Positions 1-64,000 of a stretch of DNA of 64,000 nucleotides are shown here, piece after piece. The notes beneath the pieces are model-generated. The model was not told the DNA's origin. It worked only from the letters and a program-made list of their open reading frames with translations, and made no database searches. The position numbers and the translations under genes are program-made. The stretch's first letter is position 1. Every line of letters starts with the position of its first letter. Source of the stretch: Lacinutrix sp. 5H-3-7-4 (GTDB taxonomy: Bacteria > Bacteroidota > Bacteroidia > Flavobacteriales > Flavobacteriaceae); contig NC_015638.1 of the NCBI RefSeq assembly GCF_000211855.2, forward strand, positions 2,143,001 through 2,207,000, written 5' to 3'.

Positions 1-372
1 ACCTAAGGGATCGTAGCTTACAAAACTCTCGTGTGCTTCGGTTTCAATTATTTGATCGGATAGAAATCTATCGGCATTTTTTTCATAAAAGTCACAAAGC
101 AATATACATTTTTCAATTTCTGCTCGACTTTGAGAAATAGGTTTACCCATTTCTAAGGTGATGAGTTTACTATATTTTTCAATGTTTTCATTTAAAACAT
201 CTCCAAGTTTAATAAGTAAATTGGTTCGCTTTTTTATACTAGTTAATTTCCAGTCTAGAAAAGTGCTATGCGATGCGTTGAGTACAGATTGTGTTTTTTG
301 TTTAGAAAACAGCTCGTAATCATCAAGTTTCTCACCATTATAAGGATTGTATGTTGTTAGTGTATTCTTCAT
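1..372 (-). CDS. Aldehyde dehydrogenase, succinate-semialdehyde dehydrogenase type (partial, N-terminal 124 codons)
   Basis: A reverse-strand gene that runs off the left edge; the frame is open from the ATG at 370-372 to base 1. The translation begins MKNTLTTYNPYNGEKLDDY and contains ITLEMGKPISQSRAEIEKC, the pattern seen near residue 70-90 of NAD(P)-dependent succinate-semialdehyde dehydrogenases (GabD/Sad branch of the aldehyde dehydrogenase superfamily). Such enzymes oxidise short aldehydes to acids in the cytoplasm, for example in 4-aminobutyrate breakdown. The nucleotide-binding core and the catalytic Cys and Glu lie outside the window, so the substrate cannot be judged. It is transcribed divergently from the ytxH-like gene, sharing the 198-base region between them. 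Confidence 0.85.
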   Translation of the reverse strand, partial: MKNTLTTYNPYNGEKLDDYELFSKQKTQSVLNASHSTFLDWKLTSIKKRTNLLIKLGDVLNENIEKYSKLITLEMGKPISQSRAEIEKCILLCDFYEKNADRFLSDQIIETEAHESFVSYDPLG

Positions 373-496
373 ATTTTTGTTGATTCATTGATAAAATTCT
401 ACAAAATTTCTTAAAAAACGTAGTTTTGGTGATGGATTAACAAACATTTAGCAGTTTCTTTAAGTTAATTTTAAGAGTAAGTTATAATGCATATTG

Positions 497-504
497 TAAC
501 TTTG
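497..504 (+). promoter_or_regulatory. Predicted -7 promoter element (TAACTTTG) for the YtxH operon
   Basis: TAACTTTG matches the Bacteroidetes primary sigma -7 consensus TAnnTTTG. It lies about 66 bases upstream of the first ATG of the stress-like operon. No convincing upstream TTTG was seen at the expected 17-23 bp spacing. The rest of 373-570 holds nothing else recognisable. Confidence 0.5.
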
Positions 505-570
505 TTTAGAACGTTAGTAGCTTATTTACTAACAAGATAACAAACAATATTAACAACTAAAATTAAAAAC

Positions 571-921
571 ATGAGTAATAGTAGTAATACAGCATTAGGT
601 CTTTTATTAGGGTCTGCAATAGGAGCAACTTTAGGAATTTTATTTGCACCAGATAAAGGTGTTAATACCCGCAGAAAATTAACAGATGAAGCTATTTTGG
701 CTAAAGATAAAGTTGCAGCTGGAGCTGTAGATTTAAAAGATCAAATACAGAGTACTGTTAGTTCTGGTAAAGCAACTTTAGAAACTCAATTAGAAAGTGT
801 AGTATCTAACGCAAGTTATAAAGCAGATGATATTATAAACACTTTAGAGAAGAAACTAGAAGCTTTAAAAGAAAAAAATAAGCAGTTGCAAAAGGATACA
901 GATTTAAAGAAAACAGTATAA
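571..921 (+). CDS. YtxH domain-containing protein
   Basis: A 116-residue protein with an N-terminal glycine/alanine-rich hydrophobic segment (about residues 8-27, GLLLGSAIGATLGILFAP) followed by the APDKG-x-x-TR-x-K turn typical of YtxH/gas-vesicle GvpP-like proteins, then an amphipathic, probably coiled-coil helix to the C terminus (alternating K/D/E with L/V/A). YtxH proteins are small membrane-anchored stress proteins of unknown biochemical role. It is the first gene of a tight run: the next gene starts 3 bases after its stop. The Bacteroidetes -7 motif at 497-504 probably drives it. Family call is confident; function is not known. Confidence 0.85.
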   Translation: MSNSSNTALGLLLGSAIGATLGILFAPDKGVNTRRKLTDEAILAKDKVAAGAVDLKDQIQSTVSSGKATLETQLESVVSNASYKADDIINTLEKKLEALKEKNKQLQKDTDLKKTV

Positions 922-924
922 TAA

Positions 925-1287
925 ATGTCTGTATTTGAATCATTAAATGACGCTTCAACAAAAGCAGTAGATAAGTCTGAGTTATATTTAAAAAAAACAC
1001 ACGATTTCTATAAGCTTAAAATTTTTGAACAACTAACAAAATCTGTTAGTATGTTGTTTAAAGTTTTAGCTATTGGTGGTGTTTTTTTAATAGGTATATT
1101 TTTTATGGCTATTTCACTGTCTTTATATATAGGAAAACTGTTAGATAGTTATACTGCAGGCTTTGTAATTGTAGGAATAATATTTACGTTAGTATCGTTA
1201 ATATTATTTGCATCAAGAAATTTTATAAACACGTTTGTAATACAAAAAATATCTAAATCCTTTTTTAAAGATGAGAAAAGTATATAA
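925..1287 (+). CDS. Phage-holin-like small membrane protein (DUF1469-type)
   Basis: A 120-residue protein with a short amphipathic N-terminal part (about 1-40) and two hydrophobic segments (about residues 41-68 and 78-97) ending in a basic tail. This layout and the residue pattern fit the holin-superfamily/DUF1469 proteins common in Bacteroidetes stress operons; despite the name there is no lysis context here (no endolysin, no phage genes). It starts 3 bases after the YtxH gene and its 3' end overlaps the next gene by 17 bases, so the three are translationally coupled. Probably inner membrane; molecular role unknown. Confidence 0.7.
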   Translation: MSVFESLNDASTKAVDKSELYLKKTHDFYKLKIFEQLTKSVSMLFKVLAIGGVFLIGIFFMAISLSLYIGKLLDSYTAGFVIVGIIFTLVSLILFASRNFINTFVIQKISKSFFKDEKSI

Positions 1288-1477
1288 TAGTTTTGAAGAT
1301 ATAGAATTAGATCTTAAACGCTTAGACTTAGAACGACAAATAGCAAAAGAAGAGCTAAAAGCTGTTAAAGGAGAATTAAAAGAAAGTTTACAGCCATCTC
1401 AATGGATGCAAACTGGAATTAAGGTAGCAGGAAAATTAGGTTCTATGGTTTTACTAAAAAAGTTATTTAAGCGATAG
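1271..1477 (+). CDS. Small helical protein of the YtxH/holin operon (DUF6327-like)
   Basis: A 68-residue protein whose ATG lies inside the end of the preceding gene (17-base overlap in a different frame). Residues 8-40 are a charged heptad-like helix (DLERQIAKEELKAVKGELKE); residues 46-68 are more hydrophobic and basic, ending KKLFKR. The resemblance to the small Bacteroidetes family DUF6327 is from memory and unverified. Its fixed position after the holin-like gene suggests a partner in the same envelope complex. A clear terminator follows at 1501. Confidence 0.65.
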   Translation: MRKVYNSFEDIELDLKRLDLERQIAKEELKAVKGELKESLQPSQWMQTGIKVAGKLGSMVLLKKLFKR

Positions 1478-1498
1478 GCATTATTTTAAAATACAATT

Positions 1499-1525
1499 TA
1501 AACCGGATTAATTCCGGTTTTTTTA
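1499..1525 (+). terminator. Rho-independent terminator after the YtxH operon
   Basis: Perfect 7-bp inverted repeat AACCGGA / TCCGGTT (1501-1507 and 1513-1519) with a 5-base loop, followed by a T run. It ends the three-gene unit and separates it from the hemerythrin gene. Confidence 0.85.
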
Positions 1526-1618
1526 CGCAAAAACGTTTCTTTTTTGATTTATAGGATTATTAGTCAATTTTATATTTCATTAATTTTATAACAAACCAAT
1601 AACCAAAAACAATACATT

Positions 1619-2053
1619 ATGAATATTTTTGAAGCCTTAAGAAAAGACCACGAAATACAACGTGATTTACTAGATAAATTAGTAAAAACCTCTGGAGATA
1701 CTAAAGAAAGAGATGCCCTTTTTAAAAAAGTAAAACAAGAATTAAAAATTCATGAAGATGGAGAAGAACGTTTTTTTTATATCCCATTAATAGATGACGA
1801 TTTAACTCAAGACCAAGCCAGACATGCAATTGCAGAGCATCATGAAATTGATGAAATATTAGAAGAGCTTGAATCTATGGATTATGATTCTTCTGGTTGG
1901 TTAAAAGTAGCCAAAAAATTAAAAGAAGAAGTTGAGCACCATTTGGATGATGAGGAGCATACAATATTTCAAATGGCAGGAAAAGTACTGTCTAGTAAGC
2001 AAAAAACGTCATTATCACAAGAGTACCAAAACTATATAGATGCTCAACGATAG
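1619..2053 (+). CDS. Hemerythrin HHE cation-binding domain protein
   Basis: A 144-residue four-helix protein. The ligand set of a hemerythrin-like di-iron site is visible: H11 (KDHEIQ), H45 and E49 (KIHEDGEE), H69, H74/H75 (AEHHEID), and H107/H108 with E112 and H114 (EHHLDDEEHTIF). Such proteins bind O2 or NO or buffer iron and oxidative stress; the HHE_LIT-type spacing suggests a stress or repair role rather than oxygen transport. It is cytoplasmic (no signal peptide). The topoisomerase IB gene starts 6 bases after its stop, so both are probably one transcript. Confidence 0.9.
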   Translation: MNIFEALRKDHEIQRDLLDKLVKTSGDTKERDALFKKVKQELKIHEDGEERFFYIPLIDDDLTQDQARHAIAEHHEIDEILEELESMDYDSSGWLKVAKKLKEEVEHHLDDEEHTIFQMAGKVLSSKQKTSLSQEYQNYIDAQR

Positions 2054-2059
2054 TTAACA

Positions 2060-3163
2060 ATGGCAACTAAATTAAATAGCGATACTTTTTTAAAGCAATT
2101 ATGGCATGAGCCAGAATTAGCTATAGAAAAATTAAACTTAGTTTATGCAAGCGAAAACGAACTTAAAATTAAAAGAAAAAGAAATAAAAAATCTTTTATT
2201 TACGAGTTTGAAGGAAAACCTATAAATGATAAAAAAGAATTAAATCGCATTAATAGCTTAGTAATACCGCCAGCTTGGGAAAAAGTTAATATATCGTATT
2301 TAGAGAATACACATTTGCAAGCAACAGGTAGAGATGCCAAGTATAGAAAACAATACCGTTATCATCCAACGTGGAATAAAATTAGAAACCAAACCAAATT
2401 TTATCGTATGCGTTTTTTTGCACAATCTCTACCCTTAATTAGAGAGCAAATAGATCTAGATTTAAACCAAAACGGTTGGCCTAAAACAAAAACTTTAGCG
2501 CTAGTTATTAGATTAATGGAAGAAACCCATATTAGAATTGGTAATTCTCAATATGCAAAAAGAAATAAAACCTATGGGTTGTCCACACTACGTACTAAGC
2601 ATGTAAATGTAAATAAAGATGCAATAAGATTTGAGTTTATAGGGAAAAAAGGAAAAGAACATTCTATAAGTATTCGTAATAAAAAATTAATTTATTTAGT
2701 AAATAAATGTCAAGAATTACCGGGATGGGAACTCTTTAAGTATTTTGATGAAAATGGTGATAAGCATACTATATATAGTAGTATGGTAAACGAATATATT
2801 TATTCTTTATGTGAACAGCATTTTACAGCGAAAGACTTTAGAACTTGGGCAGCATCGGTAGTATTTTTAGATACTATATATGATTTGGGTTTAACTGAAG
2901 ATGATAAAATTAAAGATAAAAACATTATTAAAGGTTTAGATGCTTCAGCAAAAGCATTAGGTAATACAAGAAATGTATGTAGAAAATACTATGTGCATCC
3001 CGTTTTAATTGAAAGCTATAAAAATAACTCTATTGCAAATGCTTTTAGTATTATAGAAACTAATACAAAGCCACAACCTAACAGAACAAAAACTGAAGAA
3101 GCTTTGCTTTTTTTACTCAAAAAATTTAAACCAGAATTTGTATATAATACTAATAGTCAATAG
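2060..3163 (+). CDS. DNA topoisomerase IB (poxvirus-like)
   Basis: A 367-residue type IB topoisomerase, which relaxes supercoils through a transient 3'-phosphotyrosine. Visible landmarks are the N-terminal DNA-binding region with ATGRDAKYRKQYRYH (about residues 90-105), the catalytic-core arginine motif MEETHIRIGNSQYA, the KDFRTWAASV segment carrying the core RTW, and the active-site region NVCRKYYVHP with the catalytic tyrosine at 310 or 311. Length is normal for bacterial IB enzymes. It sits between a hemerythrin and a DUF2383 gene, a pairing with stress proteins that suggests stress-linked expression; this is inference. Confidence 0.93.
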   Translation: MATKLNSDTFLKQLWHEPELAIEKLNLVYASENELKIKRKRNKKSFIYEFEGKPINDKKELNRINSLVIPPAWEKVNISYLENTHLQATGRDAKYRKQYRYHPTWNKIRNQTKFYRMRFFAQSLPLIREQIDLDLNQNGWPKTKTLALVIRLMEETHIRIGNSQYAKRNKTYGLSTLRTKHVNVNKDAIRFEFIGKKGKEHSISIRNKKLIYLVNKCQELPGWELFKYFDENGDKHTIYSSMVNEYIYSLCEQHFTAKDFRTWAASVVFLDTIYDLGLTEDDKIKDKNIIKGLDASAKALGNTRNVCRKYYVHPVLIESYKNNSIANAFSIIETNTKPQPNRTKTEEALLFLLKKFKPEFVYNTNSQ

Positions 3164-3317
3164 CTTTTTTAACGTTATATTTTGTTAAAAATATTAATAA
3201 TTTTTTGAGTCATTATAACTTTTAAATACGTCAATGATTCACTTCTTTTAGTGTTAATTTTATAATATAAATAACAAACGTTATTTGAAATTAATATTAA
3301 CTAAAAACAAAAATATT

Positions 3318-3770
3318 ATGGCAACATACACAGAAGAAGTAGGAACAAAACTTAATGATTTATTAGAAAGAACGTACGATGCTGAAAAAGGATATAAAAA
3401 AGCAGCAGAAAACGTAGATCACACTGGACTTAAAAACTATTTTAGTAATAAAGCACAACAGCGTTACGAATTTGGTCACGAATTAAAAGAAGAGATTAAA
3501 GCTTTTGGTCAAGAAGTTGACAAAGGTGGAAGTGTAAAAGGATCTTTACATAGAGCTTGGATGGATACAAAGGCGCTTTTTTCTAATGAAAATGAAGAGA
3601 GTATGCTTGAAGAATCTATTAGAGGTGAAAAAGCAGCAGTAAGCGAATATAGCGATGTAATGGAAGACGTTAGTTTACCAATGTCTACCAAATCTATATT
3701 ACAAGAACAAAAGTCTAAAATTGAAACTGGTTTAAATACCATTAAAGGACTTGAAGATATTGTTGACTAG
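3318..3770 (+). CDS. PA2169-type four-helix-bundle protein (DUF2383)
   Basis: About 150 residues, starting at the ATG at 3318 (MATYTEEVGTKLNDLLERTY); an upstream in-frame start at 3285 would add an 11-residue K/N-rich stretch that is leader-like. The sequence is a ferritin-like helical bundle: LNDLLERTYDAEKGYKKA, a FGHELKEEI helix and a C-terminal SEYSDVMED helix, as in the DUF2383/PA2169 family found in stress operons. The ferritin metal ligands are not clearly conserved, so no enzymatic activity is claimed. Transcribed alone, ending at a strong bidirectional terminator shared with the AraC gene. Confidence 0.85.
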   Translation: MATYTEEVGTKLNDLLERTYDAEKGYKKAAENVDHTGLKNYFSNKAQQRYEFGHELKEEIKAFGQEVDKGGSVKGSLHRAWMDTKALFSNENEESMLEESIRGEKAAVSEYSDVMEDVSLPMSTKSILQEQKSKIETGLNTIKGLEDIVD

Positions 3771-3801
3771 TTATTTTGGTTGGTTAAATAACTAGTTAAA
3801 C

Positions 3802-3836
3802 AAAAAGGATACCTATTTTAGGTATCCTTTTTTTTA
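3802..3836. terminator. Bidirectional terminator
   Basis: Nearly perfect long inverted repeat, AAGGATACCTA with a TTT loop and TAGGTATCCTT, flanked by A and T runs, so it works on both strands. It lies between the convergent DUF2383 and AraC genes. Confidence 0.9.
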
Positions 3837-3852
3837 TACTATAAATATTACA

Positions 3853-4881
3853 TTATGTAACAGGTTTACTTCGTATTATTTTTCTGTAACGTTTAGGACT
3901 ACAGTTGTATTTGCTTTTAAAAATTTTACAAAAGTAACTTCTACTTGTAAGTCCTATGGAATATACAATTTCAGAAATGTTTAAATCTGTTTCGGCTAGA
4001 AGTTTTTCGGCTTTATCTATTCTTACATTTCTAACAAAATCGGCAACAGTTGTATCATGCATGCCTTTAAAACCTTCTTGTAATTTTGCTGGAGACATCG
4101 TGATTTTTGAACATAAACTACTTATAGAGTGTTGAACTTCTGGATTAGAAATAATATGTTCTGTAATTTGTCTTATTTTTTGTAATTCGAATTTAGATAA
4201 TGTAGCAACACTGTGTTCATCAAACATTTCTGTATAGAACTGGTCTATGTGCAAAGCTAAAATATGTTGGTAATTACTTTCAATTTTTAAAACATTAGCA
4301 ATAGAATTATCAATTTTAATAGTGTTGGCATGCCTTAAAAAATCGGCAATTTTTAAATTATAAGAACTTTTAAAAACTTTAGACTCTAGTGCTTCAAAAG
4401 CGCGAAGTAATTGATCTAGTTGTATTGTTTTTTCTATAGGATTTTTACAAAATTTATTAAAATAATTGTCTTTATCTATGGTAATCAAATTAAAAATAAA
4501 TTTAATGTCCTTTTTAATGTTAATTTGATTTTTTTCATTTTTAAATGCACCAATTATACTTGGCCTAAGTTCTTCAATTTTAATATATTTTTCATTTTTT
4601 GGCGATTTAAAGTAAGTATTACCTTCGGTACAATAAGCAAAAAATAATAAGTTACTTTCGTTTTCTCCTATTTTATAAACAATATCCTCGTTTAAGGTTA
4701 TATTAAAATCTAAAACTGTACTACCTTCATTTAAGCTATAATGTTTTACTATACCATTTCCTATGGTATTATTAAACTCTAATGTGTAGATACCGTAATC
4801 CTCGGTAATTATACCTCCAAATAAATCTTTTAACCTAAATATTTGTTTAGGAAAAGAATTAATACTCTTTATATTTTTCAT
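3853..4881 (-). CDS. AraC family transcriptional regulator (first of a tandem pair)
   Basis: A 342-residue protein with a C-terminal AraC/XylS double helix-turn-helix (about residues 245-335): the first HTH around SSLCSKITMSPAKLQEGFK and the second around LNISEIVYSIGLTSRSYFC, closing with FKSKYNCSPKRYRK. The N-terminal 240 residues have no recognisable ligand domain; they look like the cupin/DUF-type sensor of Bacteroidetes AraC proteins. It is a diverged copy of the gene that follows on the same strand (5069-6100): same length and same HTH layout. Target genes cannot be read from the sequence. Confidence 0.9.
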   Translation of the reverse strand: MKNIKSINSFPKQIFRLKDLFGGIITEDYGIYTLEFNNTIGNGIVKHYSLNEGSTVLDFNITLNEDIVYKIGENESNLLFFAYCTEGNTYFKSPKNEKYIKIEELRPSIIGAFKNEKNQINIKKDIKFIFNLITIDKDNYFNKFCKNPIEKTIQLDQLLRAFEALESKVFKSSYNLKIADFLRHANTIKIDNSIANVLKIESNYQHILALHIDQFYTEMFDEHSVATLSKFELQKIRQITEHIISNPEVQHSISSLCSKITMSPAKLQEGFKGMHDTTVADFVRNVRIDKAEKLLAETDLNISEIVYSIGLTSRSYFCKIFKSKYNCSPKRYRKIIRSKPVT

Positions 4882-5068
4882 AGCGTCGCAATCTTAATGT
4901 TAAATTAATGGTAGATTGGTTGGTGGTTTTGCTACAAAAAAACTTTTTTTTTGCTCTATCGATTAACATTATTGAAACGTAGAGTAACACTTTTGAGTGC
5001 TTTTAAATTTAAAAGGTATTTGTTTTAACTTATTTTGAAGTTTATATTATAAAAAATATAATTATTAA

Positions 5069-6100
5069 TTATGCCGATTTGCTTTTGCGCTTACGACACT
5101 GCAATAAGTATTCTTTTGGTGTAACGCTATAGCGTTCTTTAAAAAGTTTTGAAAAATAACTTCTGGAATTTATACCAATTTTATATGTTATTTCGGTGAT
5201 GTTTAAATCTGATTTTTCTAAGAGATTTTTTGCATATTCAATTTTTTGATCTCTAATATACTCGTTAACAGAGGTTGAAAATAATTGCTTAAAACCAGAT
5301 TGTAATGTGTTTTGATTTAAGCCAACGCGCTTTGCTAACGCGTTAACACTAATTCGTACATCTAACTCTTTTTTTATAATTGCCACAGCTTTTTCAATTT
5401 TTATAATTGAAGATTGCCTTATTAATTTGTGGCTGTTTTTAGAGTTGTTTTTATCTACATAAAGTTGTAGATATCTCATAATAACCTCGTATGTTTTACC
5501 TTCTAAAAATACAGATTGCATAAAATCTGTAAGTTCACAAGTTTTAAACTCCTCAATTAACTCTGCTATATCAAGTGAAAAATAACCATTGTAATAAAAC
5601 TTATTAATACCATTAAGGTCTCTAAGTAAGGTTTCTAAATCTTCACTCATATCACCAATAAACTGTTCTACTTTACTTTCAAACAGTTTTCTATTAATTT
5701 GAATATAGAAAAATGTAATAGGCTTGTTGCTATTAAAAACAAAGTTTTGGCACTCATTAGTGCTTGGACTAACCATAACACTCTCTAGCCTATTAAGTTT
5801 GGTGCTATGTTCTTGATCTATAAATTGAATTGGCGCATCAAGATTTAAAAATATTTTTAGAGGGTTTATTTTTTCTTTCTTAAAGGTAAGCGTCATTTTT
5901 TCGTTAATAAGAAAATCTGCCAAAATAATACCAACACCGAAATCAAACTCGATAGCTCTAAAATGACCATCACCTAATTTTTTAGGCAAATCGAAACAAA
6001 GTTCATTATTGTCTTCATCATGATCTGTACCTAAAACCTTTGAAAGTTCTAGAACAATATCTTTTATTGAGTCGTGATTTATAGTTGCCTTAATAGCCAT
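5069..6100 (-). CDS. AraC family transcriptional regulator (second of a tandem pair)
   Basis: A 343-residue regulator with the C-terminal double HTH (SVNALAKRVGLNQNTLQSGF, then LNITEITYKIGINSRSYFSK) and the closing YSVTPKEYL motif. The N-terminal region resembles that of its neighbour at 3853-4881 in length and order but only weakly in sequence, consistent with an old tandem duplication. The 187 bases between the pair contain no terminator I can see, so co-transcription is possible. The ligand is unknown. Confidence 0.9.
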   Translation of the reverse strand: MAIKATINHDSIKDIVLELSKVLGTDHDEDNNELCFDLPKKLGDGHFRAIEFDFGVGIILADFLINEKMTLTFKKEKINPLKIFLNLDAPIQFIDQEHSTKLNRLESVMVSPSTNECQNFVFNSNKPITFFYIQINRKLFESKVEQFIGDMSEDLETLLRDLNGINKFYYNGYFSLDIAELIEEFKTCELTDFMQSVFLEGKTYEVIMRYLQLYVDKNNSKNSHKLIRQSSIIKIEKAVAIIKKELDVRISVNALAKRVGLNQNTLQSGFKQLFSTSVNEYIRDQKIEYAKNLLEKSDLNITEITYKIGINSRSYFSKLFKERYSVTPKEYLLQCRKRKSKSA

Positions 6101-6218
6101 ATTTTAATAAAGTGTTTAATTATACTCACCAAACTTATTTGTAATACACAAAAAAAACACATTAGTAAATAATGATAAAGGTGTTTTAAAAAGTAGAATT
6201 TAAAATTAAAGAATGTGT

Positions 6219-6629
6219 TTAGTTAGGGTTTTGGGCATCAATATCTTTGCCTTTAACTTTTAAAAAAGAGAGAGCTTTAGATGGTGTTTCTATTAAGTTA
6301 TACGAGTTTCCTGTAATTAAAATAGGACACTTTAAAGTTTCTGGATGTGCATTTAAAATTTTTATCCAGTCTTCTTGAGATAGGTTTGCTGGTGTTTTAT
6401 AGTTTTTTACAAAATCTGGATGCTCACAATTTACTAATTCGCTTAAAGTTAAATTAAGTTTTTGAGCTAATGTAGCCCATTGTGTGCCAGTAATTTTTGT
6501 TAACGAAATATCTACCGTTCTAATTTTTCTTTCTGCAGCTTCAATATAAGGTAAGGTTTGTTTGCCTAAAGATGTTTTAGAATTGTAATATAATATAACT
6601 TCATTTTCGTTGGTTGCTATGCTGCTCAT
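6219..6629 (-). CDS. ArsC/Spx-fold protein lacking the catalytic cysteine
   Basis: A 136-residue protein with the arsenate-reductase (ArsC/Spx) layout: an N-terminal strand VILYYNS followed by a helix starting KQTLPYIE, a middle helical insertion with LTLSELVN, and a C-terminal CPILITGNSYNLIETPSKAL that corresponds to the RPI-x-x-x-G-x-x-x-x-G-R-x-P segment. In true ArsC the loop after the first strand is NPxCSKSR; here it is NSKTSLGK, so the redox cysteine is replaced by Thr/Ser. It is therefore unlikely to reduce arsenate. It is divergent from thioredoxin reductase (195-base shared region), hinting at a redox-linked but non-catalytic role (inference). Confidence 0.7.
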   Translation of the reverse strand: MSSIATNENEVILYYNSKTSLGKQTLPYIEAAERKIRTVDISLTKITGTQWATLAQKLNLTLSELVNCEHPDFVKNYKTPANLSQEDWIKILNAHPETLKCPILITGNSYNLIETPSKALSFLKVKGKDIDAQNPN

Positions 6630-6797
6630 GGTAATTAGTTGTGTTATTATTTCATAAAGTTAAGTTTAACATTTAACACTATTGATACAATTAACATCTT
6701 TTTTTGACATTTTTAATAAAATTTTAAGTGATAATTTAAGCTTATAATTCAATAACATCTGTTGATAACTTAAGTGTAAGTTTTAGGTTAAAAAACC

Positions 6798-6805
6798 TAC
6801 TTTTG
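6798..6805 (+). promoter_or_regulatory. Predicted -7 promoter element (TACTTTTG) for trxB
   Basis: TACTTTTG matches TAnnTTTG and lies 20 bases before the trxB ATG, giving a very short leader. No good upstream TTTG was found at normal spacing. Confidence 0.45.
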
Positions 6806-6824
6806 TTATATAAAATTAAAGATT

Positions 6825-7808
6825 ATGTCTAGCACAATAGAAAAAGTAAAATGTTTAATAATAGGATCTGGACCAGCAGGCTATACTGCAGCCATATATG
6901 CAGCCAGAGCAAATATGAAACCTGTTTTGTATCAAGGTACGCAACCAGGAGGACAATTAACAACTACTAATGAAGTTGAAAATTTCCCTGGTTATCCAAC
7001 AGGTATTACAGGACCAGAAATGATGATGGAATTACAAAGCCAAGCAGAACGTTTTGAAACAGACGTTAGAAACGGCTGGATTACTAAAGTAGATTTTTCT
7101 GGTGACGTACATAAAGTATGGGTAAATGATGAAAAAGAAATACATTGTGACACTGTAATTATTTCTACTGGAGCCAGTGCAAAATATTTAGGTTTAGACT
7201 CTGAGCAAAAATATTTAAAACTTGGTGGTGGCGTTTCGGCATGTGCTGTATGTGATGGTTTCTTTTATAAAAACCAAGAAGTTGTTATTGTTGGAGCAGG
7301 AGATAGTGCTTGTGAAGAAGCGCATTATCTTTCTAAACTTTGTACTAAAGTAACAATGTTAGTGCGTCGTGATGAGTTTAGAGCTTCTAAAATTATGGCT
7401 GAAAGAGTACAGAAAACTGAAAATATTGAAATTTTATTTAATACAGAAACCGATGAGGTTCTTGGTGATGGACAAGTAGTTACTGGAGTTAGAGTTAAAA
7501 ATAACCAAACTAACGAAACTAAAGAAATTCCAGCAACTGGATTTTTTGTAGCTATAGGACATAAACCAAATACAGATATTTTTAAAGGCTATTTAAATTT
7601 AGATGAGACAGGTTATATTATAAACGAAAAGCCAGGAACATCTAAAACTAATGTAGATGGTGTTTTTGTAAGTGGTGATGCAGCAGATCATGTTTATAGA
7701 CAAGCTATTACTGCAGCAGGTACAGGTTGTATGGCAGCCTTAGATGCAGAGCGCTATTTAGCAGCAAAAGATGCAAGTTTTGAAGTGTCAACTTCTAACT
7801 ATAACTAA
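6825..7808 (+). CDS. trxB: Thioredoxin-disulfide reductase
   Basis: A 327-residue flavoprotein that passes electrons from NADPH to thioredoxin in the cytoplasm. The FAD-binding GSGPAGYTAA lies at residues 15-24, the redox-active CAVC at 140-143, the NADPH-binding GAGDSACEEA at 157-166, and a C-terminal FAD-contact GDAADHVYRQ near 281-290. Length and motif order are those of the low-molecular-weight TrxR class. It is a single-gene unit with a Bacteroidetes -7 motif just upstream and a strong terminator downstream. Confidence 0.97.
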   Translation: MSSTIEKVKCLIIGSGPAGYTAAIYAARANMKPVLYQGTQPGGQLTTTNEVENFPGYPTGITGPEMMMELQSQAERFETDVRNGWITKVDFSGDVHKVWVNDEKEIHCDTVIISTGASAKYLGLDSEQKYLKLGGGVSACAVCDGFFYKNQEVVIVGAGDSACEEAHYLSKLCTKVTMLVRRDEFRASKIMAERVQKTENIEILFNTETDEVLGDGQVVTGVRVKNNQTNETKEIPATGFFVAIGHKPNTDIFKGYLNLDETGYIINEKPGTSKTNVDGVFVSGDAADHVYRQAITAAGTGCMAALDAERYLAAKDASFEVSTSNYN

Positions 7809-7822
7809 ATATAATACTTAAT

Positions 7823-7864
7823 AAAAAAAGCCGAAAAACATTAATGTCTTTCGGCTTTTTTTAT
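7823..7864. terminator. Bidirectional terminator
   Basis: AAAAAGCCGAAA paired with TTTCGGCTTTTT around a short AT-rich loop, with A and T runs on either side. It separates the convergent trxB and head-GIN genes. Confidence 0.9.
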
Positions 7865-7876
7865 TTTTAATAGCGT

Positions 7877-8707
7877 CTACTTTTTTCTTAAAACAGCGCT
7901 ATTTTCAAATTTATTTAATTCTATTTTAGGACTACCATAAATATAAGTTTGGGTGCTTCCAGAAGCTTCAAGAGTTAAAGCGTTGTTTACATCTATATAA
8001 ACATCTGCTTTATCTTTAGTAATTAAACTACAATTTTTCGAGGTAAAGTTTTCGGCTTTTAAATTTGTACTATTATCTGTAGTAATACTCAAATCATTAG
8101 TGTCTCCTTCAATTTTAGCATAAGCATTTTTAAGCATAGATATATTTGTATTGGCAGTATTAATTAATGCTTTTAAGCTAGTACTTTCTTTAAGGTTTAA
8201 AGTTGCGGCATCTGCAGTAACATTTAATTCGGCTTTACTTTTATCATTATGAGTAAAATTAAAGTTTTTAGCTTTAAAGGTTAAATATGTTCTTGAATTA
8301 GCATGAGTTATTAAATTAAAATCTTGAAGCAGTAATGTGTTTCCAGAGGTTAACTGAGCATTTTCTTTTAGTTCTATAGCGTTTAAAGAGTCTTTTACAA
8401 TTACGGTTATGTTAAACCTTTTGCTAGATGTAATACGCTGTAATTTGGTAAACTTTAAACTACCGTTTTGTACTTCGTAACTAATGGCGTTAAATAAGTT
8501 ATCATCTGCTTCAATTTGTACAGATGGCGCTAAACCTTGTAAAATTTTAATTTCAAAATCATCACCAATTACCAACCTGTTAAATGGAGAAAGCTCTGTT
8601 ATTTCTGTAACAACATTTCTGCTACCTTTAATTTTTTCAAGATCTTGTGCGAAGCTTAAAAAAATAGTTAGTAATGCAATAATAGTTAATTGTAGTTTTT
8701 TAATCAT
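7877..8707 (-). CDS. Head GIN domain-containing exported protein (DUF2807)
   Basis: A 276-residue protein with a Sec signal peptide (MIKKLQLTIIALLTIFLSFAQ, cleaved before about residue 22) and a body made of short repeated beta-strand units with motifs such as FNRLVIGDDFEIKILQG, the start of the head-GIN/DUF2807 beta-solenoid. The family is known from Bacteroidetes as a periplasmic or surface domain of unknown function, sometimes called putative auto-transporter adhesin. It lies directly downstream of the PspC-type gene on the same strand, but the hairpin at 8766-8806 separates them. Function unknown. Confidence 0.85.
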   Translation of the reverse strand: MIKKLQLTIIALLTIFLSFAQDLEKIKGSRNVVTEITELSPFNRLVIGDDFEIKILQGLAPSVQIEADDNLFNAISYEVQNGSLKFTKLQRITSSKRFNITVIVKDSLNAIELKENAQLTSGNTLLLQDFNLITHANSRTYLTFKAKNFNFTHNDKSKAELNVTADAATLNLKESTSLKALINTANTNISMLKNAYAKIEGDTNDLSITTDNSTNLKAENFTSKNCSLITKDKADVYIDVNNALTLEASGSTQTYIYGSPKIELNKFENSAVLRKK

Positions 8708-8765
8708 TTTTTATTTTAAATAGTTTGTTATCAAATACTTTAACTAAGTATGGCAAATATATAAC

Positions 8766-8806
8766 AAAAACCATCCCAAACTCTTTTAAAGTTTGAAATG
8801 GTTTTA
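8766..8806 (-). terminator. Terminator-like hairpin after the PspC operon
   Basis: Read on the reverse strand, AAACCAT and AAAC pair with GTTT and ATGGTTT (with a bulge) around an AT-rich loop, followed by TTTTTGTT. It would end the PadR-PspC transcript, including the candidate microprotein at 8832-8885. Confidence 0.65.
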
Positions 8807-8831
8807 CAATTGGTTGGTTTGTTATTAGTAC

Positions 8832-8885
8832 TTAAACAAAAATTTCAAGTACTGTTTCGATTAAAAATTTAGCTATAGTTATCAT
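8832..8885 (-). CDS. Candidate 17-residue hydrophobic microprotein
   Basis: On the reverse strand, 54 bases after the PspC-type gene's stop, an ATG preceded by an A-rich stretch (CCAATCAAAAAA) opens a frame coding MITIAKFLIETVLEIFV and then TAA. The A-run before ATG resembles the leaders of genuine genes here, and the peptide is an amphipathic or membrane-type helix. It lies between the PspC-type gene and that operon's terminator hairpin. At this length an ORF can occur by chance, so this is only a candidate. Confidence 0.3.
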   Translation of the reverse strand: MITIAKFLIETVLEIFV

Positions 8886-8906
8886 TTTTTTGATTGGTTT
8901 TTATTT

Positions 8907-8926
8907 TGATTGATTGATTGATTGAT
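8907..8926. repeat. Tetranucleotide repeat (TGAT)5
   Basis: Five perfect tandem TGAT units just downstream of the PspC-type gene's stop codon, outside any coding region. Such runs can vary by slippage, but here no reading frame would be affected. Confidence 0.9.
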
Positions 8927-8938
8927 AAATTGTAAGTG

Positions 8939-10795
8939 CTAATTATCTTTTTGTTTAGAAGAGATTTCTATTCCATCTTCATCTATAGTAACATTTACTT
9001 TTTCGCTTTTTGCCTTAACGCCATTGTCATCTATAACAACTTGAGAATTTTTGTTTTTTGCTTCAAAACCTTCATCGTTAATTTTTAACTCTGCGTTATC
9101 GTTATTTATATCTACTCTAACTTTAAAGTCATCGTCATCATTATCGTCATTATTTGGGCAGTCTAAGCATAATAAACTATTGTTTTTTACTTCAAGAAAG
9201 TTAGACTCCATACCATGATCTAAAATATCGTTATAGCGGTAAGAGTTGTTACTATGGTAATTATACGTGTTTTTATCTGCAAATAAGTGACTGCCTACTG
9301 GTAAGTATAAAGTAACTTCTACTTTTTGGTCTCTATGCCTGTTATTATTTGGGATTAAAAAATGGTTGTCTAATTTTAATTCGTTATTAACTAAAGCATA
9401 ATTGTAACTAATATTTTCGGCTCTGTCTTTAGCTACATTGTAAGTTGTACCACGAGAAGAGCGTTCAATTCTAATTTTAGCAACACTATCTCTGGTAGAT
9501 TTTACAATTAAGCGCACACCTTGAGAGTAAGTAACTTTCTCTCCACTCTCATTAAAACCTTCGTCAAAATTATGAAACGATCTTCTAAAGTTTTCAGCAT
9601 AATAATCGTTATTCTGCATGGTGATAAATAAGGTGTCGTTTTTAGTAACATTATAAAGTTGCTCTGTTTTTATAACTTTAGCTTCCTCTTTATAAGATAG
9701 ACCTTGTTTAATACCAATTATAATTAAACCTATAATGGATAGTAACCAAAGGCCAAACAGTGTAAATTTAGCAATGTTACCCATAGACTTTAAATTGTTT
9801 ACAAGTATTTTTAAACCTAAATAAAACAGCATTAAAAAAGGAATACCAACTGCAAATAACACTAATAATGAAAATAGCCAAAATGGTGCGCCAGATGCAA
9901 TAGATAGCTCATTAAAATCTACACCAGGAATGTGAACATTATCTACTAAATTAGAAGATAAAAAACTTATAATTAGTGAAATAACAGCAACAGCACCAGT
10001 AAATACTAAAATAACGCCTATAAATTTCGCAAAGATTTTTAAGAAGAACATAAAAATGTCTGCAATGGTATCAAAAAAGGACTTTGAACTAGATTTTATA
10101 GTATTGCTTTTTTGATTGAAATCTATATTTTTCACAGATTCTGAAATTGTTCCAGAAGCATTATCAAAGGTTTCCTTTAACTTATCACCAGTTTTTTGAA
10201 GGTTTTCTGAAGCATTATCAAAGCCGTCACGAATTTTTTTTTCAATGTTAGAAATGGTAACTTTTTCTCCAGTCATTTGTATTTTTTCTGAAGTTGTTGT
10301 GGCTTCAGGAATAAAAATCCAAAGTAAAATATAAAGTAAAACACCAGTTCCTGCACCAAATATTAGTAAGAACCATATAATTCTAATCCATAAGGCATCG
10401 ATACCAAAATAGTGACCTAAACCAGCCGAAACACCTCCAACATAAGAGTTTTCTGTATCTCTAAATAATTTTTTAGAAGGTTTAGATTTTGAATATGTTT
10501 TGTGTTGTGGTTCATCTTCAAAAATTTCGTCATCAACTAAGTAGTCTTCGGGTTGTCCCATAATAGAGATTACATCGTCTACTTCTTTTACACTAATAAC
10601 TTGTTTATCGTGTTTTACACGTTCTGAAAATAGTTCTGAAATTCTAGCTTCAATATCTGCTATAATTTCACTTCTTCCTTGAGAGTCTGTAAATGAACGT
10701 TTTATAGCCTCAAGATAGCGCTGCAATTTTAAGTATGCATCTTCATCTATGTGAAAAAATATACCTGCTAAATTTATGTTGACTGTTTTATTCAT
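8939..10795 (-). CDS. PspC domain-containing envelope-stress protein
   Basis: A 618-residue membrane protein. Residues 1-95 form an N-terminal helical domain with a GQPEDYL motif (HAAS-like, as in proteins paired with PadR regulators). A PspC domain follows at about 105-170 (SYVGGVSAGLGHYFGIDALW and the hydrophobic helix after it). Residues 170-250 are charged, then there are about four membrane segments (250-380) and a long C-terminal periplasmic beta-rich region with an acidic NDDNDDDDF patch and a repeated unit ending GVKAKSEKV/GIEISSKQK. PspC domains sense envelope stress. It overlaps the upstream PadR gene by 8 bases, so that repressor probably controls it. Confidence 0.88.
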   Translation of the reverse strand: MNKTVNINLAGIFFHIDEDAYLKLQRYLEAIKRSFTDSQGRSEIIADIEARISELFSERVKHDKQVISVKEVDDVISIMGQPEDYLVDDEIFEDEPQHKTYSKSKPSKKLFRDTENSYVGGVSAGLGHYFGIDALWIRIIWFLLIFGAGTGVLLYILLWIFIPEATTTSEKIQMTGEKVTISNIEKKIRDGFDNASENLQKTGDKLKETFDNASGTISESVKNIDFNQKSNTIKSSSKSFFDTIADIFMFFLKIFAKFIGVILVFTGAVAVISLIISFLSSNLVDNVHIPGVDFNELSIASGAPFWLFSLLVLFAVGIPFLMLFYLGLKILVNNLKSMGNIAKFTLFGLWLLSIIGLIIIGIKQGLSYKEEAKVIKTEQLYNVTKNDTLFITMQNNDYYAENFRRSFHNFDEGFNESGEKVTYSQGVRLIVKSTRDSVAKIRIERSSRGTTYNVAKDRAENISYNYALVNNELKLDNHFLIPNNNRHRDQKVEVTLYLPVGSHLFADKNTYNYHSNNSYRYNDILDHGMESNFLEVKNNSLLCLDCPNNDDNDDDDFKVRVDINNDNAELKINDEGFEAKNKNSQVVIDDNGVKAKSEKVNVTIDEDGIEISSKQKDN

Positions 10796-11132
10796 TTTTG
10801 TTGTTTTTTGATGGTGTAACGGTGTTAACTGCGGTTTGTAATTCGTCCCAAGTAGTGGATAATTCTTTTAAAAACAGCTTTCCTGTTTCTGTTAATCCAT
10901 AATATTTCCTTGGTGGTCCAGAGGTGCTTTCTTCCCAGCGATAACTAAGAAGTCCTGCGTTTTTTAATCTTGTTAATAAAGGATAAATTGTACCTTCTAC
11001 AACAAGCAACTTGGCGTCCTTAAGTGTGCCTAAAATTTCGGCTACGTATGCATCGTCGTCTTTTAAGACAGATAAGATGCAATACTCTAAAACACCTTTA
11101 CGCATTTGTGCTTTTGTGTTTTCTATCTTCAT
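10788..11132 (-). CDS. PadR family transcriptional regulator
   Basis: A 114-residue winged-helix regulator. Typical PadR features are MRKGVLEYCILSVLKDDDAYV at the start of the HTH, the recognition region EGTIYPLLTRLKNAGLLSYR, the wing GPPRKYYGLTETGK and a short C-terminal dimerisation helix. It is the first gene of a two-gene operon with the PspC-type gene (8-base overlap). PadR proteins usually repress the operon they sit in and respond to small molecules; autoregulation is inferred. Confidence 0.93.
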   Translation of the reverse strand: MKIENTKAQMRKGVLEYCILSVLKDDDAYVAEILGTLKDAKLLVVEGTIYPLLTRLKNAGLLSYRWEESTSGPPRKYYGLTETGKLFLKELSTTWDELQTAVNTVTPSKNNKNE

Positions 11133-11211
11133 ATTTTCATGCGATTTAATGTTGTTAAACTGTTCATTTTTTGATTGATTATTGATGATGCTTTTTACAA
11201 AGCGATTGATT

Positions 11212-11658
11212 TTATTTTATAAAGTTTATTGTAAATGGGTAATTATATAATTCACCATCTCTAGCACTTAAACTGGCTTTAATTATAAATATGATTTCTA
11301 ATATAAAACCTATAACGGCTAAAAAACCTAAAGATCCACCAATGTAAAATAGAGGTGAAGGCTCACTCATGTCTATATGGATACCATTAAATAAATTAAA
11401 GTCTAGAAAGTTTATATCGTGTAAAATGTTAAAAGCGAAAAACGGCACAGTTAGCACTCCTATAGTTAAAGCATATAATAAAATACTTATTTGAAAATTA
11501 ATGGCTTGCTTACCATGTGTGTCTATAAATTGTGACTTTTCTTTATTCATTATCCATAATATTACAGGACCTAGAAAGTTTCCAAATGGTATTATAAACC
11601 TCGAAAAGGTAGATAAATGAATGAATGTAGCGATATTGTTGTGGTTATTTTGGTTCAT
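11212..11658 (-). CDS. DUF4870 domain-containing membrane protein
   Basis: About 148 residues from the ATG at 11656-11658 (MNQNNHNNIATF); an upstream in-frame ATG at 11688 would add ten residues and is less likely. The DUF4870 pattern is clear: IHLSTFSRFIIPFGNFLGPVI, then FIDTHGKQAINFQISILLY and two further membrane segments. It is an inner-membrane protein of unknown role. It lies upstream of the PadR gene on the same strand with 79 bases between, so it may be part of that transcript. Confidence 0.85.
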   Translation of the reverse strand: MNQNNHNNIATFIHLSTFSRFIIPFGNFLGPVILWIMNKEKSQFIDTHGKQAINFQISILLYALTIGVLTVPFFAFNILHDINFLDFNLFNGIHIDMSEPSPLFYIGGSLGFLAVIGFILEIIFIIKASLSARDGELYNYPFTINFIK

Positions 11659-11802
11659 TTTAAAAGCATATAATAGTTTCTTATACAAATATATGTCTAA
11701 AAAAAGGTATTATGTTACGCATAGTACTAAAAATTAACAAAAAATTAACATATTGATTTGTTAGATTTTTTCAATAGATTTGGTTGAAATAATAAATTAT
11801 AT

Positions 11803-12258
11803 ATGAAGCTTACACCAAAAAAAATTAATGCATTTAATATGTTTAAGTTACCATCGGTATACTTAACAGGCGTTAGAGTAAAGTCTATAACCGAAACCTC
11901 ATGTACTGTTAAAGTAAAACACCGTTGGATAAATCAAAACCCATTTAACTCAATGTTTTGGGCAGTACAAGGTATGGCAGCAGAGTTATCTACAGGAGCA
12001 TTAGTTTTAGGTAAAATTAGAACATCTGGAAAAAAAGTTTCTATGTTAGTATCTAATAACAATGCAACATTTACCAAAAAAGCAACTGGTAAAATTGTAT
12101 TTACATGCAACGATGGACATTTAATAGACGACGCTTTAAAAAAAACAATAGAAACTGGAGATGGTCAAACTTTTTGGATGCAAGCTATAGGTACAAATGA
12201 AGATGGAGTTGTTGTATCTACTTTTAATTTTGAGTGGTCTGTAAGAGTAAAAAATTAA
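11803..12258 (+). CDS. DUF4442 domain-containing hotdog-fold protein
   Basis: A 151-residue protein of the DUF4442 family, which has the hotdog thioesterase fold. The characteristic HRWINQNPFNSMFWAVQGMA segment (about residues 39-58) is present, followed by beta strands of the hotdog sheet (KKVSMLVSNNNATFTKKATG). A thioesterase-like activity on acyl-CoA is plausible by fold but not shown for the family. No signal peptide. The neighbouring AIM24-type gene starts 62 bases downstream on the same strand. Confidence 0.85.
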   Translation: MKLTPKKINAFNMFKLPSVYLTGVRVKSITETSCTVKVKHRWINQNPFNSMFWAVQGMAAELSTGALVLGKIRTSGKKVSMLVSNNNATFTKKATGKIVFTCNDGHLIDDALKKTIETGDGQTFWMQAIGTNEDGVVVSTFNFEWSVRVKN

Positions 12259-12320
12259 ATTGTTGTAACGCTAACCAATATTTTTATACCAATATATTAA
12301 TCAATAAAAATTAAAAACTC

Positions 12321-13118
12321 ATGACAGCACACGAAATAGATTATCGCATTTATGGAGAAGAAATGCAATATGTAGAAATAGAACTAGACCCTCAAGAAGC
12401 TGTAATAGCAGAATCTGGAAGCTTTATGATGATGGATGATGGTATTAAAATGGAAACTATTTTTGGCGATGGTTCTCAAAAAGACAAAGGCTTTTTAAAC
12501 AAAGTACTTGGTGCAGGCCGAAGAATTTTAACAGGAGAAAGTTTATTTATTACTGCTTTTTATAACACTTTATCTGGCAAACGTAATGTCTCTTTTGCAT
12601 CACCTTATCCAGGAAAAATTATACCTATAAATTTAGCCGAGTGTGGCGGTAAATTTATTTGCCAAAAAGATGCTTTTTTATGCGCAGCAAAAGGAGTGAG
12701 TATAGGTATAGAATTTAGTAAAAAACTTGGCAGAGGCTTATTTGGAGGCGAAGGTTTTATAATGGAAAAATTAGAAGGAGATGGTATGGCATTTGTTCAT
12801 GCAGGAGGAACAACTGCTAAAAAGGAATTAAAAGCAGGAGAAACATTAAGAGTAGATACAGGTTGTATAATTGGTTTTACGCATAATGTAAATTACGATA
12901 TAGAGTTTATAGGTGGTATTAAAAACAGCATATTTGGAGGTGAAGGCTTATTTTTTGCTAAACTAGAAGGTCCAGGTACAGTTTATATTCAATCGTTACC
13001 ATTTAGTCGTTTAGCTAATAGAGTAATTGCAAGTTTACCAAAAGGCGGAAACAGTAAAGGAGAAGGTAGTATTTTAGGAGGAATAGGTAATTTAATAGAT
13101 GGAGATAACAGGTTCTAA
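12321..13118 (+). CDS. AIM24/TIGR00266 family protein
   Basis: A 265-residue protein of the AIM24 family (TIGR00266). It starts with IDYRIYGEEMQYVEIELDPQ, has the SGSFMMMDDGIKMET segment, and contains GLFGGEGFIMEKLEGDG and a second FGGEGLFFAKLEGPG copy, the internally repeated glycine-rich beta-barrel units of this family. Bacterial members are cytoplasmic beta-roll proteins of unknown function; the yeast homologue is a mitochondrial membrane-organising protein. Full length. Confidence 0.92.
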   Translation: MTAHEIDYRIYGEEMQYVEIELDPQEAVIAESGSFMMMDDGIKMETIFGDGSQKDKGFLNKVLGAGRRILTGESLFITAFYNTLSGKRNVSFASPYPGKIIPINLAECGGKFICQKDAFLCAAKGVSIGIEFSKKLGRGLFGGEGFIMEKLEGDGMAFVHAGGTTAKKELKAGETLRVDTGCIIGFTHNVNYDIEFIGGIKNSIFGGEGLFFAKLEGPGTVYIQSLPFSRLANRVIASLPKGGNSKGEGSILGGIGNLIDGDNRF

Positions 13119-13261
13119 AAACAGATTTTATGATTTTTTTAACTGTTAAAATTTGATGTGACAGGTTTTTAAATTAAAATTTTCACTACTTTTAATCGAA
13201 TTTATAAACCGTTTGCCTATTCAAGAAATTTACTTTTACTAAATTAAACCTAATAATAACT

Positions 13262-13459
13262 ATGGCAAGAGCAATGTTTGAGTACACTAAAACTGTACTA
13301 AATAAAGTTAGTTTTGATGCTAACTTGTTTTGCAAGGAAGTACAAAAAGCACTTCAACGTTTGTTACCTTACGAAATTGAGGAACTTAAGATATATATAC
13401 AATCTTTAGTTCATGACAATCCAGATTTAAATCAATGTCTAATCTATTTAAAAGCATAA
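13262..13459 (+). CDS. Small conserved-looking hypothetical protein
   Basis: A 65-residue protein, mostly helical, with two Cys (FCKEVQ and LNQCLIY) and a central RLLPYEIEELKIYIQSL helix. I do not recognise a named family. The A-rich start context, a single-gene layout and the perfect terminator right after the stop support a real gene. Nothing indicates export. Function unknown. Confidence 0.7.
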   Translation: MARAMFEYTKTVLNKVSFDANLFCKEVQKALQRLLPYEIEELKIYIQSLVHDNPDLNQCLIYLKA

Positions 13460-13461
13460 AT

Positions 13462-13486
13462 AAAAGCGACTTTTAGTCGCTTTTTT
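13462..13486 (+). terminator. Rho-independent terminator
   Basis: Perfect 10-bp stem AAAAGCGACT / AGTCGCTTTT with a 3-base loop, ending in a T run. Confidence 0.92.
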
Positions 13487-13522
13487 AATGACTTATTATT
13501 AGCAAAATTATATTTTCAGTTT

Positions 13523-13530
13523 TACCTTTG
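13523..13530 (+). promoter_or_regulatory. Predicted -7 promoter element (TACCTTTG) of the copper operon
   Basis: An exact TAnnTTTG match only 12 bases before the TTG start of the following gene. If transcription starts 6-7 bases after the motif, the leader is about 5-8 bases, almost leaderless. No distinct upstream TTTG at standard spacing. Confidence 0.55.
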
Positions 13531-13542
13531 TAAAAAAAAAAA

Positions 13543-13929
13543 TTGAAATCAATTTTTGCGATACTTCTTTTTATATCATTTGCAGTAAGGCCGCTTTTCT
13601 TTACTGGTTATGTCGCATATTTTCAATTAAATATTGATTACATTATTGAAACCTATTGTATTAATAAGGAAAAACCACAATTGCAATGTAATGGTAAATG
13701 CCATCTCGCAAAACAATTGGCAACTGCAACTACTCCAACTAATGATAATGATATAGATCTTGCTTTAAATACATTAGCAGAATCTTTTTTTCCAGTTTTT
13801 TTTACAAACTATAATTATAATAACTTAAAAAGTAATTCTCTTATTAATTTAATTCAAGTTGAGCCTGCGTATCAAAATTTATATGCTTACTCTTTTGAAT
13901 CTTTTTCTTTTAAACCTCCTATAGTGTAA
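13543..13929 (+). CDS. Small Cys-containing exported or membrane protein, first gene of the copper operon
   Basis: A 128-residue protein with a hydrophobic N terminus (MKSIFAILLFISFAVRPLFF) and a conserved-looking patch ETYCINKEKPQLQCNGKCHL with three cysteines and a histidine, a plausible metal site. This patch recurs in small Bacteroidetes hypotheticals as I recall them; no named family. The start is TTG at 13543: it gives the natural signal-like N terminus, and no upstream ATG is in frame. It precedes the MbnP and MbnH-like genes on the same strand, which suggests a copper-related role (inference). Confidence 0.65.
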   Translation: MKSIFAILLFISFAVRPLFFTGYVAYFQLNIDYIIETYCINKEKPQLQCNGKCHLAKQLATATTPTNDNDIDLALNTLAESFFPVFFTNYNYNNLKSNSLINLIQVEPAYQNLYAYSFESFSFKPPIV

Positions 13930-13998
13930 ATTTTACATTCATTTGGTTATGACCTTTAACCAAAGCTTTTAAAACTATTACAATTAAAATTTATACAA

Positions 13999-14802
13999 AT
14001 GAAAACATTAAAATTTGCATTTGCACTCTTGCTATGCACAATAATTTCTGCGTGCTCATCAGATGACGACGCAAACAATACTGAAGATTTATCAGGACAA
14101 AACGGAACATTAACCTTAAAGTTTGACAATGGAGTAGGAGATCAAGATTTCATTTTTGGTACTAATTATAACAAATCAAATAATGAGTCTTACAAAGTAG
14201 ATAACTTAAAATATATTATAAGTAATATTAGAGTAAAAGATAGTAACGGTAATATATTTATGTATCCAGTAGAAAACAATGCCTTTATTGTTGATGAAGC
14301 AGATGGTAATAACGCTGGTGAAATTTATATTACACTAAATAATGTAGACGCTGCAGATTATACAGAAGTTACTTTTGGTATAGGTATAGACCAAGAGCGT
14401 TTTGCATTAGGAGCAGAAGGTCAAGGAGACTTTTTAGAATTAGCTGAAGCTAAAGGTATGTTATGGAGTTGGGCAGCAGGCTATAAGTTTATTAGAATAG
14501 ATGGAACATATAGCAATAATACAGTAGCAAACGAACCTTTAAATATCCACATGGGAAGTGTTGGTTCTTCATTAGATAATTATAAAGAAGTTAGTTTAAG
14601 TTTTCCAAATACGGTTAGAGTAAGACATGATGCTTCACCAGAAATTCATATAAAATCTGATATCTCTAAAGTTTTTGATGGTACTACAACAGTAAATTTT
14701 GCAGATGGATATGACCAAGTACATGTTGATGCAGTAGAAACTCCAATTATAGCTACCAATATTAGTGGTATGTTTGAGGTTCATCATGTACATAACGATT
14801 AA
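13999..14802 (+). CDS. MbnP family copper-binding lipoprotein
   Basis: A 267-residue lipoprotein: signal peptide with lipobox IISAC (Cys19), then an acidic linker and a beta-sandwich. The MbnP hallmarks are visible: the DNLKYIISNIRV strand (68-79), the segment GMLWSWAAGYKFIRIDG (153-169) with two tryptophans, and HMGSVGSS near 184. In characterised MbnP proteins a tryptophan is oxidised to kynurenine by the partner MbnH and the site binds copper. The MbnH-like gene is next on the same strand, so the pair is present. Copper is known for relatives and inferred here. Confidence 0.85.
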   Translation: MKTLKFAFALLLCTIISACSSDDDANNTEDLSGQNGTLTLKFDNGVGDQDFIFGTNYNKSNNESYKVDNLKYIISNIRVKDSNGNIFMYPVENNAFIVDEADGNNAGEIYITLNNVDAADYTEVTFGIGIDQERFALGAEGQGDFLELAEAKGMLWSWAAGYKFIRIDGTYSNNTVANEPLNIHMGSVGSSLDNYKEVSLSFPNTVRVRHDASPEIHIKSDISKVFDGTTTVNFADGYDQVHVDAVETPIIATNISGMFEVHHVHND

Positions 14803-14811
14803 ATATAATTT

Positions 14812-14847
14812 AAACCATTGAAGCTTAAACGCTTCAATGGTTTTATT
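14812..14847 (+). terminator. Strong hairpin inside the copper operon (attenuator-like)
   Basis: A perfect 13-bp stem (14812-14824 with 14831-14843) and 6-base loop, followed by TATT. It lies in the 59 bases between the mbnP-type and mbnH-type genes. It could stop part of the transcripts or protect the 3' end of the upstream mRNA, giving more MbnP than MbnH. Confidence 0.75.
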
Positions 14848-14861
14848 ACAACTATAATATT

Positions 14862-15908
14862 ATGAAAAAAATAATCTTTTTTCTTTTAGGTATAGTGTGT
14901 TGTGTTTCGTGCTCTAACGAGTCTCAAGTTGCGGTTTACGAACCCATACCTATGGTAATAGAAACACCTTCAAACTTTCCAGATATCATTTACAATTTAG
15001 ATAATAACCCAATTACCCAAGCCGGTTTCGAGCTTGGAAAAAAGTTATTTTATGAAGGTAAGTTATCTTCAAACAATGCTATTGCTTGTGCATTTTGCCA
15101 TGAGCAAGCTTTTGCTTTTACACATCACGGCCATAATTTAAGTCATGGAGTTAATGGTGGTATTGGTTTTAGAAACGCACAGCCTATTCAAAATTTAGCG
15201 TACCAAACCTCATTTATGTGGGATGGTTCTGCCTCTCATTTAGACTTACAACCCATAATTCCAATTACGAGTGAGTTAGAAATGGGAGAAAGCCTTAGTA
15301 ATATCATTCAAAAACTAAGTGCAGAACCATATTATCAAGAGCAGTTTACACGTGCTTTTAATGATGGTGAAATTAATACAGAAAATATGCTAAAAGCACT
15401 ATCTCAGTTTATGGTTGCTATGGTTTCTTCTAATTCAAAATATGATAAGTTTATTAGAAATGAAGACAATGTAACATTCACAGCTTTAGAGGCAAATGGC
15501 TTAAGTACTTTTGAGACTAAATGTGCTGGTTGTCATGCTTCAAGTTTGTTTACAGATCAAACTTTTAGAAATAATGGGTTATCTATAAATCCACAATTAA
15601 ACGATTTAGGTCGCTATAATATAGGTAATAATCTCAACGATTTATACAAGTTTAAAGTGCCTAGCTTACGCAATGTAGAAGTAAGTTATCCTTACATGCA
15701 CGATGGGCGTTTTACTACATTAGAAGCTGTTTTAGAGTTTTATAATTCTGGTATTACAGATAATGGTAATGTAGACGAGTCATTGCTTAAAGATGATGGA
15801 ACATATGGTATAGACCTTTCAGATTATGAAAAGGAAAGTTTAATAGCTTTTCTAAAAACACTTACAGATTACGAATTTTTAAACGATGAACGCTTTGCAG
15901 AATTTTAA
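14862..15908 (+). CDS. Di-heme cytochrome c peroxidase family protein, MbnH-like
   Basis: A 348-residue exported protein, probably a lipoprotein (CCVSC lipobox, Cys17). Two heme c motifs are visible, CAFCH at 76-80 and CAGCH at 221-225, together with the MauG/CcpA-type tail VPSLRNVEVSYPYMHDGRF and LEAVLEFYNSG. In MbnH enzymes a bis-Fe(IV) state oxidises a tryptophan on MbnP to kynurenine; classical members reduce H2O2. Its position immediately after an MbnP gene favours MbnH over a detoxifying peroxidase. The last 23 bases overlap the next gene. Confidence 0.85.
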   Translation: MKKIIFFLLGIVCCVSCSNESQVAVYEPIPMVIETPSNFPDIIYNLDNNPITQAGFELGKKLFYEGKLSSNNAIACAFCHEQAFAFTHHGHNLSHGVNGGIGFRNAQPIQNLAYQTSFMWDGSASHLDLQPIIPITSELEMGESLSNIIQKLSAEPYYQEQFTRAFNDGEINTENMLKALSQFMVAMVSSNSKYDKFIRNEDNVTFTALEANGLSTFETKCAGCHASSLFTDQTFRNNGLSINPQLNDLGRYNIGNNLNDLYKFKVPSLRNVEVSYPYMHDGRFTTLEAVLEFYNSGITDNGNVDESLLKDDGTYGIDLSDYEKESLIAFLKTLTDYEFLNDERFAEF

Positions 15909-16878
15909 TAAACTAATACTAGTATTGAGTATACTACTCTTTCAATTTCAAAATTTAAATGCACATAACAATTTAGAGCCATGTAAAAACCATAATAACC
16001 ATCAGTTTTTTTGCGATTTGTGTGGTTGTGCAACAAGTAGTGGTAGCTTTGGTTATGGCACTTTAAGTAATGCTAATTTTATAGGTATAAGGTACATCTA
16101 TCAAAATTTTGAATCTAAAAACGGAATTTTTGAAAACTCTCCAAAAAGTAAAGAGACTTTTAATACCTATCAACTATGGGCACAAATTCCCATTACTAAA
16201 ACAATTTATATTAGTGCTAATTTGCCGTATCAAGACTTAAACCGAACATTTAACGGTGCTACAGAAAATATTTCTGGCTTAGGAGATAGTAGTTTAATTG
16301 GTTGGTATAAACTTAATTTTTATAAAAAGCAAGATGAAAATGTTGTGAATTTTAATGGAGAAAAGGAAGCTTCAGGACATTCATTACAATTTGGTTTAGG
16401 AGTTAAATTACCAACAGGTGAATTTGAAGAACGTCTAGCAGATAATGTTAATCCTGGTTTTCAAGTTGGAACAGGAAGTTTTGATGGTATCTTATCGGTA
16501 GGTTATAACTACGGCGGAAATAAAATAGGTGTAAATACACTTTTAAGTTATTATTTAAAAGGAGAGAATAAAAATAAATACCAATTTGGTAACCAATTTA
16601 GTTATGCTTTAAATGCATATACAGCTTTCTCTACAGAAAAAGTGAATATAATGCCTTTTGTAGGTGTGTCTGGAGATGTATATAATGCTATAGAGCAGTA
16701 TGGAGAAACATTGAATGGTACAGATGGTAACATTTTAAATGGTTCTCTTGGGTCTGAGGTAGCAATTAAAAATTTTATTTTTGGTGCAAGTTATACCTTA
16801 CCAATAAGTCAAAAACTATTTGGTGGTAATGTAGAATCTAAACAAAGATTTTCTGTATACGTGAATTTTGCTTTGTAA
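15886..16878 (+). CDS. Outer-membrane beta-barrel protein of the copper operon
   Basis: A 330-residue protein starting inside the end of the mbnH-like gene (23-base overlap). After a signal-like N terminus comes a metal-ligand-rich stretch with CKNHNNHQFFCDLCGCATSS (about 33-52: C33, C43, C46, C48 and two His), followed by alternating strands with aromatic ends and a final strand ending FSVYVNFAL, typical of an outer-membrane barrel. It resembles the transporter/DUF3187-like barrels found beside MbnP/MbnH. The Cys cluster suggests metal capture at the periplasmic side. Stop codons of this gene and oxyR are directly adjacent. Confidence 0.7.
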   Translation: MNALQNFNKLILVLSILLFQFQNLNAHNNLEPCKNHNNHQFFCDLCGCATSSGSFGYGTLSNANFIGIRYIYQNFESKNGIFENSPKSKETFNTYQLWAQIPITKTIYISANLPYQDLNRTFNGATENISGLGDSSLIGWYKLNFYKKQDENVVNFNGEKEASGHSLQFGLGVKLPTGEFEERLADNVNPGFQVGTGSFDGILSVGYNYGGNKIGVNTLLSYYLKGENKNKYQFGNQFSYALNAYTAFSTEKVNIMPFVGVSGDVYNAIEQYGETLNGTDGNILNGSLGSEVAIKNFIFGASYTLPISQKLFGGNVESKQRFSVYVNFAL

Positions 16879-17817
16879 TTATTTAGATAACGGACTAATA
16901 ATTTGAACATTTTGAAATGCAATAGCACCACGTATAACGCCAGAAATTACTTCTTGTAGCGCTTCAATAATTTGCATTTTTAATTCACTCTTATTATAAA
17001 TAATACTTACTTCTCGTGCTGGAGATGGCTCTGTGAAATAGTGTAGATTTTTCTTCGCTTTTTCTCCCATTTCCAGTGTGTGTAAGTATGGTAATAATGT
17101 CATCCCTAAACCTTCGTTAGAGAGTCTTATTAATGTTTCTATACTTCCGCTTTCAAGTTGGAAACTATCCTCTGTATGGTCTTTAAAAACTTTACATAAA
17201 TTAATAACGCCATCTCTAAAACAGTGGCCGTCTTCTAAAAGTAGCATGTCTTCAATTTCAAGATCTGCAACTTCTAATTTTTTCTTTTCTGCTAGTCTAT
17301 GATTTTTAGGAACATAAGCTGTGAAAGGTTCAAAATAAAGTACACGTTCTTTTATATTTTCATTTTCTAACGGTGTAGCAGCAATAGCAGCATCTAAATG
17401 GCCATCGTTTATACGAGTGATTATTTCCTCGGTTGTAAGTTCTTCAATTTTAAGTTTTACTTTAGGGTACTTTTTTATAAAACTTTTTAAAAACATGGGC
17501 AACAACGTGGGCATTACAGTTGGTATAATTCCTAATTTAAATTCACCTCCTATAAATCCTTTTTGTTGATCTACAATATCTTTTATACGGTAAGACTCGT
17601 TTACAATATTTCGAGCTTGGTTTACAATTTTTGCTCCAACATCTGTTAATTCAATTGGCTTTTTACTTCTATCAAAAATTAAAACATCTAATTGGTCTTC
17701 TAATTTTTGAATTTGCATACTTAAGGTAGGTTGCGTTACAAAACAGTTTTCTGCAGCTTTAGTAAAATTTTGGTGCTCTGCAACAGCTAATACGTACGTT
17801 AATTGAGTTATGGTCAT
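16879..17817 (-). CDS. oxyR: Hydrogen-peroxide sensor LysR-type regulator OxyR
   Basis: A 312-residue LysR regulator: N-terminal HTH (QLTYVLAVAEHQNFTKAAEN and TQPTLSMQIQKLEDQL) and a substrate-like sensor domain. The redox pair is present at C199 and C208 in EDGHCFRDGVINLCK, the same numbering and spacing as in E. coli OxyR, so it should form the activating disulfide with H2O2. It is divergent from the dps-type gene at 17922, the classic OxyR target, across a 104-base region. The stop codon abuts that of the convergent barrel gene. Confidence 0.95.
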   Translation of the reverse strand: MTITQLTYVLAVAEHQNFTKAAENCFVTQPTLSMQIQKLEDQLDVLIFDRSKKPIELTDVGAKIVNQARNIVNESYRIKDIVDQQKGFIGGEFKLGIIPTVMPTLLPMFLKSFIKKYPKVKLKIEELTTEEIITRINDGHLDAAIAATPLENENIKERVLYFEPFTAYVPKNHRLAEKKKLEVADLEIEDMLLLEDGHCFRDGVINLCKVFKDHTEDSFQLESGSIETLIRLSNEGLGMTLLPYLHTLEMGEKAKKNLHYFTEPSPAREVSIIYNKSELKMQIIEALQEVISGVIRGAIAFQNVQIISPLSK

Positions 17818-17865
17818 CCTGTATAATCTTAGGCTATAAAAATATAAAATCTATCAATAAAGCTT

Positions 17866-17898
17866 ATTGTAAATACTATTTATTTTAGAGTAATTTTG
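17866..17898 (+). promoter_or_regulatory. Predicted promoter of the dps gene
   Basis: TTG at 17867-17869, 21 bp spacer, then TAATTTTG at 17891-17898 (TAnnTTTG). This is a good Bacteroidetes promoter 24 bases before the dps ATG. The preceding A/T-rich part of the intergenic region (17818-17865) is where an OxyR site would be expected, but I could not identify a clear one. Confidence 0.65.
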
Positions 17899-17921
17899 AA
17901 TTAAATAAAAATTAGATAGAT

Positions 17922-18401
17922 ATGACACTAAATAGAATAGGATTAGATACAGATAAAACAAAAGACATTGCTAAAGATTTAAATGGTTTATTAGCAAATT
18001 TTCAAACGTACTACCAAAATTTAAGAGGAATTCACTGGAATATAAGAGGGAAGAATTTTTTTGATTTACATGTTAAATTTGAAGAACTTTATACAGATGC
18101 CAATGCAAAAGTAGATGCTTTAGCAGAGCGTATTCTAACTTTAGGTGAAACGCCTTTGCATACTTTTGAAGCTTACTTACAAAGTGCAAAAGTGCCTGTA
18201 GGAAAAAATATTTCGAAAGATGAAGAAGCAGTACAGTTAATAGTAGATTCTATTTCAGAATTGTTAAAAATTGAACGTCAAATACTTGATAAAGCTGGTG
18301 ATGCTAATGATGAAGGTACAAGTGCAATGATGAGTGATTTAATTACAGAACAAGAAAAAACAGTTTGGATGATGAATGCTTGGTTAGGAAAAAGTATTTA
18401 A
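17922..18401 (+). CDS. dps: Dps family ferritin-like DNA-protection protein
   Basis: A 159-residue Dps protein that stores iron as a dodecamer and consumes H2O2. The inter-subunit ferroxidase ligands are seen: H38 in RGIHWNIRG, H50 in FDLHVKFEELY, D65 and E69 in KVDALAERIL. Length is standard; it has no lysine-rich tail, so DNA binding may be weak. Expression is probably under OxyR, whose gene is divergent. Followed by a strong terminator. Confidence 0.95.
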   Translation: MTLNRIGLDTDKTKDIAKDLNGLLANFQTYYQNLRGIHWNIRGKNFFDLHVKFEELYTDANAKVDALAERILTLGETPLHTFEAYLQSAKVPVGKNISKDEEAVQLIVDSISELLKIERQILDKAGDANDEGTSAMMSDLITEQEKTVWMMNAWLGKSI

Positions 18402-18425
18402 AGTATAAATTTTATTTTGGAATGT

Positions 18426-18458
18426 AAAAAAAGGAGACCAATTGGTCTCCTTTTTTTT
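18426..18458. terminator. Bidirectional terminator
   Basis: A perfect palindrome (AAAGGAGACCAATTGGTCTC and its completion) with A and T runs on the two sides, between the convergent dps and DUF2141 genes. Confidence 0.92.
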
Positions 18459-18474
18459 GTTAAACAATGGTTGG

Positions 18475-18927
18475 TTAAAATCTTATGTTTAACTTTAAAT
18501 CTTTATCTGTAACCGTAAATTTAGCATCACCATATTGTGGAGGACCATAACTCATTGGGTTGTTAGACATACCATAGCTTTCTTTTGGCATTCCACTAGA
18601 ATCAAAATCCATACGATTATTTTCATTTTCATCATGTACAGCCATTATCGCATAATCACCGGGTTTAACATCTTTAAAAGTGATATGTATTTTATTATCT
18701 TCTATTTTACTTTTAACATTTTTTAATGCTTTTGTTTTCATGAAAGTTGTATTGTTATGTAAGCCTAAAAGTACCACGCCATTACTGTTTTTTACGTTAT
18801 TAATGGTAACTGTTACATTGTAAGTGTTGCTTTCTTGTGCATAACTAAAAAATGAGAAAAATAATATGACAAAGCTTAAAAGTAAAGTTTTGCTATTCTT
18901 GTTGTAAGTTGTTTTAATAGAAGTCAT
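18475..18927 (-). CDS. DUF2141 domain-containing exported protein (copy 1)
   Basis: A 150-residue protein with a signal peptide (LLLSFVILFFSFFSYAQ) and a single DUF2141 beta-sandwich: VTINNVKNSNGVVLLGLHNN, the central VKPGDYAIMAVHDENENNRMD with an EF-hand-like acidic loop, and MPKESYGMSNNP near the end. DUF2141 proteins are periplasmic or outer-membrane linked and of unknown function. It is a paralogue of 45322-45735 and its promoter has the same LytTR-like repeat architecture (18958-19028), so the two are probably co-regulated. Confidence 0.88.
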   Translation of the reverse strand: MTSIKTTYNKNSKTLLLSFVILFFSFFSYAQESNTYNVTVTINNVKNSNGVVLLGLHNNTTFMKTKALKNVKSKIEDNKIHITFKDVKPGDYAIMAVHDENENNRMDFDSSGMPKESYGMSNNPMSYGPPQYGDAKFTVTDKDLKLNIRF

Positions 18928-18957
18928 AATAATAAGTTTTATTTGTTATTTATATTC

Positions 18958-19028
18958 CAAATATCTTACAAGTTGTATGCTTTTAATATTTTATATGTCT
19001 CAATTGTAGTTTTTTATAAACCAATTGT
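18958..19028 (-). promoter_or_regulatory. LytTR-like operator and promoter of DUF2141 copy 1
   Basis: Read on the reverse strand: ACAATTGGT starting at 19028, ACAATTGAG starting at 19007 (21 bp apart), then GATATTTG with ATATTTG starting at 18964, exactly 43 bp after the second repeat begins. The ATG follows 37 bases later. The repeats differ from the published LytTR consensus [TA][AC][CA]GTTN[AG][TG] only at the G. The same spacing occurs at 41177-41247 and 45227-45297. Confidence 0.6.
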
Positions 19029-20356
19029 TAATTGGTTATGTAAATTTCAATTCTTCTGTTTTTAATACGTCCTTCATTAGTACTATTATCTGCTATTGGA
19101 TTTTCTTCACCGTAACCTTGAGAAGTTACTCTACTATTGCTAATGCCTTTTGTAATTAAATAGTTTTTTACAGAGGCTGCACGTTTTTCAGACAAAGCTA
19201 AATTTGTTGCTTTAGACCCAACATTATCTGTATGACCTGTAACATGAAATTTCATGTTTTTTTGAAGATTCATAATTTTATAAATTTCATCTAAAGCTTT
19301 TTTTCCTTCTGGACTTAGTGAGGTTTTTCCGTAGTTAAAAACTATAGCTTTACAATAATTATTAATATCGTTAGTAACTTGTTGTTTAATTTTAGCATTT
19401 CTATCTAAATTTTTTTGGCGTTCTAAATTTGCAAGTTGTTGTTTTTCTTGCGGTGTTAAAACTTTAGGGCAACCTTGGTTTTCTTTAACACCAGGTTGTT
19501 TTGGGCATTTATCAAATCTATCATCAATGCCATCACCATCTGTGTCAATTCTTGGGCAGCCATCATCGTTAATAGCACCTTTAACAGTAGGACATTTATC
19601 GTACTTATCTGGTGTGCCATCACCATCGTTATCTGGACATCCACGCATAGTTGTTGGTCCAAAATCATTAGGGCATAAATCTTCACTATCAATTACCGAG
19701 TCGCCATCTGCATCTGGGCAACCGTTTGCTTCTATAATACCAAATAAATCTGGGCAAGCATCTACATCATCATTAATACCATCGCCATCTGTATCTTTTC
19801 CTCCAAATCTAAATACAATACCTGCAGAGTGTTGGTAATGTTGTAAGCCATATTCTTTAAAAGCATGTTTGTAAACAGATTGTATATTAAAACCAAAACG
19901 GTCTCCAACCCAAATATTTACGCCAACACCGCCAGCTACTGTTCCTGCTCCAATTGTATCAAGCCATGTATAACCACCACCAAGAGTTGCGTATGGATCT
20001 AATAAACCTAAACCTTTTGTAAATTGATATTTAAACATACCGTCTAAAGAAATGTATGGATATTCTACTCCTTGAAGTTCTTCACTAATTGGTGTGTTTT
20101 CTTCAATTGAGTTTAGAGAAAAAACACTTTCGAATGTTACTTTATTGGTAATTAAACGGCCAACAGATAATCTAAATCCTGCTGCGTTTAAATTCCAGGT
20201 TTTAAAGCGCCCATCTAAATCTTGATCGCGAACAGGATTATTAATAGCATTGGCACCAAAGTTTACTAACCAAGGATTGTTTTTTGTTTGAGAAAAAGAG
20301 GCATGCGATAAAATTATGCACAATAAAATAAGGATAGAACGACCTAATGGTTTCAT
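19028..20356 (-). CDS. OmpA family outer-membrane protein with TSP3 calcium-binding repeats
   Basis: A 442-residue protein. A signal peptide (to about residue 22) is followed by an N-terminal OmpA-like beta-barrel (25-185). Then come about five thrombospondin type-3 repeats (about 190-300; units such as DTDGDGINDDVDACPDL and DNDGDGTPDKYDKCP) that bind calcium, and a C-terminal OmpA peptidoglycan-binding domain (about 330-442; VTGHTDNVGSKATNLALSE and the arginine-rich close RIKNRRIEIYI). It anchors the outer membrane to peptidoglycan. The DNA repetition of the TSP3 units makes long spurious frames on both strands. Confidence 0.94.
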   Translation of the reverse strand: MKPLGRSILILLCIILSHASFSQTKNNPWLVNFGANAINNPVRDQDLDGRFKTWNLNAAGFRLSVGRLITNKVTFESVFSLNSIEENTPISEELQGVEYPYISLDGMFKYQFTKGLGLLDPYATLGGGYTWLDTIGAGTVAGGVGVNIWVGDRFGFNIQSVYKHAFKEYGLQHYQHSAGIVFRFGGKDTDGDGINDDVDACPDLFGIIEANGCPDADGDSVIDSEDLCPNDFGPTTMRGCPDNDGDGTPDKYDKCPTVKGAINDDGCPRIDTDGDGIDDRFDKCPKQPGVKENQGCPKVLTPQEKQQLANLERQKNLDRNAKIKQQVTNDINNYCKAIVFNYGKTSLSPEGKKALDEIYKIMNLQKNMKFHVTGHTDNVGSKATNLALSEKRAASVKNYLITKGISNSRVTSQGYGEENPIADNSTNEGRIKNRRIEIYITN

Positions 20357-20470
20357 TGGGTTTGTTTGAATTTAATTAATAGCAATAGCAATATATATTA
20401 AAAATTACAATATCTAAAATGAAAAAGCATTTTAACGGACTAACAGCTAGAAAACAAGGTTAAATAAAAC

Positions 20471-21802
20471 TTATAATAAACCTCTAGATTTTATTTCTAG
20501 ATATTTATTAATGGTATTTACAGTAAGTTTTTCAGGAGCTGTTAAAATACTTTGTATTCCATATTTTTGAAGCTCTTTTACCATTAAGCGTTTCTCGTAA
20601 GTAAATTTTTCGGCTATAGTTTTGTGATAAATAGCTTGAAGGTTTTCGGCATCTTGAGAGATAAGTTCATCTAACTCTGTGTTTTCAAAAATTACAACCA
20701 CTAATAAGTGCTTTTTAGAAATAGCTTGTAAGTATGGTAATTGCCTTTTTAAAGCACTAATGTGTTCAAAATTAGTGTATAAAAGTAGTAAGCTTCTGTT
20801 AGTGACTTTTCTTTTTATTTGGGCATATAGCATACCATAATCACTATCTGAAAACTGTGTGTCTATATTATATAAACGTTCTAAAATAGTATTTAAGTAA
20901 GTTAATTTTTGTGTAGCAGGTAAAAAAGAATCTACTGTTTTAGAAAACGTGAGCATACCTACCTTATCATGCTTTTTTAAAGCAACATTACTAAAAGCTA
21001 ATGTAGAATTTATAGCATAATCTAATAGCTTTAAACCATTAAAAGGCATTTTCATTACACGACCTGTGTCTATTATAGAATATATAGGTTGTGATTTTTC
21101 ATCTTGAAATTGATTAACCATTAATTGGCCACGTTTAGCTGTTGCTTTCCAATTTACAGTTCTAAAATCGTCTCCTTGAATGTAATCTTTTATTTGTTCA
21201 AACTCTGATGTGTTACCAATACGTCTAATTTTTTTTAATCCAACAGCAGTTAAATTATTGCTCATGGCTAAAAAATCGTACTTCTGCATTTGAATAAACG
21301 ATGGGTATACAGCAACCATTTGCTCGTTTTGAAATTGAAATTTTCGTTTTACAATACGTAATGTAGATGATGCGTATATATTTAAATTTCCAAAAAAATA
21401 TTCACCACGCTCTACTGGTCTAACATTGTATGTAAAATCGTGAACTTCGTTAGACTGTAATTGAGTTAAGTACTCGAAATCTCTTTTTTGAAATTGTACC
21501 GGTAACTCATCTATAACAGAAATTTCAGTTTTAAATGGATAGTTATTTGTTATTGTAATTGGTACAGGATTTTCGTCGCTGTTAGAAAACTTATCTGGTA
21601 ATAAACGTCTTCCTGTTATTGGTTTTTTAAAACGATAAAGTAAAAGTAGGTCTGTAAAAAATAAAACAGAAATCACAATAGTAATTATCCATGCAATTGA
21701 AAACAAAATAGGAATCCAATACGATAATAAAAAACACACTGATGCACTTGCCAAATAGACAAAGAAACCGTTGTGTAAGTAAAGTGATTTTATAAATTTC
21801 AT
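20471..21802 (-). CDS. DUF58 domain-containing protein of the MoxR operon
   Basis: A 443-residue protein with two N-terminal membrane helices (about 14-50), a beta-rich extracytoplasmic-type region, and the DUF58 signature YIQGDDFRTVNWKATAKRG (around 207-225), followed by a VWA-like fold (PIYSIIDTGRVM). DUF58 proteins accompany MoxR AAA+ ATPases and are thought to act with them as metal- or cofactor-insertion chaperones. It is the last gene of the operon at 20471-26661, 47 bases after the MoxR gene. Confidence 0.9.
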   Translation of the reverse strand: MKFIKSLYLHNGFFVYLASASVCFLLSYWIPILFSIAWIITIVISVLFFTDLLLLYRFKKPITGRRLLPDKFSNSDENPVPITITNNYPFKTEISVIDELPVQFQKRDFEYLTQLQSNEVHDFTYNVRPVERGEYFFGNLNIYASSTLRIVKRKFQFQNEQMVAVYPSFIQMQKYDFLAMSNNLTAVGLKKIRRIGNTSEFEQIKDYIQGDDFRTVNWKATAKRGQLMVNQFQDEKSQPIYSIIDTGRVMKMPFNGLKLLDYAINSTLAFSNVALKKHDKVGMLTFSKTVDSFLPATQKLTYLNTILERLYNIDTQFSDSDYGMLYAQIKRKVTNRSLLLLYTNFEHISALKRQLPYLQAISKKHLLVVVIFENTELDELISQDAENLQAIYHKTIAEKFTYEKRLMVKELQKYGIQSILTAPEKLTVNTINKYLEIKSRGLL

Positions 21803-21849
21803 GTTTTATTCCAGGTTAAGCTTAACGTGTTTTAAGTGTTAGCTTGTGG

Positions 21850-22833
21850 TTATCTAGGTACTTCTACAGACTGCACAATCATATCTACAACATTTTCTGT
21901 AGTCATGCCTTCCATTTCGCGTTCTGGTGTTAAAATAATTCTATGGTTTAGTATAGGTTTTAATGTCTTTTTTACATCTTCAGGTGTAACAAAATCTCTT
22001 CCGTTTATTGCAGCAAAAGTTTTTGCAGTATTTAATATTGCAATTGAGGCTCTTGGAGAACCACCAAGGTATAAGTGTGGATGATTTCTTGTTTTAGAAA
22101 CCAATTGGGCAATGTATTTTATTATTTTTTCTTCAACTACAATAGATTGTATTTGCTTTTTATAAGTTGCAATATCATTAGCATTTAAAATAGGCTCAAT
22201 AAGTGTTTGCGGCTTTTCTCCTTTACGCTCATGATGCGTTTGGATTATTTTAATTTCGTCTTCTAGATTTGGGTAATCTACTTTTATTTTAAATATAAAC
22301 CTATCTAATTGTGCTTCTGGTAGAGCATAGGTTCCTTCTTGTTCAATTGGGTTTTGCGTGGCTAAAACCATAAAAGGAGATTTAAATGGATAGGTTGTAC
22401 CATCTATAGTTGCTTGGCGTTCTTCCATAGTTTCAAAAAGGGCAGCTTGTGTTTTTGCTGGTGCACGATTAATTTCGTCTATTAAAACAATGTTAGAAAA
22501 AATAGGACCTTGATGAAATTCAAACTCTGATGTTTTCATGTTTAAAACCGATGTTCCTAAAACGTCACTTGGCATTAAATCTGGTGTAAATTGAATACGA
22601 CTAAAATCGGTTTTTAAAACCTTTGCAAATAGTTTTGCTGTAACTGTTTTTGCAATTCCTGGAACACCTTCAATTAAAACGTGACCATCTGCAAATAGAG
22701 AAACTATTAATAATTCTATAAATTCTTGTTGGCCAACAATTACTTTGCCTAACTCGGCTTTAATATCATTTGCTGCATTTTTTAAATCCTCTAACGGGAT
22801 TCTATTATTAAATTCTAACTCTTGGTTTTCCAT
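21850..22833 (-). CDS. MoxR family AAA+ ATPase
   Basis: A 327-residue MoxR ATPase. Walker A GVPGIAKT lies at 56-63 (with the family's normal Ala before Lys), Walker B VLIDEINRAP near 115-124, then sensor 1 FMVLATQNPIEQEGTYALPE, and the C-terminal lid with GGSPRASIAIL. MoxR ATPases remodel partner proteins, usually VWA/DUF58 proteins from the same operon. It overlaps the upstream DUF4350 gene by 19 bases, and DUF58 follows directly. Confidence 0.96.
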   Translation of the reverse strand: MENQELEFNNRIPLEDLKNAANDIKAELGKVIVGQQEFIELLIVSLFADGHVLIEGVPGIAKTVTAKLFAKVLKTDFSRIQFTPDLMPSDVLGTSVLNMKTSEFEFHQGPIFSNIVLIDEINRAPAKTQAALFETMEERQATIDGTTYPFKSPFMVLATQNPIEQEGTYALPEAQLDRFIFKIKVDYPNLEDEIKIIQTHHERKGEKPQTLIEPILNANDIATYKKQIQSIVVEEKIIKYIAQLVSKTRNHPHLYLGGSPRASIAILNTAKTFAAINGRDFVTPEDVKKTLKPILNHRIILTPEREMEGMTTENVVDMIVQSVEVPR

Positions 22834-24044
22834 GTGTTATGCGATTTAAATTTTTCTATTAAAGTGTTTAGTTTTTCTAATGCTTCTTTAGAAATATTTT
22901 TTTGATTTGAAATGTTTTCTATAGTTTTAAAAAGCGTTTTTGTAGCTTCAAAATCGTTATTGCTTCTTGCTGCTAAGTTTTTTAAAAATGCCTCATCTAT
23001 ACTATTTGTATTTAAATGTAATTGCGTTCTAATATAATCCATAAAATGTTGGATTTTATGTTGAGCGATATCTTGATGTTTACTGTTTTCATAGTACATA
23101 TTTGCAATTGTACGTGTAAAATCTAGTGTTTGGTTACGCAAAGGTTTTACTACAGGTATTGCACGTTGTTTTCGTTTTCCTTCAAAAAGAATATAAAATA
23201 AAACACCAATTAGCATGATGTAATAGGCCCATTTTAACTCTTTGGCTTTTAAAAATACATAGAGTGGAGACGTGGCTATTTTTTTGCCAGATTTATAATG
23301 GTTATCAAAATAAATGGTTTCGTTTGGGTTTATGTACGATAAAAGTCCAGCTGTATAATTGTAATTTGGTTCTTCTAGCATAAAGTAATTTGTGTATGCC
23401 TGCGGAAATAAATTAATTATAATTTCGCCATCGCCAAAAGGTTGTTTAATAACGTTTGTATAACGTTTATTTACTACAGAGTCTGTTTCTGAAACATTTG
23501 AAACTTGCCCAATAACGGTTGTGTTTAAACTATCTATTTTATTAAAATAGTAAACAAAATTAGCTTTGTCGAACCTGTATTTTTCGTTGGTTTTTAGAGT
23601 CCTTTCTTCAAGGTGAAATTGATATTGGTTTTTAATATTATCAAAATTACTTACAAAGGAGCGTTCTAAATTTAAGGTGTCTAAAATTTTTGAAGAAATA
23701 GTTTCAGATGCTATGGCTAGTGTGTTGCCTTTTGCTGTCCAGCTTAAAAGTTTATCTAACTCGGCTTTGTCAAAAGTAACATCGGCATTCATAAAAAAAT
23801 ACGTGCCGTTTATGGTATTTTTATTTAAATACTCAAAAGGTGGTCGCTCTACATCAATTATATTTTCTTTAGTAAAAATACGCTCTAATTGTTCATGCAA
23901 AACATAAGAACCAAAAGGAATTTTGTGATGCTTAGCATAGCTAGGAAACCAGTTTAATTCTTGTGGTTTATTGTATTCTAAAATTACAATTAGCACCACC
24001 ACTAAAATAGTTAACCCAATGTATATTTTTCCTTTTTTATCCAA
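22815..24044 (-). CDS. DUF4350 domain-containing membrane protein
   Basis: A 409-residue protein with an N-terminal membrane helix (KIYIGLTILVVVLIVILEY), a DUF4350-type GATase-like domain (PFGSYVLHEQL, then GTYFFMNADVTFDKAELDKL and WTAKGNTLAIAS), and a second helix near 275-295 (WAYYIMLIGVLFYILFEGKR) followed by a cytoplasmic helical tail. Such proteins occur between MoxR and DUF4129 genes. Molecular role unknown; the protein lies in the inner membrane with its main domain probably outside the cytoplasm. The end overlaps the MoxR gene by 19 bases. Confidence 0.85.
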   Translation of the reverse strand: MDKKGKIYIGLTILVVVLIVILEYNKPQELNWFPSYAKHHKIPFGSYVLHEQLERIFTKENIIDVERPPFEYLNKNTINGTYFFMNADVTFDKAELDKLLSWTAKGNTLAIASETISSKILDTLNLERSFVSNFDNIKNQYQFHLEERTLKTNEKYRFDKANFVYYFNKIDSLNTTVIGQVSNVSETDSVVNKRYTNVIKQPFGDGEIIINLFPQAYTNYFMLEEPNYNYTAGLLSYINPNETIYFDNHYKSGKKIATSPLYVFLKAKELKWAYYIMLIGVLFYILFEGKRKQRAIPVVKPLRNQTLDFTRTIANMYYENSKHQDIAQHKIQHFMDYIRTQLHLNTNSIDEAFLKNLAARSNNDFEATKTLFKTIENISNQKNISKEALEKLNTLIEKFKSHNTWKTKS

Positions 24045-24050
24045 TATTAA

Positions 24051-24782
24051 TTATTTTACTTGGTTGTTAAGGTTTATAAAAGCAAGTTTTAAACTTTCAA
24101 ATTTTAAAGCATCTACTTTAAATTCTCCATACCAGACATAATCGTAAATTTTAGTAATTTTTTCAAATTGAGCTTGTATGGTATTGGTTTTAATTTCGTT
24201 TATATAATCTGCATTTGTTTTTTGTAATTGCCAATCAATTATATTGGTTTCAGATAAATTTTTAAGCGTTAGTAAGTAATAATATCTAATTGCTAAACGG
24301 TAGTCGTTTTGCTTTATAGCTTCGGTTATTAAAGCATTTATATCTTCGTTTTTTATAATTTGTTCTTCGTCTGTAAAATTAATTGTAGCTTTATTTTGTT
24401 CACCATAAATTAGATTTCGGTTATTAACTTTTAGAAAAAACCTAATAAGTAAAAATATAAGTATTCCTAATAAAATATATGGTAATACTCTAAAAATAAA
24501 CCATACAATGCCTTCGGCTTTAGAGCCACCAAAAAGCCACTCGAAAAACTTCATTAATCCATTACGAACCCAGCGCTTAAATCGTGTCCACCAATTATCT
24601 GGGTCTTCTATAGTTTCTTTATAATTAAAGGCTTTGTCTTGCGTGTATTTTTCAAGGTCTTCTTTTTTAATATCCTGTTTTTTGTAATAGGAATCATTGT
24701 CTTGCAATGCCATTGCGTCTTGTTGGCCAAGACTTAAAAAGCAGATAAATAAAAATAAAAAGAAGCAACTTAGGTTTGGCAT
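24051..24782 (-). CDS. DUF4129 domain-containing membrane protein
   Basis: A 243-residue protein with an N-terminal signal or anchor (LSCFFLFLFICFLSLGQQ), a juxtamembrane part, one strong membrane helix (about 92-118), and a C-terminal helical DUF4129 domain (about 150-243, with AIRYYYLLTLKNLSE and WQLQKTNADYI). In other bacteria this domain accompanies MoxR/DUF58 systems and transglutaminase-like proteins. It lies 6 bases from the DUF4350 gene and 1 base from the preceding gene, inside one operon. Confidence 0.85.
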   Translation of the reverse strand: MPNLSCFFLFLFICFLSLGQQDAMALQDNDSYYKKQDIKKEDLEKYTQDKAFNYKETIEDPDNWWTRFKRWVRNGLMKFFEWLFGGSKAEGIVWFIFRVLPYILLGILIFLLIRFFLKVNNRNLIYGEQNKATINFTDEEQIIKNEDINALITEAIKQNDYRLAIRYYYLLTLKNLSETNIIDWQLQKTNADYINEIKTNTIQAQFEKITKIYDYVWYGEFKVDALKFESLKLAFINLNNQVK

Positions 24783-24783
24783 A

Positions 24784-25662
24784 TTATTCTTCGGTTTTAC
24801 CTAAAGAATCTATACGCTCAAAAGTACCTGTAAAGTTCTTTTTTTCATTTAAACTAAAATAAATAAATACCGAAGCAACAATAAATACGAGGTTAAGTAG
24901 AAATTGAAAGAATGAGCTTAGCACATTTAAAGCGATATAAACAGGATCTACAAATGAATCCATATTTGCAGGATCAAACTCTCCAGAAAAAACACCCATT
25001 TTCATGTAAGAGTACATCATGATTGGAATCATGAAACAGTATGCAATTACAATTAAAACCAGCCAAATTAAAAATACAGTGACTCCTGTCATGACCAACT
25101 CGTTTCTTACCAAACTATAACTTTCTCCATAAGCATCTGTTGCATTTTTTTTAGCAAAAACATATATAGGAAACACCACTGCCATAGGAATCATGAAATA
25201 GAGGATAGGTAAACAGCATAACATAATGGCAACAACTAGCGTTAAACCTTTTAAAATAGAAAGACCTAAAAATCCCCAAAAAGACTGGTGTACACTGGCT
25301 TTAATCTCTTGTAGGTTTGTTGTACCATTATTATCTACATAAGATTTTATATAATGTAATGCAGTGGATACTGTAAAGGTATAAGCTAAAATTGCAGTAA
25401 CTAAATATGCAGCGTAAGCAGCAAAAATCATAGCAAAATTCTCTGTAGGAAATGCGTCTGGATCTTGAAAGTTAAAAGAAAAACTATTACCAACTACATA
25501 CATGTAAAATACTAAGCCAAATAGAAATAAGGCTAAATAGGGTCCAGCAACATTTATTATAGTTTTAAAAAAAGGTTTGTATTCGTTTCTAATAAAAGCA
25601 AAAGTATCTGAAAATATTTCTCCTAATTCACGTTTCTTTTTAAATTCTATATATTGTTTCAT
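24784..25662 (-). CDS. Polytopic membrane protein of the MoxR operon
   Basis: A 292-residue protein with about six membrane segments (roughly 40-60, 80-105, 130-160, 165-185, 200-230, 255-275) and a short cytoplasmic N terminus (KKRELGEIFSDTFAFIRNEY). It resembles the glycerophosphodiesterase-type membrane domain proteins found between SpoIIM and DUF4129 genes, but I would not assign a function. It overlaps none of its neighbours and is 1 base from both, so it is part of a tight operon. Confidence 0.7.
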   Translation of the reverse strand: MKQYIEFKKKRELGEIFSDTFAFIRNEYKPFFKTIINVAGPYLALFLFGLVFYMYVVGNSFSFNFQDPDAFPTENFAMIFAAYAAYLVTAILAYTFTVSTALHYIKSYVDNNGTTNLQEIKASVHQSFWGFLGLSILKGLTLVVAIMLCCLPILYFMIPMAVVFPIYVFAKKNATDAYGESYSLVRNELVMTGVTVFLIWLVLIVIAYCFMIPIMMYSYMKMGVFSGEFDPANMDSFVDPVYIALNVLSSFFQFLLNLVFIVASVFIYFSLNEKKNFTGTFERIDSLGKTEE

Positions 25663-26661
25663 TTATTGTTGGTTTTTGTTCGTTTGGTTATTTGCAAGTT
25701 TTTCCTGTTGTTTTTGCTTATTTAATTTTATTGGGTAATACACATAATAAAAAAGTATTAAGGCTAATGAACTTGAAATAATAAAAATAGCTAGCCAGTC
25801 TGGCATTTCGGTATGTCTTGTAACAAAGCCTTCTAAAAATCCTGCAAGTATAAAAAATGGAATAGTACTCATTAAAATTTTTAGTCCGTTTACAGCGCCA
25901 CGTTTAAAAGATTCTAATCGTGTATAAGTACCAGGAAAGAGCATGCTGTTTCCTAAAACTAAACCAGCACAGCCAGCAATTATAATTACCGAAATTTCTA
26001 TAGTTCCATGAATCCAAATGGTTCTTGCCGATTCCCAAAGTAATCCTTCTTGATAAAAAAAGTATTGAAAACTTCCAAGCATAATACCGTTTTGCATCAT
26101 AATAAATAAAGAGCCAATACCTAATAAAATACCATAGCCAAAAGCCATTAAAGCTACCTTTATATTATTTAATGTTATGCCAAGAAACATGTTAAATTCG
26201 CCTTGCTCTTTATAAACGCCCATTGGGTCGCCTTTTTCAATATTATCTAAGGTCATGTTTACATAACCGTCGCCCAAAAAACCACGAACAAAATCACCTT
26301 CGTTAGCAGCAGAGAATGCGCCAATAGCAACAAAAAGAGCAAATACTAAAAAGGCTACAAGTAATTCTCTATGATGTTGTGTAAACATTAAAGGAAACTC
26401 TTGAGTGAAAAAAGTAATAATCCTGTTTTTAGATTCTTTTTTTGTTTTATAAATTTTTTGATGTGCAGAAGAAGCTAGCCCATTTAAGTAGACTTCTGTA
26501 TTACTATTAGGGTAAAAAGTTTTAGCGTAGCTTAAGTGATCTGTAATTTCAATATAAAGGCTTGATAAGGCTTCTGGAGTTATAGAAGTTTTATTTGATA
26601 GAACATTTTCAAATGTTAACCATTTATCCTTATTTTGCTTTACGAAAGCAGCTTCACGCAT
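25663..26661 (-). CDS. SpoIIM-like (stage II sporulation protein M) membrane protein
   Basis: A 332-residue protein with a cytoplasmic helical N terminus (about 1-90), then about five membrane helices. The SpoIIM-family region is visible as YGILLGIGSLFIMMQNGIML and the HGTIEISVIIIAGCAGL segment. There is no sporulation in this lineage; in Bacteroidetes these proteins accompany MoxR operons and RDD proteins. First gene of a six-gene reverse-strand operon, 34 bases from the divergent RDD gene. Confidence 0.88.
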   Translation of the reverse strand: MREAAFVKQNKDKWLTFENVLSNKTSITPEALSSLYIEITDHLSYAKTFYPNSNTEVYLNGLASSAHQKIYKTKKESKNRIITFFTQEFPLMFTQHHRELLVAFLVFALFVAIGAFSAANEGDFVRGFLGDGYVNMTLDNIEKGDPMGVYKEQGEFNMFLGITLNNIKVALMAFGYGILLGIGSLFIMMQNGIMLGSFQYFFYQEGLLWESARTIWIHGTIEISVIIIAGCAGLVLGNSMLFPGTYTRLESFKRGAVNGLKILMSTIPFFILAGFLEGFVTRHTEMPDWLAIFIISSSLALILFYYVYYPIKLNKQKQQEKLANNQTNKNQQ

Positions 26662-26695
26662 TTAATATATCTTTTGCTTTCAAAGAAAAGAAAAT

Positions 26696-27412
26696 ATGAA
26701 GGAATTTCAAATAGAAACGGCTCAAAATATAGCGATTGAGCAAAATGCCGCAAGTATTGTAGATAGGATGCTTGGTTACATTATAGACTCTGCAATTATA
26801 TATATTTATATAATACTTGTATACTTACTATTAATAAAATTAGATTTAGATCCGCGCGATTCTTGGGCTATATATTTATTATGTTCACTTCCTGCTTTTC
26901 TATATTATGTACTATTAGAAACATTTTGGGACGGACAAACCGTTGGTAAAAGTTTAGTGAAAACACGCGTTGTAAAATTAGATGGTTCTAAAGCTGGATT
27001 TGGTAATTATTTTGTACGCTGGATTTTACGTTTGGTAGATGTTGTATTCACCAGTGGCGGATTAGCAACCTTAACTATTTTATTAAAAGGAAATGGGCAG
27101 CGTGTTGGAGATATTGCAGCAGGAACTACCGTAATTACTGAAAAACGAAAGGTAAAATTAAGCGATACAATTATTAAAGAAATAGATCCATCTTATATAC
27201 CAAAATACAGTCAAGTTACTTTATTTAAAGATGCAGAAATACAAACCATAAAAACTGTTTTTGAAGATGCAAAACGACACGGAAACCATAATGTTATTTT
27301 AAAACTTAATAATCGTGTTAAAGAGGTAATGCAAGTAGAACCAATAGAAACACCTGTTGAGTTTTTAAACACAGTACTTAAAGATTATAATTATTACACT
27401 CAAAATATGTAA
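26696..27412 (+). CDS. RDD family membrane protein
   Basis: A 238-residue inner-membrane protein with the RDD domain: VDRMLGYIIDSAIIYIYIIL at the first helix and GQTVGKSLVKTRVVKLDG, then RWILRLVDVVFTSGG for the later helices (about residues 20-140), and a cytoplasmic tail of about 90 residues. RDD proteins are small transporter-like membrane proteins; they are commonly divergent from or within SpoIIM/MoxR loci, as here (34 bases apart). The partner function is inferred from context. Confidence 0.88.
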   Translation: MKEFQIETAQNIAIEQNAASIVDRMLGYIIDSAIIYIYIILVYLLLIKLDLDPRDSWAIYLLCSLPAFLYYVLLETFWDGQTVGKSLVKTRVVKLDGSKAGFGNYFVRWILRLVDVVFTSGGLATLTILLKGNGQRVGDIAAGTTVITEKRKVKLSDTIIKEIDPSYIPKYSQVTLFKDAEIQTIKTVFEDAKRHGNHNVILKLNNRVKEVMQVEPIETPVEFLNTVLKDYNYYTQNM

Positions 27413-27469
27413 GGTATAGTCTTTATTTTTTTAAATAGAGCTTTGACTTATTATAAAAGTATTTAAAAC

Positions 27470-28072
27470 ATGTTTTACATCATTGACATTTTAGGAACTA
27501 TTGCTTTTTCAATTTCGGGAGTGTTAGTGGCGCTAAATAAAAAAATGGATGCTTTTGGTATTCTAATTATTGCCTTTGTTACAGCAGTTGGTGGCGGTAC
27601 ATTGCGAGATGTGCTTATTGGTGAAACACCAGTAAGCTGGATGAAAGATATGACCTTTGTTTATGTAATATTCACTTCTACAATATTAGCAGTTGTATTT
27701 AAAACCAAAATAGATTATTTACGAAAATCATTATTTCTTTTCGATACTATTGGTATAGGTTTGTATACTGTTGTAGGCATAGAACGTGGTATTTCGGCAG
27801 GATTGCATCCTATTATTTGTATTGCTTTAGGTACAATGTCTGCTTGTTTTGGTGGTGTAATACGCGATATTTTGTGTAACGAAATACCTATAATCTTTAG
27901 AAAAGAAATTTATGCAACGGCATGTATTTTAGGCGGTATAGCATATTTTATAATTAAACGTTTACCTATAGAAGGTAACTTTGTGTTTATTATAGCTGGT
28001 TTAGTTGTAATTATAACACGTATTTTAGCAGTAAGGTTTAAACTACAGTTACCTAACTTATATAAAGATTAA
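27470..28072 (+). CDS. Trimeric intracellular cation (TRIC) channel family protein (UPF0126)
   Basis: A 200-residue protein with seven predicted membrane helices arranged as two repeats of a three-helix unit plus one. The conserved segments GGGTLRDVLIGETPVSWM (about 41-58) and its repeat GGVIRDILCNEIPIIF are those of UPF0126/TRIC proteins, which conduct K+ or other monovalent cations, or act as glycine-related channels in bacteria (uncertain). It is 57 bases after the RDD gene and precedes csaA. Confidence 0.9.
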   Translation: MFYIIDILGTIAFSISGVLVALNKKMDAFGILIIAFVTAVGGGTLRDVLIGETPVSWMKDMTFVYVIFTSTILAVVFKTKIDYLRKSLFLFDTIGIGLYTVVGIERGISAGLHPIICIALGTMSACFGGVIRDILCNEIPIIFRKEIYATACILGGIAYFIIKRLPIEGNFVFIIAGLVVIITRILAVRFKLQLPNLYKD

Positions 28073-28125
28073 CGCAATTATTTAAAAGTCTTGTACAGTA
28101 AAAACAACTTTTGTAAATTCACAGC

Positions 28126-28461
28126 ATGAGCAATACAATTCAATTTGAAGATTTTACAAAAGTCGATATTCGCGTTGGTACAATAATAGAGGTTAACGAT
28201 TTTCCAGAAGCGAGAAATCCAGCTTTTAAACTGGTTATAGACTTTGGTGATTTGGGCGTTAAAAAATCTTCGGCACAAATTACAACGCTTTACAAAAAAG
28301 AAGAATTACTAAATAGGCAAATTTTGGCTGTCGTTAATTTTCCTAAAAAACAAATAGGTAAGTTTATGAGTGAATGTTTAGTTATAGGCGCTGTTGATGG
28401 TAAAGATGTAATGTTACTAAACCCTGAAGAGCAAGTGAAAAATGGAACGCCAGTGTCTTAA
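28126..28461 (+). CDS. csaA: tRNA-binding protein CsaA-like
   Basis: A 111-residue OB-fold protein with the CsaA/EMAP-II tRNA-binding pattern: FEDFTKVDIRVGTIIEV, ARNPAFKLVIDFGDLGVKKS, and the C-terminal SECLVIGAVDGKDVMLLNPE. CsaA binds tRNA and has chaperone-like activity. Length is standard. It is followed by a bidirectional terminator. The gene lies between membrane-protein genes with no functional link visible. Confidence 0.92.
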   Translation: MSNTIQFEDFTKVDIRVGTIIEVNDFPEARNPAFKLVIDFGDLGVKKSSAQITTLYKKEELLNRQILAVVNFPKKQIGKFMSECLVIGAVDGKDVMLLNPEEQVKNGTPVS

Positions 28462-28481
28462 ATAAAAAAAAGTATATAAAT

Positions 28482-28522
28482 AAAAAAACACCATTTCGTT
28501 AGAAATGGTGTTTTTTTTTTAT
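28482..28522. terminator. Bidirectional terminator
   Basis: ACACCATTTC / GAAATGGTGT stem with a 4-base loop, A run on the left and T run on the right, between the convergent csaA and DUF3276 genes. Confidence 0.92.
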
Positions 28523-28537
28523 TTAAGTATTTTAATT

Positions 28538-28948
28538 TTAAATATCATCAAAATCAATATCTGTAAATCTGCTTTCTGCAGTTTGAGTAGATGTTGTTTC
28601 TTCTACTGTAGCAGTTGCTTCTGTGCTTGGAGTAGGAGTGTTGTATTCTTTTTTGAAATCTTTTTGGTGACGATCACTTATAACTTCGTCTCCTTTTTCT
28701 GCTATAACATAATCTGTCATTTCTTGTAAAATAGAATTGAACTCAGAAAAATCTTCTTTATACAAGTAAATTTTATGTTTCTTATAATGAAACGATCCAT
28801 CGTCGTTTGTAAATTTTTTACTCTCAGTGATTGTTAAATAATAATCTCCTGCTTTAGTAGCGCGAACATCAAAAAAATAAGTACGTCTTCCGGCTCTTAA
28901 AACTTTCGAGTAAATTTCCTCTTTCTCCATCATCTCGTTATTATGCAT
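28538..28948 (-). CDS. DUF3276 (PUR-alpha-like) nucleic-acid-binding protein
   Basis: A 136-residue protein with the PUR repeat at about residues 8-95: EIYSKVLRAGRRTYFFDVRA, then DYYLTITESKKF and KHKIYLYKEDFSEFNSILQE. The Bacteroidetes DUF3276 family has the Pur-alpha/PurA fold and binds single-stranded nucleic acids. A disordered Thr/Glu-rich tail (about 100-130) ends with FTDIDFDDI. Full length. Lies 98 bases downstream of the ABC exporter's stop on the same strand, so it may be a separate unit. Confidence 0.9.
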   Translation of the reverse strand: MHNNEMMEKEEIYSKVLRAGRRTYFFDVRATKAGDYYLTITESKKFTNDDGSFHYKKHKIYLYKEDFSEFNSILQEMTDYVIAEKGDEVISDRHQKDFKKEYNTPTPSTEATATVEETTSTQTAESRFTDIDFDDI

Positions 28949-29046
28949 AGTTTTTTAGTTGTTGTGTTATTTTGTGTTTCAAAAATATAAAAAAATTAAA
29001 ACCACACAACATTTTAGGGTTTTTCTTTTAAAGCTTCTATTTGTTG

Positions 29047-30804
29047 TTAATTGGATGTGTTTTCGGTTAATTGGTTTAAATAAAGCTCTTTATAATAACC
29101 ATCTATATCAATTAAGCCGCTATGTGTTCCTTTTTGTACAATTTTACCATCGTCTAAAACAATAATGTGATCTGCATTTTTAGCTGATGATATTCTGTGA
29201 CTCACAATTATGGTCGTTTTTCCAGCAGAAACCTTTTTTAGGTTGTTAAGTATTTTTTCTTCAGTTTCTGTATCTACGGCAGATAGGCAATCGTCAAATA
29301 ATAATATTTCTGGATCTTTAATTATTGCTCTAGCAATAGATACACGTTGCTTTTGTCCTCCAGATAAAGTAATACCTCTTTCTCCTAAAACAGTTTCATA
29401 TTGCTTAGCAAATTTGCTAATATTTTTATGTACTTGTGCATTTTTTGCAGCAGCAATTACTTCATTATCTGTTGCATTTTCTTTACCAAATTTAATATTG
29501 TTATTTATAGTGTCGCTAAATAAAAAGGCGTCTTGAGGTACATAACCAATGGCATCGCGTAGGTTATATAGATTTAACTGGTCTATTGGTGTGTTGTCTA
29601 TTAATAGTGTTCCAGAGTCTATATCGTACAAACGGCCTATTAAGTCTAAAATTGTAGATTTACCAGAACCAGTTTTTCCTATAATAGCTAATGTTTCTCC
29701 CGCTTTTATATTAAAACTTACACCTTTTAAAGCTTGAATATTAGTGTCGTCATATGTAAAGTGTACATCTTTGAAACTAATATTACCTGTTATTTTAGAT
29801 AGTGACGTATTTTTGTTTTTAATCTCTGGTTCTACTTTTAAAAACTCATTTATTCTTTTTTGCGAAGCTTCTGCTTCTTGTACAATAGAGGTTACCCAAC
29901 CAACGGTTGCTACTGGCCAAGTTAACATATTTACATACATTATAAACTCTATAATATTTCCTAAAGAAATTTCTCCAGCCATATATTGTTTGCCACCAAA
30001 ATAGATAACAATAATGTTGCTAATACCTATTAATAAAAGCATCATAGGAAAAAAGAAAGCTTGAATTTGTACTAAATGTAGGTGTTTTTGTTTGCTGCCT
30101 TCAGCTAAATTATTAAAGTTAGTAGCAGTTTGTGGCTCTATTCCATAGGCTTTTATAACCGAAATACCACTAAAAGATTCTTGAGTAAATGTAGAAAGTT
30201 TAGATAAATATTGTTGTACTACAGTACTTCGCTTATGTATTTGTTTACTAATTTTATATATTAAAACCGATAATATTGGTAATGGAATTATAGTATATAA
30301 TGTAAGTTGTGGTGCTTGTTTAAACATAAACACCAATACAACTATAAATAAAGTAATGGTATTAATACTATACATTATAGCAGGACCAACATACATTCTT
30401 ACTTTACCAACATCTTCACTAATGCGGTTCATTAAATCTCCAGTTCTATTTTTTTTATAAAAATTTAAAGAGAGCTTTTGGTATTGTTGGTAGACTTCGT
30501 TTTTTAAATCAAACTCTATATAACGCGATACATTAATAATAAGTTGACGCATAAAAAAAGTTAAAATCCCAGTAGCAATAGCAGTACCTATAATAAGGAG
30601 TATGCTTTCTAATAAAACCGATTTAAAAACCTCTAAGTTTTCAGTCGCGTTTTGCATCTCGGCACTAATACTATCTATAATTTTAGATATTAGCTTGGGA
30701 ATGAACACAGTAAATAACTTAGATGCAATTGTAATAACAATACCTAGTATAAGCTGTTTTTTATATTTAAGGAAATATTTGTTAAGGTGCTGTAATTCTT
30801 TCAT
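29047..30804 (-). CDS. ABC exporter half-transporter (membrane plus ATPase)
   Basis: A 585-residue type IV half-exporter of the MsbA/BmrA class: six transmembrane helices in residues 1-310, then the nucleotide-binding domain with Walker A GKTGSGKST (about 373-381), the LSGGQKQRV signature, Walker B ILLFDDCLSAVD and the H-loop IIVSHRIS. It works as a homodimer or heterodimer to export lipids or drugs; substrate not readable. No partner exporter gene is adjacent. Confidence 0.93.
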   Translation of the reverse strand: MKELQHLNKYFLKYKKQLILGIVITIASKLFTVFIPKLISKIIDSISAEMQNATENLEVFKSVLLESILLIIGTAIATGILTFFMRQLIINVSRYIEFDLKNEVYQQYQKLSLNFYKKNRTGDLMNRISEDVGKVRMYVGPAIMYSINTITLFIVVLVFMFKQAPQLTLYTIIPLPILSVLIYKISKQIHKRSTVVQQYLSKLSTFTQESFSGISVIKAYGIEPQTATNFNNLAEGSKQKHLHLVQIQAFFFPMMLLLIGISNIIVIYFGGKQYMAGEISLGNIIEFIMYVNMLTWPVATVGWVTSIVQEAEASQKRINEFLKVEPEIKNKNTSLSKITGNISFKDVHFTYDDTNIQALKGVSFNIKAGETLAIIGKTGSGKSTILDLIGRLYDIDSGTLLIDNTPIDQLNLYNLRDAIGYVPQDAFLFSDTINNNIKFGKENATDNEVIAAAKNAQVHKNISKFAKQYETVLGERGITLSGGQKQRVSIARAIIKDPEILLFDDCLSAVDTETEEKILNNLKKVSAGKTTIIVSHRISSAKNADHIIVLDDGKIVQKGTHSGLIDIDGYYKELYLNQLTENTSN

Positions 30805-30860
30805 TTACAGAAATTGTAGTTTTAAAGTTTTTAACAATTATTCAAATTTACATCCCGATT

Positions 30861-30892
30861 TTTGCAAAAAAATTAATAATAGGTTATTTTTG
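30861..30892 (+). promoter_or_regulatory. Predicted Bacteroidetes promoter of the leucine dehydrogenase gene
   Basis: TTTG at 30861-30864, 20 bp spacer, then TATTTTTG at 30885-30892. An exact match to the -33 TTTG and -7 TAnnTTTG elements, 56 bases before the start codon. Confidence 0.75.
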
Positions 30893-30947
30893 CGCGTTCT
30901 TTTTACATAATGTGTAAAACTAAATTCCATTAATTAAACTAATATAT

Positions 30948-32054
30948 ATGGTATCAGAAGTTATTAATACAAACGAATTACATAAAATAGATCCAGTATT
31001 TGGGCAATTATCATTCGATAATCATGAGCAAATTGTTTTTTGCAACGACAAAGATACAGGATTAAAAGCAATTATAGGCATACATAATACAGTATTAGGT
31101 CCTGCTTTAGGAGGTACTAGAATGTGGCAATATAAGAACGAGTGGGAAGCATTAAATGATGTGCTACGCTTATCTCGTGGTATGACTTTTAAAAGTGCCA
31201 TAACAGGTTTAAATTTAGGTGGTGGTAAAGCCGTAATTATAGGTGATGCTAAAACACAAAAAACGCCTGAATTAATGAAACGTTTTGGAGAGTTTGTACA
31301 CTCTTTAAGCGGTAAATATATAACAGCAGAAGATGTTGGTATGGAAACCAGCGATATGGATTTGGTACGTGAAGTAACACCATATGTAACAGGAATTTCA
31401 GAAAGTAAAGGTGGAGCAGGAAATCCATCTCCAATTACAGCTTATGGCGTTTTTATGGGAATGAAAGCTGCTGCAAAATATAAGTTTGGTACAGATGTTC
31501 TTGAAGACAAATCTGTAATTGTACAAGGTATTGGTCACGTTGGTGAATCTCTTGTAGAACATTTAACTAACGAAGGTGCAAAAGTTATAATCTCAGATAT
31601 TAACGAAGGTCGCTTAAACGAAGTAAGTATTAAGTATGGCGCAGAAATTTATAAAGGAAACGATATTTATTCTGAAAAAGTAGACATCTATGCACCATGT
31701 GCATTAGGTGCAACTATTAACGACGATACAATAAATAAACTTCAAGCAAAAATTATTGCTGGAGCAGCAAATAACCAATTGGCAAATGAAAATATTCATG
31801 GTCAAATGTTACAAGATAAAGGTATTGTATATGCACCAGACTTTTTAATAAATGCAGGTGGGATTATTAATGTTTATGCAGAATTAGAGAACTACGGTAA
31901 AACCGAAATTATGCGTAAAACTGAAAATATTTACAATACAACACTAGAAATTTTATCTAATGCTGAAGCTAATGCAGTTACAACACATCAAGCTGCTTTA
32001 AACATTGCACAAGAAAGAATAAATGCTAGAAAAAAAGAAAATTCTAATAGCTAA
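30948..32054 (+). CDS. Leucine dehydrogenase (Glu/Leu/Phe/Val dehydrogenase family)
   Basis: A 368-residue enzyme that deaminates branched-chain amino acids to oxoacids with NAD+. The N-terminal catalytic domain shows GPALGGTRMW and LNLGGGKAVI, with the catalytic Lys in GGGKAVI; the Rossmann domain follows with VIVQGIGHVGESLVEHL around 185-201 and APCALGATINDDT. The LDH-type GGTRM and short length (about 365) favour leucine/valine over glutamate. It has the clearest promoter in the window and its own terminator. Confidence 0.93.
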   Translation: MVSEVINTNELHKIDPVFGQLSFDNHEQIVFCNDKDTGLKAIIGIHNTVLGPALGGTRMWQYKNEWEALNDVLRLSRGMTFKSAITGLNLGGGKAVIIGDAKTQKTPELMKRFGEFVHSLSGKYITAEDVGMETSDMDLVREVTPYVTGISESKGGAGNPSPITAYGVFMGMKAAAKYKFGTDVLEDKSVIVQGIGHVGESLVEHLTNEGAKVIISDINEGRLNEVSIKYGAEIYKGNDIYSEKVDIYAPCALGATINDDTINKLQAKIIAGAANNQLANENIHGQMLQDKGIVYAPDFLINAGGIINVYAELENYGKTEIMRKTENIYNTTLEILSNAEANAVTTHQAALNIAQERINARKKENSNS

Positions 32055-32080
32055 GTATTCATAAAATATACTATTTTTGC

Positions 32081-32118
32081 AGAGCGAAAGTGACTACCAC
32101 TTTCGCTCTAATTTTTTT
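32081..32118 (+). terminator. Strong terminator of the leucine dehydrogenase gene
   Basis: Perfect 12-bp stem (AGAGCGAAAGTG / CACTTTCGCTCT) with a 5-base loop and a T run. It lies upstream of the nusB ATG at 32134 and rules out a longer nusB start. Confidence 0.95.
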
Positions 32119-32133
32119 AAGTTCTTTGTAAAG

Positions 32134-33078
32134 ATGTTAAGTAGAAGACACATTAGGGTTAAAGTTATGCAGGTATTGTACGCCTTTAAAGGTACAGAAA
32201 GCGATGATTTTTCTAAAGATCAAAAATTTTTAATTTACAGTATAGATAATATGTACAATTTGTACTTGTTAATTATCTCGCTTTTAATTGCTGTGCAAGA
32301 ACGTGCTGAGAGTCATTTAGAGAAAACCAGTAAAAAACACTTGGCAACAGACGAAGAAAAAAATCCTAACCGAAAATTTATTAGTAACGAAGTTTTAGCA
32401 ATGCTTAAAAATAATGAGCAGCTAAAATCTAGAATTAATGAAATTAAAACTATAAACTGGGATTTAGATAGTGAATATGTAGAAATTATTTTTAGAGCAA
32501 TACTTAAAAGTGACCTATATAAAGACTATTTAAAAACAAAAACATCTACATTTTATGAAGATAGAGATTTTATTGTAGATGTATTTAAAGAAATTATAGC
32601 TCCTAACGATAAGCTTTACGATTATATTGAAGATAAACACTTAACCTGGTTAGACGATTTACCAACAGTCAATACATCAATATTAAAACTTTTACGTAAA
32701 GTAAAACCAGAGTCAGACGCATTTCATTTTATGCCTAAGTTGTATAAAAACATAGAAGATAAAGAATTTGCAATTAAATTGTTTAAAAAAACACTTTTAA
32801 ACCAAAGTATTTTATCTAAAGAAATCGCATCTAAAACTACCAATTGGGATGCAGATCGTATTGCAAATATTGATTACCTATTACTAAAAATGGGTATATG
32901 TGAGATTAAAGATTTCCCATCTATACCTACTAAAGTGACCATAAATGAATATTTAGAAATATCTAAAGAATATTCAACACCAAAAAGTAAAGTCTTTATA
33001 AATGGTATTTTAGATAAGCTGGTAAAAGAATATGAAAACGAAGGAAAACTAAATAAAGTTGGCCGTGGGTTGATGTAG
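32134..33078 (+). CDS. nusB: Transcription antitermination factor NusB (long Bacteroidetes form)
   Basis: About 314 residues from the ATG at 32134 (MLSRRHIRVKVMQVLYAFKG). An upstream non-ATG start at 32077 would begin just before, and read through, the terminator at 32081-32118, so it is rejected. Bacteroidetes NusB is twice the E. coli length: an N-terminal helical extension (about 1-160), then the NusB fold with LDDLPTVNTSILKLLRK, ANIDYLLLKMGICE and the close VFINGILDKLVKEYE. NusB with NusE binds boxA in rRNA transcripts and prevents premature termination. Confidence 0.92.
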   Translation: MLSRRHIRVKVMQVLYAFKGTESDDFSKDQKFLIYSIDNMYNLYLLIISLLIAVQERAESHLEKTSKKHLATDEEKNPNRKFISNEVLAMLKNNEQLKSRINEIKTINWDLDSEYVEIIFRAILKSDLYKDYLKTKTSTFYEDRDFIVDVFKEIIAPNDKLYDYIEDKHLTWLDDLPTVNTSILKLLRKVKPESDAFHFMPKLYKNIEDKEFAIKLFKKTLLNQSILSKEIASKTTNWDADRIANIDYLLLKMGICEIKDFPSIPTKVTINEYLEISKEYSTPKSKVFINGILDKLVKEYENEGKLNKVGRGLM

Positions 33079-33132
33079 TGAAAAAATATTATTATTTTTA
33101 CGCTCATTACCCAAAATAAATAAAATTTAATT

Positions 33133-33624
33133 ATGAAAAAAGTATTAGTAGTATTTAGTGCATTATGCATGATGGCATTTACTTCTTGTAAAGAAGATGC
33201 AACAAAAAAAATTGATGAAAGCAACGTAACAGCAGCAGCGGTTAGAGATGCAGCATCTTCAAAATATCCAGTTATTGAGTTTAATAAAACTGAACATGAT
33301 TTTGGTGAAATTATTAATGGAACACCAGTAGAAACAGTATTTACATATAAAAATACAGGTGAAGCTCCTTTAGTAATTACAGATGTAAAAAGTTCATGTG
33401 GATGTACAATTCCTAAAGATTGGTCTAGAGAGCCTTTAGCTCCAGGAGACGAAGGGAAATTTACAGTTAAATTTAACGGTAAAGGAAACGGGAAAACTTC
33501 TAAAGCTATTACTGTAACAGCAAATACAGAAAAAGGAAGAGAAGTAGTTAAAATAACTTCTTTTGTAAAGCCAGATCCTAACGCACCAGGAAAAGCACAA
33601 CCTTTATCTCCAGCAATTAAGTAA
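33133..33624 (+). CDS. DUF1573 domain-containing lipoprotein
   Basis: A 163-residue lipoprotein (signal MKKVLVVFSALCMMAFTSC, Cys19) with a DUF1573 immunoglobulin-like domain (about 47-150): EHDFGEIINGTPVETVFTYK, SSCGCTIPKDW and the GDEGKFTVKFN strand. The CGC pair is a family feature. Located in the periplasm, unknown role. Its stop overlaps the yajC start (TAATG), a conserved-looking pair in Bacteroidetes just upstream of YajC. Confidence 0.9.
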   Translation: MKKVLVVFSALCMMAFTSCKEDATKKIDESNVTAAAVRDAASSKYPVIEFNKTEHDFGEIINGTPVETVFTYKNTGEAPLVITDVKSSCGCTIPKDWSREPLAPGDEGKFTVKFNGKGNGKTSKAITVTANTEKGREVVKITSFVKPDPNAPGKAQPLSPAIK

Positions 33625-33911
33625 TGGGAGAAATTTCAAGCTTTTTACCAATTTTAGCAATGTTTGCTGTAGTGTACTTTTTTATGATTGCACCACAAAT
33701 GAAACGTGCTAAAAACGAAAAAAAATTCGCTGCTGAATTAAAGCGTGGCGATAAAGTAATTACCAAAAGTGGTATGCATGGTAAAATTGTAGAACTAAAT
33801 GAAAAAGATAATAGTTGCATAATAGAAACTATGTCTGGAAAATTAAAGTTCGATCGAGCTGCAATTTCTATGGAAAGCAGTAAGGCACTAAATGCACCAG
33901 TAAAAAAGTAA
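33624..33911 (+). CDS. yajC: Preprotein translocase accessory subunit YajC
   Basis: A 95-residue single-pass membrane protein: helix ILAMFAVVYFFMIAPQM (about 9-25) followed by KRAKNEKKFAAELKRGDKVI and the small beta domain SGMHGKIVELNE. YajC associates with SecDF and YidC around SecYEG. Its ATG overlaps the stop of the DUF1573 gene by one base, which implies coupled translation. Confidence 0.95.
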   Translation: MGEISSFLPILAMFAVVYFFMIAPQMKRAKNEKKFAAELKRGDKVITKSGMHGKIVELNEKDNSCIIETMSGKLKFDRAAISMESSKALNAPVKK

Positions 33912-33930
33912 TTATTATAACCAATAATAA

Positions 33931-33965
33931 AAAAAACCTCAAGTGTAAACTTGAGGTTTTTTTTA
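33931..33965. terminator. Bidirectional terminator
   Basis: AAACCTCAAGT / ACTTGAGGTTT with a GTAA loop, A run before and T run after. Separates yajC from the convergent YdeI-type gene. Confidence 0.93.
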
Positions 33966-33973
33966 TTTATCTC

Positions 33974-34576
33974 TTAACAGTTTTTATACTTATCATGTAA
34001 ACCAATACCATTTAAAATCATAGGTTTAATTTTGTCTAACCTTTTGATTTTTGTGGGTTCTCTTTTTGCATCTATAATATAGTTACAGTATTCACGCTGT
34101 TTAGAAAGCGTTAAATCTTTAAAAGCATTACTAAAATCTATATTTGTATTTATTTCATTTTTTAATAAATCTGGAATAGTAATATCTTTTTTAGTAGTAC
34201 GAACAGGCTTGATTTCTTTGCCTAGTTTTTGGTTTTCTATAGCTTCTTTAATGTAGGCTAATACTATTGGCTTATCTATATCATCTAAAGTGTCAAAACG
34301 CATTTGCCTTAAGGCCTTTGTTTTTCCTTCTTGAGCATTAACCAATAGGTTGTTTTTATCTTTTAAAAAGACACCATTAAAAAACCAAAGGCAAAAATGT
34401 TTTTTAAATGCAGCTAAACCAATAACATTTTTACCGTTATACGAATATACCGGTGCGCTCCATTTAATGGCTTCATCTAAATTAGTAGATAATATAAGTT
34501 CTCTTAGCGTATTTAATACATCACTAAAATGGGCATTATTTTCTATATACTCTTCAACCGATGTCGCTTTTTTCAT
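33974..34576 (-). CDS. YdeI/DUF1801 family protein
   Basis: A 200-residue protein with an N-terminal DUF1801 domain (SVEEYIENNAHFSDVLNTL, IKWSAPVYSYNGKNVIGLAA and HFCLWFFNG) and a C-terminal OmdA/YdeI helical region (SNAFKDLTLSKQREYCNYI followed by KREPTKIKRLDK). Known only as iron-stress or cell-envelope associated in Bacillus; function unknown. No signal peptide. It lies 14 bases from the DUF2200 gene upstream, so both are likely one transcript. Confidence 0.88.
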   Translation of the reverse strand: MKKATSVEEYIENNAHFSDVLNTLRELILSTNLDEAIKWSAPVYSYNGKNVIGLAAFKKHFCLWFFNGVFLKDKNNLLVNAQEGKTKALRQMRFDTLDDIDKPIVLAYIKEAIENQKLGKEIKPVRTTKKDITIPDLLKNEINTNIDFSNAFKDLTLSKQREYCNYIIDAKREPTKIKRLDKIKPMILNGIGLHDKYKNC

Positions 34577-34590
34577 AATAAAAATATTTC

Positions 34591-34956
34591 TTAGCTTCTT
34601 AGTATTTTCTCCATTTTTCTGCCTCTAGCAAGTTCATCTATTAACTTATCTAGATAACGCGCTTGTTTTGTTAGAGGAGTAGTAATGTCTTCAATCCTAT
34701 AGCCACAAATAACACCTTTTATTAAATGTGCGTTGGCGTTTAGTTTGGCGCGTTCAAAAAAAGTTTTAAAGGTTACTTTTTCTTCAATTAAAGTATTTAA
34801 TGTGGTTTCATTAAAACCAGTGAGCCATTCTATAACAGTATGAAGCTCTTCTACGGTTCTTCCTTTTTTTTCAACTTTAGTTACATAATGTGGATATACA
34901 GATGAAAATGTTAAGTCAGCCACGCGTTTATCATGTTCTGGAGTAGTAGTAGCCAT
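34591..34956 (-). CDS. DUF2200 family protein
   Basis: A 121-residue protein that matches the DUF2200 pattern: RVADLTFSSVYPHYVTKVEK, TVIEWLTGFNETTL and ICGYRIEDITTPLTKQARYL. Small cytoplasmic protein of unknown function. Its stop lies 14 bases from the YdeI-type start, and the M3 peptidase gene upstream ends 15 bases before its own start, so all three may be a single reverse-strand operon. Confidence 0.9.
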   Translation of the reverse strand: MATTTPEHDKRVADLTFSSVYPHYVTKVEKKGRTVEELHTVIEWLTGFNETTLNTLIEEKVTFKTFFERAKLNANAHLIKGVICGYRIEDITTPLTKQARYLDKLIDELARGRKMEKILRS

Positions 34957-34971
34957 ATATATTATTTTAAA

Positions 34972-37116
34972 TTATTTGGTAATAGGAAAACCACGATCTT
35001 TCATTAATGCTTCAATTTTAGCATCACGTCCTCTAAATAATCTATAAGCTTCAGCAGGATCCATGCTATTTCTTGGAGCAAAAAGGTATTTTACTAATTT
35101 TTCTGCAACTTCTGCATCATAAAATCCTCCTGGAGCTTCTTTAAAAGCTTCAGATGCATCACTAGTTAAAACATCTGCCCACATGTAACCATAATATGCT
35201 GTAGCATAACCTTCACCAGAAAAAACGTGACCAAAATGTGGTGTTCTGTGACGCATTGGTAATTCTTTTGGCATATTTAATTCGGCTAAAGTTTCGCGTT
35301 CAAATTTATCTATATCTATATTTTCAGGATCTGCTAAGTGTAGTTTCATATCCATTAAAGCAGATGCTAAATACTCTGTTGTACCAAAGCCTTGATTAAA
35401 TGTAGAAGCTTTTTTTATTTTAGATACCAGTTCTTCTGGCATTGGTTCACCTGTTTTGTTATGCACTAAAAATTGGTTTATAACTTGATCTGTAGATAAC
35501 CAGCGTTCTAATAATTGAGATTGAAACTCTGTATAGTCTCTCACGCCACCATTTAGTGTTGGGTATTTTACATTAGAAGAGAAAAAGTGTAATGCGTGGC
35601 CAAACTCATGGAAAAATGTTTCGGCATCATCCCAAGATACTAAAACAGCTTCACCAGGTGCAGCTTTTACAAAGTTTGAGTTATTAGATGCTAATACATT
35701 GGTTTTTCCATCAAAGGTTGTAAAACTTCTGTAAGTTGTTGCCCAAGCTCCAGAGCGTTTACCTTGTCTTGCAAATGGGTCTAAATACCATAAACCAATA
35801 TGCTCTCCAGAGTCTTTATCTGTAACTTCCCAAACTTTTACATCTTCATGAAATACAGGTACGCTACCATCTGTAATAGGCTTGAAGTTATAATTAAATA
35901 ATCGTCCAGCAGTATAAAATAAAGCTTGTGTAAGTTTATCTAATTGTAAGTATTGTTTTACTTCGTCGCTATCTAAATCGTATTTTGCTTTACGTACTTT
36001 TTCTGCATAAAAACGGTAATCCCAAGGTTCTATAGTTATGTTATCTCCATTTTTATTTGCAACAGCTTGCATATCTGCAACTTCTTCTTTTACTCGTGCA
36101 ATGGCAGCTGGCCAAACAGCCATCATTAAGTTCATGGCATTTTCTGGTGTTTTAGCCATACGGTCTTGTAAGCGCCAATCGGCATAATTATCGTATCCTA
36201 ATAATTCTACACGTTCACGACGTAATTTTAAAATTTTTGCGATTATAGCATTATTATCATATTCATCACCATTATCGCCACGAGAGTAATAATTTGTCCA
36301 AACTTGTTTACGTAATTCTCGGTTTGTAGCATAGGTTAAAAAGGGATCCATTGAGGATCTTGTATTTGTTATGGCATATTTTCCGTCTTCGCCATTTGCG
36401 GTTGCAATTGCTGCTGCCGATTTTATAAAACCATCACTCAACCCATCTAATTGGTCTTTTGTTAAGTAGGTAATATAATTTTCTTCATCATGTAATACGT
36501 TATTTGAAAAATCGCTGTATAAAGAAGACAATTCTTTATTTATTTCAGCATAACGTTTTTTCTTTTCGGTATCGAGTTCTGCGCCATTCATTTCAAAACC
36601 TTTGTAAACCAGCTCCACAACACGTTGTTGATCTGCGTCTAAAGGTGTTTTTTGAGACGCATCATATACTGTTTTTATTCGTTTAAATAATTTTTCGTTT
36701 TGGTTTATTTTAGAACGATATTCTGAAAGTTTAGGAGCTAAAGCAGAAGAGACTTCTCTAAACTCTGGTGAACTCATATTACTACTAAAAATACCATAGT
36801 ATGTAAATGCGCGGTTTAAAGGTTTACCAGCACGCTCCATGGCTTCAATAGTATTTTTAAAAGTTGGTTCGTCTGGATTATTTGCTATTGCCTCAATATC
36901 TTCAAGACCTAATGCCATACCTTTTTCAATAGCGTCTTTTACATCTTCAACCTTCATTTTATCGAATGCAGGAACACCTTGGTAAGGTCCAGTCCATTCT
37001 TCAAGTAATAAATTGTCTGCCATTACAGTTTCTTTTTTTTGTTCTTCTTTTTTACAAGCAGTAATTGTAATAAGTACTGTAAGTAGAATAAGTTTTATAC
37101 TTTTTTTAGTTTGCAT
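34972..37116 (-). CDS. dcp: M3 family metallopeptidase, dipeptidyl carboxypeptidase (Dcp-like) lipoprotein
   Basis: A 714-residue zinc peptidase. N-terminal signal with lipobox ITITAC marks a lipoprotein. The zinc site HEFGHALH (HExxH) lies near residue 495, with the downstream glutamate in a helix beginning about 25 residues later (FQSQLLERWLS). GQ-type M3 features HFGHVFSGEGYATAYYGYMW near 640 are present. Such enzymes remove dipeptides from peptide C termini in the periplasm. Length is typical (about 690-710). Confidence 0.93.
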   Translation of the reverse strand: MQTKKSIKLILLTVLITITACKKEEQKKETVMADNLLLEEWTGPYQGVPAFDKMKVEDVKDAIEKGMALGLEDIEAIANNPDEPTFKNTIEAMERAGKPLNRAFTYYGIFSSNMSSPEFREVSSALAPKLSEYRSKINQNEKLFKRIKTVYDASQKTPLDADQQRVVELVYKGFEMNGAELDTEKKKRYAEINKELSSLYSDFSNNVLHDEENYITYLTKDQLDGLSDGFIKSAAAIATANGEDGKYAITNTRSSMDPFLTYATNRELRKQVWTNYYSRGDNGDEYDNNAIIAKILKLRRERVELLGYDNYADWRLQDRMAKTPENAMNLMMAVWPAAIARVKEEVADMQAVANKNGDNITIEPWDYRFYAEKVRKAKYDLDSDEVKQYLQLDKLTQALFYTAGRLFNYNFKPITDGSVPVFHEDVKVWEVTDKDSGEHIGLWYLDPFARQGKRSGAWATTYRSFTTFDGKTNVLASNNSNFVKAAPGEAVLVSWDDAETFFHEFGHALHFFSSNVKYPTLNGGVRDYTEFQSQLLERWLSTDQVINQFLVHNKTGEPMPEELVSKIKKASTFNQGFGTTEYLASALMDMKLHLADPENIDIDKFERETLAELNMPKELPMRHRTPHFGHVFSGEGYATAYYGYMWADVLTSDASEAFKEAPGGFYDAEVAEKLVKYLFAPRNSMDPAEAYRLFRGRDAKIEALMKDRGFPITK

Positions 37117-37184
37117 GGTATTGGTTTTGTTTGAAGGATTTAAGATATAAAATTTTTAGCATTTTAAATATTAATTTAAGCGCT

Positions 37185-37898
37185 TTAATTTAAAATTTCT
37201 ACTGTTTGTATGTAGACGTTATGCACTGGCCAATCGCCACCATCGACCTCTACATTAGCAATTTTGTCTACCACATCCATACCGTTAATTACACGCCCAA
37301 AAGCAGTGTATTTACCATCTAGATGGTATTGGTTTGTTTGGGTGATAAAAAACTCGAAAGGTGATGCTAATTTATAAGCATTTTCAATATCACTACTTGG
37401 TACAGAAATAATACCGCGATGGTGTTTAAAACCACGTTTAGTATCTGGCGGAAGTAAATATCGTCCTATTTTTCGTCTCTTTTTAAGTACTTTTCGGTTG
37501 TCTGAATTTCCTCCTTGTATCACAAAATTTTTAACAACACGATGAAACTGTGTACCATCAAACACTTTATTTTTTACTAAAAAAATAAAATTTGCACGGT
37601 GGAATTTTACAGTGTCAAATAATAAAATATCAATATTACCTTTGTCTGTTACTAATCTCACTTTGTTTTCTTGGTTTTCCTTTTCATATTCCAAAAAGAA
37701 ATCCATAGCATTATCGTCGTTTAAAGGTAAAAAGCGTTCTTCAAGAGATAATTTACTACTATCTATAGCTATTTCTTTAGCTTCAGGTTTTTCTTCTTTT
37801 TGTTTGGTTTGTTTTGGTAGTGTTGTTTTTTGTTTAGTTTGTTTATCTTCACAATTGAAAAATATTAGAGAAATAAACAATACAATAAGTAAGCGCAT
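37185..37898 (-). CDS. Cyclophilin-type peptidylprolyl isomerase lipoprotein
   Basis: A 237-residue lipoprotein (LLIVLFISLIFFNC, Cys16) with a charged linker (about 20-80) and a cyclophilin domain: GNIDILLFDTVKFHRANFIF, FHRVVKNFVIQGGNSDN, KYTAFGRVINGMDVVDKI. It catalyses prolyl cis-trans isomerisation in the periplasm. The RxxxxFFxQ-type core is altered, as in other Bacteroidetes members. Its ATG is only 2 bases from the ATG of the divergent Nudix gene. Confidence 0.93.
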   Translation of the reverse strand: MRLLIVLFISLIFFNCEDKQTKQKTTLPKQTKQKEEKPEAKEIAIDSSKLSLEERFLPLNDDNAMDFFLEYEKENQENKVRLVTDKGNIDILLFDTVKFHRANFIFLVKNKVFDGTQFHRVVKNFVIQGGNSDNRKVLKKRRKIGRYLLPPDTKRGFKHHRGIISVPSSDIENAYKLASPFEFFITQTNQYHLDGKYTAFGRVINGMDVVDKIANVEVDGGDWPVHNVYIQTVEILN

Positions 37899-37900
37899 AA

Positions 37901-38542
37901 ATGAATTTTAATAAGTTTAAAGAATCCATTGTAAAAATAGAAAATTTACCGCTTCCAGGTCAAGATTCTCAATTTAAAATGTCTCCTCCATTTCGTGAAG
38001 CATTAATAAAACTACAAGCCGAAAAAATAAAACGCGCGCGAAAAAGTGCAGTTATGGCTTTATTTTATCCAAATCTTGATAACGAAACAGAGTTAATGCT
38101 AATACTTAGAAAAACGTATAAAGGTGTACATTCTGCACAGGTAGGTTTTCCAGGTGGTAAATTAGAAGCAAATGAAACTACAAAAGAAGCTGCTTTAAGA
38201 GAAACCGAAGAAGAAATAGGAGTAGATGCTAGTAGTATTACTGTTTTAAAAAAACTAACAGAGGTGTATATACCACCAAGTAATTTTCATGTGCAACCTT
38301 ATATAGGTATAGTTAAAAACACACCTATTTTTACAAAACAGGATACAGAGGTAGAAGATTTATTAGAGGTAAAACTCACTCATTTTTTAGACGAAAATAA
38401 TATTACCGAAAAAGAAGTAACTACTTATAATGGTCTAAAAGTCAATGTTCCAGCTTATAATTTAAATTCGCATCTTGTTTGGGGAGCAACAGCAATGATG
38501 CTTAGTGAAGTGAAAGACTTGTTAAAGTGCACTATAAAATAG
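37901..38542 (+). CDS. CoA pyrophosphatase, Nudix family
   Basis: A 213-residue Nudix hydrolase. The Nudix box GGKLEANETTKEAALRETEEE-IG is complete (about 86-109), preceded by QVGFPGG, the CoA-diphosphatase (NudL/YeaB) signature that distinguishes the CoA branch. It cleaves CoA or oxidised CoA to phosphopantetheine and 3',5'-ADP. The start MNFNKF matches the N terminus of relatives, which leaves 2 bp to the divergent cyclophilin gene. Confidence 0.92.
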   Translation: MNFNKFKESIVKIENLPLPGQDSQFKMSPPFREALIKLQAEKIKRARKSAVMALFYPNLDNETELMLILRKTYKGVHSAQVGFPGGKLEANETTKEAALRETEEEIGVDASSITVLKKLTEVYIPPSNFHVQPYIGIVKNTPIFTKQDTEVEDLLEVKLTHFLDENNITEKEVTTYNGLKVNVPAYNLNSHLVWGATAMMLSEVKDLLKCTIK

Positions 38543-38553
38543 TTATGATTCTG

Positions 38554-38561
38554 TACCTTTG
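38554..38561 (+). promoter_or_regulatory. Predicted -7 promoter element (TACCTTTG) of the acyltransferase gene
   Basis: Exact TAnnTTTG match 25 bases before the ATG. No good upstream TTTG at 17-23 bp. Confidence 0.5.
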
Positions 38562-38586
38562 CTAATCGTAAAACAGTGAAATTATT

Positions 38587-39393
38587 ATGGGATTATTCAA
38601 AAAAAATCCTTTCGGACATATATTGTGGGTTAAGAAATGGCTAATTAGAATTCTTGGTGTGTTATCACACAGACGTTTTAGAGGCTTTAACGAACTACAA
38701 ATTGAAGGCTCTGAAATTATAAAAGACTTACCAGATACAAACGTATTATTTATATCCAATCACCAAACTTATTTTGCCGATGTAATATCTATGTTTCATG
38801 TATTTAATGCTAGTTTAAGTAACAGAGAAGACTCCATAAAAAACGTAGGTTATTTATGGAACCCTAAATTAAACATGTATTACGTTGCAGCAAAAGAAAC
38901 AATGAAATCTGGTTTACTGCCTAAAATATTTGCATATACAGGATCTATAAGTATAGAACGTACATGGAGAAGCGAAGGTAAAGATGTAAACAGGCAAGTT
39001 AAAATGAGTGATATATCGGCAATTAACACTGCCTTACAAGACGGTTGGGTAATTACCTTTCCTCAAGGAACAACAACACCGTTTAAGCCAATTAGAAAAG
39101 GAACAGCACACATTATAAAACGTTACAAACCAGTAGTTGTACCAATAGTAATAGATGGTTTTAGACGTAGTTTTGATAAAAAAGGATTACGTATTAAAAA
39201 GAAAAACGTATATCAAACTTTTGAAATTAAAGAACCATTAAAAATTGATTACGAAAATGAAAGTATTGCAGAAATAGTTGAAAAAATAGAATATGCAATA
39301 GAGCAACATCCTTCATTTTTAAAAGTAATTCCTCAAGAAGAATTAGAAGCTCGGGAAGAGTTAAATAAACAGCGTGAGTGGATAGATAGTTAA
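38587..39393 (+). CDS. 1-acyl-sn-glycerol-3-phosphate acyltransferase family protein
   Basis: A 268-residue lysophospholipid acyltransferase. The catalytic NHxxxxD is NHQTYFAD (58-65, His59 and Asp65), the substrate motif FPQGTTTP (about 160-167) stands for FPEGTRS, and PVVVPIVIDGFRRSF follows. Adds acyl chains to lysophosphatidate in membrane lipid synthesis. No signal; membrane-associated by an N-terminal amphipathic segment. Ends 3 bases from a convergent gene. Confidence 0.9.
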   Translation: MGLFKKNPFGHILWVKKWLIRILGVLSHRRFRGFNELQIEGSEIIKDLPDTNVLFISNHQTYFADVISMFHVFNASLSNREDSIKNVGYLWNPKLNMYYVAAKETMKSGLLPKIFAYTGSISIERTWRSEGKDVNRQVKMSDISAINTALQDGWVITFPQGTTTPFKPIRKGTAHIIKRYKPVVVPIVIDGFRRSFDKKGLRIKKKNVYQTFEIKEPLKIDYENESIAEIVEKIEYAIEQHPSFLKVIPQEELEAREELNKQREWIDS

Positions 39394-39396
39394 ACC

Positions 39397-39852
39397 TTAA
39401 AAAGAATAAGGTGATTTGTAATCTAAAACAAGGCCATCTTCTTTTGCTTTTTTATCCTTTTGAGAACCTATAAACAAACCAATACACATTCCTATAACTA
39501 AGCCAATAACTAGGCTTACTACACCAAAAACCAAATTAGCAAGCATGCCAAAGCACATGCCAATACCCATATAGCTAGTTTCGTAATGCTTTTCTGGTAT
39601 TAACCCAAAATTAGTTTCTAAAAACTTAAGCAGTTCCTGTAATTTTTTGTTTAAATCTTTTCTGGATGTAGTATCTGCAAGATCTAATAATTCTATTTTA
39701 TTTTCAATTAAAGCTAAATCTTCAGTACTTAAAATTCTAAGTTTTAAATCTGTAAAAAGGTTTATATAAGCATTATAAATATTAAGTTCTTTTTTATTAA
39801 TGCTTTCAGTTTTTAAATCCTTAAAATAAGCTATGTAATTTTCTAAAACCAT
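39397..39852 (-). CDS. Small membrane protein of the ECF sigma operon
   Basis: A 151-residue protein: helical N-terminal part (about 1-95, LENKIELLDLADTTSRKDL) and one or two closely spaced glycine-rich membrane helices (YMGIGMCFGMLANLVFGVVS, then LVIGLVIGMCIGLFIGSQ). The glycine pattern suggests helix packing or oligomerisation. No named family recognised. Its ATG overlaps the stop of the previous gene (TAATG), so it is co-translated with the putative anti-sigma protein. Confidence 0.65.
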   Translation of the reverse strand: MVLENYIAYFKDLKTESINKKELNIYNAYINLFTDLKLRILSTEDLALIENKIELLDLADTTSRKDLNKKLQELLKFLETNFGLIPEKHYETSYMGIGMCFGMLANLVFGVVSLVIGLVIGMCIGLFIGSQKDKKAKEDGLVLDYKSPYSF

Positions 39853-40487
39853 TATACTTCAAGTTTTTTTAACTCCTTGTAGTTTCTATTTAAACGTCTT
39901 AAAAGTATACCGTAAATTAATCTGTAAAACAACCAAATAACAAGTACAAATAATCCTGTAAAAAGTATTAATACTATTGCAGTTACTATAAAAGTACCGC
40001 TTTCGGCATCTTGAAAAACAGTTTTAATATTTGGGTCATTTTTAAAGGCATAATAAAAGCCAACTAACATAGATAAAAATGCCATAATTAAATTATAAAT
40101 TACATAGTACTTAATCACCTTTCGGGTTTTAAGTATATTCTCCATTAATTTTTTTGCACTATCTGTAACAGAGATACCTTTGTAAGATTTATAAAGTAAA
40201 TACACAAAAACTAAAATAACAGCATAACTTAAAAAAGCTAGAATAGGCATTGCAATGCCATCGCCATACATTTCATTTAATTTTTGGTTATAGCTATCAC
40301 TAAAAAATAGAGGTAAAGTGTTTACCAATATCCAGAATATTAATTCTGCAATACTAATATAAAATAGAGTCTTTACAATAGAAGACGATTTTTTTAGCAG
40401 CATAGGATAAATATCCTTTGTAGTTATGTGTTTGTCTTCAACACCATCACTTTGCCAATGTTTTTTTAATAAATCTAATTCATCCAT
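39852..40487 (-). CDS. Four-helix membrane protein, putative anti-sigma partner
   Basis: A 211-residue protein with a short cytoplasmic start MDELDLLKKHWQSDGVEDKH and four or five membrane helices (about 42-65, 78-100, 125-145, 168-190). It directly follows the ECF sigma gene (4 bases), the position of anti-sigma factors, but it has no RskA or ZAS zinc motif. The short N-terminal LLKKxWQ tag is common in proteins found beside Bacteroidetes ECF sigmas. Anti-sigma role is inferred. Confidence 0.6.
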   Translation of the reverse strand: MDELDLLKKHWQSDGVEDKHITTKDIYPMLLKKSSSIVKTLFYISIAELIFWILVNTLPLFFSDSYNQKLNEMYGDGIAMPILAFLSYAVILVFVYLLYKSYKGISVTDSAKKLMENILKTRKVIKYYVIYNLIMAFLSMLVGFYYAFKNDPNIKTVFQDAESGTFIVTAIVLILFTGLFVLVIWLFYRLIYGILLRRLNRNYKELKKLEV

Positions 40488-40491
40488 AGGT

Positions 40492-40986
40492 TTACGGATT
40501 TAATATGGTTCTTAATTTGGTTTTCACTCTATTCATTTTCACTCTAGCATTAACCTCAGTAATACCCATTGTTTCACTAATTTCTTTATAATTCTTATCT
40601 TCTAAATACAAGAAAACAAGCGCTTTTTCAATATCGTTTAATTGGTGTACGGCTTGATACAATAGTTTAAGTTGTTGCTCCTCAGTATCATCATAATCTT
40701 CAGCTTTAATTTTAAACTGTACAGTATCAAATTCTGTTGTTTTAATACTTCGTTTAGACTTTCTGTAAAGTGTAATCGCGGTATTTAACCCAACACGATA
40801 CATCCAAGTACTAAACTTCGAGTCACCACGAAATTTTGGATACGCTCGCCATAACTGTATGGTAATCTCTTGAAACAAATCATTATGTGCATCATAATTA
40901 TTAGTATACAAACGGCATACCTTGTGCACAATATTCTGGTGCTTCTCAAGCAATTCTACAAAACTATGTTCAAGTTCTTTATTCAA
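40492..40986 (-). CDS. ECF-type RNA polymerase sigma factor
   Basis: A 164-residue sigma-70 ECF factor: region 2 (about 14-75, YDAHNDLFQEITIQLWRAYP and FSTWMYRVGLNTAITLYRK) and region 4 (about 110-160, ALVFLYLEDKNYKEISETMG and MNRVKTKLR). It is first in a three-gene operon with two small membrane proteins. The inducing signal and target promoter are unknown. Its upstream region, shared with the divergent TonB receptor, contains a dispersed repeat-like element and LytTR-like sites. Confidence 0.92.
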   Translation of the reverse strand: MNKELEHSFVELLEKHQNIVHKVCRLYTNNYDAHNDLFQEITIQLWRAYPKFRGDSKFSTWMYRVGLNTAITLYRKSKRSIKTTEFDTVQFKIKAEDYDDTEEQQLKLLYQAVHQLNDIEKALVFLYLEDKNYKEISETMGITEVNARVKMNRVKTKLRTILNP

Positions 40987-41065
40987 TGTTGTTGGTTAGG
41001 TTAATATATAAGTAGTATTAAATTTAGATATGTTACAATAAACTTTAAATAATTTTATTTTTTAT

Positions 41066-41145
41066 TTGGGCGTTACCTAAAGGTCGGGCTTTTTGCAGTC
41101 GCTATCAGAGATGAGCTCCAACAATGCTTCAATCCCTAACGCAGT
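41066..41145. repeat. Dispersed structured intergenic element (repeat-like, unconfirmed)
   Basis: A stretch more GC-rich than its surroundings, bounded by inverted GCGTTA (41070-41075) and TAACGC (41137-41142), with an inner GGTCGGGCTTT and AATCCCTAAC. This combination resembles, from memory, a dispersed Flavobacteriaceae intergenic element seen near many genes. Only one copy is in the window, so repetition could not be shown here. Codes for nothing. Lies between the sigma gene and the TonB receptor. Confidence 0.5.
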
Positions 41146-41176
41146 ATTAAAAAGCATATTAAAAAAGTAAATACAT

Positions 41177-41247
41177 ACATTTCATCATTTAAATACTACA
41201 ACTCGGTAATAATCAATTTAAAAAACTAAAGTACGATTGCATATTTG
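41177..41247 (+). promoter_or_regulatory. LytTR-like operator and promoter of the TonB receptor
   Basis: ACATTTCAT at 41177 and ACAACTCGG at 41198 (21 bp apart), then ATATTTG at 41241, exactly 43 bp after the second repeat begins. The ATG is 64 bp after the second 11-bp repeat, the same as for the operon at 45322. Each repeat has one or two differences from the LytTR consensus. Sites of equal layout at 18958-19028 and 45227-45297. Confidence 0.6.
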
Positions 41248-41271
41248 CCTCATCAATTAAAGCGAACAATC

Positions 41272-43425
41272 ATGAAATGTATTTTACCATTACTACTAAG
41301 TTTAATAAGCTATGTAAGTATAGCACAAACACAAATTACAGGAACAATAACCAATAAAAAAAATGAACCTATTGTAGGAGCAAATATATACCTAGAAGGA
41401 ACGTACGATGGTACTACAACCTTACAAGACGGAACTTTTAATTTTACAACTGCCGAAACAGGTACACAAATTCTGGTAATCTCTTATGTAGGTTACGAAA
41501 CTTTTAAAATGGCAAGCGATGTAAGTACATTACAACACTTAAAAATACAATTACGAGACGATATTAACGCCTTAGAAACCGTAGTTTTATCTGCCGGAAC
41601 ATTTTCTGCCGGTGACAACAGTAAAGTTTCCGCATTAACATCTATGGATGTGGTTACAACAGCAAGCGCTTTAGGCGATTTTGTTGGTGCATTGCAAACA
41701 TTGCCAGGAACAACAACAGTTGCCGAAGATGGTAGGCTTTTTGTTCGTGGAGGAGAAGCAAACGAAACACAAATTTTTATAGACGGTATTCGTGTATTTA
41801 CACCATATACACCAACAACCAATAATATACCAACACGTGGTCGTTATTCGCCATTTTTATTTGATGGTATTACATTTTCTACAGGCGGTTATAGTGCCGA
41901 GTATGGTCAAGCATTATCTAGCGTTTTACTATTAAACACCTTTCAAGAACCAGATCAAAACAAAACCGAAATTAGAGTTATGAGCGTTGGAGCAGGTTTA
42001 GGTAATACACAAAAATGGGATAAAAGTTCTTTAAGTATAAATGCAAGCTATATAAATTTAGCACCGTATACAGCACTTTTTCCAGATCGTAATAATTGGC
42101 AAAAACCTTATGAAAACGCTAGTGGAGAAGCCGTTTTTAGACAAAAAACAAACAACGGATTATTAAAGCTTTATACGGCTTTTGATACGTCTAACTTTCA
42201 ATTAACACAAGAGGATATTAATTTTCAAAACGGTGTAAATTTTAAACTAAACAATAGCAATCTATATTTTAACGGCTCGTATAAAGCAAAGCTAAAAAAC
42301 AAATGGCGATTAGAAACAGGAGTAAGTTATACGTATGCAAAAAATAATATTAATATAGGGCAAAGTGATATAGACGATACAGAAAATTCTATACATGCAA
42401 AACTAAAGTTTAGAAAAAGCTTTAGTAACCGTTTTAAGCTTAATTTTGGTGCCGAATATTTTAATACCAATTTTAATGAAGCATACCAGGATAATTTTGT
42501 TTCACCTATAGATTATGGATATAAAAATAATATAAGCGCTGCATTTACAGAAGCAGATGTAATATTCTCTAAAAAAGTGGCTATAAAAGCAGGTTTTCGT
42601 GTAGAATATAGCGAGTTATTTAAAGAAACAACTCTTTCGCCAAGAGCTTCGTTAGCCTATAAAACAGGAGCAAGAAGTCAAGTATCCTTTGCTTATGGTG
42701 ATTTTTACCAAAATCCAAACAGTACTATTTTAAAGTTTAACCAAAACCTTAAAGCCGAAAAAGCCCAACATTTTATATTAAACTACCAATACAATAGCGA
42801 TGGTCGTATATTTCGTGCAGAAACGTATTATAAACAATATGATAATTTAGTAAAGTACGATAGTGATTTTACAAGTTTTGAAGCTAATTACAATACCAAC
42901 GGAAGTGGTTTTGCAAAAGGTTTAGATCTTTTTTATCGTGATAATAAAAGCATAAAGAATATAGATTATTGGGTAAGCTATTCGTTTTTAGATACCGAGC
43001 GTGACTACCTTAATTTTCCAACTGCAGCACAACCTAATTTTGCGAACCAACATAATATAAGTGTAGTTGGTAAATATTGGATTAACAAGTGGAAAAGTCA
43101 AGTAGGATTAAGTTATGCATTTGCATCTGGTAGAACATATACTAACCCAAATCAAGGTGGTTTTTTAAATCAAAAAACAAAAAGTTATAACAGTTTAAGT
43201 TTAAATTGGGCGTATTTATTAAGTCAGCAAAAAATATTATATTTTTCTGTAAATAATGTATTAGGCTTTAAAAACATTAATGGTTATCAATATGCAAACA
43301 CACCAGATGTAAATAATAATTTTGCAAGACAAACATTACGTCCAGCTGCAGATCAATTCTTTTTTGTAGGTTTCTTTTGGACTATAAGTGACAACGGGAC
43401 AGACAACCAATTGAATGATTTATAA
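41272..43425 (+). CDS. TonB-dependent receptor with carboxypeptidase-like regulatory domain
   Basis: About 717 residues from the ATG at 41272 (MKCILPLLLSLISYVSIAQ); an in-frame upstream TTG at 41245 would precede it by nine residues but gives no better signal. Signal peptide, then an N-terminal CarboxypepD_reg-like domain (about 20-100, NEPIVGANIYLEGTYDGTTT), a plug domain (110-230, GRLFVRGGEANETQIFIDGI) and a 22-strand barrel to the C terminus. It takes up an unidentified ligand with TonB. No adjacent SusD-like lipoprotein, so it is not a classic Sus pair. Its promoter carries LytTR-like sites shared with the LytS/LytTR operon. Confidence 0.88.
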   Translation: MKCILPLLLSLISYVSIAQTQITGTITNKKNEPIVGANIYLEGTYDGTTTLQDGTFNFTTAETGTQILVISYVGYETFKMASDVSTLQHLKIQLRDDINALETVVLSAGTFSAGDNSKVSALTSMDVVTTASALGDFVGALQTLPGTTTVAEDGRLFVRGGEANETQIFIDGIRVFTPYTPTTNNIPTRGRYSPFLFDGITFSTGGYSAEYGQALSSVLLLNTFQEPDQNKTEIRVMSVGAGLGNTQKWDKSSLSINASYINLAPYTALFPDRNNWQKPYENASGEAVFRQKTNNGLLKLYTAFDTSNFQLTQEDINFQNGVNFKLNNSNLYFNGSYKAKLKNKWRLETGVSYTYAKNNINIGQSDIDDTENSIHAKLKFRKSFSNRFKLNFGAEYFNTNFNEAYQDNFVSPIDYGYKNNISAAFTEADVIFSKKVAIKAGFRVEYSELFKETTLSPRASLAYKTGARSQVSFAYGDFYQNPNSTILKFNQNLKAEKAQHFILNYQYNSDGRIFRAETYYKQYDNLVKYDSDFTSFEANYNTNGSGFAKGLDLFYRDNKSIKNIDYWVSYSFLDTERDYLNFPTAAQPNFANQHNISVVGKYWINKWKSQVGLSYAFASGRTYTNPNQGGFLNQKTKSYNSLSLNWAYLLSQQKILYFSVNNVLGFKNINGYQYANTPDVNNNFARQTLRPAADQFFFVGFFWTISDNGTDNQLNDL

Positions 43426-43428
43426 AAA

Positions 43429-43749
43429 TTAATTGAAACCTAAAATACCAATAGCTTGATATAAAACACTAATTACAGCATTCCATACTTTTTCTAGAAC
43501 AACCTTTAAAATGCCTTTAAGAGTATTTACAAAATTGGTAGTCATAGCATGAAGACCTTCAAGAAAAAAATCTATTAAATCGTCATCAATATCTCCCGTG
43601 GCAATGCCACCTTTAATAATAAGTGTTTGTTTAGAAATGGCTTCTAATTGGCGTTCACTAAAACCACTAACAGTAGTAATATCTTTTTCTATTATTGCAG
43701 ATACAATTTTTTTAATCTCGTCTATTAAGTTTGCTGTTGTTGCATTCAT
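43429..43749 (-). CDS. Small helical protein of the unknown four-gene envelope operon
   Basis: A 106-residue protein. Residues 1-70 are amphipathic and acidic (NLIDEIKKIVSAIIEKDI, SERQLEAISKQTL), and 71-106 form one or two hydrophobic helices (NFVNTLKGILKVVLEKVW, AVISVLYQAIGILGFN). It could be membrane-associated or part of a complex. No family recognised. It lies 4 bases from the lipoprotein gene upstream in the same operon. Convergent with the TonB receptor (3 bases between stops). Confidence 0.6.
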   Translation of the reverse strand: MNATTANLIDEIKKIVSAIIEKDITTVSGFSERQLEAISKQTLIIKGGIATGDIDDDLIDFFLEGLHAMTTNFVNTLKGILKVVLEKVWNAVISVLYQAIGILGFN

Positions 43750-43753
43750 GGTA

Positions 43754-44257
43754 TTAACGTTTTAAAAAACTTTCGTAAGTAACGGCTTGATCTAAAAAAA
43801 TAACTATTTCACCTTTAAAAGCTTGAACAACTGTAGTGTTAAGTCCAGTTTTTTTGTCCGTAGCTTTCATTTTATTTAGGTTTTGTACAATGCGATTAAA
43901 AGCAAAAGCACTTGGATAATCGTCTGTATTTGTTGGTCCGTTTTTAGAAGCTAATATTTTATTTATTTTTTGAGTAACATTATTTTTAGGCAAAGGTCGT
44001 GCTCTTGCTAAAAGTTTTAGCATTTCAAACTCGCCAATAAGTTCGTTGTATTTGTTTTCGCGTGAGCTAAATGTTTCGGCATTAGTACCAATAGAAACAG
44101 ATGCTAAAAATTGTAAAGTTTTGCTTGTGGTTTCGGTTAAATTCTGGACAATCGCTTTATCATATTCTGGAGCTAATGCTGCACGACAACTTGATAGCAA
44201 GCATAAGCTTAAGGTAATAAGAATAAGCTTTTGTGATATGGTTTTTTGCAATTTCAT
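43754..44257 (-). CDS. Lipoprotein of the unknown four-gene envelope operon
   Basis: A 167-residue lipoprotein: signal (KLILITLSLCLLSSC) with lipobox Cys24. The mature part is helical (ETTSKTLQFLASVSIG, ENKYNELIGEFEMLKLLARA) and ends DQAVTYESFLKR. No family recognised; outer- or inner-membrane leaflet location is not decided (the residue after the Cys is Arg). It lies between the small helical protein and the membrane-protein pair. Function unknown. Confidence 0.65.
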   Translation of the reverse strand: MKLQKTISQKLILITLSLCLLSSCRAALAPEYDKAIVQNLTETTSKTLQFLASVSIGTNAETFSSRENKYNELIGEFEMLKLLARARPLPKNNVTQKINKILASKNGPTNTDDYPSAFAFNRIVQNLNKMKATDKKTGLNTTVVQAFKGEIVIFLDQAVTYESFLKR

Positions 44258-44301
44258 AATATTATAGTTTCATTTAAGTATCTTATAATTTTTAGATTAA
44301 A

Positions 44302-44721
44302 CTATTGTAAAAGTTGTCTTTGTCTCCAAAAAATAAAACCTATAATAAAGCCAAAAGCCATACCAAGAAGATTTTTATATAAGTCTACAGTAACAATATC
44401 GTCTACCTTTTTTCCAGCATCAACAATCCAAATTAAAATAGCTACAATATATAATATGGCAGTTCCAACTGTTGGATTTATTCGTGGTTTATGGCGAACA
44501 GGAAAAAATATATTTGCACATATTGCTCCCCAAAAATATATGAGTATAAACAAGCCACTGTCTACATTGTTTTGTATTACCTTACTAATAGTATTATTGT
44601 TTAAATCATCTAAGGCTAAATAAAAATCCCAGATTATAAGTATTACAAAAAGAGCAATTAAAAAATACTCTAACCATTTAATAACGGTGTCATTATTTAT
44701 AAATGAAATAAACTTACTCAT
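44302..44721 (-). CDS. Membrane protein B of a tandem paralogous pair
   Basis: A 139-residue protein with four hydrophobic segments (about 15-34, 53-72, 80-100, 112-132). It aligns over its length with the neighbour at 44714-45148: a NNT/NDT-type turn, then F-x-x-x-F-W-G near 57-63, and a final helix ending I-x-F-W-R-Q-R (IIGFIFWRQRQLL). This points to tandem duplication and divergence. No named family. Overlaps its partner by 8 bases; likely a heteromer (inference). Confidence 0.6.
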   Translation of the reverse strand: MSKFISFINNDTVIKWLEYFLIALFVILIIWDFYLALDDLNNNTISKVIQNNVDSGLFILIYFWGAICANIFFPVRHKPRINPTVGTAILYIVAILIWIVDAGKKVDDIVTVDLYKNLLGMAFGFIIGFIFWRQRQLLQ

Positions 44722-45148
44722 TGCTACAAAAAATATTAGTGTTTAAACATTCTCCATCTTGAAAAATAGTAGCTTCATGACGTTGAGACCAAATAATATG
44801 CCCATATAGTAAACCAGAAATTAATAGAAATGCTTGTAGGTAAGGTTTAGGTTTAATTTTGTTTTTAAGTATTATTAATACAACACAAATTATAATTAAA
44901 AGTAAAACGGGTAACCACCAGTTACAGCAAAATAAAGGCTTTACAGTACCCATAAAAAAATGCCCGCCTAAAACTCCCCAAAGAAAAGTGATAAAAAAAT
45001 ATTTACCATTTGCCCAGAAGCTCAACCGGTTATTAACGGTATCGTTTTTAACAGTGTTAAGGTTTAGTAGAGCATTTAAAAGTACAATAATACCAATGCA
45101 AACTAAAACGATTGTCCAAACTAATTTAGGTGTAAAAAATTGCGACAT
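44714..45148 (-). CDS. Membrane protein A of a tandem paralogous pair
   Basis: A 144-residue protein with four hydrophobic segments (about 11-30, 52-70, 77-94, 103-120), the turn NLNTVKNDTVNNR, the GGHFFMG and FCCNWW loops and the end SGLLYGHIIWSQRHE, followed by a C-terminal tail with two further cysteines (DGECLNTNIFC). It is a diverged duplicate of 44302-44721. It is the first gene of a four-gene reverse-strand operon, divergent from the LytS/LytTR operon. Function unknown. Confidence 0.6.
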   Translation of the reverse strand: MSQFFTPKLVWTIVLVCIGIIVLLNALLNLNTVKNDTVNNRLSFWANGKYFFITFLWGVLGGHFFMGTVKPLFCCNWWLPVLLLIIICVVLIILKNKIKPKPYLQAFLLISGLLYGHIIWSQRHEATIFQDGECLNTNIFCSNE

Positions 45149-45226
45149 ATTTTAAAAATGATGTTTTAAAGTTACTAATATTCAGTTAAAATAAACCTAT
45201 AAAAATCAAGGTTTTACTTAGTTGTT

Positions 45227-45297
45227 ACAATTCGGTATTAAAAAATGACAGTTCGGTAAGTTGCTTTTTTTAAAACACGTGTTCTATAAGATATTTG
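45227..45297 (+). promoter_or_regulatory. LytTR-like operator and promoter of the DUF2141/LytTR operon
   Basis: ACAATTCGG at 45227 and ACAGTTCGG at 45248, 21 bp apart; the second is a perfect match to the LytTR consensus. GATATTTG follows, with ATATTTG at 45291, 43 bp after the second repeat begins. The ATG follows at 45322, 64 bp after the end of the second repeat. The operon codes for a LytTR regulator, so this would be its own site. Confidence 0.7.
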
Positions 45298-45321
45298 TAT
45301 CAACATTAAATACCAATACTT

Positions 45322-45735
45322 ATGAAACGTTCACTTTTAATTTTAGCAGTTTTATTTTCATTTCAGTTTATAACTGCACAGGCACAAAACATTACGGTTA
45401 ATATTTCTAATATAGACACGTATAAAGGCACTTTAGTTATTGGACTTTACGATAACGAATCACAATTTTTAAAGAAAACTGTAAAAGGGAAGCTTAAAAA
45501 AGTAACTAAAAATACAGCTACGGTTGTATTTCAAGAGGTAGAACCTGGAGATTATGCAGTGTCTTTATTTCATGATGTTAACGATAATAAAAAATTAGAC
45601 ACTTACGTATTTGGAATTCCAAAGGAAGATTATGGAACATCTAATAACGCTAAAGGTTTTATGGGACCACCAAAATGGGAAGATGCTGTTTTTACAGTAG
45701 ATTCTAAAAATGTAACACAAAATATTTCACTTTAA
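45322..45735 (+). CDS. DUF2141 domain-containing exported protein (copy 2)
   Basis: A 137-residue protein with a signal peptide (SLLILAVLFSFQFITAQA) and one DUF2141 domain: VNISNIDTYKGTLVIGLYDN, EVEPGDYAVSLFHDVNDNKK with the acidic loop, and IPKEDYGTSNNAKGFMGPPK. It is a paralogue of 18475-18927. First gene of an operon with a TPR protein, a LytS-type kinase, a 2TM protein and a LytTR regulator. It has the LytTR-like promoter described at 45227-45297, so it may be both target and first gene of the signalling unit. Confidence 0.88.
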   Translation: MKRSLLILAVLFSFQFITAQAQNITVNISNIDTYKGTLVIGLYDNESQFLKKTVKGKLKKVTKNTATVVFQEVEPGDYAVSLFHDVNDNKKLDTYVFGIPKEDYGTSNNAKGFMGPPKWEDAVFTVDSKNVTQNISL

Positions 45736-45747
45736 ACAACACAAATT

Positions 45748-46386
45748 ATGTACAGACTAGCACTATTAATTATTATGTTTTTAACGTCACAGTTAAATGC
45801 ACAAACCGAAACTAAAACAAATACAAACTTTGAAAAAGGTATGACAAAAGCCTTAGCACTATGGGAAAGTAATCCAGCCGATGCTGTAAACCTTTTTGAA
45901 CGTATAGCAAGTGCAGAACCAGACAATTGGTTACCGCCATATTATGCGGCAATGGTTTTAATTACTGGCGGATTTTCTGAAAATAATATGGAAACCGTGC
46001 ATGCTAATTTAAATCGTGCACAAAATTTTTTAAACGATGCCACAGCAATTTCTAAAGAGAATAGTGAAATTATGGTGCTTCAAGCCATGTTGCATACAGT
46101 ATACGTTGTAAAAGATGGCGCAAAATATGGTATGACTTTATCACCAAAAATTGCAAAAATTTATGAAGAAGCTTATAAATTGTCACCTAAAAACCCACGT
46201 GTATTATTAAGTAAAACACAATGGGATATGGGAGCAGCAAAATTCTTTGGTCAGGATACAAAACCTTTTTGCAAGGATATAGAAAAGGCGATAGAACTTT
46301 TTACTAACTTTAAACCAGAAACAAGTTTACATCCTAAATGGGGAATGGATGGTGCTAAAAAAGCATTAGCAGAATGTAAACTATAA
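45748..46386 (+). CDS. Exported TPR-like protein of the LytTR operon
   Basis: A 212-residue protein with a signal peptide (LALLIIMFLTSQLNAQ). The mature part has TPR-like helix pairs: ADAVNLFERIASAEPDNWLP, AYKLSPKNPRVLLSKTQWDM and a last pair ending CKDIEKAIELFTNF. Several Cys are present (FCKDI, AECKL). It may sit at the periplasmic face and interact with the neighbouring DUF2141 protein. Twelve bases from the DUF2141 stop; the kinase starts 15 bases later. Confidence 0.75.
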   Translation: MYRLALLIIMFLTSQLNAQTETKTNTNFEKGMTKALALWESNPADAVNLFERIASAEPDNWLPPYYAAMVLITGGFSENNMETVHANLNRAQNFLNDATAISKENSEIMVLQAMLHTVYVVKDGAKYGMTLSPKIAKIYEEAYKLSPKNPRVLLSKTQWDMGAAKFFGQDTKPFCKDIEKAIELFTNFKPETSLHPKWGMDGAKKALAECKL

Positions 46387-46401
46387 TTAATTTGTATAAT
46401 T

Positions 46402-47745
46402 ATGCATAGAGTAACCAAACAATTATTAATCACTTTTTTAATAGGAACTTTAGTTTTTATTATTGGTACTGTGTTTTTTGAAGATTACCAGCACAAATCA
46501 ACAACACAATTTTTAATTGCTTTTGGGTTCTATCAACTGTATGCATTTGTGTTAGGCTTTAGTAATATGTTTTACTTTGGCTATTTAGAAAACAGAAATT
46601 GGAAAGATACAGATAGCAAAAAAAGAATAATAATAGGTATTGTAGGTTCTATTTTAATAACGCTTATAGGTTTATTTTTTTTACGTGCATTCACATCGGT
46701 TATATATTACGGCAATTCATTTAGTAGTTTTTTACAAAATGAAAGCTTAGAAGCTTACGAGTTTGGTTTTGTAATTACCATGCTTATAGTGTTTGTATTT
46801 CATGCCATATATTTTTACAATCGCTATCAAAAAAATAAAATAAAAGAGCAAAAGGTAATTGCAGGAACAGCAAGTGCAAAGTTTGACGCTTTAAAAAACC
46901 AATTAGACCCTCATTTTTTATTTAATAGTTTAAATGTATTAACCAGTTTAATTGAAGAAAACCCAAATAGCGCGCAAAAGTTTACCACGAGCCTATCTAA
47001 AGTTTACCGTTACGTTTTAGAACAAAAAAATAAGGATTTAGTAACTGTAGACGAAGAATTAAAATTTGCAAAAACCTACATGTCGTTATTAAAAATGAGG
47101 TTTGAAGACAGTATAATTTTTGACATACCTGAGCAAGCCTCAAATCCAGAAAGTAAAGTAGTACCATTATCATTACAATTACTTTTAGAAAATGCTGTAA
47201 AACATAACACTGTAACAGCTAGTAAGCCATTACACATTAAAATTTATGAGAAAAACGGCAATCTAGTTGTAGAAAATAACTTGCAAACCAAACAAGTAGT
47301 AAAAAAGAGTAGTGGCGTAGGTTTAAATAATATAAAACAACGCTATCAATTATTAACAAACAAATTAGTAAGTATAAATGAGTCTAAAACTAATTTTAGA
47401 GTAACCATTCCAATACTTACAAAACAAATAAAAACAATGAGACAATTACCACAAAAACAATTTGACGATCGCTACGTAAGAGCGCGAAAACGAGTAGAAG
47501 AAATAAAAGAATTTTATTACAACATAATCTCTTACTGCTTTGTAATCCCGTTTTTAATATTTATAAATTATCAAACCTATTGGGAGTTTAAATGGTTTCT
47601 ATTTCCAGTATTTGGTTGGGGATTAGGTATTGCATTTCATGCTTATAAAGTATTTGTAAACGATGGTGTTTTAGGGCGCAATTGGGAGCAACGCCAAATA
47701 GAAAAGTTTATGGAAGAAGAGCAAGCTAATAATCGTTATAAATAA
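46402..47745 (+). CDS. LytS-type sensor histidine kinase with C-terminal 2TM domain
   Basis: A 447-residue protein. N-terminal membrane part has four helices (about 8-26, 36-60, 75-100, 120-140). The HisKA-type His_kinase domain follows: PHFLFNSLNVLTSL with phosphorylated His171, then a HATPase with ENAVKHN and SGVGLNNIKQRY. Last comes a 2TM domain (RARKRVEEIKEFYYNIISY through GIAFHAYKVFVN, about 370-440). The partner LytTR regulator is two genes downstream. The 2TM extension is unusual on a kinase; the same domain is a separate protein in the next gene. Confidence 0.9.
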   Translation: MHRVTKQLLITFLIGTLVFIIGTVFFEDYQHKSTTQFLIAFGFYQLYAFVLGFSNMFYFGYLENRNWKDTDSKKRIIIGIVGSILITLIGLFFLRAFTSVIYYGNSFSSFLQNESLEAYEFGFVITMLIVFVFHAIYFYNRYQKNKIKEQKVIAGTASAKFDALKNQLDPHFLFNSLNVLTSLIEENPNSAQKFTTSLSKVYRYVLEQKNKDLVTVDEELKFAKTYMSLLKMRFEDSIIFDIPEQASNPESKVVPLSLQLLLENAVKHNTVTASKPLHIKIYEKNGNLVVENNLQTKQVVKKSSGVGLNNIKQRYQLLTNKLVSINESKTNFRVTIPILTKQIKTMRQLPQKQFDDRYVRARKRVEEIKEFYYNIISYCFVIPFLIFINYQTYWEFKWFLFPVFGWGLGIAFHAYKVFVNDGVLGRNWEQRQIEKFMEEEQANNRYK

Positions 47746-47753
47746 AAATAATC

Positions 47754-48101
47754 ATGGAAAATAAAAATATAGAACCTTATCTTGAAAATGAATCACAACG
47801 CGATTATGAGCGAGAAGAAGCCTATATAAGAGCGCAAAAACGTGTAGAAAAAATAGTTGGATTTTACTGGCATTTATTTTGGTATGTAATTGTAAATATT
47901 TTTATTGTGTTTATAATTTCTAGAAACCTTAAGGGTGGTGATTTTTGGAGTATAGAAGTATTTTCAACACCTATTTTTTGGGGTATTGGCTTGTTTTTTC
48001 ATTTTATGGGTGTATTTGGACCAAATTTAATATTTGGTAAAACTTGGGAAAAACGCCAGATAGAAAAGTATATGGAAAAAGATAAAAACCGTTGGGAATA
48101 A
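47754..48101 (+). CDS. 2TM domain-containing protein
   Basis: A 115-residue protein with a cytoplasmic start and two membrane helices (about 37-57 and 70-90), flanked by the same motifs as the kinase's C terminus: YIRAQKRVEKIVGFYWHLFW, then FHFMGVFG and KTWEKRQIEKYMEK. It is therefore a stand-alone copy of the kinase's 2TM domain and probably interacts with it. Eight bases from the kinase stop. Confidence 0.85.
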   Translation: MENKNIEPYLENESQRDYEREEAYIRAQKRVEKIVGFYWHLFWYVIVNIFIVFIISRNLKGGDFWSIEVFSTPIFWGIGLFFHFMGVFGPNLIFGKTWEKRQIEKYMEKDKNRWE

Positions 48102-48137
48102 TTACATTATAAATATTAATAGTCAATTTATTTTTAA

Positions 48138-48893
48138 ATGAAAGTAATAATAATTGAAGACGAAAAACCATCTGCAAGACGTTTACAGCGCATGTTACAA
48201 GCCTTAAGTATTGAAGCAGAAACAATGTTGCACTCTGTAGAAGAAGCTATAGGATGGTTTCAAAATAATGAGCATCCAGATTTAATTTTTTTAGACATTC
48301 AATTAAGTGATGGCTTATCTTTCGAAATATTTGATGCTGTAGAAATACAGTCTGCTATAATTTTTACCACTGCTTATGATGAGTACGCATTACAAGCCTT
48401 TAAATTAAACAGTATCGATTATTTACTTAAGCCTATTGATGATGAAGAATTAGACCAAGCGGTGTCAAAGTTTAAAACCAGATTGCCAGAAAAACAAAAA
48501 GTAACTTTAGATTTTAACGATATTAAAAAGCTGTTGGTTAACCCAATTGAAAGAGAGTACAAAAAACGTTTCTCGGTTAAAGTTGGGCAACATTTAAAGC
48601 TAATTAATGTAGATGAAATTGAATGTTTTTATAGTGAAAACAAAGGAACCTATTTGCATACAACCGATGGTAGAAACTATTTGCTAGACACAACTTTAGA
48701 TAGTTTAGAAAACGAGTTAGAACCTAAACTGTTTTATAGAATAAATAGAAAGTTTTTTGTAAACATTCAAGCTATAAACGATATGGTGAGTTACACCAAT
48801 TCAAGACTTCAAATAAAATTAAATAGTTATAATGAGCAAGATGTTATAGTAGCCAGAGAACGTGTAAAAGATTTTAAAAATTGGTTAGAATAA
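48138..48893 (+). CDS. LytTR DNA-binding response regulator
   Basis: A 251-residue response regulator. Receiver domain: E7/D8, phosphorylated D53 in IFLDIQLSDG, FTTAYDEYALQAF and the conserved Lys in DYLLKPIDDEE. LytTR domain (about 145-250): KRFSVKVGQHLKLINVDEI, FYSENKGTYLHTTDGRNYLL, RINRKFFVNIQAI and VIVARERVKDFKNWL. LytTR regulators bind paired direct repeats of about 9 bp with 12-13 bp between; such pairs are seen upstream of this operon and two other genes. Convergent with the LETM1-related gene. Confidence 0.95.
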   Translation: MKVIIIEDEKPSARRLQRMLQALSIEAETMLHSVEEAIGWFQNNEHPDLIFLDIQLSDGLSFEIFDAVEIQSAIIFTTAYDEYALQAFKLNSIDYLLKPIDDEELDQAVSKFKTRLPEKQKVTLDFNDIKKLLVNPIEREYKKRFSVKVGQHLKLINVDEIECFYSENKGTYLHTTDGRNYLLDTTLDSLENELEPKLFYRINRKFFVNIQAINDMVSYTNSRLQIKLNSYNEQDVIVARERVKDFKNWLE

Positions 48894-48899
48894 TAAAAA

Positions 48900-50090
48900 T
48901 TACTCTTCAATTTTATTATCATCAAAGGCAGAAGGTAACATATTAGGTATAAGTTTAGCAACAATTGGTAATAAAATAGCACCACCAGGCAATATAAAAA
49001 TAGCCAAACTTGGTATAGTTTTAAAAATATCTTTTAATTGAGCTTGCACTTTATTTTGCTCCTCTTTAGTTAACTCTCTAGTTGTTGCCTGAGTTAGTAA
49101 TAACATAAGGTCTTTACTTTGGTTTAATTCTCTAAAAATACGTTTACTGTTTCGTTTAATTAGTTTGGCTACATATTGTGATGAGTTCTCGTAAAAAACA
49201 CTAAATTGACTTGACGATTTAAACAATAAAAAGTTGTTTTTATGCTTTTTATAAAACGTTGCTATGTGAGATAAAGAGTCGTTTACATTTTCTTCAGAGA
49301 GATTCATATCTGCACCTAAAGCTTTTATAAAATTATATTCTTTATCATCTACAAACTGGTCTTCCCAAACCGAGAGACAAGCCATGTCTATAAAATATTT
49401 TTTTTCAGTAGAAGAATATTTGGTTTCAATTTCACGATGGTAAAATTGATTTAAATCGGCTCTATCAGTTTCAATATAAGAAGTAGATTCTTGTATGGTA
49501 TTAAGTATTTCTGTATCTGCTTTTTTCTTCTTGTCTTTAAAACTTAAAGCATCATAAGTAATATTCATAACCATAGATTCTAAGTTAGAAACATAGTCTT
49601 TAATATTATAATCACTTCTTAAATACCTTTCATAAGCAATTACATCTATAAATATTAACGAGTTTACAATGGTTTTATTAAAGTTACGTGTAAGTATGTT
49701 ATTATCTGCTAAAACACGATCATTAATAAGGCGTTCTAATACCGAAAAATTATCTTTTCCTATTAAAAGCTTATCCCAAACAGAAAGTTCAGACAATTCT
49801 AAAGTTTTGTAAAATTTTAAAATTGAAGGAATAAAATCTTCAAATTTTGGATGTTCATTTTTAAAACAATAACAATGAAACAAAGCATCAATAAAATTAA
49901 TTTTTACTAATTCATCTAATGAAAACTGCGTATCATGTTTAAAGTGGTCTGGCACGGTTTCGCTTAAACCATAAACTAAGCCTGTACTTCTAAGTTTAAA
50001 ATACAAATCGTTATAATCTTTATAAACCAGAGACTCTGAGTCTACAAGACTGCCAAACTTTTTAATCCAACCTTTAGTAGATGGGTTCAC
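48900..50090 (-). CDS. LETM1-related biofilm-associated protein
   Basis: A 396-residue protein. The long N-terminal part is helical and charged (about 1-330); the last 60 residues have the LETM1-like segment FILPGGAILLPIVAKLIPNM, matching the membrane-anchoring core of the mitochondrial LETM1 K+/Ca2+-H+ exchanger proteins. In Flavobacteria this family is linked to biofilm formation. Transcribed alone, with its stop near the convergent LytTR gene. Function here not tested. Confidence 0.85.
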   Translation of the reverse strand: MNPSTKGWIKKFGSLVDSESLVYKDYNDLYFKLRSTGLVYGLSETVPDHFKHDTQFSLDELVKINFIDALFHCYCFKNEHPKFEDFIPSILKFYKTLELSELSVWDKLLIGKDNFSVLERLINDRVLADNNILTRNFNKTIVNSLIFIDVIAYERYLRSDYNIKDYVSNLESMVMNITYDALSFKDKKKKADTEILNTIQESTSYIETDRADLNQFYHREIETKYSSTEKKYFIDMACLSVWEDQFVDDKEYNFIKALGADMNLSEENVNDSLSHIATFYKKHKNNFLLFKSSSQFSVFYENSSQYVAKLIKRNSKRIFRELNQSKDLMLLLTQATTRELTKEEQNKVQAQLKDIFKTIPSLAIFILPGGAILLPIVAKLIPNMLPSAFDDNKIEE

Positions 50091-50240
50091 TTTTTTATTT
50101 TTTGAGCTATTAACTATCTGTAATTAATAGTAGTTTATATAGGTTTTAATTGTTAACACAATTTTAACAAAACCTATGTTTCTTTATTTCCGTAAATATA
50201 GGTGAGAACCAAAAATTAATAAACAAAAAATCTCATTATT

Positions 50241-50903
50241 ATGAAAAAAATGAAAATTTTACTTGGAGTCGCAGTAATTACAGTTGCTGGATTTCTAATG
50301 GTAGCTGCCGATCACATTGATGCGCCAGCTGTAAGTGGTGGCGGAGCTAGTTCGTCTACAGATATTACAGACTTTTATGCTTTTAGAGCAGAAAACACAG
50401 ATAATATTGCTTTTGTAGCAAATGTTAGAGGTTTAATTAGTCCTTCAGCATCATCATCGGTAGATTTTGATGAGAATGTTTTAATTGAAATTAATATTGA
50501 CACCAATGGAGATGCAGTACAAGATATGGTAATGCAAGCAATACCTAGAGATGGAAAAATGTACATTTTTGGACCGTTTGCATCAACATCTACAGATTTA
50601 AATAGTACAATAAATACAGATGCAGTAACAACTGTAGTAGATATTACACCTTATGGATCTAATGCTATTTCTGCAACAAATGCATCTGGAATTACTGCCT
50701 TTGCAGGATTAAGAGACGATCCATTTTATTTTGATTTTGCTCAGTATTCTGAAATTATTGCAGGAAATGCAACTAGTTTTAACGATCCTGGTACAGATTT
50801 ATTTGCAGGTACTAACGTATTATCATTAGTAGTTGAGGTTCCTAAAAGTTTAATAGGAGGAACAGGAACAATAAACACTTGGGTAGAAACTAAGTCTAAA
50901 TAA
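50241..50903 (+). CDS. DUF4331 family protein, N-terminal part (split gene 1)
   Basis: A 220-residue exported protein (signal ending about residue 22). It begins with the DHIDAPAVSGGGASSSTDIT motif characteristic of DUF4331, then ITDFYAFRAENTDNIAFVAN and GLRDDPFYFDFAQYSEII. DUF4331 proteins are usually 450-550 residues; the expected second half is missing here and appears as the next gene. Secreted or periplasmic, function unknown. Confidence 0.88.
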   Translation: MKKMKILLGVAVITVAGFLMVAADHIDAPAVSGGGASSSTDITDFYAFRAENTDNIAFVANVRGLISPSASSSVDFDENVLIEINIDTNGDAVQDMVMQAIPRDGKMYIFGPFASTSTDLNSTINTDAVTTVVDITPYGSNAISATNASGITAFAGLRDDPFYFDFAQYSEIIAGNATSFNDPGTDLFAGTNVLSLVVEVPKSLIGGTGTINTWVETKSK

Positions 50904-50930
50904 TAACTAACAAAAAATAAACTTAATATT

Positions 50931-51485
50931 ATGAAAAATATAAAAATATACATGTTAGCGGTACTAGTTTCGGCTGTATCTTTTAACTGTTCTAACGATG
51001 ATGATGCTGCTTTTATTACAGTAGCACCAGATCCAGATTTCTCTGGAACCTACACACAAGATGACCAAATGGCAAGACCTGCTATAAATACCGTTTTTGT
51101 AAATGACGGAAGTAAGGATATGTTTAATACTACAGTTCCTTCTGCGCAAGGTGCTGCATTTCAAACAGCTTTTGAAGATAAATTATTAGCCTTAAATCCT
51201 GGATACACAACAAATGCCTTAGGTTTTACAGCAACTCAATTTACTACAGCCTTAGCTACAGATGTTTTAACTGTAGATTTAGATGGAGAAACAACTTTTG
51301 CAAGTGCAGATCTATCTACTGTTTTAACTGGTAGAACTTTAATGGACGATGTAATTGATATAGAATTAACATTAATATTTGGAGGACCAGACGGATCAGA
51401 AAATCCAGGTTTAACAAGTGATAATGTACCTTCTAATGATAAAGCTTTTTTAGCCTCTTTTCCATATTTAGCTTCTCCTCACTAG
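50931..51485 (+). CDS. DUF4331-like protein, C-terminal part (split gene 2)
   Basis: A 184-residue lipoprotein (MKNIKIYMLAVLVSAVSFNC, Cys20). The mature part begins DDQMARPAINTVFVNDGSKD and follows the order of the C-terminal half of DUF4331 proteins (RVGNPLINEVVI-type core), ending SNDKAFLASFPYL. It has its own start, signal and lipobox, so it is a separate protein rather than a frameshift. 27 bases after its partner, probably a two-subunit version of the family. Confidence 0.75.
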   Translation: MKNIKIYMLAVLVSAVSFNCSNDDDAAFITVAPDPDFSGTYTQDDQMARPAINTVFVNDGSKDMFNTTVPSAQGAAFQTAFEDKLLALNPGYTTNALGFTATQFTTALATDVLTVDLDGETTFASADLSTVLTGRTLMDDVIDIELTLIFGGPDGSENPGLTSDNVPSNDKAFLASFPYLASPH

Positions 51486-51499
51486 AAGTCTAAATTAAT

Positions 51500-51540
51500 A
51501 ATAGAGCGTTAATTTTATTATTAGCGCTCTATTTTTTTAC
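51500..51540 (+). terminator. Terminator after the DUF4331 pair
   Basis: AATAGAGCG / CGCTCTATT with an inner TTAA/TTAG extension and a T run. It separates the DUF4331 pair from the TPR/TonB pair by about 35 bases; leaky read-through is possible. Confidence 0.85.
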
Positions 51541-51574
51541 CCAAAAACCAAGAAAACAAACAAAAACAAACAAC

Positions 51575-52855
51575 ATGAAAACCAAAATATTCACACTTTT
51601 AATTACTGTATTTCTGTTAGGATGTAATACAGAAACTAAAAAACAAATTTCGAATCCCGAAGATTATAACGTCTATTTAAATTCAGAAAATAAAAATTTA
51701 AAAACAGCACAAGATGAGTTGACTTTTTGGGAAAATAAACTAGAAGCCACACCAAACCAGTTTCCATATCTTGCAAAAAAAGCTTCTGCCGAAACTCAGT
51801 TATTTGGCATAACAGGAGATATTCAACATTTAATTAATGCCGAAAATTACTTAATTGAAGTAAACAAAACTACAAACTACAGTGAAGCAGGATATTTAAG
51901 AGCATTAGCCAGAAACTATATCTCTCAACATAGATTTAAAGAAGCTTTATTACTATTAGAAAAAGCCGAAACTAATGGTGAAAATTTAGCAGGTACACAA
52001 AAAATGTTATTTGATGTGCATATGGAATTAGGTAATAATGATAAAGCAAAACATTACCTAGAACAAGTTGTAGATTTAAATAGTTTCGATTATTTAATTA
52101 GAACAGCAAAATGGAATGACCATAAAGGTAATCTTGAAGCTGCCATAAAATATATGGAGCAAGCAATGGCTAAAACCGAATCTTCTAAAATAAAATCATC
52201 TATGCAATGGTCTTACACTAACATTGCAGATTTTTATGGGCACGATGGTCAAATACAAAAATCTTATAATTATTTTTTAAAAGCCTTAGAATTAAACCCT
52301 AACGATGCCTATGCGAAAAAAGGTATTGCATGGATAATATATTCTTACGAAAGAAATCCAGAAGAAGCTCTAAGAATTTTAAACACTATTACTACAAACT
52401 ATAAAGCACCAGATTATTATTTGTTAAAAGCTGAAATTGCTGAGTTTATGAAAGATGAAACAGCAAATACAAAATATTTGAGCCAATATAAAGAAGCTGT
52501 AAAAGACTCTAATTATGGCGATATGTATAATGCTTATAATATAGAATTATTAGCAGAAACCAATCCAGATTCTGCTTTGGTATTATCTAAAAAAGAAATT
52601 GAAAATAGAGCCACTGCTCAAACTTACGATTTATTATCTTGGGCGCATTTGCAAAAAGGAAACACAGCCGAAGCTTTAAAAATAGCAAAAGAACACGTTG
52701 TAAATAAAACTTACGAACCAACAGTTTTATACCATTTAGCAGAAATTTATAAAGCTAACAATATGGAAGACGAATTAAAACCGCTAAAAGAAGAACTTTT
52801 AGGTGCGTCTTATGAGTTAGGACCAATAATGGAAACTAAAATTAAGCAACTATAA
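51575..52855 (+). CDS. TPR-containing lipoprotein
   Basis: A 426-residue lipoprotein (ITVFLLGC, Cys17) of about ten TPR-like helix pairs, e.g. EAGYLRALARNYISQHRFKE, AYAKKGIAWIIYSYERNPEE and LLSWAHLQKGNTAEALKIAK. Found in the periplasm. It is followed 8 bases later by the TonB receptor gene, so the pair is probably a functional unit such as receptor plus binding or scaffold protein. Family members near DUF4331 are known but unassigned. Confidence 0.85.
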   Translation: MKTKIFTLLITVFLLGCNTETKKQISNPEDYNVYLNSENKNLKTAQDELTFWENKLEATPNQFPYLAKKASAETQLFGITGDIQHLINAENYLIEVNKTTNYSEAGYLRALARNYISQHRFKEALLLLEKAETNGENLAGTQKMLFDVHMELGNNDKAKHYLEQVVDLNSFDYLIRTAKWNDHKGNLEAAIKYMEQAMAKTESSKIKSSMQWSYTNIADFYGHDGQIQKSYNYFLKALELNPNDAYAKKGIAWIIYSYERNPEEALRILNTITTNYKAPDYYLLKAEIAEFMKDETANTKYLSQYKEAVKDSNYGDMYNAYNIELLAETNPDSALVLSKKEIENRATAQTYDLLSWAHLQKGNTAEALKIAKEHVVNKTYEPTVLYHLAEIYKANNMEDELKPLKEELLGASYELGPIMETKIKQL

Positions 52856-52863
52856 AATTACTA

Positions 52864-55113
52864 ATGAAAAAAATTAGCCACCAAATTAATTATGCTTTAA
52901 CAGCATTATTTCTAGTATTTACACTTTCTCTCTCTGCGCAGCAATTAAAAGGCGTTGTAGAAGACATTTACTCACAACCTTTAAGCGGTGTTTATATATA
53001 TAACTTAAATAGCGAAGCTCACGCACATACTTTAGATAATGGTGCCTTTGTAATAGAAAATACAAAACCAGAAGATACTTTGTCTGTAAGTTTATTAGGT
53101 TTTAAAAAATTAAACATTGTTTTAAAAAAAGAAGACTTTAACCAAGGTTTAAACATAAGTCTAGAACGTAAAATTTTTAGGTTAAATGAACTGGTTTTAA
53201 ATCAAGAAGTAGAAGTTTTAAACGCTTTACTTAAAATAGATGTAGACAATAATCCAATAAATTCATCACAAGAAATATTACAAAAAGTACCTGGATTAAT
53301 TATAGGTCAACACGCTGGTGGAGGTAAGGCCGAGCAACTTTTTTTAAGAGGTTTCGATATAGATCATGGTACAGATGTTTCTATAAATGTAGATGGTATA
53401 CCAGTTAACAATGTTTCTCATGCACATGGTCAAGGTTATAGCGATTTACACTTTCTTATACCAGAAACAATTAAAAATTTAGATTTTGGTAAAGGTCCGT
53501 ATTATGCAAATGCTAGAGACTTTACAACAGCAGGTTATGTAAATTTTAAGACAAAAAATTATTTAGACAGTAATGTAATAAAATTATCATACGGTCAATT
53601 TAATAGTATTAGAACATTAGGTTTATTTAATTTAATAGATAAATCTAAAAGTGATAATGCCTATGTAGGTATAGAATATATCGAGACCGATGGGCCATTT
53701 AATACCTCGCAAAACTTTAATCGTTTAAACCTATTTGGTAAATACAACACTTTTATAAATAGTAGTGATAGATTGGCAATTACAGCTTCGCATTTTACAA
53801 GTAGATGGGATGCATCTGGACAAATACCACAGCGAAAAGTAGATGATGGAACCATAGATAGATATGGAGCTATAGATGATACCGAAGGTGGAAATACAAG
53901 CCGTACAAATTTAAATGTAGAATTTCTTTCAGAGATAAATGAAAATACAACATTAAAATCAAACGTTTTTTACTCGCATTATGATTTTGAATTGTACTCT
54001 AATTTTACATTCTTTTTAGAAGACCCAATTAATGGCGACCAAATAAAACAAAAGGAAAACCGAAACATATTTGGTTTTAATGCTCAAATAGATAAGTTTT
54101 ATAATAAAGATGCTTTCGATGTTGAAACAACAGCAGGTATAGGTTTGCGTCACGATAAAAATGATGATGTAGAATTGTCACATACTTTAAACAGAAACAC
54201 TACACTAGAAAACATTCAATTAGGAGATATAAACCAAACTAATGCTTTTGCTTTTTATAAAGCTAAATTCGATTTTGGGCGATTTGAAATCACTCCAGGA
54301 TTACGTTTAGAATACTTTAAGTTTTTATATAACGATAAATTACTTGAGACTTATAATACCCAATCTGAAACAAAAACAGCATTACTACCTAAACTAAATA
54401 TAGTGTTTAGGCAAAATGAAAACTTACAATGGTTTTTAAAATCTGGTATTGGTTTTCACTCTAATGATGCTAGAGTAGTTGTAGCACAAGAAGGAGAAGA
54501 TATTTTACCAAAAGCTTATGGTGTAGATTTTGGTACAATTTATAAACCATTTTCAAAACTATTTTTAAATGCAACGGTTTGGTATTTACACTTAGACCAA
54601 GAATTTGTTTACGTTGGAGATGCAGGAATAGTAGAACCTAGCGGAAAAACAAAAAGGTTAGGTTTAGATTTAGGATTACGATATGAGTTAAACGAGTATT
54701 TATATTTAAATACCGATGCAACCTTAACACAAGCACGAGCTATAGATGAGGTTGATGGTGAAGATCATATACCTTTAGCACCTAGCTTTACATTAGTTGG
54801 AGGGTTGGCGTTAAAAGATTTTAATAATTTCTCAGGAAGCTTTAGATACAGATATATTGATGATAGGCCAGCAAATGAAGACTATTCTGTAACAGCTGAA
54901 GGTTATTTTGTTACAGATTTTAATATAAATTATCAATTTAATAAAAACTTAAACTTAGGTGTTTCAATAGAAAACTTATTTGATGTAGAATGGAATGAAA
55001 CACAATTTTTAACCGAGTCAAGATTACAAAACGAAGCTGCATCAGTAGAAGAAATTCACTTTACTCCGGGCACACCATTTAATGCAAAAATGATATTAAC
55101 TTACAAATTTTAA
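52864..55113 (+). CDS. TonB-dependent receptor with histidine-rich plug
   Basis: A 749-residue receptor: signal peptide to about 24, CarboxypepD_reg-like domain (25-105), plug (about 115-230) with RGFDIDHGTDVSINVDGI and VSHAHGQGYSDLHFLIPET, and a barrel ending KMILTYKF. The plug carries several histidines (HAHGQG, DLHF) and the N-terminal domain has SEAHAHTLD, suggesting a metal-related ligand (inference). It follows a TPR lipoprotein and is not next to a SusD gene. Downstream is a long non-coding stretch. Confidence 0.88.
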   Translation: MKKISHQINYALTALFLVFTLSLSAQQLKGVVEDIYSQPLSGVYIYNLNSEAHAHTLDNGAFVIENTKPEDTLSVSLLGFKKLNIVLKKEDFNQGLNISLERKIFRLNELVLNQEVEVLNALLKIDVDNNPINSSQEILQKVPGLIIGQHAGGGKAEQLFLRGFDIDHGTDVSINVDGIPVNNVSHAHGQGYSDLHFLIPETIKNLDFGKGPYYANARDFTTAGYVNFKTKNYLDSNVIKLSYGQFNSIRTLGLFNLIDKSKSDNAYVGIEYIETDGPFNTSQNFNRLNLFGKYNTFINSSDRLAITASHFTSRWDASGQIPQRKVDDGTIDRYGAIDDTEGGNTSRTNLNVEFLSEINENTTLKSNVFYSHYDFELYSNFTFFLEDPINGDQIKQKENRNIFGFNAQIDKFYNKDAFDVETTAGIGLRHDKNDDVELSHTLNRNTTLENIQLGDINQTNAFAFYKAKFDFGRFEITPGLRLEYFKFLYNDKLLETYNTQSETKTALLPKLNIVFRQNENLQWFLKSGIGFHSNDARVVVAQEGEDILPKAYGVDFGTIYKPFSKLFLNATVWYLHLDQEFVYVGDAGIVEPSGKTKRLGLDLGLRYELNEYLYLNTDATLTQARAIDEVDGEDHIPLAPSFTLVGGLALKDFNNFSGSFRYRYIDDRPANEDYSVTAEGYFVTDFNINYQFNKNLNLGVSIENLFDVEWNETQFLTESRLQNEAASVEEIHFTPGTPFNAKMILTYKF

Positions 55114-55118
55114 ATAAT

Positions 55119-55377
55119 TTAAAACCAACACACTATTTATTTCGTAAGTAAAATTGTAGACATAATGAATAGTATATAATTGATTGTTGAGACCAACAAA
55201 TTCTTTTAGCTACATGTTAGTAAAAGTTTTGTTTGTTTTTTGTTGGTTGATTAGAAAGTACCTTGTTTATCCCTAACTATTAAACAAGGGCTTTCTACAA
55301 CAATTAAGTAATTGTTTTAAGGGAAATAATTACTTCTAAAAAGGCTTAAAGAGAAATCTTTAAGCCTTTTTTTATGT
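55119..55377 (+). ncRNA. Candidate structured RNA in the gap after the TonB receptor
   Basis: The 348 bases between the TonB gene and the anti-sigma gene contain no credible ORF. A long hairpin is seen (AGAAAG-TA-CCTTGTTTA at 55253-55269 with TAAACAAGG-G-CTTTCT at 55281-55296), then two mutually exclusive pairings that share AAGTAATT (55106-55113 in the last three digits of the segment 55298-55335) and finally a terminator at 55336-55374. This is a layout of a structured leader or small RNA, but no family is recognised and no clear promoter was found. Confidence 0.35.
55336..55374 (+). terminator. Terminator after the candidate RNA
   Basis: AAAAAGGCTTAAAGA / TCTTTAAGCCTTTTT with a GAAA-type loop and T run; also A-rich on the left so it could act in both directions. 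Confidence 0.88.
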
Positions 55378-55402
55378 GTTATAATTGCTAAATTGGTTGA
55401 AT

Positions 55403-55438
55403 AAAAAAAACCTCAGTTTTATAAATCTGAGGTTTTTT
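55403..55438 (-). terminator. Terminator of the sodC-sigma-anti-sigma operon
   Basis: On the reverse strand, AAAACCTCAGATTTATAAAA followed by CTGAGGTTTTTTT forms a stem with a T run, just after the anti-sigma stop. Confidence 0.88.
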
Positions 55439-55461
55439 ACTATTTAGTATTTAAGTGTTTT

Positions 55462-56262
55462 TTAAGATTGTAATGCACCTAATGTATAAAGTTGTTCTAA
55501 AGTAGGAGAAGCACTACCACCAGCAGGTTCTAATGTAATACCAAAGGCTTGTGACTCGTTGGTATTTGTTAATTTAAAAATCTTATTTTCATTAGATTTA
55601 AAATTATCTATAGTACCTAAGCTTGTTGGTGTTAACGGGTTTAAGGTTAACGACCAAGCTTGATAAACTTTTCCTTCTGGAGGTTCTGGTAAACCTTGTA
55701 AATCTAAATAAACAGTATTGCTTTCTTTATCCCAATAAGCTTTTGCATAGGCTTCAGGATAAACTGCTTGTCCTGCTAAAGGAACAGCAATAACATCTTT
55801 AGCTCTTAAAGCATTTAATAGTGTTTTAGTTTCAGCTAAATCTGTATTTATAGTATTTACACGATTTTCAAAAAACGCTTTTTCAGTTTGTACAGTATTA
55901 ATTTTAGACTCTAAATTGTTTTTCTCATTTACAGTCCATAATAATCCAGCTGCTAATAAAATAGTGGCTGCCCAACCAGTATAAGTAAACCAATTGTTTT
56001 TAGGTTTATTTAAAGCTATAATTTGAGCATCTCCATTATTATTTTTTAATTTACTTAAAATTGTTTCAAAAGAAATTACTCTGTTTTTTGGAGCGACTTC
56101 TTTGGTTAATTTAAGTATTGCAGTTTCTATGGCTAAAACTTCTTGAGTAACTTCAGGATGTTTTAACATCATATCATAAACATCTTCGTTTTCCTTAGCA
56201 GTGAGTGCACCGGCAACGTAGAGTTCTAATATTCCAGAATCTATGTAAGTTTGTGTATTCAT
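55462..56262 (-). CDS. Anti-sigma factor, RskA/SigK-regulator type
   Basis: A 266-residue protein: an N-terminal zinc-less anti-sigma domain (about 1-75, LELYVAGALTAKENEDVYDM), a membrane helix (about 92-112, WFTYTGWAATILLAAGLLWT), a coiled-coil stretch (115-150), and a C-terminal RskA domain (about 175-266, VYQAWSLTLNPLTPTSLGTI and ITLEPAGGSASPT). It holds the sigma factor at the membrane until a signal arrives. It follows the sigma gene by 2 bases. Confidence 0.9.
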   Translation of the reverse strand: MNTQTYIDSGILELYVAGALTAKENEDVYDMMLKHPEVTQEVLAIETAILKLTKEVAPKNRVISFETILSKLKNNNGDAQIIALNKPKNNWFTYTGWAATILLAAGLLWTVNEKNNLESKINTVQTEKAFFENRVNTINTDLAETKTLLNALRAKDVIAVPLAGQAVYPEAYAKAYWDKESNTVYLDLQGLPEPPEGKVYQAWSLTLNPLTPTSLGTIDNFKSNENKIFKLTNTNESQAFGITLEPAGGSASPTLEQLYTLGALQS

Positions 56263-56264
56263 AA

Positions 56265-56795
56265 TTATTCTAATACCATTTCTCTTAGTTCCTTAATACA
56301 ATTTCTATTGTGCGTTTTTATTGTCCCAATAGGCATGTCTAACGTTTCAGATGCTTCTTTTTGCGTGTAACCTTTAAAGTAAAGGAGCTCGATAACTTTT
56401 ATACACTTTTCTGCTAGTTTACTAACAAACTTGGCAATGCCAATCGCATCTGTAGATTGGTCTAAGTTATCTCGAGTTGGTATAATATCTACGAAAAAAT
56501 CTGAGTTAAGGTTTTTAGAACTGTTTTTAAAACTTTTAGAACGTGTTTTATCTATAGCAGCATTTCTTGCAATGTTTAAAATCCAGGTAAAAAAACGTCC
56601 TTTAGAAGCATTGTAAGAATCAGATTTATTCCATGCTTTAATAAAAACATCTTGCATTATTTCTTCTGCAATATCGTGATCTCTTACTATATTATAAATT
56701 ACACCATGCATGCTTTCACTATACATATTGTATAAGGCTTCGAATGCTTTTTCGTCCTTTGCTTTAAACTTTACTATTAATTGTTCTAGTTGCAT
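56265..56795 (-). CDS. ECF sigma factor, SigK-like
   Basis: A 176-residue sigma: region 2 (FEALYNMYSESMHGVIYNIV, IAEEIMQDVFIKAWNKSDS and GRFFTWILNIARNAAIDKTR) and region 4 (VIELLYFKGYTQKEASETLD, IGTIKTHNRNCIKELRE). It belongs to the SigK/ECF19-type group with an RskA partner, as found in the next gene. It is the middle gene of sodC-sigma-anti-sigma. Two bases before the anti-sigma. Confidence 0.93.
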   Translation of the reverse strand: MQLEQLIVKFKAKDEKAFEALYNMYSESMHGVIYNIVRDHDIAEEIMQDVFIKAWNKSDSYNASKGRFFTWILNIARNAAIDKTRSKSFKNSSKNLNSDFFVDIIPTRDNLDQSTDAIGIAKFVSKLAEKCIKVIELLYFKGYTQKEASETLDMPIGTIKTHNRNCIKELREMVLE

Positions 56796-56804
56796 TATTT
56801 AAAA

Positions 56805-57362
56805 TTATTGAATTATACCACCACAGCTTATTCTGCTTCCTGCAGCGCCACTTGGTTGAGATGTAAAATCATCTGTACCTTGGTGTACAATAATGGCTTT
56901 ACCTAAAATGTCTTTTGTGTTGTCTCCACAACCTATGCACCATTCGTTTGTAGAAAAGTTTACAGCAGCAAAACCTTTTTCGTCTGCATTAAAATTTCCT
57001 ATATCACCTTTATGGTATCCAGCATCATCTCCCCATTTACCATGCGGCTCTCCAGTTGGGTTCCAGTGACCTCCAGTAGATTTTCCATCGCTAGAAGAGC
57101 AATCTGCCTTTTCATGAATGTGTATAGCATGTTCTCCTGGGTCTAAACCTTCTAAAATGGCAGTCATTTCTACTTTTCCATCTTCTTGTGTGAAAACAAC
57201 ATTGCCTTTTACATTACTATCGCTTTTTGGTGATAAAGCAAATTTAACTTTAACTGCTTTTTCTGCTTCGGTTACGGGTTCAACTTTATCTTTTGCATCT
57301 TTTTTACAGCTTATTGTGAATACTGAAACTGCTAACAGTGTAAGTAATACTAATTTTTTCAT
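56805..57362 (-). CDS. sodC: Cu/Zn superoxide dismutase lipoprotein
   Basis: A 185-residue lipoprotein (MKKLVLLTLLAVSVFTISC, Cys19). Copper/zinc ligands in HAIHIHEKADCSSSDGKS, then GGHWNPTGEPHG and HQGTDDFTSQPSG; the disulfide partner CGGII is near the end. It converts superoxide to peroxide in the periplasm. First gene of the operon with an ECF sigma (9 bases) and anti-sigma, so envelope oxidative stress may be the signal (inference). Confidence 0.93.
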   Translation of the reverse strand: MKKLVLLTLLAVSVFTISCKKDAKDKVEPVTEAEKAVKVKFALSPKSDSNVKGNVVFTQEDGKVEMTAILEGLDPGEHAIHIHEKADCSSSDGKSTGGHWNPTGEPHGKWGDDAGYHKGDIGNFNADEKGFAAVNFSTNEWCIGCGDNTKDILGKAIIVHQGTDDFTSQPSGAAGSRISCGGIIQ

Positions 57363-57476
57363 TGTTATAGTTGTTTTTTGTTATAGTTTAGAAAGTTAAG
57401 CTTATAAATGGATTTTTGCAAGAAACTTGCTGCCTAATACCTTTAAAATCTATATTAAATTTATTAAAGCACTTTT

Positions 57477-60400
57477 TTAATCTATTGAAAAATTTTCAAT
57501 GGCTTTAAACTCAGAAATTTCTAAACTTTCTATGGTGCTTCTATATTTTTTCCAATCTGTATTAAAAAATGTGTTTGTTTCTTTTAAGGCATTTTTTAAT
57601 GCTGTTTTTGCATGATTTAGTAATGTTGTTTCTGTACTGGTTAAACCGTTTTGTCTTGAACTAATGTAGCTACTTGCGTTACCAATTCTAGAATTTACAG
57701 TAGGTAAGTTACTACGGGTAATACCTTGCCTGTCGTCTTCTTTACCAAAGTAAATAGCAAATTGTTCGTCTATTTGTTTAATAATTTCTTTAGATGCTTT
57801 TATTTCTTCTTTATATTTCTTTTTGTCTAAACTGCTAAGGTTCTTCTTAAATTTTTCAGCTGTTTTTTTGCTTTCGGCTAATTGCTTTGTTGCATTTGCC
57901 ATTGTTTGTCTTAAATCTTCAATTGATTTTAAGGCTGTGTATATTTCATTAGTGTTTTGTGCTGAAACTTCAAGTCTTGGATCTTCTTTTACAGTAATAA
58001 ATTCTTCCGAAGTTAAATCGCCATAATGCATTACAGCTTTGTAAGTTCCTGGTTTTACTTCTACGCCTCGTGGCTCACTTTTTCTTTTTCGTAATGATTT
58101 TGATGGTCTATCTTTTCCGCTTTCACGCATATACCATGTCCAATTGTAAATACCTGTTGTATCTGGAGTTTTTCGTTTTAAAGTTCTAATAAGTCTATCG
58201 TTATCATAAATCTTAAGACTTATAGAATCCCATTTTACTTTATTTTCATCTAAACCTTCTTCTTCATTTTTATTATCTTTTTTAGCTTCTTTTTCTTTTT
58301 TTACTGGCTTATCTATTTTTACAAAATACCTAAATCTTGCTCCAGAACCTCTGTTTTCGCCATTATACATAGCGTCTGCACCAAAACGGCTACCAGTTGG
58401 TTGTTGGTATGCTGCTTTGTAAGCTGTTGGTGGCGTAAATAATTTTAGTTTATTATTAGAAATTTCGTTTTTAGCTATGGCTCTTAAAGGCCTAATATCA
58501 TCTAAAACCCATGCAGCACGACCAAAAGTGCCAATAACTAAATCGTGTTCTCTTGGGTGAATTACTAGATCTTTTACAGGAACTGTTGGGAATCCTTCTG
58601 TCCATTTTGTCCATTTGTTGCCTGCGTTTGTAGATATATAAAGTCCGTCATCGGTACCTAAAAACATAAGGTTTGGTTCTTCAATATCTTCAATTATAGA
58701 AAGCGTGTAACTTTCAACATCATTAGCATCTACAATACGTTGCCAAGTTTTACCATAGTTTTTTGTCCTGTAAGCGTAAGGTTCGTAATTAAATCTTCTA
58801 TAATCATTAGCAACTAAAAGTGCTTCGCCTTTATTTTTATTACTAGCTTTTATTTGTACAATCCAACTTCCTTTAGGTAAGCCGCTTAAACCATTACTAA
58901 CATCTTCCCAAGTATCGCCATTGTTTTTAGTTACATGTACACGACCATCATCTGTACCAACCCAAAGCATATTTTTTTCTATTGGAGATGGCTCAATAAC
59001 TAGTATTGTACAGTGATTTTCTGCTCCTGTAGCATCTATTGTTAATCCGCCACTATCACGTTGTTTTTGTTTTTTTGGATCGTTGGTAGTTAAGTCTGGC
59101 GATATAATCTTCCAAGTATCACCTTTATCTGTAGATTTATGTACAAATTGGCTTCCAAAGTAAACCGTACTATTATCAAACGGATCTATATTTATTGCAG
59201 AATTCCAGTTAAAACGTAGTAATACATTAGCATCTGGATGTGTTGGTCTAACCATATAATTATTGCCTGTTTGCCAATCGTAACGGCTTACGTAACCTTG
59301 CTGGCTCATAGTCCAACCGTAACGTGAATTGTCGCGATCTGGAATAACATCAAAACCATCACCAAAGCTTATTTCTTGCCAATAGCTATTTCTAATGCCT
59401 TGCGCTTTCCAAACATAAGCTGGGCCACGCCAAGAACCGTTATCTTGCATACCGCCGTAAACATTATACGGGAACTCGTTATCTACATTTATATGGTAAA
59501 ATTGTGCCACAGGCATGTTACCAATAAAACGCCAAGATTTTCCGCCATCTTTGGTAATATTCATTCCGCCATCATTTCCATCTATCATGAAATTTCCGTT
59601 TTCAGGATGTATCCACCAGGCGTGATGATCTGGGTGTACACCATTATTTGCACCATAAGCCGGCATAAGTTGTTTAAAACTTTTTCCACCATCTTCACTT
59701 ACATTTATGTACGTGAATACAGAGTATACGCGATTTTCGTTTTGTGGATCTACATAGATTTCAGAATAGTAAAACGGCCTGTTTCCAATATCACTTTTAT
59801 CGTTTATTTTTTCCCATGAAAATCCGCCATCTTCACTTTTGTAAAGCGCATTCTTTTTAGCTTCAACTAAAGCATAAATTATATTTGGTTTATTTCTAGC
59901 GATTGCTACACCAATTCTTCCTAAATTACCTTTTGGAAAACCTTCTTTTTCTGTAATTTTTTTCCATGTTTTACCACCATCGTGAGTTATATGTAATCCA
60001 GAGCCTTCACCACCAGAATTAAAAAACCAAGGCTCACGTTTGTGTTCCCACATTGCAGCAATTAATTTGTTAGGATTTGTAGGATCCATAACTAAATCTG
60101 CCGCACCAGTTTTATTATTTGCAAATAATATATTTTTCCATGTTTTACCACCATCTGTAGTTTTGTAAACACCACGCTCACTGTGTTCTCCCCAAGGACT
60201 ACCAATAGCAGCAGCATAAACAATATCTGGATTTGTTGGATCTATTACAACTCTATGGATATGTCTTGTTTTTTCTAAACCCATAGATTTCCAGCTTTTT
60301 CCAGCGTCTAAAGATTTATAAATACCATAACCACCATTTAAACTATTTCTTGGATTACCTTCTCCAGTTCCTACCCAAATAACACTTGGGTTAGATTGTT

Positions 60401-60689
60401 GTATAGCAACAGCACCAATAGATGCGGTAACTTCATTATCAAAAATAGGATCCCATTTAATACCACCAGAAGTAGATTTCCATAAACCACCAGAAGCTGT
60501 ACCAACATACATAATATCTGGGTTAGAATGTACAGCATCAATTGCTGTAACGCGTCCAGACATTCCTCCAGGACCAATATTTCTAGGCGTTATATTTTTA
60601 ACCAAATCCATAGAGAAATCCTGTGAAAATGCTGTAATTGAAATACATAAGAAAGAAAGAAATAATAGTTTTTTCATTTTTTTGTTCAT
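57477..60689 (-). CDS. Large exported BNR/VPS10-like beta-propeller protein
   Basis: A 1070-residue secreted protein with a signal peptide (MKKLLFLSFLCISITAFSQ; two possible ATGs, 60689 or 60677). Residues 25-780 are two or more beta-propellers with Asp-box repeats such as SLDAGKSWKSM, TDGGKTWKNI, EDGGFSWEKI and KNNGDTWEDV, as in sortilin/VPS10 and BNR proteins. A Lys/Glu linker (about 800-830) and a helical C-terminal region (about 920-1070) follow. Similar Bacteroidetes proteins are annotated as glycosyl hydrolases, but no catalytic residues can be assigned. Confidence 0.85.
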   Translation of the reverse strand: MNKKMKKLLFLSFLCISITAFSQDFSMDLVKNITPRNIGPGGMSGRVTAIDAVHSNPDIMYVGTASGGLWKSTSGGIKWDPIFDNEVTASIGAVAIQQSNPSVIWVGTGEGNPRNSLNGGYGIYKSLDAGKSWKSMGLEKTRHIHRVVIDPTNPDIVYAAAIGSPWGEHSERGVYKTTDGGKTWKNILFANNKTGAADLVMDPTNPNKLIAAMWEHKREPWFFNSGGEGSGLHITHDGGKTWKKITEKEGFPKGNLGRIGVAIARNKPNIIYALVEAKKNALYKSEDGGFSWEKINDKSDIGNRPFYYSEIYVDPQNENRVYSVFTYINVSEDGGKSFKQLMPAYGANNGVHPDHHAWWIHPENGNFMIDGNDGGMNITKDGGKSWRFIGNMPVAQFYHINVDNEFPYNVYGGMQDNGSWRGPAYVWKAQGIRNSYWQEISFGDGFDVIPDRDNSRYGWTMSQQGYVSRYDWQTGNNYMVRPTHPDANVLLRFNWNSAINIDPFDNSTVYFGSQFVHKSTDKGDTWKIISPDLTTNDPKKQKQRDSGGLTIDATGAENHCTILVIEPSPIEKNMLWVGTDDGRVHVTKNNGDTWEDVSNGLSGLPKGSWIVQIKASNKNKGEALLVANDYRRFNYEPYAYRTKNYGKTWQRIVDANDVESYTLSIIEDIEEPNLMFLGTDDGLYISTNAGNKWTKWTEGFPTVPVKDLVIHPREHDLVIGTFGRAAWVLDDIRPLRAIAKNEISNNKLKLFTPPTAYKAAYQQPTGSRFGADAMYNGENRGSGARFRYFVKIDKPVKKEKEAKKDNKNEEEGLDENKVKWDSISLKIYDNDRLIRTLKRKTPDTTGIYNWTWYMRESGKDRPSKSLRKRKSEPRGVEVKPGTYKAVMHYGDLTSEEFITVKEDPRLEVSAQNTNEIYTALKSIEDLRQTMANATKQLAESKKTAEKFKKNLSSLDKKKYKEEIKASKEIIKQIDEQFAIYFGKEDDRQGITRSNLPTVNSRIGNASSYISSRQNGLTSTETTLLNHAKTALKNALKETNTFFNTDWKKYRSTIESLEISEFKAIENFSID

Positions 60690-60775
60690 TAGTTTGCCTT
60701 AAAGTTAAGCACAAAATCTTAAATAGATGTTAAGTGCAATTTTTTCATTCTAAAATATCGTATTTTTATAGAGCA

Positions 60776-61903
60776 ATGAGAAACGAGAAATTAACTAGAA
60801 AAGGTTTTATATTTAAAGAATATGAAGCACCTTCACAATCGCCTTTCGAGAAACTTTTTGATATTTTTAAAGAGTTAATTACACATACTTCGGGTGATTT
60901 TGATGAAGCCATAGATTGGCTTAGAGAATTAGATAAAGAATATAAACTTACTACGCCAGATTATACAATAGATGATTTTATTGAAGATTTAAAAGCCAAA
61001 GGTTTTATAAGAGAAGAAATAAAGCCAGATGGTAACAAAGGTATTGGTATTACTGCCAAAACCGAGCGTGCAATACGTCAAGCTGCTTTAGATCAAATTT
61101 TTGGAAAAATAAAACGGAGCGGAAGCGGAAACCATAAAAGTAAAGGTGTTGGAATAGGAGATGAACACACAGGAGATTTTAGAAATTATCAATACGGTGA
61201 CGGATTGGATAAAGTCTCTATGACAGAAAGCCTTCGTAATGCCCAAATAAATAATGGTATTGGTGATTTTACTATTACTGAAGACGATTTAGTAGTTGAG
61301 GAAACAAGACATAAATCTCAAATGAGTACTGTATTAATGATAGATATTAGTCACAGTATGATTTTGTATGGTGAAGATAGAATTACACCTGCAAAAAAAG
61401 TGGCAATGGCTTTAGCCGAGTTAATAACCACACGCTACCCAAAAGATACTTTAGATATTTTGGTATTTGGAAACGATGCTTGGCCAATTAAAATTAAAGA
61501 TTTGCCATATTTAAACGTTGGGCCATACCACACAAACACAGTTGCAGGCTTACAATTAGCTATGGATTTGTTAAGAAGAAAACGAAACACCAATAAACAA
61601 ATATTTATGATAACCGATGGTAAACCAAGTTGTTTGCGTTTGCCAGATGGTACTTACTATAAAGATAGCAATGGTTTAAATCCACACATAACTAACAAAT
61701 GTTATGCTATGGCACAACAAGCCAGAAAATTACACATACCAATAACAACATTCATGATTGCTCAGGATAATTATTTGATGCAATTTGTTCAAGAGTTTAC
61801 ACGTGCAAATCAAGGAAAAGCATTTTATACAGGATTAAAAGGTCTTGGTGAAATGATTTTTGAAGATTATGAAACCAATAGAAAGAAACGAATTAAAGGA
61901 TAG
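60776..61903 (+). CDS. VWA domain-containing protein, partner of an AAA+ ATPase
   Basis: About 375 residues from the ATG at 60776 (MRNEKLTRKGFIFKEYEAPS); an earlier in-frame ATG at 60734 would add 14 residues. An N-terminal helical region (1-180) with KERAI-like basic stretch, then a VWA domain (about 185-375): MIDISHSMILYGEDRITPAK with the MIDAS DxSxS, GNDAWPIKIKDLPYL and FMITDGKPSCLRLPDG. It binds a divalent metal and a partner. The AAA+ gene follows 72 bases later; the pair is a chaperone-like system. Confidence 0.9.
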   Translation: MRNEKLTRKGFIFKEYEAPSQSPFEKLFDIFKELITHTSGDFDEAIDWLRELDKEYKLTTPDYTIDDFIEDLKAKGFIREEIKPDGNKGIGITAKTERAIRQAALDQIFGKIKRSGSGNHKSKGVGIGDEHTGDFRNYQYGDGLDKVSMTESLRNAQINNGIGDFTITEDDLVVEETRHKSQMSTVLMIDISHSMILYGEDRITPAKKVAMALAELITTRYPKDTLDILVFGNDAWPIKIKDLPYLNVGPYHTNTVAGLQLAMDLLRRKRNTNKQIFMITDGKPSCLRLPDGTYYKDSNGLNPHITNKCYAMAQQARKLHIPITTFMIAQDNYLMQFVQEFTRANQGKAFYTGLKGLGEMIFEDYETNRKKRIKG

Positions 61904-61975
61904 AAACAAATAAAAAGTGTAAAGCTATAAAGTGAAAAGTTTTAATCACTAAAATGAAAAAGATTTTAAAAAACT

Positions 61976-63442
61976 ATGGAAATAAAAAATATAAAAACTT
62001 TAGGCGAGTTAAAAAACGCTGGATATAAAAGTAAGTCTATTAAAGATGAACTTAGAGATAATTTAATAGAGAAAATTAAGAATAAAGAAACTACATTTAA
62101 AGGTGTTCATGGTTACGAAAACACCGTAATACCAGAGTTAGAACGTGCAATTTTATCTAGACATAATATTAATTTATTAGGTTTACGTGGTCAAGCAAAA
62201 ACACGTTTAGCACGCTTAATGCTAAATTTGTTAGACGAATATATTCCTGTAGTTGAAGGCAGCGAAATTAATGACGATCCTTTACAGCCTATTTCACGAT
62301 TTGCAATAGAATTAATTAAGGAAAAAGGAGAAAAAACACCAATAATTTGGTTACATAGAAGTGAGCGTTTTGCCGAAAAACTAGCAACTCCAGATGTAAC
62401 AGTGGCAGATTTAATAGGTGATGTAGACCCAATAAAAGCAGCGAATTTAAAGTTGAGTTATGCAGACGATCGTGTAATTCATTACGGAATGATTCCGCGT
62501 GCTAACCGTTGTATTTTTGTTATAAATGAATTACCCGATTTACAAGCCAGAATTCAAGTGGCTTTATTTAATATTCTACAAGAAGGCGATATACAAATTC
62601 GAGGTTTCAAACTTAGGTTAAACTTAGATATGCAGTTTATATTTACTGCAAATCCTGAAGATTATACTAACCGTGGTAGTATTGTAACGCCTTTAAAAGA
62701 TAGAATTGGTTCTCAAATTTTAACGCATTATCCAGAAGATATTGAAACTGCAAAAATAATTACACAACAAGAAGCAAAACTAGATAAAAGACAAACAAAT
62801 AGTGTCGCTATTCCAGAGTTGGCTAAAGATTTACTGGAACAAATTGTTTTTGAAGCCAGAGAAAGCGAATATATAGATGCTAAAAGTGGTGTAAGTGCAA
62901 GATTAAGTATTACTGCATTCGAAAATTTATTGAGTACTGCAGAACTTCGCGCTTTAAAAACAGGAGACACAAAAACAATGGTACGTTTAAGTGACTTTTT
63001 AGGTATTATTCCTGCAATTACAGGAAAAGTAGAATTAGTTTATGAAGGAGAGCAAGAAGGTGCTGCAAAAGTTGCATTTAATTTAATAGGTGAAGCCGTA
63101 AAAAGTTTATTTCCAGAGTTTTTTCCTAAAATTGAGAAGCTACAAAAACAAGAAGAAGAAAGTCCTTATGACGATGTAGTATCATGGTTTTTTAATAATC
63201 GTGATGGATTTGAACTTTTAGACGATTTAAGAGATAAAGAGTACAAACATTTATTAGATGCTATTGCTCCATTAGATGATTTACTTGGAGAATACCAACC
63301 AAATTTAGATAAAACTGAAAGCTATTTTGTAAAAGAATTTGTTTTATGGGCTTTAGTAGAATATAAACAACTAAGTAAATACCGTTATACCGAAGGTATC
63401 CAGTTTAAAGATCCATACGGAAGTTTTATAAGCGGTTTATAA
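61976..63442 (+). CDS. MoxR-like AAA+ ATPase (magnesium chelatase-type)
   Basis: A 488-residue ATPase. P-loop GLRGQAKTRLARLML (about 75-89) has Ala in place of the last Gly; Walker B is CIFVINELPDLQARIQVALF with Asn-Glu instead of Asp-Glu; sensor 1 FIFTANPEDYTNRGSIVTP; sensor 2 region near 305 (SARLSITAFENLL). Then a C-terminal helical domain (about 340-488). It acts with the VWA protein upstream, like MoxR/chelatase complexes. Different from the MoxR gene at 21850. Confidence 0.88.
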   Translation: MEIKNIKTLGELKNAGYKSKSIKDELRDNLIEKIKNKETTFKGVHGYENTVIPELERAILSRHNINLLGLRGQAKTRLARLMLNLLDEYIPVVEGSEINDDPLQPISRFAIELIKEKGEKTPIIWLHRSERFAEKLATPDVTVADLIGDVDPIKAANLKLSYADDRVIHYGMIPRANRCIFVINELPDLQARIQVALFNILQEGDIQIRGFKLRLNLDMQFIFTANPEDYTNRGSIVTPLKDRIGSQILTHYPEDIETAKIITQQEAKLDKRQTNSVAIPELAKDLLEQIVFEARESEYIDAKSGVSARLSITAFENLLSTAELRALKTGDTKTMVRLSDFLGIIPAITGKVELVYEGEQEGAAKVAFNLIGEAVKSLFPEFFPKIEKLQKQEEESPYDDVVSWFFNNRDGFELLDDLRDKEYKHLLDAIAPLDDLLGEYQPNLDKTESYFVKEFVLWALVEYKQLSKYRYTEGIQFKDPYGSFISGL

Positions 63443-63453
63443 ATATTAAATAC

Positions 63454-63489
63454 AAAAGCGCAGTTAATTTTAATTGCGCTTTTTTTTAT
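63454..63489. terminator. Bidirectional terminator
   Basis: AAAAGCGCA / TGCGCTTTT with a wobble-paired inner stem and T run, between the convergent AAA+ and OsmC genes. Confidence 0.88.
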
Positions 63490-63500
63490 ATAAAATGTAT

Positions 63501-64000
63501 TTAAATTAACTTAGTGATAACCTGTGTTTCGCTATGTAATGTTTTATGAACAGGACATTTATCTGCAATTTGAAGTACACGTTTTATTTGTTTTTCATCT
63601 AGATTACCAGTAAGTTTTATTTCTCTATGAAAAGTATCGATTTTTGCTGAAGTTGATTCGCAATTTTCACAATCCTCAGCATGAGTTTTTGAGTATTTAG
63701 TATGTACTTCAACATTTTCAATATCCCAACCTTTTCGTTTAGAATACATTTGAATAGTCATTGCTGTACAAGCAGATAGTCCTGCAGATACAAGCTCGTA
63801 TGGTGAAGGACCAAAATCATTTCCGCCAAAACTCGTTGGTTCGTCTGCTGTTATATAATGATTTCCTACTTTCATTTTAGTTGTAAATCCTTCAGAAGCA
63901 TCTAAACTTGCAACAACATCATGTACGGTATTGATGGTTTCATTTTCTGGTATATTTACATAGCGTATGGCCCAACTAGAAATTATTTTACCAACATAAT
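63501..64000 (-). CDS. Alpha/beta hydrolase-OsmC fusion (partial, C-terminal part)
   Basis: The frame stays open to the right edge, so the start is outside. The visible 166 codons read (edge) YVGKIISSWAIRYVNIP, then an OsmC domain: GNDFGPSPYELVSAGLSACT with the catalytic Cys, MYSKRKGWDIENVEVHTKYS, and the second Cys in DKCPVHKTLHSE. The ATG at 63873-63875 is internal: homologues of this kind carry an N-terminal alpha/beta hydrolase with the YVGK...W...RY tail seen here. It reduces organic hydroperoxides. Additional cysteines in EDCENCES are notable. Confidence 0.85.
   Translation of the reverse strand, partial: YVGKIISSWAIRYVNIPENETINTVHDVVASLDASEGFTTKMKVGNHYITADEPTSFGGNDFGPSPYELVSAGLSACTAMTIQMYSKRKGWDIENVEVHTKYSKTHAEDCENCESTSAKIDTFHREIKLTGNLDEKQIKRVLQIADKCPVHKTLHSETQVITKLI

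Follow-up and report, generated by a model that had tools for sequence, protein, structure and literature searches.

The question raised by this locus is whether a pair of short direct repeats followed by an ATATTTG box, on the reverse strand in front of a DUF2141 gene of Lacinutrix sp. 5H-3-7-4, is a regulatory site and, if so, for which regulator and which genes. The window, the whole stretch of 64,000 nucleotides that was analyzed, had been given a sequence-only reading, in which the repeat pair was the third copy of an operator that places two DUF2141 genes and a TonB receptor gene under one LytTR regulator, in an undescribed regulon with DUF2141 as its hallmark. The evidence presented here indicates that such a regulon very probably exists, with the regulator operon rather than DUF2141 as its constant part.

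The element and its counterparts in the window

Repeat 1 (ACAATTGGT, 19028-19020 on the reverse strand) and repeat 2 (ACAATTGAG, 19007-18999) are 21 bp apart from start to start, with 12 bp between them, and an ATATTTG resembling a -7 element (18964-18958) begins 43 bp past the start of repeat 2 and 34 bp past its end, the layout that the sequence-only reading had described. Its further observation, that TAAGATATTTG at 18968-18958 on the reverse strand is identical to 45287-45297 on the forward strand, is also correct, and the two DUF2141 genes that it had called paralogues, 26 kb apart, both match PF09912 (115 and 121 bits, against a Pfam gathering score of 24.4); a PF09912 search of the genome returned these two genes and one weak match within a 539-aa frame. 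The protein encoded by the nearer gene, DUF2141-a, is probably secreted, as its structure model has a hydrophobic N-terminal helix (residues 9-29). On its upstream side, the element touches an OmpA-family gene: the first base of repeat 1 is the last base of the TAA stop codon of that gene, and repeat 1 is contained in a perfect 8-bp inverted repeat that spans the stop codon. The features of the window are collected in Table 1.

Table 1. Position of the predicted operators and of the genes discussed (coordinates in the window)
Feature	Position	Strand	Basis and remarks
DUF2807 gene, without operator	7877-8707		Matrix scan; PF10988
DUF2141-a gene, 150 aa	18475-18927	-	PF09912, E 2.2e-33; ATG 30 nt past ATATTTG
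LytTR-type operator/promoter element of DUF2141-a, predicted	18958-19028	-	Sequence; one of three matches in the genome; conserved geometry
OmpA-family gene upstream of DUF2141-a	19028-20356	-	PF00691
Operator of TonB receptor gene, predicted	41177-41247	+	ACATTTCAT at 41177, ACAACTCGG at 41198, ATATTTG at 41241-41247; 3 mismatches; matrix score 44.8
TonB-dependent receptor gene	41272-43425	+	PF00593, PF07715, PF13715; first ATG at 41272
Operator of regulator operon, predicted	45227-45297	+	ACAATTCGG at 45227, ACAGTTCGG at 45248, ATATTTG at 45291-45297; 0 mismatches
DUF2141-b, operon gene 1	45322-45735	+	PF09912, E 2.9e-35
TPR protein, operon gene 2	45748-46386	+	PF14559, barely above cut-off; equivalent place in related loci
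Sensor histidine kinase with 2TM domain	46402-47745	+	PF06580, E 8.7e-26; PF13239
Small 2TM protein, 115 aa	47754-48101	+	PF13239
REC-LytTR response regulator, predicted to bind the operators	48138-48893	+	PF00072, E 1e-13; PF04397, E 2.8e-21

Counted in the genome, ACAATTG occurs 13 times against 18.3 expected, the repeat pair alone once against 0.99, and TAAGATATTTG with up to one mismatch 4 times against 5.5, and the ACARTTCGG pair with up to three mismatches has 4 matches, its reversed pattern having 5; only the copy at 45 kb is exact. Because the single words, the pair, and TAAGATATTTG are no commoner than chance, the evidence of the sequence-only reading would by itself have been weak. 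For the whole geometry, a first pattern had 2 matches against 0.01 expected, of which only the 45-kb match (3 mismatches) counts, the pattern having been derived from the 19-kb site. The full pattern, ACARTTSRG-12-ACARTTSRG-35-TATTTG with up to 3 mismatches, has exactly three matches in the 3,296,168 bases of the genome, all of them in the window (at 19, 41, and 45 kb), and none in the reversed control, so that the 19-kb element is indeed one of three copies; the 13 genomes of the genus yield 37 matches, and the reversed pattern yields 1. A matrix trained on 75 operon promoters of named genomes, one of which (L082) is near-identical to the present genome, gave scores of 73.7, 44.8, and 38.4 to the 45-, 41-, and 19-kb sites, respectively, the next-best site in the window scoring -10.2 and the best in the reversed window -17.5.

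Conservation of the operator with the regulator operon and its targets

The regulator operon was compared among 80 named loci, each surrounding a LytTR homologue (77-100% identity), from Lacinutrix, Winogradskyella, Algibacter, Psychroserpens, Olleya, and others; a homologue of the kinase is present in 78. In five of the 80 the operon start was not found or lies less than 400 bp from the end of the locus, and among the remaining 75 the operator precedes the operon, at equal spacing, in 73, including all 37 operons with DUF2141 and 36 of the 38 in which no DUF2141 was found. One of the two misses (L130) has no recognizable site; the other (L156) has a site, the script having been misled by an upstream paralogue. 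There are 95 sites with up to 4 mismatches in the 80 loci, against 1 in the reversed sequence. A scan of offsets in 75 operon sites, chosen beforehand for this very geometry with up to 4 mismatches, found a repeat-like word at offset 21 in 74 and an exact ATATTTG at offset 43 in 72, and neither at any other offset scanned. Downstream of the operon in the window (50241-55113) lie a DUF4331 gene, an unnamed gene, a TPR protein gene, and a second TonB receptor gene, which are found near the regulator in many named loci; the matrix scan of the window places no operator before them.

A homologue of DUF2141-a is present in 9 of the 13 genomes of the genus, and all nine loci, with that of the window included in both counts, have the repeat pair and an ATATTTG-like box at equal spacing, some with words such as ACCGTTCAG/ACAGTTGAG. 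Five further DUF2141 loci of the genus were considered, with the operator present in L017-L020 and missing in L021. The best DUF2141 homologues of 28 other genera all have the operator (28 of 28, with 1-5 mismatches of 24), both the next-best position and the reversed sequence having at least 7 mismatches. Seven of the nine genus loci have an OmpA match in the 1.5 kb upstream, with the operator in each case beginning on the final base of the OmpA stop codon; such a match is also present in 4 of the 28 other-genus loci. The operator is retained in L013, L016, and 24 of the 28 other-genus loci with no OmpA match within that distance, which places the predicted operator with the DUF2141 gene and not with the OmpA gene.

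The survey of DUF2141 promoters in Flavobacteriaceae that had been proposed with the sequence-only reading upholds it for only part of the family. Scanned with the matrix, 67 of 103 further promoters score -22.3 or higher and 36 score -32.1 or lower, with the highest reversed control at -29.9; the former are judged by their sequence to carry the operator and the latter to lack it, and DUF2141 promoters without the repeat pair had been named in advance as evidence against the proposal. It should be noted that some of the 103 are operon promoters from genomes represented in the training of the matrix (for example, L258 and L153) and that for 6 of the 67 sites the distance to the beginning of the protein match exceeds 100 bp, the matches in question being long fused or partial ones. 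Left out were five weak DUF2141 matches (E 3.4e-5 to 5.1e-4) and the additional copy in G016, as well as the second gene of the tandem pair in each of G130, G028, and G146, the one in G146 having a site listed upstream. On the opposite strand, 3 of the 103 regions score 5.9-14.5; these sites were taken for putative divergent targets, and, among the matches listed, two opposite-strand sites (G038 and G115) adjoin divergent genes. Three weak matches in the genus (L067, L076, and L078, scoring 0.1, -4.1, and -5.1) were excluded from the target count. A match with a score of 19.2 (L077, G012:C1:276001-276071, reverse strand) lies 29 nt before a 346-aa reading frame and is a possible extra target in one genome of the genus.

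The distribution of the operator was mapped on a tree of 95 DUF2141 proteins, comprising all 36 operator-less genes of the 103 set and L021, 24 of the 67 operator-bearing further genes, 27 of the 28 other-genus genes, both window genes, and five genus genes; L175, which contains a stop, was omitted. A single branch divides all 58 operator-bearing rows from the others, so that the operator label needs one change, as it does in 98% of 200 bootstrap trees, against an average of 29.6 changes for shuffled labels. The support of the separating branch is 97/50, in a tree with few alignment columns, a midpoint root, and a bootstrap that had not settled. The simplest reading is that the operator was gained once, before the duplication that gave rise to both DUF2141 paralogues of the window, and was then retained; a promoter element, besides the protein itself, would mark a DUF2141 subfamily.

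DUF2141 is described in a passage of PMC5989583 as a family with no known function. The structure model is confident (mean pLDDT 90.9), and a fold search of the PDB with it gave weak matches, mostly to β-sandwich pilin/adhesin domains and starch-binding domains, of which two had E <= 0.001 with TM-scores under 0.3; because of this weakness, an assignment of function from the fold was dropped. A sequence search for a solved relative of DUF2141-b found none, and NCBIfam gave no match above its curated cut-offs for DUF2141, the kinase, or the regulator. In an alignment of 35 DUF2141 proteins, His97, Asp98, and Asn100 are invariant and Asn102 and Asp106 nearly so, in a motif, HDxNxNxxMD, that we take to be calcium-loop-like.

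The predicted operator of the TonB receptor gene was recognized in 19 of 24 related loci with this TonB receptor in view, the other 5 having no recognizable site; in the window a TTG start at 41245 is also listed for this gene, as against its first ATG (Table 1). A second kind of conserved operator site, before a DUF2807-type gene, is found in eight loci from other genera (L302, L303, and L304-L309), which were picked for a common extra block among the matches listed. This block (about GATATTTAAGTTATTAAT) begins at the end of repeat 2, and the sites are followed by lipoprotein-type genes with like starts, which are the first listed gene in seven loci and the second in L303; five of these genes were scanned, and all five proved to be DUF2807 (PF10988, with E values of 1.8e-43 or better). 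The DUF2807 gene is therefore, to judge by its promoter, a likely fourth member of the regulon outside the genome studied here. Within this genome, DUF2807 was not accepted as a target: when 560 bp around the start of each of its four PF10988 matches were scored, none exceeded -42.7, a level like that of reversed controls. The role of hallmark that had been proposed for DUF2141 is thus not borne out, given the DUF2807 sites, the operator-less DUF2141 promoters, and the regulator operons that keep the site without DUF2141; the constant feature is the regulator operon with its predicted operator.

A full-length match to the regulator (84-100% identity) is present in 12 of the 13 genomes of the genus, that of the window included, and is broken in G004. 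There the match (G004:C1:1166902-1167655; L034, L039) is split over two frames with internal stops, in a genome of 84% completeness, and the split could be a sequencing error. Across the family, the regulator is present at E <= 1e-60 in 118 of 149 genomes, and a motif match is found in 116 of these 118 as against 3 of the 31 without it (Fisher 1.2e-24, with kinship among the 149 genomes ignored). In G043 and G105 the regulator is present with no motif match, and in G063 and G110 a single motif match is present in the absence of the regulator. Eight DUF2141 promoters of genomes that lack the regulator were tested, and the operator is missing from seven. The exception is G018, where an operator with a matrix score of 53.1 precedes DUF2141 (G018:C8:43926-44676, L228) and the best LytTR proteins are 27-31% identical; an assembly gap, a recent loss of the regulator, or a substitute regulator are options. 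In a sample of the phylum, a motif match was found in 29 of 30 Flavobacteriaceae genomes and in 31 of 266 outside the family, where the reversed control matched in 10 of the 266 (counted by hand from the table), which points to the element being largely a feature of Flavobacteriaceae; in genus g127, all 17 sampled genomes have a match. With a common operator that co-occurs with the regulator across the family, the claim that both DUF2141 genes and the TonB receptor gene stand under one predicted LytTR regulator holds, and several uncharacterized cell-surface genes are tied to that regulator.

Promoter layout, proposed mechanism, and alternatives

The consensus of the Bacteroidota σA -7 element is given in a passage of PMC9723704 as TAnnTTTG. 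The first T of this sequence is replaced by G or C in all 75 operon sites and all 19 TonB sites, whereas TTTG is retained in 74 of the 75 and 19 of the 19; a -7 element that is degenerate at a fixed position fits a promoter that needs an activator. The element is, with high probability, the activator site of an autoregulated two-component system of the LytTR type. In the proposed mechanism, the 2TM histidine kinase would phosphorylate the REC-LytTR regulator. Each repeat would be bound by one regulator monomer, the two monomers sitting two turns apart along one face of the helix, about 45-75 bp before the transcription start. The bound regulator would recruit σA polymerase to a promoter whose -7 element is defective and in which a TTTTT..AAAA block appears to occupy the expected position of a -33 TTG. 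The operon would thus be under positive feedback, and the DUF2141 proteins would be induced together with the TonB receptor and, in other genera, also with the DUF2807 (Toastrack) protein. The output is probably an envelope or outer membrane response, a guess made because of the kind of products and because Toastrack proteins belong to envelope stress systems. A wider proposal, of an undescribed pathway of outer-envelope sensing throughout Flavobacteriaceae in which DUF2141 and the TonB receptor are both outputs of the system and inputs to the 2TM kinase, and in which the operator of the DUF2141 clade was gained once and spread by duplication, is speculative and rather doubtful.

The sign of a regulatory effect is not readable from sequence alone, so that the operator could be real and the regulator a repressor, or a repressor at some promoters and an activator at others. 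We consider this unlikely, as the repeats are upstream of the -7 element and not over it, the degeneracy of that element in every operon and TonB site resembles that of activator-dependent promoters, and described LytTR operators of equal layout, according to parts of PMC6193735, activate. Slightly less probable again is binding by another LytTR paralogue instead of the regulator of the operon: the genome contains a further three LytTR matches at E <= 1e-20, and G018 has an operator with just its distant LytTR proteins, but the operator precedes the regulator's own operon in nearly all loci compared and tracks the regulator orthologue across the family genomes. That the 19-kb pair arose by chance in AT-rich DNA, or belongs to a terminator hairpin for the OmpA gene, is very improbable despite the chance frequency of the pair alone and the inverted repeat around repeat 1, since footprinting across orthologues, with pair and box conserved, rules out chance, and the hairpin is without a long T-run after it and is not conserved, L011 and L012 having lost the inverted repeat yet kept the repeat pair and many loci having the operator with no OmpA match nearby.

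Activation by the operon's own regulator thus being the favored reading, DUF2141, the TonB receptor, and the DUF2807 protein gain a predicted regulator, a precise predicted operator, and a promoter. Searches of open-licence PMC literature by title and start of abstract, with most subscription papers outside their scope, found nothing on such a regulon, and passages on DUF2141 in open-licence PMC papers contain nothing on its regulation; the regulon is probably undescribed, the kind of LytTR operator being already known.

Comparison with known systems

LytTR regulators recognize the general word [TA][AC][CA]GTTN[AG][TG], which ACAGTTCGG at 45 kb and some of the orthologue repeats fit fully; both 19-kb repeats have A instead of G at position 4. 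Close to the element described here are presumably the LytTR-family operator systems of AgrA and ComE. From these, and from HdrR/BrsR, the present system differs in its word, ACARTTSRG, in its Bacteroidota -7 element, and in its targets, namely DUF2141, the TonB receptor, and DUF2807. The HdrR/BrsR operators, as described in parts of PMC6193735, likewise have two 9-bp direct repeats, separated by 12 bp, ahead of a promoter, and include a site before their own operon with positive autoregulation; the regulator operon here also has its own site, at which autoactivation would be expected from the similarity. The features of a two-component system are present, with REC and LytTR domains in the regulator, a kinase in the operon, and a 9-bp repeat pair ∼12 bp apart upstream of the promoter.

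The LytTR regulatory systems (LRS) and the LRS-like operons of Bacteroides (PMC6193735, Table 3) also have a LytTR regulator beside membrane proteins and autoregulatory repeats, and in the B. thetaiotaomicron entry of that table the end of repeat 2 is 34 bp before TATCTTTG, as compared with 33 bp to the equivalent 8-mer here. Membership in the LRS group, in which the LytTR regulator has no receiver domain or kinase and is controlled by an inhibitory membrane protein, was rejected, because the system here has a receiver domain and a histidine kinase; furthermore, its repeats are 9 rather than 11 bp and its regulon includes distant genes. Envelope stress systems of the Lia/Psp type, according to passages of PMC11237479, tie a two-component system to a Toastrack (DUF2807/DUF4097) protein; the DUF2807 genes of the present genome being without the operator, the corresponding link here runs through the predicted operator in other genera.
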